Of a stretch of 35,648 bases of DNA, positions 1 to 35,648 are shown piece by piece (the stretch's first letter is position 1; the number at the start of each line of letters is the position of its first letter). The position numbers and the translations under genes are program-made. The notes beneath the pieces were generated by a model. It had not been told where the DNA came from and did not search any database. It saw nothing but the letters and a program-made list of their open reading frames with translations. This DNA is from Sulfurimonas sp. GTDB taxonomy: Bacteria; Campylobacterota; Campylobacteria; Campylobacterales; Sulfurimonadaceae. Location of the stretch: contig JALSUU010000079.1 in assembly GCA_027071075.1 (NCBI GenBank), positions 1 to 35,648 on the forward strand, written 5' to 3'.

Positions 1-29
1 TAAAGAAAAATCAATAAAGGAAAACTAAA

Positions 30-143
30 ATGAAACAAATAATTTTATTAACTATTTTGACAATGGGTGTAATTACTGCATTTACAGCTTGTGATAAGCC
101 AGACTACCAAGATCCAAGATATAGAAGCACACACAACAAGTAG
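30..143 (+). CDS. very small putative lipoprotein (37 aa, MKQIILLTILTMGVITAFTACDKPDYQDPRYRSTHNK)
   Basis: ATG at 30, TAG at 141-143; upstream 'aaagg' RBS; hydrophobic signal followed by a lipobox-like FTAC. Below the ORF track cutoff, translated by hand. Confidence 0.6.
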   Translation: MKQIILLTILTMGVITAFTACDKPDYQDPRYRSTHNK

Positions 144-164
144 AAGAATATTAGGACAAAATAG

Positions 165-2243
165 ATGATGCATAAGAGTGCCTTAGAAGCAAAAGATAAA
201 GAACTCAAACTGATTTTAGATACCATCATGGAGTCGGTAATGATTTTAGAAGATGGGAAGATCGTTGATCTCAATCCTCAAGCTATTAAAACTTTTGGTT
301 TAAAAAATCTTGAGGAGGGTCTTGGTTTAACACCCCTTGATTTTGTTCCTAAGTATAATCATCACATTGTCATTGAGGGTTTAAAGAACCCTGATACACC
401 ACCCTACCAGTTTGATGTACTTCGACGCGATGGCACAATCTTTCCCGCACTCATTCATGGAAAAAATCTTATCATTGATGGTAGAAAACTGCGTGTAACT
501 TCCTTTATAGATATAAGCGAAATAAAAGAAGAGGAGATAGAAGATAAAGAGCTTCCACTAAGTCAAAAAGATTCAATCATTTACCAACTCGAGTATCTTA
601 AAAATTCTGTGAATTCCATTGATGAATTCTCTATACTTTTAGTTGAAGACCATAAAGTAAATCAAGAAATTTTTATTGCACTTCTAGAAAAAAGTAATAT
701 ACAAATAGATCTTGCTTCCAATGGAAAAGAAGCTATTGAACTACTACAAAAGCGAAACTATGACATCATTTTTATGGATTTGCAAATGCCGATTATGGGT
801 GGGATTGAAGCAACACAAGTAATACGAAAGAGTAATATAACTACTCCAATCATTGCCCTCAGTGCAAATGCCATGGAGTCAAATATCAGAGAAAGTCTTG
901 ATGCAGGAATGGATGCTCACTTGAGTAAACCCATAGATATCAATAAACTCTATAGCACTCTACTGCAGTACACAAAAGAGAAACCAAGAACTCTCAGAAG
1001 AGATTCTCGAGAGATAAGTGTCACGATTCCAGAGTTTCAAACTTTAGATACCAAAACGGCACTCACATCACTGGATTCAAACAGACAACTCTACCTCAAG
1101 ATTCTCAAAAATTTCTATGAAGATTATGCTTATTTTAATGCCCAAGACAGTAACGATGCAGAATTTACAAGAGTGATGCACACCCTAAAATCACTCAGTC
1201 AAAATATTGGCTCACAAGAATTATATATGCTTGCATATAAACTAGAAGAGAAAAGAACGCAAAAAGAGACAAAAAAAATCACAAGCGTTATAAAAAATAT
1301 TTGTGAAGAGATAAACACCTTAATAGATTTGCAAGCCACAGAAAAAATTTATACAAAAAAGCTCAAAGATGCAAAAGCAAATATTCTTGTTGTAGATGAT
1401 GATCAGAGTTGTATAGACATAGTTCAAAATGTACTTTATGAGTATAATTTTACGGCTACTAATGATGCAACTGCTGGACTTAAGTTAGCAAAAAATGGCA
1501 AGTTTGATCTTATACTTTTAGATATTATGATGCCTATTGTTGATGGTTATAAGCTCTGCTTGCAACTTAAAGAGGAGAATAAAACGAAAGATATCCCTGT
1601 TATATTTCTCACAGGTAAAACAGATGGGAACAGCATAGAGCGTGCTTACAGTGTCGGAGCAAATGACTATGTTACCAAACCTTTAAAACCAAAAGAGTTG
1701 GTCGTTAGAATAGACAAAGAGATAACGCACAATGCCCTTCTCAAAGAGCTTGAATATAAAGCTTCCTATGATGTACTGACAAAGGTATTTAATAGACGAA
1801 AGTTTTTTGAACTCGCAAACTTACGGTTTAATAATAGTACAAATCTCTTTGCTATTATGATTGATATTGACCATTTTAAAAAAATAAATGACAACTATGG
1901 TCACTCTATGGGAGATCTTGTCCTGCTCTCTGTCGCACAAACAATACAAAAAAATCTCATCCCGAATGATATTTATGGACGATTAGGTGGAGAGGAGTTC
2001 GCTATTCTCATCGCTAGAGATTCACTAGAGGAAGTAGAAGAGTTAACACAAAAGATTCGTATCTCTGTTGCAAAATGCACTTTTTCAGATAAGAGAAATA
2101 ATCAAATTCACTGTACTATAAGCCTAGGTGTTGCAGAAAAAGAGCAAGATACTCCCTCACTAGATATGCTCTTACATATTGCTGATACTGCTCTGTATGA
2201 AGCAAAAGAGAGTGGCAGAAATAGAACTATTTTTAAACTCTAA
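165..2243 (+). CDS. PAS-REC-Hpt-REC-GGDEF multidomain phosphorelay/diguanylate cyclase protein, no histidine kinase core
   Basis: PAS (ILDTIMESVMILEDGKIVDLNPQA), REC1 (ILLVEDH..IIFMDLQMP..SKP), Hpt (VMHTLKSLSQNIGS), REC2 (ILVVDDD..LILLDIMMP..TKP), GGEEF motif (YGRLGGEEFAIL). RBS 'agga' upstream of ATG. Confidence 0.88.
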   Translation: MMHKSALEAKDKELKLILDTIMESVMILEDGKIVDLNPQAIKTFGLKNLEEGLGLTPLDFVPKYNHHIVIEGLKNPDTPPYQFDVLRRDGTIFPALIHGKNLIIDGRKLRVTSFIDISEIKEEEIEDKELPLSQKDSIIYQLEYLKNSVNSIDEFSILLVEDHKVNQEIFIALLEKSNIQIDLASNGKEAIELLQKRNYDIIFMDLQMPIMGGIEATQVIRKSNITTPIIALSANAMESNIRESLDAGMDAHLSKPIDINKLYSTLLQYTKEKPRTLRRDSREISVTIPEFQTLDTKTALTSLDSNRQLYLKILKNFYEDYAYFNAQDSNDAEFTRVMHTLKSLSQNIGSQELYMLAYKLEEKRTQKETKKITSVIKNICEEINTLIDLQATEKIYTKKLKDAKANILVVDDDQSCIDIVQNVLYEYNFTATNDATAGLKLAKNGKFDLILLDIMMPIVDGYKLCLQLKEENKTKDIPVIFLTGKTDGNSIERAYSVGANDYVTKPLKPKELVVRIDKEITHNALLKELEYKASYDVLTKVFNRRKFFELANLRFNNSTNLFAIMIDIDHFKKINDNYGHSMGDLVLLSVAQTIQKNLIPNDIYGRLGGEEFAILIARDSLEEVEELTQKIRISVAKCTFSDKRNNQIHCTISLGVAEKEQDTPSLDMLLHIADTALYEAKESGRNRTIFKL

Positions 2244-2312
2244 TAAGTTTACTATTTTCTCATTGCTCTTTTTTAGATATAATTACTTTTAATTATTTAA
2301 CTAGGGTGATGC

Positions 2313-3032
2313 ATGCTGAAACAATTTAATCTTAAGAATATAGGTAAATTTCTATTTATGATAGAACTTGGAGCGAAATATATCCAAATCTTTAAAAAAA
2401 CATTTTTTCACCCTTTCATAACACTCAAACCTGCATATGAACGCTTATCAAGAGATAGACAAAGTTATTCACAGCAAGTGATTGATTTTTTAAACATTGA
2501 CATACAAGTGACTGGTTCACTTCAAGAAGAGGACAAAATACTCTACGCAATCAACCACCGTTCACTCCTTGATATCATAGTGATGGAGTCTATCTTTGCA
2601 CAAAAAAATAAAAATGGTGCATGGATAGCCAAACAAGAGCTTTTTGATTCTCCTATTTATGGAAAGTTTTTTGAATATAGTGGTTGTATAAGTGTTGACC
2701 TTGAAAATAAAAAAGGTTTACTGAAATTTTTTAAAAATATCAAAAAGACATTTGCTAAAGTAGATAATATGAACATTTATATGTTCCCTGAAGGCGAACG
2801 CTACAACGGTGAGGGTATCACTACTTTTCAGAGTGGTGCAAGTAAGATAGCTAAAGCAAATAAGCTCAAAGTTGTACCTATCTACATAAAAGGCAAAAAT
2901 GAAGAGCTTTTTGAGAATGCACCCTATAAAGAGAAAAAGGTAGTTGAAGTATTTATTGGAGATGTAATATCTTATGAGACTTTAGAGGAAGAGTATACGG
3001 CTTTTTATAAATCAATAGAGGCAAAAGTATAA
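2313..3032 (+). CDS. 1-acyl-sn-glycerol-3-phosphate acyltransferase-like protein (PlsC family)
   Basis: NHRSLLD (NHX4D) and FPEGER (FPEGTR-like) acyltransferase motifs. Confidence 0.85.
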   Translation: MLKQFNLKNIGKFLFMIELGAKYIQIFKKTFFHPFITLKPAYERLSRDRQSYSQQVIDFLNIDIQVTGSLQEEDKILYAINHRSLLDIIVMESIFAQKNKNGAWIAKQELFDSPIYGKFFEYSGCISVDLENKKGLLKFFKNIKKTFAKVDNMNIYMFPEGERYNGEGITTFQSGASKIAKANKLKVVPIYIKGKNEELFENAPYKEKKVVEVFIGDVISYETLEEEYTAFYKSIEAKV

Positions 3033-3829
3033 TGAACAAAATGACTTTAGGTGTAAACATCGACCATGTTGCAGTTTTAAGAGAAGCGAGAGAGGTCAAC
3101 GACCCTGATATTTTACAAGCACTCTATGTGGCTTGTGAGAGTGGAGCTGATCAGATTACTATTCATCTGCGTGAGGATCGTCGCCATATTCAAGATTTAG
3201 ATGTGAAAAATATTATCTCTTTGAGTAAAGTTCCTGTAAACCTAGAGTGCTCTATTAATCGTGAAATTTTAGATATTGTTTCAGAGCTAAAACCCCATCG
3301 TGCTACTTTAGTTCCTGAAAAGAGAGAAGAAGTAACTACAGAGGGTGGTTTAGATGTTTTTACTTATGCTGATAAAATTGCTTATTCTATTGAGTTACTT
3401 CATGATAGCATCATTCCAGTATCGCTTTTTGTAGATCCAACAATGGAGGCGATGGAGAAGTCTAAAGAGCTTGGTGCTGAGATGGTCGAGTTACATACTG
3501 GGCATTTTGCAAACCTTTTTAATATGCTCAACTCTGCCCTCCCACACTCAAACCACTCAGTTAAAGAGTTAGAACTCCCTCGTTATGAGTTAAGTTCTCG
3601 TCTTGAGAGTTCCCTTGAAGCGATAAAAAATTCTGCTATACATGCAAATAAATTAGGACTTGAAGTCGCTGCTGGACATGGACTTAACTATCAGAATGTA
3701 CATAAGATGATGCAGATTGAGGAGATAATAGAGCTTAATATCGGTCAAAGTATCATAGCTCGTAGTGTTTTCAGTGGTCTTAGTGATGCAGTAAAAGAGA
3801 TGAAGAGACTCACAACGCGCAATGCCTAA
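3032..3829 (+). CDS. pdxJ: pyridoxine 5'-phosphate synthase
   Basis: LGVNIDHVAVLREAR N-terminus, HLREDRRHIQD, AAGHGLNYQNV; followed directly by pdxA. Confidence 0.95.
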   Translation: MNKMTLGVNIDHVAVLREAREVNDPDILQALYVACESGADQITIHLREDRRHIQDLDVKNIISLSKVPVNLECSINREILDIVSELKPHRATLVPEKREEVTTEGGLDVFTYADKIAYSIELLHDSIIPVSLFVDPTMEAMEKSKELGAEMVELHTGHFANLFNMLNSALPHSNHSVKELELPRYELSSRLESSLEAIKNSAIHANKLGLEVAAGHGLNYQNVHKMMQIEEIIELNIGQSIIARSVFSGLSDAVKEMKRLTTRNA

Positions 3830-4736
3830 ACCAACTATAGCCATAAGTGTCGGCGACCTCAATGGTGTCGGCATAGAGATAGCTCTAAAATCTCATGAAG
3901 AAGTAAAAAAACTCTGTAATCCTATCTACTGCATCAATGAAGAGCTACTCTCACAAGCGGTAAATCTTCTCGATAAAAAGATACCAAAAGATTTTCTTTT
4001 ACAAGAGGTAAATGGGAACTTTACAATAGAAGCTGGAGTGACTGATGCACACAGTGGTCGTTACTCCTACGACTCTTTTATGCGTGCAGTAAAGATGTGT
4101 GAAGATAAAAAAGCAAATGCAGTAGTGACTATGCCTATCCATAAAGAGGCTTGGATGTTAGCAGGTTTAAAGTATAAAGGGCATACTGATCTTCTACGCA
4201 AACACTTTGATAAAGAGGCTATTATGATGCTAGGATGCCCTGAGATGTTTGTGGCACTCTTTACCGAGCATATTCCTCTCAAAGAGGTTGCATCATCCAT
4301 CAAGTATAAAAAGCTCAAACAGTTCTTTTTAGATTTGCATCAAGATATAAAAGAACCTATAGCTGTTTTAGGTTTAAACCCACATGCTGGGGATAATGGA
4401 GTCCTTGGAAATGAGGAGCTTGTCATCACGAAAGCCATCAAAAGTGCCAATAAAAAAGTAGGATTTGAGCAATTTTTTGGACCCATTGTGCCTGATGTTG
4501 CTTTTACACCACACTTTAGAAAAAACTACAACTACTATATAGCTATGTATCACGACCAAGGTTTAGCACCACTCAAAGCCCTACACTTTGATGAGAGTGT
4601 AAACATATCTCTCAATCTCCCAATAGTAAGAACCTCAGTCGATCATGGAACAGCGTTTGATATAGCTTATAAGGGTGAAGCAAAAACACTCTCTTTCATA
4701 AATGCTGTTAAAAGTGCTCTCAAACTTATCTCTTAA
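3822..4736 (+). CDS. pdxA: 4-hydroxythreonine-4-phosphate dehydrogenase
   Basis: ISVGDLNGVGIEIALKS, GHTDLLRKHF, MYHDQGLAPLKAL, VRTSVDHGTAFDIAYKGEA motifs; overlaps the pdxJ stop (atgcctaa). Confidence 0.94.
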   Translation: MPKPTIAISVGDLNGVGIEIALKSHEEVKKLCNPIYCINEELLSQAVNLLDKKIPKDFLLQEVNGNFTIEAGVTDAHSGRYSYDSFMRAVKMCEDKKANAVVTMPIHKEAWMLAGLKYKGHTDLLRKHFDKEAIMMLGCPEMFVALFTEHIPLKEVASSIKYKKLKQFFLDLHQDIKEPIAVLGLNPHAGDNGVLGNEELVITKAIKSANKKVGFEQFFGPIVPDVAFTPHFRKNYNYYIAMYHDQGLAPLKALHFDESVNISLNLPIVRTSVDHGTAFDIAYKGEAKTLSFINAVKSALKLIS

Positions 4737-6175
4737 AACTTTTTCCAAAAACTACTACTCAGTAAAACAAATACTGTGTAGCACTCTAGTCTCCCTATTA
4801 TCATTGCAACTGAGAAAAATATTTTATCAAAGTCATTAAAAAAGGAGAAGTTATCTGCAGGTCCTACAAGAGCAAAACCAGGACCAATATTTCCTACTAA
4901 GGCAAAGGCTCCAGAGATAGCACTCATCGCATCAAAACCTCTTGCATATATGTAAATAGTAACAACCCCTACACTCATCATAAAAAGAGTAAAAAAACCA
5001 AAAGTTGCAGAGAGAATACGCTCTTTTTGTTTGATATTATCAATAAAAACAGAGATGATAGCATTTGGGTGTAAGATGCGTTTAAACTCTGAAAAAAGTG
5101 TTTTAAAAATAATTACATGTCGTATAATTTTAATGCCTCCAGCAGTCGATCCAGCATTTCCACCAAGAAGCATCCCTATAAAAATAATAGCAATAGCAAG
5201 ATGTGACCAAGAACCATAATCAATAGTAGCAAAACCTGTTGTAGTCATAACAGAAGCGATAGTAAAAGAGGAGTGTTTGATAGCATCATAGAAGCCATCA
5301 TTGCTGATATCCATATGTATAAATGTAAGCGCTAAACTCAACATAGAGAAGAGAATAATATACCAACGAACCTCTTCACTTTTGTATCCACTGATATCTC
5401 TATGATAGAGTTTTAGATGTGCTAAGAAGTTGATTCCAGAGAGAAGCATAAAGAGGGTAGTTACCCAAATAATGCCATCTTCATGAAAGTAGCCAAGAGA
5501 ACTGTTTTTTGTAGAAAATCCACCTGTCGAGACTGTGGAAAAGGCATGATTTATTGCATCAAACCAACTCATACCAAAAAACTTCAAGAGTATCATATCT
5601 AAGAGTGTTAAAACAAGATAAATAATCCACAAACGGAGTGCAGTATCTTTAATTTTTGGAGTTAACTTCTCTAAAGCTATCCCTGTTGATTCTGCTTTAA
5701 AAAGGGAGAGGCTTCCTGTAGGATTTATCATAGAGAGTAGTCCTACTCCAAGAACTATCACTCCAAGACCACCAAGCCAATGCATCAAACTCCTATGAAA
5801 AAGTATCATCTTTGGAAGTGCTTCTATATCTGTATAAATAGTTGCCCCTGTTGTGGTAAAGCCACTTATTGCTTCAAAAAATGCAGAAGCGAAACTCACA
5901 TCGGTATAGATAAAAAGTGGCATAGCCCCTGTAATACCTAAGAGAATCCACAAAAGGTTTACTATTAAGATACTATCTTTTATTTTTAAATTTAGCTGAT
6001 GCTTATACAGAGATATCCAGATAAAAAAGTTGAGCATAAAAAAGAGTATATTGTAATATAAAAACTTCAAATACCCCTCTGCATATAGAATACCAATAAA
6101 AATATCTAACAGAAAAATCAATGAAACAGTCATACCAATTAAAGATAAAACTTTCAGTATATTTTTAAAGTTCAT
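4733..6175 (-). CDS. trkH: Trk-type potassium uptake membrane protein
   Basis: Repeated TM/P-loop segments (EAISGFTTTGAT, FSTVSTGGFSTKN, SVMTTTGFATIDYG, GGNAGSTAGGIK); immediately downstream of trkA. Confidence 0.92.
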   Translation of the reverse strand: MNFKNILKVLSLIGMTVSLIFLLDIFIGILYAEGYLKFLYYNILFFMLNFFIWISLYKHQLNLKIKDSILIVNLLWILLGITGAMPLFIYTDVSFASAFFEAISGFTTTGATIYTDIEALPKMILFHRSLMHWLGGLGVIVLGVGLLSMINPTGSLSLFKAESTGIALEKLTPKIKDTALRLWIIYLVLTLLDMILLKFFGMSWFDAINHAFSTVSTGGFSTKNSSLGYFHEDGIIWVTTLFMLLSGINFLAHLKLYHRDISGYKSEEVRWYIILFSMLSLALTFIHMDISNDGFYDAIKHSSFTIASVMTTTGFATIDYGSWSHLAIAIIFIGMLLGGNAGSTAGGIKIIRHVIIFKTLFSEFKRILHPNAIISVFIDNIKQKERILSATFGFFTLFMMSVGVVTIYIYARGFDAMSAISGAFALVGNIGPGFALVGPADNFSFFNDFDKIFFSVAMIIGRLECYTVFVLLSSSFWKKF

Positions 6176-7481
6176 AAATCCACTGTTTCACTTTTGCACT
6201 CTCTAAAAGGGCACTAAAACCAACAACTAAATCATTTTCTTGTAAAATAATTTTTTCTTGGATAAGAAAAAGTCTATCCTCTCTAAGTATAAAAAGTTTT
6301 GCATTAGAGAGTTTTAAGGGTTTGATTTGTTTATCTATAAGTGTAGAATTATAAACTACCTTACGCATAAAAACAGTTCCTAGTGCCCCACAAAAACTTT
6401 TTTGTATGACTACTCCACTAGAACTTATCTCTTCCATAATAGTATTGTAAGCACTTATTTTGGGTCCACGAATCACTATAATACCAAGAGTATGCATCAG
6501 GGAGTAATAATCCATCTCGTTATTTATAGCAACAACCTTAGTTATTCCTCTATCTTTTGCTTCTAAACATTTTATAATATTATATTCATCATTATTTGTA
6601 GCAGCAACAAAGAGATCTGCATGCCCCAACTCTTCATCTTCAAAAACATCATGAATACCATATTTTGAGTTGATGATTGTCGCCCTTCCCTCAAGCTTTT
6701 CATCAGCAAGAGAACAGAGATCTAAATCTTTTTCTATAAGTTTTACATCTTTTTTTGCATCAATAAAAGCTTTTGCAATTGAGACACCTAAATCAGCCCC
6801 ACCAAAGACAACACACTTCTCTACAAAAGAGATATCTTCTAAAACTATTGAGGTACTCAGAGTCTCAATACTCTCGCGTAAACCAAAAAAATAGATTAAG
6901 TCATTCTCTTTTATCGCGGTATGTTTTTCTTGAGGGACAAAAAACTTTTTATTTCTTTCTATGCCTACAAGGGTATACTCATGAGAATCTAAAATCTCTC
7001 TATCTGCACCAGCAGAGGCTCGAAAAGAGAAAAGTTTAAAGTCTGTGTATTTAAAAAATTTTACATTATTTGCTTTTGGATACTCTAAAAGAGAGCCTAC
7101 CGTTTTCGATGAAAGTTTAATTGGAAAAATAATTTTATCTATAAAAAATCTTTTTTTAATATCTTCTGCATCATAAATATCTTTTTGGAGTCGTACAAAT
7201 TTTCGTTTTACATTTAAAATAGAGTCTACAATCATAGAAGATATTAGATTTACATTGTCTATATTTGTGACAGCAATAAAAAGATCCACCTCTTTATCTG
7301 AAAAATATTCATATGTTTTATAATCTTCAACATCACCACGCAGAGGTAAAATATCTAAACTTTCTTGAATACTATGAAGTGCCTCTTCATTTGTATCTAT
7401 TACTGTTACATTATGACCTATAGAGAGAGTTTTTGCAAGATTAAAACCAACTTTGCCTGCACCAGCTATAATAATATTCAT
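6165..7481 (-). CDS. trkA: Trk system potassium transport regulatory protein, double RCK/TrkA-N
   Basis: Two Rossmann motifs (IIIAGAGKVGFNLAKTL, VVFGGADLGVSIAKAF) and TrkA-C-like segments; overlaps trkH by 11 bp. Confidence 0.92.
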   Translation of the reverse strand: MNIIIAGAGKVGFNLAKTLSIGHNVTVIDTNEEALHSIQESLDILPLRGDVEDYKTYEYFSDKEVDLFIAVTNIDNVNLISSMIVDSILNVKRKFVRLQKDIYDAEDIKKRFFIDKIIFPIKLSSKTVGSLLEYPKANNVKFFKYTDFKLFSFRASAGADREILDSHEYTLVGIERNKKFFVPQEKHTAIKENDLIYFFGLRESIETLSTSIVLEDISFVEKCVVFGGADLGVSIAKAFIDAKKDVKLIEKDLDLCSLADEKLEGRATIINSKYGIHDVFEDEELGHADLFVAATNNDEYNIIKCLEAKDRGITKVVAINNEMDYYSLMHTLGIIVIRGPKISAYNTIMEEISSSGVVIQKSFCGALGTVFMRKVVYNSTLIDKQIKPLKLSNAKLFILREDRLFLIQEKIILQENDLVVGFSALLESAKVKQWIYEL

Positions 7482-7588
7482 CTATTTTTTTCCATGTGAG
7501 CATTCTACTCTTATTTATTTTAAACTTCATATAAACCGCTTAAGATTAGTTGGAGTATAATTTGTGCATATTTATAAAAGGTTCTCAC

Positions 7589-7999
7589 ATGAAAAAATAT
7601 CTGCTTTTAACTCCTTTTTTACTTGTCGCATCTCTGCAAGCAAAAGATGTAGTCTATGACACGACTACTTCTCTACTTTGGCAAGATGCTTCTATAAACA
7701 AAGATGCTTCTGTGACTTTTAAAGAGGCTACAAACTACTGTAAGTTTTTAAAGATTGATAAGTACTCACACTTTCGATTACCTACACTCCAAGAGTTACA
7801 AACTCTAGTGAACTATGAAAAATATAAACCAGCTATTTTAGATGGCTTTAAATATGTAACGAGTACAACTTACTGGACAACTACACCCTTTGCTGATGCA
7901 GATGATTCTGTTTGGACAATCAACTTTGAAAAGGGGTCTCGTAGTACAAAAGCTGTCTATTACGATAGACATTTTCGATGCGTTTCAAAACTACAGTAG
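7589..7999 (+). CDS. exported DUF1566 (Lcl C-terminal domain) protein
   Basis: Signal peptide MKKYLLLTPFLLVASLQA; FRLPTLQELQTLV..YWTTTP..VWTINFEKG..RHFRCV. The ORF-track start at 7550 is a TTG that places a TATAAT-like box inside the gene; ATG at 7589 is preferred. Confidence 0.82.
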   Translation: MKKYLLLTPFLLVASLQAKDVVYDTTTSLLWQDASINKDASVTFKEATNYCKFLKIDKYSHFRLPTLQELQTLVNYEKYKPAILDGFKYVTSTTYWTTTPFADADDSVWTINFEKGSRSTKAVYYDRHFRCVSKLQ

Positions 8000-9417
8000 T
8001 TTCTCTTCTTTTAGCTCTAAGTATGCAAACACTTCATGCAGATAGAGATCCTGTTGTGGCAGGCTCTTTTTATCCATCTTCAAAACAAGAGTTACTTCAA
8101 GAGATAAATAGTGCAGTTGCGAATGCAAAGAGTTTTCCAACAGAGGATGTTCAGGCGATTATTGTTCCGCATGCTGGGTATGTTTTCTCAGCAGGTGTTG
8201 CCGCAACCTCTTATAAAACACTCCATAAAAAATATAAAAATATTTTTATTCTCGGCTCTTCGCATCATATAAATTTCGATGGTGTCTCTATTTATAATAA
8301 AGGAGATTATAAAACTCCTCTTGGAAAAGTACATGTAAACAGAACTATTGTTGATGCACTTATAAAAGAAAATAACTTTATTGGCTATAAAGAAGAGGCA
8401 CATACAAAAGAGCATACTATAGAAGTGCAACTTCCATTTTTACAAAGTTTATATGGTGACTCACTCCAGATTGTTCCTATTGTTATGGCTACTTCAGAAC
8501 TCGACACCATTATAAAAACTGCAAAAGCATTAGAGCCTTACTTCAATGATGAAAATCTTTTTGTAATTAGTTCTGATCTCTCACACTACCCGAGTTATAG
8601 TGATGCAAAAATAGTTGACATGAGACTACTTCACTCTATTGAGAGTAACAATCCTCAAAACTTTGTTGATGCAATACTTCAAAATGAGAAAGCAAAAATA
8701 CCGAACCTACAGACATCTGCTTGTGGATGGAGTTCACTGTTAACACTTTTATATCTTACACAAAATAAAGATTATAAGTATGAGCTTTTAGAGTATAAAA
8801 ACTCTGGTGACTCTCAATATGGCAAAAATGATAAGGTTGTAGGCTATGGCTCTATGCGAATATACAAGGAAAAATCATTTAACTTAGGCGATGCAGATAA
8901 AAAAACTCTTAAAGATATAGCAAAACTAGCTCTCTATGATGCAGTTTTAAAAAATGAAAGAACAAACATTGATACAAAAACTTTAGACACAAAACTACTC
9001 AAACATATGGGTGCTTTTGTAACACTCCATCTAAATGGCAAACTTAAAGGGTGCATAGGAAGATTTGAGCCAAATGAGCCGCTCTATAAAACTATCATTG
9101 AAATGGCTATCTCTGCATCAAGATATGATACACGCTTTACGCCAGTTCAAGCAGAAGATTTAAAAGATATAGAGATAGAAATCTCCGTTTTAACACCAAG
9201 AAAAAGGGTCTCCTCGGTTGAGGATGTCCTTGTAGGAAGAGATGGTATTTACATAGAGTATGGCAAGAAAAATGGAACATATTTACCACAAGTAGCTACA
9301 GATATGCACTGGAATGCGACAGAATTTGTAAATAGTTGTTGTGAAGAGAAAGCTAAAATACCATCTTCTAATTGCAAAAAAGCTACACTTTACACTTATG
9401 AAGCTATTATTTTTTAA
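7978..9417 (+). CDS. exported AmmeMemoRadiSam protein B (Memo) - protein A (AMMECR1) fusion
   Basis: Signal peptide MRFKTTVVSLLLALSMQTLHA; Memo motifs (PVVAGSFYP, IIVPHAGYVFSAGVAATSY, ILGSSHH, EHTIEVQLPFLQ, SSDLSHYP); AMMECR1 motifs (GAFVTLHLNGKLKGCIGRFEP, AISASRYDTRFTPV, IEISVLTP). One continuous ORF. Confidence 0.9.
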   Translation: MRFKTTVVSLLLALSMQTLHADRDPVVAGSFYPSSKQELLQEINSAVANAKSFPTEDVQAIIVPHAGYVFSAGVAATSYKTLHKKYKNIFILGSSHHINFDGVSIYNKGDYKTPLGKVHVNRTIVDALIKENNFIGYKEEAHTKEHTIEVQLPFLQSLYGDSLQIVPIVMATSELDTIIKTAKALEPYFNDENLFVISSDLSHYPSYSDAKIVDMRLLHSIESNNPQNFVDAILQNEKAKIPNLQTSACGWSSLLTLLYLTQNKDYKYELLEYKNSGDSQYGKNDKVVGYGSMRIYKEKSFNLGDADKKTLKDIAKLALYDAVLKNERTNIDTKTLDTKLLKHMGAFVTLHLNGKLKGCIGRFEPNEPLYKTIIEMAISASRYDTRFTPVQAEDLKDIEIEISVLTPRKRVSSVEDVLVGRDGIYIEYGKKNGTYLPQVATDMHWNATEFVNSCCEEKAKIPSSNCKKATLYTYEAIIF

Positions 9418-9539
9418 AATACTTATCAATTAATATGTATACAAAAAACTTATAAAGGAAATTATAATAAAAAACAAGATATCATTCATTGTATTACTTT
9501 GTCGTGTAATTTAGAAGAATGTAATATTTAGGAGTTTTT

Positions 9540-12500
9540 GTGATTCGATTAGTGATTTTTTTATTCTTAACCTACAGTAGTTTATTTGCTCTAAGTGATA
9601 TTAGTATCACAAACAAGCCTATTAATTTTACCGATTTTCACCTTGAAATGTATGCCGATACATCAACATCGATTGATTTAGAAGATGCAGAAGATATAAA
9701 ATGGTACAAAGAGCACTCAAACAAGTTGAGAAGTGATCTTGAACACTCAAATATTTGGTTACGATTTGATGTGAGTAATATGACCAAAGAAGAGAAAAAC
9801 TTTTTTGTCTACTTTCCAGACACTACTTTAGAAAAAGTTGACTTATATGTTATTGATACAGATGACAATGTAAAAACAGAAAAATTAGGTCTGCTCAATG
9901 CTTCAAATAATGAAGTTACAAAAACAAAATTTAATATAAAACTTTTAAGTGATGCAACGAAAACAGTTTATATAAACATCTATAATCCACATGTAAGGAG
10001 TTTTAAGTTTTGCGTACTAGATGAAGCTTCTTTGAGTGATTACTCAAATCAATATGATACTCTCTATATTCTATTTTTTGGTGTACTTACTCTACTTATT
10101 CTCTTTCACTTTTTTATGTACTTTTACAGTAAAAATGCCGTCTATCTTTACTCTGTTCTCTATACTTCTACTCTTTTATACTGGCAATTAGTGCTCAATG
10201 CCATAACACCATTTAATAGCTTTCATTCTCTCACATCTTTTTACTTGGAAAGTATGACAATTACTATTCCTATCATATTTTTAATGTTGTTTCTGCGTAA
10301 GGCACTCTCCTTAAAAAATGCCTACCGTTTACTTGATATCTTTTTAATTCTCACTATACCACTCTATATTATTGCTTCTATTGGACTCTATTTCACCCAA
10401 ATACTTCCTTACTATATAATAAATCTTATAAATATCGCTCTCTTAGTAATCTTAGTTTTCATTTCATTTTTGGTCTACCTAAAATCGCATAGTAAAAATG
10501 CTCTTTTTATAACCCTCGCACAGCTTATTTTCTTAGCTGCATTTACTTTTTACTTTTTAATGCACTTGGGTCAAATAGCTTACAATCGAAATATAATAGA
10601 TATGCTCACTGTCTCTATCTTTTTAGAGCTAATTATCTTTGCTTTTACGCTTATTGGTTCCAAAAGAAAAGTAAAACCAGAACCACAACCCTCTTTTAAG
10701 AAAAAAGTAGTAGAGCCTACAAAAGGTATTAATTCAAAAACAAAAGAACCAAAAATAGTAGCTCAAAAGATGAAAGAAGAAGCAGTTGCTGATACACCAC
10801 AGATTGTAGTTGAAGGTGGATTTGATGACCTCTTTAACAATACTATAGAGGCTATTATTATTTTTCATGAAAGTAACTGTATAGATTTGAACGATGAAGC
10901 AATGAATCTTTTTGAGTTTAACACAAAACAAGAAGCTATTGGTAAAAATATAAATAGATTTATTACACATAGTTCTTTAGAAAGAACACAAAAAACAGAA
11001 GATGTAGAAGAGATAAACACTCCAGTACATGAAATCGATGCAATAAAAAGAAATAGAGAAGTCTTCCCAGCATTTTATAAAAGTTACTATAGTGACTTAA
11101 ACGGTGAGCGTGTTCAGATTACTGCATTTGTGGATATTTCTCAGTTTAAGACAAAAGAGTTAAACCTTAAACAAGCAAAAACAAAAGCAGAAGAAGCTAC
11201 AAGAATTAAGTCAGAATTTTTGGCAAATATGTCACATGAAATACGAACACCTATGAATGGTATCTTGGGTATGAGCCACTTGATGATGCAGACAAAACTA
11301 GATAAAAAACAGAAAAACTTTTTACAAAAGATTGATGATAGTGCCAAAGCACTCTTAGGTGTTATAAACGATATCTTAGACCATAGTAAAATGGAAGCAG
11401 GAAAACTCACTATTGACAACATTCCATTTGATATGCATGAACTCCTTGAAAGTACTGTAAGTGTGGTAAACATTCGAGCAGAGGAAAAAGGTGTCAATAT
11501 CAAACTTAATTATGATAAGAGTGCACCGGATAACTTCTATGGAGATTCATTAAGAATCGGACAAGTTCTTAAAAATCTACTGAGTAATGCTGTAAAATTT
11601 ACACAAAGTGGTAGCGTTGAAGTCTCATTTAAAAAGAATACAAAAAATCTTTTTGAGTTTAGTGTCAAAGATAGTGGTATAGGGATGACACAAGATCAAC
11701 TCAATGGTCTTTTTGAGCAGTTTACACAAGCAGATAAATCTACTACTCGTGTTTATGGTGGAACAGGTTTAGGACTCAGTATCTCTAAAAAACTTGTTGA
11801 GCTTATGGATGGAGAGATTCATGTAACAAGTGAAGTAGGTGTTGGAAGTACCTTTAGCTTTAAGCTTCCACTTGTTGAACTTGATAAAGATACAATTAGC
11901 CTTAAAAATGAGAAAATCGATCCAAATAGCATTAATGTTCTTATCGGAAGTAAAATTTTACTTGTTGAAGATAACTTAATCAACCAAGAGATTATCCTTG
12001 GTCTTCTTGAAAACAGTGGTATCAAAATCGATATAGCAAACAATGGGAAAGAGTGTCTTGAGAAGTACAATGCAAATGAGTATGAACTTATCTTTATGGA
12101 TATCCATATGCCTCTTATGAATGGGTATGAAGCTACTATGATTATTAGAGAGACTGATAGTGAGATTCCTATTATCGCTCTTACTGCAAATGCGATGAAA
12201 GAGGATGTTGAGAAGACTTTAGCAGTTGGTATGAACGAGCACCTCAATAAACCAATAGAGATTAATAGACTCTATGAAGTACTTCTTAAGTATGTAACGC
12301 AAAAAGTAGATGATTATGATGCTTCAGTTGATGGAGAAGTGATAGATATTCCAGAGTTTGCAAATATAAATACAGAAGTTGGTCTCAACCATCTTGGTGA
12401 TAACAAAAGTCTTTACATAGAGATATTAAAAGATTTTTATAAGCAGTATAAAAAGTTTACACTTGATGGCTTAGAAGATGCAGAGATTAAGATGCAGATT

Positions 12501-12878
12501 CATACACTCAAAGGTTTAAGTGCAAGTATCGGTGCTGAAACGCTCAATGATATCTCAAAAAGAATTGATGTTTCTCTTGATAAAAATCTCTTTAACCTTC
12601 TCTATATAGAGCTTAATTTTGTCATAGATGAACTTAAAATTTTAGATAAAGAGTATATGGATGCAGCAGCAAAACTCTTGCCAGCAACAGATCAACAGAT
12701 CAAAGAGTACTTTACATCACTTAAGTTTCAGTTACGAACAAATAGACCAAAAAACATTGTTCCTATTATTCAAGAGATATCACGATACGAACTCTCTCCA
12801 TATAATGAAGAACTCTTTATGCATGTAAAACAACTGACACTAAACTATGAATATGAAAAAGCAGAGCAATTATTATGA
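9540..12878 (+). CDS. hybrid sensor histidine kinase: 7TMR-DISM extracellular + 7TM + PAS + HisKA + HATPase_c + REC + Hpt
   Basis: GTG start with 'aggag' RBS; seven hydrophobic segments; H-box [17 protein letters not shown]-box [13 protein letters not shown]-box [34 protein letters not shown], Hpt [14 protein letters not shown]. Confidence 0.92.
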
Positions 12879-13795
12879 TAACAAAAACAAAAAAAACTAT
12901 ACTTATTGTAGATGATACAAAGATAAATATTGATATTCTCTTAGAACTACTAGGGGATACTTATGATATTTTAGTCTCATTGAATGGTACGCGTGCACTA
13001 GAGATTATTGATGAGAATCATGTCGATATTATTTTACTCGATATTTTGATGCCTGATATCAATGGTTATGATGTTTGTAGGGTTCTCAAGTCAAAAGAGA
13101 AAACAAAACATATACCTGTTATTTTCATTACAGCAAACACAGATGAAGAGTCTATTGAGAATGCTTTTGAAGTTGGTGGTATTGATTACATTACAAAACC
13201 GTTTAAAGCGCTTGAACTCTTAGCGCGACTTAGAACCCATCTTAACATGCAAGAGTTGCTTAAAGAGCTAGAAGACTCACATAAAGACCTAGAACTCCTT
13301 GCATCACAGGATCATATGACAAAACTTTATAACAGAAGATATTTTTCTGAAATTTCTATGAAAATACTAGAGTTAGCAAAAAGAAATAAAAAAGATCTCT
13401 CTGTCCTTATGCTAGATATAGATAAGTTTAAAAATGTAAATGACACTTATGGACATCATGTAGGTGATGATGTAATTATTGCACTTGCAAATGTACTCAA
13501 GAACTTAAGTAGAAATAGCGATGTAGCTTGTAGATTTGGTGGCGAGGAGTTCTTGATACTCCTTCCTGAAACAAATTTAGAAGGTGCCTACGCTATCGGT
13601 GAGAAGATACGAAAACATGTTGAAGATTTAGTGATTAAACTTGAGAACCAAGAGACACTTAAATTTACTATCAGTGCTGGTGTTGCGCAGATTGATATTG
13701 AAAATGAGTTAAACTTGGAGAAGACTATTCAAAGAGCAGACGATGCACTTTATGAAGCGAAAGAGGGTGGAAGAAACAAGGTATGTAAGAGCTAA
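12875..13795 (+). CDS. REC-GGDEF response regulator (diguanylate cyclase)
   Basis: REC ([19 protein letters not shown]) and [19 protein letters not shown] 4-bp overlap with the upstream kinase. Confidence 0.93.
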
Positions 13796-13825
13796 TCTCT
13801 ATTGCATACTTTGGGTTAAAAAATA

Positions 13826-14509
13826 CTACTTCTTTTTAAAGATAAGGAGTGTTTTATCTTCAGTATCGTACAGAGAAAAAGTCTGTTTATCAACAAGTTG
13901 TAACTTCTCTATCTTTTTAAAGAGTTGCATCTTATGAAAATACTGCACTATTGTATCTTGATGCTTTTCATATAAGCCATCTTTTTGCTTTTGAAAAAGA
14001 GTAAACTTTGTATGGAGTTCATCCTTACTAAACTCTGCATCAACACTTAAAAATTCATCCTCGTTCTCACTACTCATGGTGCCCTCTGCTACATCAGAGA
14101 AACCATAACGAGTATTTATATCGGCTATAAAGATACCATCATCTGTGAGTTTGTCAGCCATAGAGTTTAAAAAATCTTCTAAAGTTTTTTTATCCATAAA
14201 GTTGAGTACATCAAAAATACTTACTATAGCATCAAACTTACCCTTCACTTCTCGTGCATCAATACACTTTGCATCAAGTCCCGCTTCCCTACACTCAGAA
14301 ACCATAACAGCACTTAAGTCCACACCTCTACACTTTACACCATCACTTATCATACGATGCATAAAGCCACCACGACCACAACCTACATCTAAAAGTGTTT
14401 TCACACCCTTTCCATCTAGTTCTGAACGGTAGAGGTCGTAAAGGGCTTCTGTCGCTTCTTCTATACCGAGTAGATGTTCTGCTTTTGCGTAGAGGTCAAG
14501 ATTTGTCAT
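13826..14509 (-). CDS. class I SAM-dependent methyltransferase
   Basis: LLDVGCGRGGFMHRM motif I, FDAIVSIFDVLNFM. Confidence 0.82.
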   Translation of the reverse strand: MTNLDLYAKAEHLLGIEEATEALYDLYRSELDGKGVKTLLDVGCGRGGFMHRMISDGVKCRGVDLSAVMVSECREAGLDAKCIDAREVKGKFDAIVSIFDVLNFMDKKTLEDFLNSMADKLTDDGIFIADINTRYGFSDVAEGTMSSENEDEFLSVDAEFSKDELHTKFTLFQKQKDGLYEKHQDTIVQYFHKMQLFKKIEKLQLVDKQTFSLYDTEDKTLLIFKKK

Positions 14510-14512
14510 TAT

Positions 14513-15136
14513 TTACTTATTCTCAGCTTTTATAACTGCATCTATCTTCTCATAGATATCTAAAACTTCATCTTTTTTCGCAATGTATGAGTTTTTGTTT
14601 GCGATAAGATAAGTAGAACTTCTCATGATGTCTTGTACCACTTCAAGCCCATTTTGCTTCATTGTAGTACCAGTTTCAACAACATCCACAATCATATCAG
14701 CAAGACCGATAAGAGGTGCTAATTCTACTGAACCATTGAGCTTAATAATCTCAACACTTACAGCACGCTCTTCAAAGTAACGCTTTGTGATGTTGACCAT
14801 CTTAGAAGCTACTTTTAACTCTGGTTTTGTAAGGTCAAGTTTCTCACCCACTTTCATCCCAATAGAGACCTTACAAACACCACGATGCAAGTCAAGAAGA
14901 CGCACAACATCAAGCCCCTGCTCTTCTAAAGTGTCAAGCCCAACAACACCAATATCTGCTGCTTGATGGTAAACATAAGTCGCAACATCTTGGTTACGAA
15001 CAAGTAAAAAACGAAAATTTGGAGTATCTAAAATAAGTTTTCTATCATCAAACTTAAAACCATCACCAAAAATAGTCTCAAAAATTTCAAGAGTCTCTTT
15101 AGCAATACGACCTTTTGGAAGTGCAACTGTTAGCAT
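14513..15136 (-). CDS. hisG: ATP phosphoribosyltransferase, short (HisG_S) form
   Basis: LTVALPKGRIAKETLEIF, ADIGVVGLDTLEEQG, LADMIVDVVETGTTMKQNGL; 207 aa with no C-terminal regulatory domain. Confidence 0.94.
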   Translation of the reverse strand: MLTVALPKGRIAKETLEIFETIFGDGFKFDDRKLILDTPNFRFLLVRNQDVATYVYHQAADIGVVGLDTLEEQGLDVVRLLDLHRGVCKVSIGMKVGEKLDLTKPELKVASKMVNITKRYFEERAVSVEIIKLNGSVELAPLIGLADMIVDVVETGTTMKQNGLEVVQDIMRSSTYLIANKNSYIAKKDEVLDIYEKIDAVIKAENK

Positions 15137-15173
15137 TGTAAGCCTTTATATCTTTATAATTTTCGCATTTTAA

Positions 15174-15782
15174 CTAAATAATGCTTATAATCTTTTTCAT
15201 TCCATCAAAAATCAACTTTTGATTTATATTTGCTTGCGGAAATATCTCTTTGAAAAAGGTAGCATCCCCACCCGTTAAAATGATGGGAAGGTTATGGGAG
15301 ATAACTTCTCTGTGCAGAGTCTTTAAAAAACCATAACTAATAGCATCTTGAGAATTTTTAGGCAGTGTTTCTAAATCAAGTGAAAAGTTAAAACTATAAT
15401 CAAGTGCAGGAGAGATATTTTTATAACACGCAGACATTGCACGAACACCAGGGTAGATAAAACCACCCATAAACACGCTATCCTTGACAACATCAACTGT
15501 AATAGCACTTCCTGCATCGATAACGATTCCATCTTCAACAGCCATAGAAGCGACAACTCTATCTATGCCCATAGTTGCATAGTATTTATCCATATCTATA
15601 AAGGAAGCAAGGTTTATCCAGTTCTCTAAATGTCGTAACTGCTCATTTACTGCACTATTTACAGAGATATAATAGACTTCTTTTGTAATACTCGTAGGAT
15701 TAAAAGAGTTTACGCTCTCTTTAAAATCTCTTTGCCCATCTAAAAAATGATAAGAAGTATTGCCAATATCACATAGTATCAT
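15174..15782 (-). CDS. coaX: type III pantothenate kinase
   Basis: MILCDIGNTSYHF, GIDRVVASMA, GIVIDAGSAITVDVV, MGGFIYPGVRAM, ILTGGDA. Confidence 0.9.
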   Translation of the reverse strand: MILCDIGNTSYHFLDGQRDFKESVNSFNPTSITKEVYYISVNSAVNEQLRHLENWINLASFIDMDKYYATMGIDRVVASMAVEDGIVIDAGSAITVDVVKDSVFMGGFIYPGVRAMSACYKNISPALDYSFNFSLDLETLPKNSQDAISYGFLKTLHREVISHNLPIILTGGDATFFKEIFPQANINQKLIFDGMKKIISII

Positions 15783-16102
15783 TACTGAATCTTCCAGCCC
15801 GATTCTTTAAATGCAGCCTTGGCTTTAGAACAGAGTGGTGCATCAATGAAAATGATTTTATGCTTAAAGTTATGCTCACAAAAAAGCGTCAACTTTGCAT
15901 AAATCTCTTCCATCTTATGGACATCTTTCATAAGCACCCTACTCTTTTGACTTATGGCAAAGATAGCCCAAAAGTAACCTCGTGTATCTGTTGCTTTATA
16001 AATCTTTATTTTATTTCTTATACCTAACTCTTTTGGAGTTATCTCTTGCATCTTTTTATAAATTTTCCCTTTTTGTCTTAAGGAGTCTACGACCATTTGC
16101 AT
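15782..16102 (-). CDS. hypothetical protein (106 aa)
   Basis: Intact ORF; TAATG stop/start overlap with coaX supports translational coupling. Confidence 0.65.
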   Translation of the reverse strand: MQMVVDSLRQKGKIYKKMQEITPKELGIRNKIKIYKATDTRGYFWAIFAISQKSRVLMKDVHKMEEIYAKLTLFCEHNFKHKIIFIDAPLCSKAKAAFKESGWKIQ

Positions 16103-16183
16103 ATCGATATTTTTGCCTTTTTTATTTTTATGACATTCTATACCATGGGAGTATAATTTAACTTGAAAGAGCTCTACTCAGTG

Positions 16184-18079
16184 TTAGGGTAATGTTACAA
16201 GAATCTTTTTCAGATTCGGAGTCTTAAGATAACATTTTCTTAAAGAACAGACTAAATAGTCACTGTATAGCTCTTTTTTCCTCAGAACAAAAGGATAGTT
16301 TACAGACTCTATAAGTTCTCTATTTTTTATTAAATTTTTAGTGGAACTTTTTATGGTCATTATCTGTAACTTTTGCATCAAATACGCCTCAGCAAGTGCT
16401 GGAACTTCAGACTTTTTCTCCTCTAAATGACTTTGTAACACTTGCATACTCTCTAAAAAAAACTTTTCATAAGAGAGTTTTCCCTTGAGTGATGCAAATT
16501 TTATAATATTTTGCATCATCTTAGAAAGGGGTGAGATATAGTACTTATCTAAAAGCCCTGCTTTTATCTTCAGTCCATCATCTGAAAGGTACCAGATACC
16601 TTTTTTATAAAACTTCTCTTTGGATTTTTGTAAAAGATACTCTGCAAAATCTAACTTCTTGGCATCATAATCAACTTCATACCCAGCAATAAGTGCAGAG
16701 ATAAAGAAACTATAATCCTCTAATAAACCCTTTTGAGTAGGAGCTAAACCTAAAAGTGTTTGATGATATAACGCTCCCTTGTCAAACATAAGGTCGGTAA
16801 GTGCTTGAAGGGTTTTATCTGCCATCTTCGCATACTTCTCATTTATCACCGATGCAGAGTAAAGTGCTTCCACCATTAAGGCATTCCACGCTGTATTTAT
16901 CTTGGTATCTATAAAAGGGTACTCTTTTGTCTCTCTTACTTTGAGCAATTTTTCTCTTGCATCATTAAAGAAAGAGGGTCTTTTTTCATCCTCTATGTTT
17001 ATATGCATCTGCTCTTTAAAGTTTGGATAAAACTCAAACTTTGTTTGTCCTATCTCTTCTTTTGTAAAAGTAAAGTATGCACCCTCTTTTTCATGCGTAT
17101 CAGCATTTGATGCACTATAGTAAAGATTATTTTTTTTATAATGTTTATCTAACATGGCGACTGTCTCTTCTACTACATTTTTATAAAGCTCTTTTTTTGT
17201 TTTGAGGTAGGCTCGTACATACGGAGGTATTAACTCTGCTTGTGTGTAAAGCATCTTCTCAAAGTGAGGAATTTCCCAAGCTGCATCAGTGGAGTAACGA
17301 AAAAATCCCCCTTCCACTTGGTCATACAAACCTCTAAGAGCCATCATATCTAGCATTTCATAAGTAAAATTCTCTAACTCTTTATCGTGGTTGAGTGCGG
17401 CTAAGTCCATCATGAGTGAGAGTTTTGAAGCTTCTGGAAATTTTTTACTCACTCCAAAACCGCTATATATCTCATCATAACTCTCTTTTAAATCTTTTGC
17501 TAAAATTTTTGCATTAATCTTCTCTCTTTTTGCACTCTCGAAGAGTTCTCTAGGTTTCTTTTTGAGAGTGGGAAGTTTATGCGTATAAAAATCTTTTGCA
17601 AGTTTTGGAACAAGGGTCTCTAATCCCTCAGCATAGGACTCTTTATGGAGTGGAATATAAGAACCTATATAAAAAACCTCTCTTTTTGGCGTGAGAAAAA
17701 GAGTCAAAGGCCACCCTCCTCTACGCCCTTTTACTTTAAGGTAAAGTTCTTGATAGAGTGCATCAATCTGAGGCATCTCTTCTCTATCTACTTTAATACT
17801 AATGAAGCTTTTATTGAGTAGTTTTGCGAGAGCTTCATTTTTAAAAGACTCTCTTTGCATCACATGGCACCAGTGACATGTAGAGTATCCTATAGAGAGA
17901 AATATTGGTTTATCCTCTTTGAGTGCTTCTTGTACACCTCTTCCCCAAGGGTACCAGTTAACAGGATCATTCTTATGTGCTTGTAAATAGGGAGAACTCT
18001 CAAACTTGAGTTCATTTGCACTTATAGAGTTACTAAAAAAAAGCTGGATTATTATAAATAAAAGAAATATATTTTTCAT
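16184..18079 (-). CDS. exported DUF255 thioredoxin-domain protein (YyaL/SSP411-like)
   Basis: Signal peptide MKNIFLLFIIIQLFFSNSISA; SSPYLQAHKNDPVNWYPWG, YSTCHWCHVMQRESF, GGWPLTLFLTP, GGFFRYSTDAAWEIPHFEKMLYTQA. Confidence 0.9.
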   Translation of the reverse strand: MKNIFLLFIIIQLFFSNSISANELKFESSPYLQAHKNDPVNWYPWGRGVQEALKEDKPIFLSIGYSTCHWCHVMQRESFKNEALAKLLNKSFISIKVDREEMPQIDALYQELYLKVKGRRGGWPLTLFLTPKREVFYIGSYIPLHKESYAEGLETLVPKLAKDFYTHKLPTLKKKPRELFESAKREKINAKILAKDLKESYDEIYSGFGVSKKFPEASKLSLMMDLAALNHDKELENFTYEMLDMMALRGLYDQVEGGFFRYSTDAAWEIPHFEKMLYTQAELIPPYVRAYLKTKKELYKNVVEETVAMLDKHYKKNNLYYSASNADTHEKEGAYFTFTKEEIGQTKFEFYPNFKEQMHINIEDEKRPSFFNDAREKLLKVRETKEYPFIDTKINTAWNALMVEALYSASVINEKYAKMADKTLQALTDLMFDKGALYHQTLLGLAPTQKGLLEDYSFFISALIAGYEVDYDAKKLDFAEYLLQKSKEKFYKKGIWYLSDDGLKIKAGLLDKYYISPLSKMMQNIIKFASLKGKLSYEKFFLESMQVLQSHLEEKKSEVPALAEAYLMQKLQIMTIKSSTKNLIKNRELIESVNYPFVLRKKELYSDYLVCSLRKCYLKTPNLKKILVTLP

Positions 18080-18108
18080 ACTTTAAGTATATCAAAAAAA
18101 AAGAGAGT

Positions 18109-18140
18109 ATTGTTAGCCTAAACTTGAATAGGCTAACAAT
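18109..18140 (-). terminator. Rho-independent terminator of the minus-strand gene at 18163-19071
   Basis: Perfect 12-bp stem ATTGTTAGCCTA (18109-18120) / TAGGCTAACAAT (18129-18140), 8-nt loop; a T-run follows on the minus strand (aaaaaaaaa on +, about 18094-18102). Confidence 0.8.
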
Positions 18141-18162
18141 TTATATACTGAATGAAGTTAGC

Positions 18163-19071
18163 TTATTTCATCTCTGAAAGAAGTTGAGGGTTGATTACAA
18201 GGTTTCTAACACCATGTGCATGCTCTTCTTCAAATTGATTATGCTCAAACCAATCTTTTACAGTTGCAATGTTTACTTTTTCAACCTTTGGTCTTACACT
18301 CCATGTCACTTGATATGGTGAAAATGTTTCATTATAACCAGGACCAGTTGTTGAACCCTCATATACTACTGGTGTTCCTGTAGTATTTGGAATATTTTCT
18401 GCTTGGTTATGACCTGAGACATTTGAGACTTTATTCAGCTCTGTAAAATCAGCCGCTTTTGCATCATTTACAAGAACATATACTTGAGACTCTACGCGTA
18501 GAAGAGGTTGTGTCCCTGCAGTATATCCAACAAGACAGCTTCCTAAACCATGCTCTAGTGTTGCTTTAGGATTACTCGCGTAAACATAATGCACTTCAAT
18601 AGTATCTCCAGAGTATAATGGGTTATGTTCAGTCTCTATTGAATACTTCGCTAATTCTGCTTCACTCAAAGTACCAGAGTATTGGTATCCTCCGCCAAAG
18701 CCTTCTTCATCTCCATTTCCTGCATATTTAGTAAATTCACCACCTTTATGCTCTGCACTTTTATGAAAGTGTATATCACAAAGGTACATATCTTTAGACG
18801 CTGGAGCTGTAGTTGTTGCTTTTGTGTTAGAACCTACTTTATTGTCTATATCTCTTGGTGATTGTGCACCCGCATCTTTACCAATAACGCTCTGTGCAAG
18901 AAGTGTTCTCTGCTCTTGCATAGCCTTATCTGATCGTTCATTCAGGTTTCCAATAAATTGATCAGCTACTACTGGTGTAATCGCTTCTGATGCATTATTT
19001 GTATCAGATGTACCACAACCAGATAGTGCTAGTATTGCTACTAAAGAGATAGTTAAAATTGAGTTACGCAT
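18163..19071 (-). CDS. delta-class carbonic anhydrase-like lipoprotein
   Basis: Lipobox LALSGC; DIHFHKSAEHKGGEF, EVHYVYA, LGSCLVGYTAG, LRVESQVYVLVND resemble the diatom delta-CA (TWCA1) pattern (HWHxxxEH..EY; YEVHW; AQVFTIVND), recalled by eye. RBS AAGGAT upstream. Confidence 0.75.
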   Translation of the reverse strand: MRNSILTISLVAILALSGCGTSDTNNASEAITPVVADQFIGNLNERSDKAMQEQRTLLAQSVIGKDAGAQSPRDIDNKVGSNTKATTTAPASKDMYLCDIHFHKSAEHKGGEFTKYAGNGDEEGFGGGYQYSGTLSEAELAKYSIETEHNPLYSGDTIEVHYVYASNPKATLEHGLGSCLVGYTAGTQPLLRVESQVYVLVNDAKAADFTELNKVSNVSGHNQAENIPNTTGTPVVYEGSTTGPGYNETFSPYQVTWSVRPKVEKVNIATVKDWFEHNQFEEEHAHGVRNLVINPQLLSEMK

Positions 19072-19110
19072 ATAAATCCTTGTTTAATAATTACTTATAA
19101 GATGACATAC

Positions 19111-19380
19111 TAAGTACCTACTCATAAAGAACACCAACTATCAGAAACATAAAAAAGTGACTAATGCAAGGCGAAAATTTACAGGAGCTACTAGTAGCTT
19201 CAAGAATTTTCAACGAAGTCAGTAGTTACTTTTTTATGTTTCCCTACGGGCGATAAGGAGATAGCCCTATTGCGTCGTTAAATTTTTTTGAATTAACCAG
19301 TTAGTTCTTCAAAAATCTGCCTAGCACTAGAACTATCTCCTTATCGCTGATAATTGGTGTTCTTTATGAGTAGGTACTTA
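19111..19380. mobile_element. MITE-like nested inverted-repeat element (~270 bp), no coding capacity
   Basis: 34-bp terminal inverted repeats 19111-19144 (taagtacctactcataaagaacaccaactatcag) and 19347-19380 (ctgataattggtgttctttatgagtaggtactta), 1 mismatch; two internal hairpins (19144-19166/19220-19242 and 19250-19264/19333-19347); TA dinucleotides at both outer ends. Confidence 0.7.
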
Positions 19381-19384
19381 AAAG

Positions 19385-19411
19385 TATAATCCCTTATATT
19401 TTGGGATTATA
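19385..19411. repeat. hairpin adjoining the MITE-like element
   Basis: TATAATCCC (19385-19393) / GGGATTATA (19403-19411), perfect 9-bp stem, 9-nt loop. Confidence 0.6.
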
Positions 19412-19564
19412 ATGAATATAAACTTATATATCTATAATTTTTAAGTTTTTAAAGATACGATTTTAAATAAAAAAAAATTCATAAATGTGATTCTTATGTG
19501 ATATAAATTTTACAAATATATATTATAATAATGGATTAACTTATATAATTAATAGGAGAAAAAA

Positions 19565-20920
19565 ATGATACAACTTGTTTTTATGCTTTTACTCAGTGTT
19601 GGTCTTTATGCATCAGTAGATACAACTGCACCCTCACTTGATGAAGCAATAGAAATCTTAAAAAACAGGAACTTAGAGATAAAAGCGGCTACACTTGATG
19701 TGAAAAGTGCCAAAGAAGATGGAAAAAAAGTGAATGGAAAAAACTGGGGTAAACTTGATTTCATTCAAGATGTAGCAAGAAGTAATGATGCAGGGAATGT
19801 TTTTGGATTTACACTTAGTTCAAGAGAAGCAAGTTTTGGTAACTTTGGATTTTCAGAGTTTGATGCTACTAATCCTAATATATTAGCAGTACAACCTAAA
19901 GATTTGAACTACCCTGATGATAGAAACTTCTTTCAAAGTAAACTCAAGTATGAGGTACCTCTTTTTACAGGTTTCGCCCTCAGTAGTTACTCAGACATTA
20001 TGCAGGAGATGAGCAAACTCAAATCTCTAGATAAAAAGGCACTTATAAGTGAAAAGATTTATGAGCTTAAAAAATCTTACTATAATATGGCACTCTTAAA
20101 TGATGCGATTACAAATCTCACAAAGATTTTAAATAATATCTCTGTTTTAGAAGATACTACACAGAGCATGATAGAGGTGGGCTATGCAAAACATATTGAT
20201 TTACTTGAAGTAAAAGCAAAAAAAGGAAATGTAGAGCGATTAGTTGCACAGATGCAATCAAATAAGCAACTCCTTTACCACTACATCAGTTTTTTACTAA
20301 ACTCAAAGGTAAAAAAAATTACACCCCCTGCATCAGATATGACTATGCCACAACTGAGCGATGCAGAGATTTTAGCGAACAATGTAGATATCCAAAAAGC
20401 AGCAACTGGTTTAGAGATTAGAGATAATATGCTCCAAGCACAAGAGGCAAAGTATTACCCAACTCTCGGTGCTTTTGCTGAAGTATCTACGGCTGATGAT
20501 ACTTTTTTAGGAAGTGCAAACAATCACAAAGCTTATACAGTAGGTGCAAGACTCACTTGGAATATCTTTAATGGTCTCTCTGATGCGGCAGATATTGAAA
20601 AAGCAAAACTAGAAGAGTTAAAAATGTCTTCTCAAGTAGAACTTGCGAAACATGGAATAGCACTTAAGTTAGCAAAAATTCGTACAGAGATTAAGAGTGC
20701 AGATGATGAAATAGCTTCACTACAAAAAGAGCTAGCATTTGCAGATGCGATTTATAAAAACTATGAGGGAAGATACAGAGAGAAGCTCTCTTCTATGAGT
20801 GATGTTATCATCAAACAATCAGCACAGATAGAGAAAGTTCTACAATTACAAATGGCAAAAAACAAACGCAATGAGAAAATTTTTGCACTTGAAAAACTAG
20901 CAAATAGAGGAGAAAAATAA
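19565..20920 (+). CDS. TolC-family outer membrane efflux protein
   Basis: Signal peptide; LDEAIEILKNRNLEIKAATLDVKSAKED, YTVGARLTWNIFNGLSDAADIEKAKLEE; first gene of an RND operon. Confidence 0.9.
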   Translation: MIQLVFMLLLSVGLYASVDTTAPSLDEAIEILKNRNLEIKAATLDVKSAKEDGKKVNGKNWGKLDFIQDVARSNDAGNVFGFTLSSREASFGNFGFSEFDATNPNILAVQPKDLNYPDDRNFFQSKLKYEVPLFTGFALSSYSDIMQEMSKLKSLDKKALISEKIYELKKSYYNMALLNDAITNLTKILNNISVLEDTTQSMIEVGYAKHIDLLEVKAKKGNVERLVAQMQSNKQLLYHYISFLLNSKVKKITPPASDMTMPQLSDAEILANNVDIQKAATGLEIRDNMLQAQEAKYYPTLGAFAEVSTADDTFLGSANNHKAYTVGARLTWNIFNGLSDAADIEKAKLEELKMSSQVELAKHGIALKLAKIRTEIKSADDEIASLQKELAFADAIYKNYEGRYREKLSSMSDVIIKQSAQIEKVLQLQMAKNKRNEKIFALEKLANRGEK

Positions 20921-21666
20921 TGAAAAAACTACTTATACTACTAGCACTTGGTGCATCACTAATGGCAGAGACACTTACACTCTCAGGAAGTGTAATCTCA
21001 GATAATCAAAAAATGATAACAAGTCGTTTTATGGGCTTTGTAACAAATGTAAATGTAAGTGAAGGAGAGAAGGTAAAGAAAAATCAAATTCTTTACACTA
21101 TTGACTCTCGTGAGATTGACTCTGCGAAAAGACAGAGTGAGTTAAGTCTACAGATGTATGAGAATCAGTACACAAATGTAAAACTCAATCTCGATAGATA
21201 CAAAAGACTGCTCAAAAAAGATATGGTTTCTAAGTATGAGGTAGAGAACCTTGAGTTAGCTGCAAAGAACCTTCAAGATATGATGAGCATAGCAAAAGCA
21301 AGAGTTGAAGAGGTTGAAAATCAATATAAATATTTGAATGTAAAAGCGCCTAATGATGCAGTGGTTATTGCTAAAAATATTAAAGTAGGTGAGATGGCTA
21401 TGCCTGGTATGCCTGCCGTGATTCTTTCAGACTTAAGTGATCTTAAAATCAGTGCAGAGATTGCTGAGAATAATCTTGCTCGAATCTCTCATGGAAAAAG
21501 AGTAGTTGTAGATATTCCATCACTTAAAGTACATACTATTGGAAAAATTAGCGCGATTATTCCAAACTCAAACCCTATGACACATACCTTTAAGATAAAA
21601 GTTTCATTTAAAACAAACAATAAATCTGTCTATCCAGGTATGTATGCAACAGTTAAAATAAAATAA
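20920..21666 (+). CDS. RND efflux periplasmic adaptor subunit (membrane fusion protein)
   Basis: ETLTLSGSVISDNQKMITSRFMGFVTNVNVSEGEKVKKNQILYTIDSREI; YLNVKAPNDAVVIAKNIKVGEMAMPGMP; located between tolC and the permease. Confidence 0.9.
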   Translation: MKKLLILLALGASLMAETLTLSGSVISDNQKMITSRFMGFVTNVNVSEGEKVKKNQILYTIDSREIDSAKRQSELSLQMYENQYTNVKLNLDRYKRLLKKDMVSKYEVENLELAAKNLQDMMSIAKARVEEVENQYKYLNVKAPNDAVVIAKNIKVGEMAMPGMPAVILSDLSDLKISAEIAENNLARISHGKRVVVDIPSLKVHTIGKISAIIPNSNPMTHTFKIKVSFKTNNKSVYPGMYATVKIK

Positions 21667-21676
21667 GGAGAGAAAT

Positions 21677-23260
21677 ATGACTCAAGAAGAATATCAACCA
21701 AGTGATTTCGCTGGAAAACTTGCAAAAACTTTTTTAAAAAATCCACTGACTCTAGTCCTTGGAATCTCTCTTTTTGCTATTGGATACTTAGCCCTTATAC
21801 TTATGCCAAGAGAAGAGAATCCTCAGATGGTTGTGAGTGGATCGACTGTTATCGTTGCTCTTCCTGGGGCTAGTGCAAAAGAGATAGAGAAAATCATCGT
21901 CAAACCACTTGAGCGAAAACTCAAAGAGGTAAAGGGTGTTGAGCATATCTATGGGATGGCTATGGATAATGTAGGTGTTGTGAATGCTGCTTTTTTCATT
22001 GGTGAAAAAAAAGAGGATTCTAACCTTAAAGTCTATGACAAAATCATGCAAAATGCAGATATGTTCCCAAAAGGGGCTATGAAACCCATCATTAAACCAC
22101 TTGATATTGATGTTGATATTCCCATTGTATCTATTGCTTTTTTCTCAAACTCTATGGCAATGACTAAAACAGAGCTTTATGATAAGGTAAAAGAGATACA
22201 ACACCATATAAATGGTCTTAATAATGTTGCAGTGACAGAGGTAAAAGGTGGACATAAACACCAGTTTAACATAGAAGTAGATATCAATAAACTCTCAGGA
22301 TATAATCTCTCTATGGGACAAATTATGCAGGCTGTTGAGTCTCTTGCTTATAATGTTCCAGCAACGAAAAATAGAACAAAAGATAACAAAATAGTTATCT
22401 TAGGGGTTAAAAATGCTATTGAAGATGCTAAAGATATTGGAAATATTATCGTAGCACAATATATGGGTTCACCAATCTACTTAAATCAGGTTGCAAAAGT
22501 AACAAATGCTTATGATATTCAAAACTTTAAATCTGCTTCTATCGCACAAAAAGAGGGAGAAAAATTTTCAAAATTCAAAGATCAAGTAACACTTACAGTT
22601 TCAAAATTACAAGGGACTAATGCCGTTATTATTGCAGATGAAGTAAAAAAGGAGTTAGAACGCTACAAAAGTAACCTCAAGAAAAGTGGTATCAGTTTTG
22701 TTATCACGCGTAATGATGGCGAGAGAGCGGATGAAGCGGTAAATGAGCTTGTAAAACACTTAGTTATTTCAATCATTATCATCGCTGTTTTACTTATCTT
22801 TGTTCTTGGATGGAGAGAGTCTCTTATCGTTACCTTTACAGTTCCAGCTATTTTAGCTATTACTCTTTTTGTAGCCTATCTGAGTGGTCAAACTATCAAT
22901 AGAATTACGCTCTTTGCATTCTTACTCTCACTTGGACTCCTTGTTGATGCAGCTATCATTGTTATTGAGAATATTCATAGACATTATCATTCTGTTGAAT
23001 CAGCACATGAGAGTAATGAAGACTTGATGGTTAAAGCAACAGATGAGATAGGCGCACCAACAAATATTGCTACACTTGCAATCATTATGACTATGGTACC
23101 GATGGCATTTGTTGGGGGGATGATGGGTCAGTTTATGAAACCTATTCCAGCTAATGTTCCTGTTGCACTTATTGCATCACTCTTTGTGGCATATATTTTT
23201 ACACCCTACTTAGCACTAAGACTACTCAAACGCCCCGATCATTCAAAAGGAGGTCATTAA
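21677..23260 (+). CDS. RND efflux permease, N-terminal half (TM1-6 plus first porter region)
   Basis: LPREENPQ-type N-terminus (LMPREENPQMVVSG), PGASAKEIEKIIVKPLE, GLLVDAAIIVIENIHRH; about six TM segments; stops before TM7. Confidence 0.9.
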   Translation: MTQEEYQPSDFAGKLAKTFLKNPLTLVLGISLFAIGYLALILMPREENPQMVVSGSTVIVALPGASAKEIEKIIVKPLERKLKEVKGVEHIYGMAMDNVGVVNAAFFIGEKKEDSNLKVYDKIMQNADMFPKGAMKPIIKPLDIDVDIPIVSIAFFSNSMAMTKTELYDKVKEIQHHINGLNNVAVTEVKGGHKHQFNIEVDINKLSGYNLSMGQIMQAVESLAYNVPATKNRTKDNKIVILGVKNAIEDAKDIGNIIVAQYMGSPIYLNQVAKVTNAYDIQNFKSASIAQKEGEKFSKFKDQVTLTVSKLQGTNAVIIADEVKKELERYKSNLKKSGISFVITRNDGERADEAVNELVKHLVISIIIIAVLLIFVLGWRESLIVTFTVPAILAITLFVAYLSGQTINRITLFAFLLSLGLLVDAAIIVIENIHRHYHSVESAHESNEDLMVKATDEIGAPTNIATLAIIMTMVPMAFVGGMMGQFMKPIPANVPVALIASLFVAYIFTPYLALRLLKRPDHSKGGH

Positions 23261-24975
23261 TGTTTAAAACATTTGAAAAACTTGTTTACAAAGGTATACA
23301 GAGTAAAGCACAAAGAACATTTATACTTTTAGGAACACTTATAGCATTAATAGGTTCTATTTTGATGGTTGCACCTACAGAGATGGTTTTAGCAAAAATG
23401 CTACCAGGCAAAAATAATGATACTTTTAATATCTATGTAACTCTTGCTAAGGGAAGTTCTATTGAGCAGACACAAGAGGTTACGCAGTGTGTGAGTTCTT
23501 ATATCACACAAGAGAAAGAGGTTTTAGATACTGAAGTCTTTTTAGGGATGGGGTCGCCTCTTGATTTTGCTGGACTCATCAAAGGAAGTCAATTTAAAAA
23601 TGCTGAAAATGTAGCAGAGATAGTAGTCAACATTACGAAAAAGCATCATAGAGAGGAACCTTCATACTTTATGGTGCAAAGAATTCGCCCTATTATTCAG
23701 TCTAATTGTGAAAAACTTTACCCAGATACAAAAGTAGCATTTGTAGAACCACCTGCAGGTCCTCCAACACTCGCTGCACTTGTTATGGAAGTGTATGGAA
23801 ACAGTGCTGATGAGATTAGAACTATAGCTTCTGGCGTTGAGAAAGTATTTCACAATACAACGGGTCTTGTAGATATAGATGTGATGGAAGATGAGATATA
23901 TGAGAGTTTTGAAGTTATTGCCAATAGTACAAAAATTGCGAAATCTGGCGTAGATTTAAAACAGTTAAACAACATTTTATACCTTGCTTTTGAAGGTATG
24001 CAGATAGCTGTCAAAAACTCTGATAAATTTAACGACCAGATTCCTATCTTTTTATCACTCTCTCAAAAGTCAAAAAGATTTACTACAAAAGACTTAGAAG
24101 CTATAAAAGTAAAACTTGCTTCATTAAAACTAATGAATAAGAGGGGTATGATGATTCCAGTAACTGAGCTTGTAAACATTGTTGCTAAAAAATCAAACCC
24201 TATGATTATGACAAAAGATCTGCATCAGATGACAAATATACTTGCTGAAACAGATATGGTTTCTCAGGTCTATCCTCTTATTGAAGCCAAAGGTAAGATC
24301 ATAAAAGCATTTAGTAAAAAGTATGATGTAGAAGAAGTGGGTCTTTTTAATCTTAAACTTACAAATAAAAAGAGTGGTGCTGTTTATAATCTCATTTGGG
24401 ATGGGGAGATGAAAGTAACTATTGATACTTTTATAGACCTTGGTGCCGCCTTTATTGCGGCTCTTGTACTCATCTTTTTACTGATGGTTATTTATTATAA
24501 AAGTTATACACTGAGTGGCATTATCTTACTTGGTTCATTTCTTTCTATCATTGGGGTAATTGTTGGACACTACATTTGGAATCTCTTTACAGTAGATACA
24601 TTTTTTCTAACGGCTACTTCCCTCATTGGATTTATTGCACTTATAGGTATTAGTTCTCGTAACTCACTCTTACTTATAGATTTTACAAAATCACTTATGA
24701 GAGACAAGGGAATGCATAAGGCAGAAGCTATCGCATATGCAACAGCAACCCGTGCTAAACCAATCTTTTTAACTGCTGTAGCCATTATGCTTGCTTCCCT
24801 TCTTTTAGCGAACGATGCAGTATTTGGAGGACTTGGAGTTGCACTTATATTTGGAACAGTTGCAGCAGTTGTTGCATCACTAATAGTGGTACCTGTTCTA
24901 CTCTATATGTCTGACTTAAACGCACACTTTGATTTTCATGATGTAAGTGCTGTCTCTATAGAAGATCCACTTTAA
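23260..24975 (+). CDS. RND efflux permease, C-terminal half (TM7-12 plus second porter region)
   Basis: TM7-like start, MLPGKNNDTFNIYVTLAKGSSIEQT, ALIGISSRNSLLLIDFTKS; strong RBS aaggaggt (23247-23254) before ATG at 23260; TAATG overlap. Confidence 0.9.
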   Translation: MFKTFEKLVYKGIQSKAQRTFILLGTLIALIGSILMVAPTEMVLAKMLPGKNNDTFNIYVTLAKGSSIEQTQEVTQCVSSYITQEKEVLDTEVFLGMGSPLDFAGLIKGSQFKNAENVAEIVVNITKKHHREEPSYFMVQRIRPIIQSNCEKLYPDTKVAFVEPPAGPPTLAALVMEVYGNSADEIRTIASGVEKVFHNTTGLVDIDVMEDEIYESFEVIANSTKIAKSGVDLKQLNNILYLAFEGMQIAVKNSDKFNDQIPIFLSLSQKSKRFTTKDLEAIKVKLASLKLMNKRGMMIPVTELVNIVAKKSNPMIMTKDLHQMTNILAETDMVSQVYPLIEAKGKIIKAFSKKYDVEEVGLFNLKLTNKKSGAVYNLIWDGEMKVTIDTFIDLGAAFIAALVLIFLLMVIYYKSYTLSGIILLGSFLSIIGVIVGHYIWNLFTVDTFFLTATSLIGFIALIGISSRNSLLLIDFTKSLMRDKGMHKAEAIAYATATRAKPIFLTAVAIMLASLLLANDAVFGGLGVALIFGTVAAVVASLIVVPVLLYMSDLNAHFDFHDVSAVSIEDPL

Positions 24976-24986
24976 ACATTATACTG

Positions 24987-25020
24987 ACTTATCCACGGAT
25001 ATAGACTTCCTTGGATAAGT
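24987..25020 (+). terminator. possible terminator of the RND operon
   Basis: ACTTATCCA (24987-24995) / TGGATAAGT (25012-25020) perfect 9-bp stem just after the stop codon; downstream T-tract is weak. Confidence 0.4.
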
Positions 25021-25074
25021 ACTCTTTCTATCTTATGAAAGAAGTTTAATAAAAAAAGAGGAGAAGGGAAAAGA

Positions 25075-25097
25075 AGTAGAGAGAAGAACTCTCTACT
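25075..25097 (-). terminator. probable Rho-independent terminator of serA operon
   Basis: AGTAGAGAG (25075-25083) / CTCTCTACT (25089-25097); T-rich (TTCTTTTCCC) downstream on the minus strand. Confidence 0.6.
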
Positions 25098-25120
25098 CTA
25101 GGGAGGATTTAGAAAGAAAA

Positions 25121-26710
25121 TTAAACTCTAGCGTAACTTACACTTAAACATGCATCAAGAGCAGCTAACTCTGAAAGAGATTTTTCACATACAGCATTAT
25201 CAACCAAGATAACAGCCAGTGCTTCTTTTTTCTCGTTTCTTGCTAATGAGAAGTCAGCAATGTTGATTTTATTACTTGCAAGAACAGAACCGATACTTCC
25301 AATAACTCCGGGAACATCTGTATTTTTGAACATAATCATATCACCACGGAGTGCAACATCAATATCAAAACCATTAATACTTACTAAACGCTGTACATTA
25401 TCATCAAAGATAGTAGCAGAGATAGTTGTAGTACCCTCACTTGTAGTAAGTTTAATAGTGATAAGGTTTTTATATACAGTAGAGTCTACAGAAGCCTCTG
25501 ACTCTATGTTGATACCTTTCTCTTTTGCAACAAACTCAGCATTTACATAGTTAATAGTATCTCCTGAACTCTCACTCATTGCACCAACAGCTACAAAAGT
25601 TGAAAGAGATTCAGCATATTCGCCTATCTCACCATGACCAGTTACTTTGATACTGATGATTTGGCTTTTACTCATTTGAGACTCTAAGAAACCAATTTTT
25701 TGTCCCATCTCTAAGAATGGTTTTACAAATTTTGGTATTTTTGATTCATCTATTGGTAAATTCATTGCATGTGGATAAGCGATACCTTTTGCCGCTTCCA
25801 TAGCATTGTTTGCAGCCTGTGTACCGATATTGTACTGAGACTCATAAGTGTTTGCTCCTAAGTGCGGAGAAACAACAATGTTCTCTAAATCAAGTAGTTT
25901 ATTATTGATAGCAGGCTCTTTACCAAATACATCTATACCAGCAAAACGGATTTTACCAGACTTTAGTCCATCATAGAGCGCATCTTCATTATATAAATCA
26001 CCACGAGCACAGTTGACTAAGACAACACCATCTTTCATCTTTGCTATCTCTTCTTTACCTATAATACCGATAGTCTCTTTATTTTTCGGTGTATGAATAG
26101 TAATAATGTCACAATCTAAAATATCTTGAAAATCTTTTGTATAAGTCATATCTAAATCAGTAACTTTTGATGGGTTGATATATGGGTCAAATGCAGTGAT
26201 ATCCATCTCAAAAGCTTTCGCACGCTTCGCAACACGAGAACCGATATTACCAAAACCAATAACACCTAGTTTTTTTCCTTTCATCTCATAACCATACCAC
26301 TTCTCACGCTTCCAAACTCTTTGGTTCTTTAAGTGATCGTGAGAGTATGGGAACATTCTCATACATGAAAGCATATGAGCCATAGTAAGTTCAACTGCGG
26401 CAATAGTGTTCGCAGTTGGTACATTCATAACGATGATACCCTGCTTTGAACATCCTGGGATATCTACATTATCAACACCAACACCCGCACGAACAACAGC
26501 TTTTAAGTTTGTTGCATTTGCTAAAAACAGATCATCAACATCTGTAGAACTTCTTGTTATAGCTACATCAGCTTGTGGTAAAATCTCTTTTTTTAGTTTA
26601 TCTTTTGGCTCATCTGCTGCCATTATAAAGTTGATGTTTTCATCATCTTCAAGCATTTTAAGACCAGCTGTATGAATATGGTCACACACTACTACTGTAT
26701 ATTTTTGCAT
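25121..26710 (-). CDS. serA: D-3-phosphoglycerate dehydrogenase (long form with ACT domain)
   Basis: VRAGVGVDNVDIPGCSKQGIIVMNVP, LGVIGFGNIGSRVAKRA, NCARGDLYNEDAL, C-terminal ACT-like GVIGSIGSVLASNKINIADFSLARNEK. Confidence 0.95.
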   Translation of the reverse strand: MQKYTVVVCDHIHTAGLKMLEDDENINFIMAADEPKDKLKKEILPQADVAITRSSTDVDDLFLANATNLKAVVRAGVGVDNVDIPGCSKQGIIVMNVPTANTIAAVELTMAHMLSCMRMFPYSHDHLKNQRVWKREKWYGYEMKGKKLGVIGFGNIGSRVAKRAKAFEMDITAFDPYINPSKVTDLDMTYTKDFQDILDCDIITIHTPKNKETIGIIGKEEIAKMKDGVVLVNCARGDLYNEDALYDGLKSGKIRFAGIDVFGKEPAINNKLLDLENIVVSPHLGANTYESQYNIGTQAANNAMEAAKGIAYPHAMNLPIDESKIPKFVKPFLEMGQKIGFLESQMSKSQIISIKVTGHGEIGEYAESLSTFVAVGAMSESSGDTINYVNAEFVAKEKGINIESEASVDSTVYKNLITIKLTTSEGTTTISATIFDDNVQRLVSINGFDIDVALRGDMIMFKNTDVPGVIGSIGSVLASNKINIADFSLARNEKKEALAVILVDNAVCEKSLSELAALDACLSVSYARV

Positions 26711-27190
26711 TTAATAATCCTCTTTGTATGGCTCTAAATTTGCCACAATTTTATAATTTTTTAACACTTTTAGTAAGTTTTGTAATTTATCAACATTTTG
26801 CGAATAAATAAGTAAATCTACACTTTTACTATCTTTCTTAAGGTAATATTTAAGCTTGTGCTGTTTCAGTTCTTCTTTTAGACAAAATAGTTGATAGGGG
26901 TCCATAAGTTGTGCTGAGAGTTTATAAGTTATAGTTTTAGTTATTTTTTCATCTAAATCAGTTTTGATATAGACTTCATTTACCGGATAAGAGTAACCTT
27001 TTCTTTCCGATTTACTAAATTGGTCTAACCAACTGTTTACTGGTTTCTCTTTTTTAGTCTCTTTAGCTAAAGTCAAAGGTTCAGTATCTAAATAAACCTC
27101 TTGCGAGTTAATAGATACTAAAAAAAAGATAATAAAAATAGCCACTCCAACTGCGATGAGTGGAGTTAACCATTTTAATATCTTATGCAT
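26711..27190 (-). CDS. membrane-anchored hypothetical protein between serA and rpsA
   Basis: N-terminal TM helix; intact 159-aa ORF abutting serA; position equivalent to HP0398 in H. pylori (from general knowledge). Confidence 0.7.
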   Translation of the reverse strand: MHKILKWLTPLIAVGVAIFIIFFLVSINSQEVYLDTEPLTLAKETKKEKPVNSWLDQFSKSERKGYSYPVNEVYIKTDLDEKITKTITYKLSAQLMDPYQLFCLKEELKQHKLKYYLKKDSKSVDLLIYSQNVDKLQNLLKVLKNYKIVANLEPYKEDY

Positions 27191-27203
27191 TTACAAGTAA
27201 GAC

Positions 27204-28859
27204 TTACTTGAATTTGTCTTTTATTAAATCACCTAAAGAGTGTGATTCATTATCATTAATCTCTTCAAGCATAGCTTGATTTTTAATGTAATCTAATTTT
27301 TTAACAGATAAACGGATACGGTCACGCTTTGTATCAATATTAGCGATAGCAGCTTCAATCTCTTGACCAGCTTCTAACTCTTCTTTTACAAGTGGAGTTA
27401 AATCTTCATCACGAATAAGTGCATCAACACCATCTTCTAAAGATACAAATACACCGAAATCTTTGATATCACGAATAGTACCATTTACAACACTGTTCAC
27501 TTTGTGAGTCGTTGCAAACTTATCTATTGGTGACTCTAAAAGAGTTTTACGGTTTAAAGAGATTTTTTGATCTTCTGAATTAATTTTAGCGATTTTCACT
27601 TCAACTTCTTCACCAGATTTTAAAACATCTTTTGCTTTTGTGTTCTTGTCCCAAGAGATATCTTGGTTATGTAAAAGACCCTCAACACCGTCAATACGAA
27701 CAAACGCACCAAAGTCAGTTAAAGAAGTGATAGTACCAGTTACAACATCACCTTCATTATAGTTCTTTAAAAACTCATCAAATGGTTTTGGTAAAAGACG
27801 CTTTAATGAAACGCGTAATTTATGAGTGTTAGAGTTAATTTCAATAACTTCAACATCAATCTCTTCACCAACAGTTAAATAATCGTTAGGATTTTTAACA
27901 TTTTTGTTCCAAGAAATTTCTGAGATATGTAAGAAACCTTCAATATCATTACCAAGGTCAACAAATACACCATAATTTTCAATATTTGAAACAGTTACAG
28001 TAATAGTATCACCTTCATCTAGTTCAGACTCAACTTCAGCCCATGGATCTGGTAGAACTGCTTTAATCGAAAGAGATAGATGACGCTTATCTTTATCATA
28101 AGAGATAGCTTTAACTGTTACAGTATCACCCTCTTCGTAGAGTTTTGATGGATTCACTGGTCCCTTATAAGAGATTTCATTATAGTGAACAAGACCATCA
28201 ACACCACCAACATCAACAAACATACCGTATGAAGTAATTTTTTTGATAGTACCTTCAACAACAACATCTTCTGCCATTAGTTGATCAATAATCTCTTTTT
28301 TCTTCTTACGCTCTTCATTGAAAAGTTTTCTACGAGAAACAATAATAGAATTCTCTGCTGCATCAACTTTCACAACTTGTGCTTTGATTTTACGACCAAC
28401 AACTTCATCAGTATCTTTGAAGGCTGCTAATGAACGAGGCATAAAGAAAGAAACTGCATCAGCTTCTACTACATAACCACCACGGTTTTTCTTAGTAATG
28501 ATACCTTCAATGATTGTATCTTCAAAGTCATCTTTGTGTGCATCGATAAACTCAATAGTTTTCTCTTGCTCAAGAACTTTCTTATAAGAAATCTTTGGAC
28601 GCTCATTATAGTAACCCATTTGCATTACTTTAATCTTATCACCTGTGTTAAACTTTAATTCGCCATTTTCATCACGAATTTCATCAAGGCTTAAAATACC
28701 TTCTAGCTTATCACCAACACCTACTAATGCTTTGTTATCATCCATTTGGATCTCAACAATCTCACCTTCTACAATACGACTTGTCTCTTGTTTCTTTTCA
28801 CTCTCTGCAAACATTGCTGCAAAATTTTCTTCATCTAATAATTCGTTATCGAACGCCAT
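27204..28859 (-). CDS. rpsA: 30S ribosomal protein S1
   Basis: Repeated S1 motifs (GMFVDVGGVDGLVHYNEISYKG, GVFVDLGNDIEGFLHISEISW, GAFVRIDGVEGLLHNQDISW, GVFVSLEDGVDALIRDEDL). Confidence 0.96.
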   Translation of the reverse strand: MAFDNELLDEENFAAMFAESEKKQETSRIVEGEIVEIQMDDNKALVGVGDKLEGILSLDEIRDENGELKFNTGDKIKVMQMGYYNERPKISYKKVLEQEKTIEFIDAHKDDFEDTIIEGIITKKNRGGYVVEADAVSFFMPRSLAAFKDTDEVVGRKIKAQVVKVDAAENSIIVSRRKLFNEERKKKKEIIDQLMAEDVVVEGTIKKITSYGMFVDVGGVDGLVHYNEISYKGPVNPSKLYEEGDTVTVKAISYDKDKRHLSLSIKAVLPDPWAEVESELDEGDTITVTVSNIENYGVFVDLGNDIEGFLHISEISWNKNVKNPNDYLTVGEEIDVEVIEINSNTHKLRVSLKRLLPKPFDEFLKNYNEGDVVTGTITSLTDFGAFVRIDGVEGLLHNQDISWDKNTKAKDVLKSGEEVEVKIAKINSEDQKISLNRKTLLESPIDKFATTHKVNSVVNGTIRDIKDFGVFVSLEDGVDALIRDEDLTPLVKEELEAGQEIEAAIANIDTKRDRIRLSVKKLDYIKNQAMLEEINDNESHSLGDLIKDKFK

Positions 28860-28954
28860 TACCTATCCTCTGTTACATAAAAATTGTCGTGATTATATCT
28901 AAAAAATAATGAAAATGCTATTAAATTAGCTAAAAAGAGGAAAGTGTTAGTAAG

Positions 28955-29791
28955 TTATACTTGATTAACACTTTTTTTGATTGAATTGACTACATTTTGG
29001 ATAATCCAATCGGGAGTAGATGCCCCAGCACTGATGCCACAAAAATTTTTATTTTTAAACCAAAACTCTTCTATTTCCGTTTCATCTTCAATATGATAAC
29101 TATCATTGCAGTTTTCTTGTGCAATATTAAAAAGTTGTTTTGTATTTGATGAATTTTTTCCACCTATTACTATCATAACATCTGCCCCTTTAGCTATCTT
29201 ACGCACTGCATCTTGGTTCTCAAATGTAGCATTACATATAGTATTAAAAACACGAACCTCTTTATGCCTAGGAATAAGATAGTTTGCAATTGCCATATAA
29301 TCCTCAACTTTTCGTGTTGTCTGAGCAATTAATGCAATATGTTCCTTTAGTTTAAGGTTTTCAAGTTCAGAGGCATCTGTGATAACCTTAGCACCATCTG
29401 CAGCATACGACTTTACACCTCTTATCTCAGGATGTGCTTCATCGCCAAAAATAAGAACATCATATCCTGCCTCGCTCATCTCTTGAGCAATTTCTTGAGG
29501 TTTTGTCACAAAAGGACAGGTTGCATCAACAACATCAATTCCTCTTTTATGCAGTTCGGCGAGTTCTTCTTTCACAATACCATGTGTTCTAACAATCGCT
29601 TTTTCACCCTTTTTAAAACTTCTAAAGTCATCAACTAAACCAACTTTAAAATCTTTATCGAGTCGTGCTATCTCTTTAGAGTTATGAATGAGAGGACCAT
29701 AAGTCGCTGCATTTGTATTCTCTTCTGCTATTTTAATAGCACGCTTTACACCAAAACAAAATCCATAATTTTCAGCAAGTTCTATTTTCAT
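28955..29791 (-). CDS. ispH: 4-hydroxy-3-methylbut-2-enyl diphosphate reductase
   Basis: ENYGFCFGVKRAIKIAEE, DATCPFVTKPQEIA, TICNATFENQDAV, IGGKNSSNTKQLF, ISAGASTPDWIIQ. Confidence 0.96.
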   Translation of the reverse strand: MKIELAENYGFCFGVKRAIKIAEENTNAATYGPLIHNSKEIARLDKDFKVGLVDDFRSFKKGEKAIVRTHGIVKEELAELHKRGIDVVDATCPFVTKPQEIAQEMSEAGYDVLIFGDEAHPEIRGVKSYAADGAKVITDASELENLKLKEHIALIAQTTRKVEDYMAIANYLIPRHKEVRVFNTICNATFENQDAVRKIAKGADVMIVIGGKNSSNTKQLFNIAQENCNDSYHIEDETEIEEFWFKNKNFCGISAGASTPDWIIQNVVNSIKKSVNQV

Positions 29792-31074
29792 TATTTTATA
29801 AACTCTATTGTAGTTATTTTTTCTAAAAGTTCAAAGAAGTTAGGAAATGATGTGTTGATACAATCTAAGTCACTCACTTCCATACCACATCTTAGTCCAG
29901 CGATAATAAAACTCATAGCAATTCTATGATCTCCATCACTATCTACTTTTGATGCACTTAACTCACCACCTACTATTTTATAACCATCTTTATACTCATG
30001 CACTTCTAAACCACAAGAGCGAAGTCCTTCAACAACTGTCGAAATTCTATCAGACTCTTTTACACGAAGTTCCTCAGCATTTTTCACTAAAGATTCACCT
30101 TGTGCAGTTGCCATAGCTATACTCAAAGCAGGTAGTTCATCAATCAACCATGAGATATTCTCTTCTACTGTTACTCCATGAAGTGGTGCATATTTTACAC
30201 TTATATTTCCAATCGGTTCATATTTATTATCTGTAATCTCATAGGAAATATCAGCACCCATATGCTCTAAAACTTTAAATGCTTCTATTCTTGTAGAGTT
30301 AAGTGTTACACCCTCAAGAACTATAGAAGCATTTGGAGTGATAGCCGCAGCCACTGCAAAAAAGAATGCAGATGAGGGATCTGCTGGAACTCGAATAGTT
30401 AAAGGAGAGAGTAGTTTTTTCATAGGAGTGATAGTAGTTTGCAAACCATCCACTGCTATGTCTGCACCCATACCTTTTAACATTCTCTCTGTATGATCAC
30501 GAGAAAGCTCTGGTTCAGAGTATGTACAAACACCATCTGCACGCAAAGCTGCTAAAATCATACAAGACTTAACCTGTGCCGATGCAATCTTACTCTCATA
30601 ATTAAATGACTTTAGTGATGATCCACGAATACTTAGAGGAGCGAAATCACCATCTTCACGCCCATCAAGTTTTGCACCTATATTTAACAGAGGAGTAGTT
30701 ACCCGTTTCATTGGACGAGAACGAAGATACTTATCACCTGTTAAAACAAAGTGACCATTTGCAGAGCTTAAGAGTCCACAAAAGAGTCTCATACCTGTTC
30801 CAGAGTTACCACAATCAAGAACTTCAAAACTCTCTTGTATTCCATTTGAAGATATTTTTATAATCTCCCCATCATCTTCCACTGTAGCACCGAGATTTTT
30901 CACAATCTCTAAAGAGTTCATAGTATCTTCTGCTCGAAGAAAGTTCTCAATTCTACTCTCTCCATCTGCTAGCATAGCAAACATCACACTTCTATGCGAG
31001 ATAGATTTATCAGGTGCAATTTCGCTTATACTTAAAGAAAACTCTTTAGCTGGTGCTATTTTTACTTGACTCAT
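29791..31074 (-). CDS. aroA: 3-phosphoshikimate 1-carboxyvinyltransferase (EPSP synthase)
   Basis: DKSISHRSVMFAML, LDCGNSGTGMRLFCGLL, RVPADPSSAFFFAVAAAI, LRVKESDRI, DHRIAMSF. Confidence 0.96.
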   Translation of the reverse strand: MSQVKIAPAKEFSLSISEIAPDKSISHRSVMFAMLADGESRIENFLRAEDTMNSLEIVKNLGATVEDDGEIIKISSNGIQESFEVLDCGNSGTGMRLFCGLLSSANGHFVLTGDKYLRSRPMKRVTTPLLNIGAKLDGREDGDFAPLSIRGSSLKSFNYESKIASAQVKSCMILAALRADGVCTYSEPELSRDHTERMLKGMGADIAVDGLQTTITPMKKLLSPLTIRVPADPSSAFFFAVAAAITPNASIVLEGVTLNSTRIEAFKVLEHMGADISYEITDNKYEPIGNISVKYAPLHGVTVEENISWLIDELPALSIAMATAQGESLVKNAEELRVKESDRISTVVEGLRSCGLEVHEYKDGYKIVGGELSASKVDSDGDHRIAMSFIIAGLRCGMEVSDLDCINTSFPNFFELLEKITTIEFIK

Positions 31075-33401
31075 CTCAGACCAATTCCTAGCTCACTATT
31101 TAATTTTTCAAGTATCGTGTCCATCGCGGAAGTAATATCCTCTTCTTCGAGTGTTTTTTCATTAGACTGTAGTACAAAACGAATACTCAGACTCATATTC
31201 TCACCTAAAGATGCATCACTATACTTATCTACAGGATAAAAACGGATTAACTCTGCAATAGAACAAGAGTCTATAGCTCTTTTTACCTTCTCATAGCTCA
31301 TACTTCTTGGCATAATAAGACTTAGGTCTCTAAAAGATGCTTGATACTTAGATGTTTTATTTGCGATTTTGAGTCCATGAGGAATTTTTGAAAAATCAAG
31401 TTCACAAACAAAGGTCACATCTAAATCATACTCTTTCTCAACATTAGGATGCACACGAAATAGCTCACCAATAACTTCACCAGATGCTAAAACCTCTGCT
31501 GATTGATACTCATGTGAAAGCGTATGCGAAGTTTTCTTTTCACGAAGTTCCACTGCACCAATAATATCTGAAATCTTTTGAACAAAAGAAGCAAAATCAA
31601 TTTTAGCAGGTTTTCCAGCATTCCCAAGAGTTTCACTCTCTTTTTCCCCACTAAAAAGCATTGCCATATTGTATGACTCTTCTCGTTTACTCGTAAAAAC
31701 CGAACCGATTTCAAAAAGTCTCACCGAAGAGAAACCATTTTTGACATTCAGTGATGCTGCTTTGAGTAGACCTGTTAAAAGTGTTGGGCGTAGAGTATCT
31801 AGCGTTTGAACAATAGGATTTAAAAGTTCTAAAGACTCTTGTGTTGTTTCAAAACCATACTTTGTAAGTGTTTTTTTCTCATCAAATACAAAATGTACAG
31901 ATTCAAAAAAACCACTTTGCGCAGCACGGTGTCTAAAAGTAGAGCGTTTTTTATACTCAAAATAGTTATCTTCTAAACGATTATCTTCAGTTAAAACAAA
32001 TGGTTTTGATGGAATATTATCGATGCCAACCATTCTTACTATCTCTTCAACAATATCTTGTTTATTCACAATGTCATGACGGAACTGAGGCACAGTTATA
32101 ACAAACTTATCTGTTGAAGATTTGGATGTATCAAAACCAAGGTTTTTGAGGATATTTGCTACTAAAACTTTATCAATTTTTGCACCAATTATTTCATCAA
32201 TCTCCTGTTTTGTAACAATTACTATCTTCTCTTTATGTGTATTGATATGCTCTATTTTTCCACCATAAGTTGTTGAGTGAGAGTTTGCTGCGATGAGATC
32301 AACACAAAATGCAATTCCAGAATCTAATTCTGGCTCACTCCCACGAGATGTCTTGTAAAACATTGGACCAGACTCTATTTTAGACTCTGACATCTTTTTA
32401 CTGATAACATCAGGTGGAATATAACTCGCTTCTAAAAGAACCGTTCCATTTTCATTATGTGCCTTGGAAGCATCTTTTTGAATGATACCAACAATAGAAG
32501 CTGTCTCTTTCCCTTTGATGCAAGCATAACCATTCTCATCTTCACTGAGAACAACCTTTGCCATCTTTTGCCCATCTTCACAGAAAAAGTTATGCTTATA
32601 AGCACGCAGTATAACGCCTGTACTCTGTGTTACATACAGAAGCATAGCCTCAACATCACACTCACGACTCTCTTCAATTTGCGCTAATCTCAATTTTACA
32701 AGAAGAGGTATATTTAAATCTTGTAAATCTAAAGCCTTATAAGTGAGGTTTACATTCAGATCTTTTTCATGACTTAAGGAGAGAATTCTTCCAACGCCAC
32801 GCTTTTCATCATTATCAGATATTGTGTACTCTTTGATAGGTCTGTCATATGCAGCACTTAAATCACGAGCAACACCTCTAATACTTAAGCAATCTCCACG
32901 ATTTGCAGTAAGTTCGATTTCTATTAAATCATCATTAAAGAGTGGATTTGTAGATACTTCATCCCCAACTTTAAAACTTCCCATACTCTCATCAAGTTCA
33001 AGAATCCCTTTTCCAAGATCAGGAAGACCAAGTTCTGAAGCAGAACATATCATACCATCCGAATCAACATCACGCAGTTTTACAGGCTTAATAACTAAAC
33101 CACCTGGCATCTCAGCACCAAGAACTGCTACAACAACATTAAGTCCTGCACGCACATTAGAAGCACCACATACTATCTGTCTGATTGATGAGCCAATATC
33201 TACTTGACATATATTGAGTTTATCAGCATTTGGATGTTTTTCACACTCTAAAACTTTACCAAAAACTATTTTATGAGGTACTCTATATTCGTGTATTCTA
33301 TCAACTTCTAAACCAATACTATTAAAAGTTTTTGCAATATCTTCAGTAGTTATTCCACTCAGGTCTATCCACTCTTCTAACCAAGATCTTGTAACTATCA
33401 T
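31071..33401 (-). CDS. pheT: phenylalanyl-tRNA synthetase beta subunit
   Basis: N-terminal tRNA-bind domain ([23 protein letters not shown]), B5 region ([31 protein letters not shown]), C-terminal anticodon-binding-like domain; adjoins pheS. Confidence 0.95.
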
Positions 33402-34390
33402 TGAAATTGCTCCAGTAATTTAATATCGCCTTCAAAAAGGGAACGAAGGTCTCCTATCTGATGAATAAGCATTGCAAAACGCTCAACGCCAAGACCAAAA
33501 GCGTATCCACTTACATCTTTATAGTTAACAGCTTCAAAAACATTAGGATCGACTATACCACATCCTAAGACTTCTAACCAACCTGTTTGAGAACATACAC
33601 GACACCCCTCACCCTTACAAAAAACACAAGAGATATCTACCTCTGCAGATGGTTCTGTAAAAGGGAAAAATGATGGACGAAAACGCACTTCAACATCTCC
33701 AAACATATACTTTAAAAAATCTTCTAAGATAAACTTCAAGTTTGCAAAAGAGACTGTTCCCTCTTTGTCCACTAAAAGACCCTCTACCTGATGAAACATA
33801 GGAGTATGTGTTAAATCATAATCACGACGGAACACTGCACCAGGAGCTATCATACGGATAGGTGGTTTTGAGTTCATCATTGTACGAATTTGTACAGGTG
33901 ATGTATGCGTTCTTAACATCATCTCATCTTTAAAGTAAAATGTATCTTGCATATCACGAGCGGGATGGTATTTTGGAAGGTTCAAGGCTTCAAAGTTATT
34001 AAAGTCATCTTCAACAATTTGACCCGTTTTTACTGCAAAGTTCATAGATGAAAAGTACTCTACAATTCTATCCATAGTCTCCATAACAGGATGCAAAGCA
34101 CCTGCTTGTGAGTCTGTACTGAACATAGAGACATCAATAGCTTCTGCTTTCATAGCAGCCTTAAGTGCTTCCGTTTCAAGTACTATTTTCTTTGCTGTGA
34201 ACTCATTCATCAATGCTGATTTATGAGTGTTTAACTCTTTTGCTATTTTTGATTTTTGCTCATTTGGAGCAGACTTCATTTTTACAAATTCAGCGGCTAA
34301 TACACCTTTTTTACCAAATACTGCAATGCGAATCTCTTCTAAAGTTTCCACATCTTTTGCATCGTTTATTTTATCGTACCACTCTTTCAA
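33398..34390 (-). CDS. pheS: phenylalanyl-tRNA synthetase alpha subunit
   Basis: [96 protein letters not shown]. Confidence 0.97.
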
Positions 34391-34506
34391 TTATAGAGTC
34401 TCCATACATATATAAATTTTGATATGGATTATATTCAAATATAGCTAATAAATAGCTTCATTTACAAATTTATATGCTACAATTACCCAAAAATAAGGAA
34501 AATAAC

Positions 34507-34863
34507 ATGTGTCTATTTTGTAAAATTGTAAATAAAGAAATCCCATCAAATGTAATCGCTGAAAATGATAATTTTTTAGCATTTCACGATATTAACCCGA
34601 AGGCACCTGTGCATATTTTAGCTATCCCTAAAGTGCATGTAGATAGTTTTAATGAAGTTTCACCTGAGACTATGGCTGGGCTTACTACTTTTATTCAAGA
34701 TATAGCCAAAGAGGTTAAAATTGATAAAAGTGGTTATAGAGTTATCACAAATATTGGTGATAATGGTGGTCAAGAGGTGAAACATCTCCACTGGCATATC
34801 TTAGGCGGAGCAAAACTCGCATGGGGACACTTTAGCGATTCAAATCCTAAAGATAACTTCTAG
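34507..34863 (+). CDS. HIT family protein (histidine triad nucleotide-binding)
   Basis: CLFCKIVNKEIPSNVIAEND, HDINPKAPVHILAIPKVH, GGQEVKHLHWHILGG. ATG at 34507 with aagga RBS preferred over the ORF-track start at 34474. Confidence 0.95.
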   Translation: MCLFCKIVNKEIPSNVIAENDNFLAFHDINPKAPVHILAIPKVHVDSFNEVSPETMAGLTTFIQDIAKEVKIDKSGYRVITNIGDNGGQEVKHLHWHILGGAKLAWGHFSDSNPKDNF

Positions 34864-34976
34864 AAAAAGCGCTTCGCTTTTTCACCCCAATCACTCTCTC
34901 CTATATTTAAACTATACTCGTAGGCCATTATTCCCACTATTGTTACTGCTGTTAAAATAAGTGTCATCTCAAACAT
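34860..34976 (-). CDS. putative 38-aa single-TM small protein (MFEMTLILTAVTIVGIMAYEYSLNIGESDWGEKAKRFF)
   Basis: ATG at 34974-34976 (minus) with AAGGAT RBS ~8 nt upstream; TM-like helix; stop codon overlaps the HIT stop in CTAG. Below the ORF track cutoff, translated by hand. Confidence 0.55.
   Translation of the reverse strand: MFEMTLILTAVTIVGIMAYEYSLNIGESDWGEKAKRFF
34863..34883. terminator. hairpin between convergent ORFs, possible terminator
   Basis: GAAAAAGCG (34863-34871) / CGCTTTTTC (34875-34883) with a 3-nt loop, immediately after the HIT stop. Confidence 0.5.
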
Positions 34977-35068
34977 ATTGTATATCCTTGTCAAAGTATT
35001 AAGAATATTGTAGGAAAACTAATAAGAAAGTGTTAAAAATATTGCAAAATGCAATGGATTTGAAGTAA

Positions 35069-35107
35069 TTTCTAAAAAAGTAGCCTTATTGTATACTTTT
35101 TTAGAAA
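35069..35107 (-). terminator. AT-rich hairpin, probable terminator of the osmC-like gene
   Basis: Perfect 14-bp stem TTTCTAAAAAAGTA (35069-35082) / TACTTTTTTAGAAA (35094-35107), ~18 nt downstream of the OsmC stop. Confidence 0.55.
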
Positions 35108-35124
35108 ATATATTTAAAAAAAGA

Positions 35125-35589
35125 TTAACTTGGACAGGCTTCTATTTCACCCATATCTATCTGAGATCCACCACCTGAAATCATCTTCTCATTTTCACGA
35201 ATAAGTTTTCCATTATGTGTAATAGAGTAAGATATAGCTGTAGTGTCACGAATAGTGTTAATAGTTGAACAGTATGTTTCCACTGAAGCCATCACCCAAC
35301 GAGCAGCAGTAGTATCATCTGCATCAGAATTAAAACTATATGTAAGGTGAAGGGTATCAAACTTTGCAGGATGTGGCTCTGCACGCTTTACTTCACCATC
35401 TACTACTAAATTAGTAACAGTTTTACCCTGATTTTTTGGTATAAGAATTAAATCTGACGCACTACAAGTGATTATTCCAGATAAAAAGTACTCTATTGGA
35501 GAGATAGTTGGGCAATCAATAATAAAACTACTTTTTGCAGTTTTTGCTTCAAATTTCATAGCATCTTTATGTGTTACAGTTATTTTCAT
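35125..35589 (-). CDS. OsmC family protein
   Basis: PTISPIEYFLSGIITCSASDLILI, VDGEVKRAEPHPAKFDTLHLTYSF, VETYCSTINTIRDTTAISYSI. Confidence 0.88.
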   Translation of the reverse strand: MKITVTHKDAMKFEAKTAKSSFIIDCPTISPIEYFLSGIITCSASDLILIPKNQGKTVTNLVVDGEVKRAEPHPAKFDTLHLTYSFNSDADDTTAARWVMASVETYCSTINTIRDTTAISYSITHNGKLIRENEKMISGGGSQIDMGEIEACPS

Positions 35590-35648
35590 CTATTTTTTTC
35601 CTTTTAAATAATTTTTAAAATACGCAAGCTGTTCTTCTGTACGCTTAG
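35590..35648 (-). CDS. C-terminal fragment of an upstream minus-strand gene (…KRTEEQLAYFKNYLKGKK*)
   Basis: Open frame from the window edge to TAG at 35592-35590, directly abutting the OsmC ATG (TAGATG); contains the AAGGA RBS for OsmC. Confidence 0.5.
   Translation of the reverse strand, partial: KRTEEQLAYFKNYLKGKK

Follow-up and report, generated by a model that had tools for sequence, protein, structure and literature searches.

Background

By the usual account, a MITE is either a deletion derivative of a single transposon or a simple hairpin linked to such a transposon. IS630-dependent MITEs are already known, among them RUP, the closest described counterpart of the element analysed here: both RUP with IS630-Spn1 and the present element are non-coding, bear IS630-like terminal inverted repeats (TIRs), have TA as target (for the present element, presumably), occur as dispersed intergenic copies and have been proposed to be mobilised in trans (PMC2229807, PMC3049150). 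RUP is however a 107-bp simple hairpin of the pneumococcus and its near relatives, whereas the present element is 266 bp long, has an interior structured in the same way throughout a phylum and carries ends of different IS families; its length and three-arm fold thus place it outside the definition of RUP. The Correia/NEMIS elements of Neisseria (PMC2229807) are likewise dispersed, TIR-bounded, start with TA and form a long hairpin, but as described in the literature they measure ~107/155 bp and have no three-arm structure. The pneumococcal BOX (PMC3049150) is a small, modular repeat that forms extensive secondary structure and has a TIR similar to that of an IS (ISSpn2); its modularity lies in the number of internal boxB units, whereas that of the present element lies in the exchange of TIRs between IS families. 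Finally, the REPIN/RAYT and TIRtron/TIRYT systems (PMC3733652, PMC6006769) share with it inverted hairpin pairs and TIRs around a transposase gene, but rely on a Y1 (HUH) transposase, whereas the partners whose ends match the present element are DDE transposases (IS630, IS5). The literature searched yielded no description of such an element family in Sulfurimonas or Epsilonproteobacteria.

The element was found in a 35,648-nt stretch of the genome of a Sulfurimonas sp. (assembly GCA_027071075.1, contig JALSUU010000079.1), hereafter the window. We describe its structure, its copies and their insertion sites, the transposons that share its ends, and the conservation of its interior among Campylobacterota.

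Results and discussion

Architecture of the element

The features of the element are listed in Table 1. The initial annotation, made from the letters alone, had described an ORF-free segment closed by 34-bp TIRs with one mismatch and containing two separate long hairpins, which on one strand would fold into a three-way structure. The analysis bears this out: 33 of the 34 TIR positions are complementary, the arm stems pair at 21/23 (19144-19166/19220-19242) and 15/15 positions (19250-19264/19333-19347), and no ORF that touches the element is longer than 31 aa. Folded as single-stranded DNA, the segment reaches -72 kcal/mol, well outside the chance range (-22.2 +/- 3.7 for 200 dinucleotide shuffles, none of them as good; z -13.3). 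Arms 1 and 2 are homologous and stand in opposite orientation, each a copy of the same hairpin of ~97 nt. The G + C content of the element (35%) is close to that of the window (34%).

Table 1. Coordinates of the element and its parts in the window.
Feature	Position	Strand	Observations
Element proper	19113-19378	+	266 bp, AGT...ACT; boundaries placed by comparing 26 filled sites with their empty orthologues and by flank statistics (74 copies)
TA, left copy of presumed target duplication	19111-19112	.	Class-1/3 copies: position -2 is T in 62/74, position -1 is A in 69/74
TA, right copy of presumed target duplication	19379-19380	.	T in 66/74, A in 61/74; single TA at empty sites
Left TIR, TAAGTACCTACTCATAAAGAACACCAACTATCAG	19111-19144	+	24-25/31 identity to G092 IS630 end
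Right TIR	19347-19380	-	Complementary to left TIR at 33/34
Arm 1 hairpin	19144-19242	+	AAGGC...AACGAAG orientation; covariance model R1 match 92.5 bits; 96% of cells paired in alignment A1
Arm 1 unpaired CAAGGC, internal loop 5' side	19167-19172	+	A58 G59 G60 C61 invariant, 35/35 copies
Arm 1 conserved CAACGAAG, internal loop 3' side	19211-19218	+	AACG invariant, 35/35 copies
Hinge CCCTACGGG between arms	19242-19250	+	CCC invariant, GG in 33-35/35 (n=35 copies)
Arm 2 hairpin, homologous to arm 1 in inverse orientation	19250-19347	-	AAGGC...AACG orientation on minus strand; R1 match 93.7 bits at 19251-19346 (-)

The element lies between two divergent genes, one for a delta carbonic anhydrase (PF10563) on the minus strand, whose start is 40 bp away, and one for an outer-membrane efflux protein of the OEP/TolC type (PF02321) on the plus strand, starting at 185 bp. 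Just outside it, at 19385-19411 in the presumed promoter region of these genes, an inverted repeat TATAATCCC-TTATATTTT-GGGATTATA could represent an operator.

Dispersed copies and empty sites

The host genome (G000) contains a second full copy on contig C181, 78% identical to the first, and a partial one-arm copy on C54. Matches were retrieved from 26 of 60 relatives, where the ends fall into two subfamilies, AAGTACCTATCC... and AAGTGCC(T/A)GACC..., and 35-40 distinct copies were aligned. The copies adjoin unrelated genes, and some are nearly identical despite unrelated surroundings: two copies of the same genome (L011 and L035, both G025) share 266 of 268 positions with unrelated flanks (27-35%), and three genomes from outside the genus (G360, with 13 copies, G039 and G283) bear copies 95-99.6% identical at unrelated sites. 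The element has thus moved recently. The plasmid and phage collections contained no match to the element, nor did IMG/VR to the exact core.

Joining the flanks of 26 copies and searching them in 135 genomes of the genus uncovered dozens of uninterrupted orthologous sites, 80-98% identical across the junction; the clearest (L022/G076, L051/G092, L012/G104 and L011/G107) consist of the flanks and one TA, while some sites are off by 1-3 bp. For the window locus itself no empty orthologous site was found. The initial annotation had regarded the TA at both ends as compatible with TA-targeted insertion and ambiguous, since TA is also part of the repeat. TA borders both sides of 69% of 74 class-1/3 copies and is present once at the empty sites; a TA duplication and a TA-containing end are indistinguishable by sequence alone. 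The terminal TAs are best read as a target duplication, hence the length of 266 bp given to the element proper. IS630-family transposases produce such a TA duplication, so that these flanks fit a partner of that family.

These observations bear on the possibility that the segment is a cis-acting RNA or terminator of the carbonic anhydrase gene or efflux operon, fixed at its locus, as a single-copy sequence conserved at this position would have implied in the initial annotation. The strong fold with its compensatory changes and the 40 bp to the start codon of the carbonic anhydrase gene could be understood in this way, as could the position of some other elements, which lie at a stop codon or separate a ribosome-binding site from its start codon. 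The near-identical copies with unrelated flanks and neighbours, the empty sites and the IS ends described below argue instead for mobility, and neither a terminator-like site nor an Rfam family supports a role in cis: nothing stands out as promoter or terminator at the element, and no family exceeded its gathering score, the window element giving one sub-threshold chance miRNA match (25 bits against a cut-off of 90) and five other loci none. We regard a fixed cis-acting function as very unlikely, a regulatory side effect of the element at this locus being possible. The segment is a mobile, non-autonomous MITE-like element, short, non-coding and closed by TIRs (266 bp, 33/34, longest ORF 31 aa), with the dispersed copies and empty sites that the initial annotation had anticipated; compared with the empty sites, the insertions are clean at TA. 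Little host-gene function is expected of it; its insertion here most probably has no effect, or a mild regulatory one, on the carbonic anhydrase gene, whose leader it could enter from 40 bp upstream of the start.

Decay is also apparent, as interior-deleted palindromes of ~53-61 bp in three genomes (L315, L316, L317) and as solo ends in several; both are expected from slippage across hairpins. In the host, a 24-bp end with the sequence of the window TIR stands alone, its counterpart missing, at C6:4455-4478 (L063), and similar solo ends occur at L206:2744, L303:3546 and L314. A further host copy of the core, at C260:20799-20895 (L385), has class-6 ends (..GAAGTCTAATAA). Two of the interior-deleted palindromes, L316 (G088:C5:49656) and L317 (G013:C85:6204), occupy orthologous intergenic sites in two species and are of different end types; they could have arisen through two separate insertions at the same position or through in-situ replacement of the stem sequence. 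Another copy (L048:535-823, G007:C216) has an extra insertion of ~20 nt near the tip of arm 1 (TTTTGCTATGCCCTTTGGGTACAAGG).

IS630 elements with matching ends

Matches to the IS630 DDE domain were detected in 12 of 100 genomes of the genus. The closed genome G092 has three transposase copies (L336/L347/L350) in elements of ~1126-1130 bp with TIRs TAAGTACCTATCCAAAAATAAAACCAA, and G152 has others (L335/L346/L349/L351/L356) in elements of ~1064-1071 bp with TIRs TAAGTGCCTAACCAAAATTAATGTCATA. Their identity is given by NCBIfam and Pfam (NF033545 IS630, E 2e-44; DDE_3, E 1e-30), the HTH and DDE parts being in separate frames; in L350 the transposase is encoded by two ORFs, at 984-1286 and 1315-2025. 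The two end types of the non-coding element have their counterparts in the IS630 elements of G092 and G152. Within G092, 30-31 of 31 positions are identical between the end of the IS630 and those of the element; beyond them the sequences diverge. The TIRs thus match those of autonomous IS, over 27-31 nt for the IS630 of G092 and G152 and at 24-25/31 for the window copy, and the transposase-bearing full-length relative with the same TIR that the initial annotation had looked to is represented by IS630 elements of these congeners. As a separate observation, G152 contains ~30 IS630 (DDE_3) matches (L335, L346, L349, L351-L363), many of them broken, indicative of an IS630 burst in one Sulfurimonas genome.

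In the host, a relic consisting of the end part of the DDE_3 domain is followed by TAAGTGCCTAACAAAAATTAATGTCATA, 27/28 identical to the G152 end; the host assembly, a 94.8% complete draft, has no intact IS630. The exact mobiliser of the window element is not among the IS630 found, its own TIR reaching 24-25/31 with the nearest full IS630 end. No match to IS630 or Y1 was obtained in G025, a genome with ~28 TIR pairs. From these two genomes, many copies may be relics, or their partner may be unassembled. Throughout 1.46 Mb of loci, TIR pairs 600-3500 bp apart occurred twice only, both being truncated or solo ends beside ordinary genes.

The nature of the mobiliser has to be weighed against a Y1 (HUH) tyrosine transposase of the TIRYT kind, which would cut and join folded single strands and take the inverted hairpin pair as its substrate, as RAYTs do with REPINs. 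The two inverted homologous hairpins do resemble a REPIN, the unpaired loops, being conserved, point to a folded strand as what is recognised, and the only full-length Y1 gene of the host (L074 1075-1866) is bounded on both sides by perfect inverted repeats of 28 bp that start, like the element, with TAAGTACC. These repeats nevertheless share only TAAGTACC with the element, whereas IS630 ends match it over 28-31 bases; they are confined to their own locus, at 3 places on C220, and have no dispersed copies. Moreover, other members of the genus have different Y1 ends (TACACCCC...), and element-rich genomes such as G025 have no Y1 genes. Given that the dispersed repeats differ from those flanking the Y1 gene, we rejected a Y1/TIRYT mobiliser as extremely improbable.

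The preferred reading, which we hold with high confidence, is that of a MITE-like element: an IS630-family (Tc1/mariner-type DDE) transposase would recognise its TIRs in trans and insert it at a TA, duplicating the TA. The non-autonomous, TA-targeted element mobilised in trans that the initial annotation had proposed is thus well supported, because complete IS630 elements carry matching ends, in addition to the copies and empty sites; the movement in trans by the IS630 transposase is what we infer from these.

The Y1 genes themselves have noteworthy surroundings. The host gene (L074:1075-1931, G000:C220) is enclosed in perfect 28-bp inverted repeats TAAGTACCGTGTATTGAATTTCCACTTT, and in congeners (L085, L088, L095, L101) TACACCCCTGTGAATGAATCTCCACTTTTTA surrounds the same kind of gene, forming TIRYT-type units. 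Other Y1 genes (L089, L090, L094, L104) lie amid clustered palindromes (e.g. CGGAATCGGTACTTCAGTGC, CTCGTTCCCATGCTCCGCGTGGGAATGC), as REPtron-like arrays in Sulfurimonas.

One core with different ends

The interior has a far wider distribution and was missed by the initial annotation as a structured module found phylum-wide that also bears the ends of an IS5-family element and of further, unassigned classes. The covariance model of the arm matched 37 of 298 genomes of the phylum and 16 of 58 sampled genera, and the exact core pattern was present in at least 119 GTDB contigs, the 80 matches listed all belonging to Campylobacterota. The same interior is associated with at least seven TIR classes at a near-constant distance from the ends: TAAGTNCC (window), AGGGCACCTCTAAAAACCC, TAAGTAAGAGACCATAAATAA, TATACCAATCCCC, TTGA(GA/AC)CCTCTGAACAAA, TAGACTTCTTGCAAAAC and TTACCGCACCAACTAAATACC. 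Unlike class 1, the AGGGCACC class is associated with a 4-bp duplication (55% full, z 5.2).

A complete IS5-family element of 1238 bp (L364; NF033581, E 8e-75) has 20/20 inverted ends carrying TTGAACCCTCTGAACAA, and an IS630 remnant (L339) lies near a TATACCAATCCCC end. Among PF01609 matches in the genomes with other TIR classes, a matching TIR came from L364 only, and in the closed genome G360 no long element with the class-7 TIR was found, a lone end at 1675786 being located beside ordinary genes. Ends of at least two IS families, IS630 and IS5, are therefore recognisable by sequence on the core. As the same interior bears unrelated TIR classes, the core is seen as a structured module combined with the ends of different transposases, and it would repeatedly have acquired the end sequences of different resident transposons. 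Such exchange could have occurred by recombination within the stem or by gradual adaptation to the resident transposase.

Covariation and the structure of the interior

In the alignment of 25 arms, pairing is maintained in 96% of pair cells and two-sided changes are seen at 32 of 37 pairs, a level reached by no shuffle; with the partners slid, pairing was at most 55%. Over the whole element (35 copies), 91.5% of the cells of 108 pairs are paired, 77 pairs show two-sided change and the TIR stem is paired at 97.4%, against at most 51% in slid versions. These pair counts were taken from classes 1 and 3 only (alignment A3), because MAFFT over all TIR classes aligned the TIRs incorrectly and included one erroneous row (L197). 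In the same 35 copies the arm 1 loops AAGGC and AACG, which are unpaired, and the hinge CCC are all invariant or nearly so; the length of the three-arm structure is nearly constant (257-268 bp) in the four TIR classes measured. The interior is not derived from IS630 and constitutes a conserved three-arm module, made up of the TIR stem, two inverted homologous arms and a CCC/GGG hinge, whose structure is held by compensatory change.

Such paired changes might alternatively be a mutational by-product of template switching correcting quasi-palindromes, which would compete with selection for the shape and leave mobility unaffected. The TIR stems covary as strongly as the arm stems, and perfect or near-perfect stems are also present in the interior-deleted palindromes of 53-61 bp (L315-L317), as this process would produce. 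A purely mutational correction would however be expected to pair the AAGGC/AACG loops and to erase both them and the near-fixed length, whereas these loops are unpaired and invariant in 35/35 copies and the length is maintained across TIR classes. We consider the mutational origin unlikely and selection for the shape the likelier reading.

Selection would act because a folded single strand, RNA or DNA, aids persistence, possibly by shielding a neighbouring transcript or by bringing the ends together. Our best guess is that the shape acts as folded single-stranded DNA or RNA. In the inner stems, G-T wobble was counted in 6 columns of arm 1 against A-C in 1, and the reverse in arm 2, a slight indication that each arm is read on its own strand. 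The indication is slight because the asymmetry, which looked strand-specific per arm in 22 copies, is clear only in the inner stems in the larger set. Tentatively, and with less than even confidence, the three-arm interior may be a selfish module functioning as folded single-stranded RNA or DNA, its loops binding a host factor or protecting a transcript, and persisting in Campylobacterota, through exchange of its ends, as a parasite of whichever DDE transposon is resident (IS630, IS5 or others).

Conclusions

In contrast to the usual view of MITEs, the shape of a non-coding core is here conserved exactly across a phylum, and the ends that it carries match unrelated families: IS630 (TA), IS5, and a class showing duplication of 4 bp. 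Two questions become testable: how the interiors of MITEs outlast the loss of their transposon, and whether selection or a mutational artefact accounts for the structure of such repeats. The filled and empty sites form natural sets that, with the covariance model, provide a resource for annotating Sulfurimonas and its relatives; the element is spread through the sulfur-oxidising Campylobacterota.
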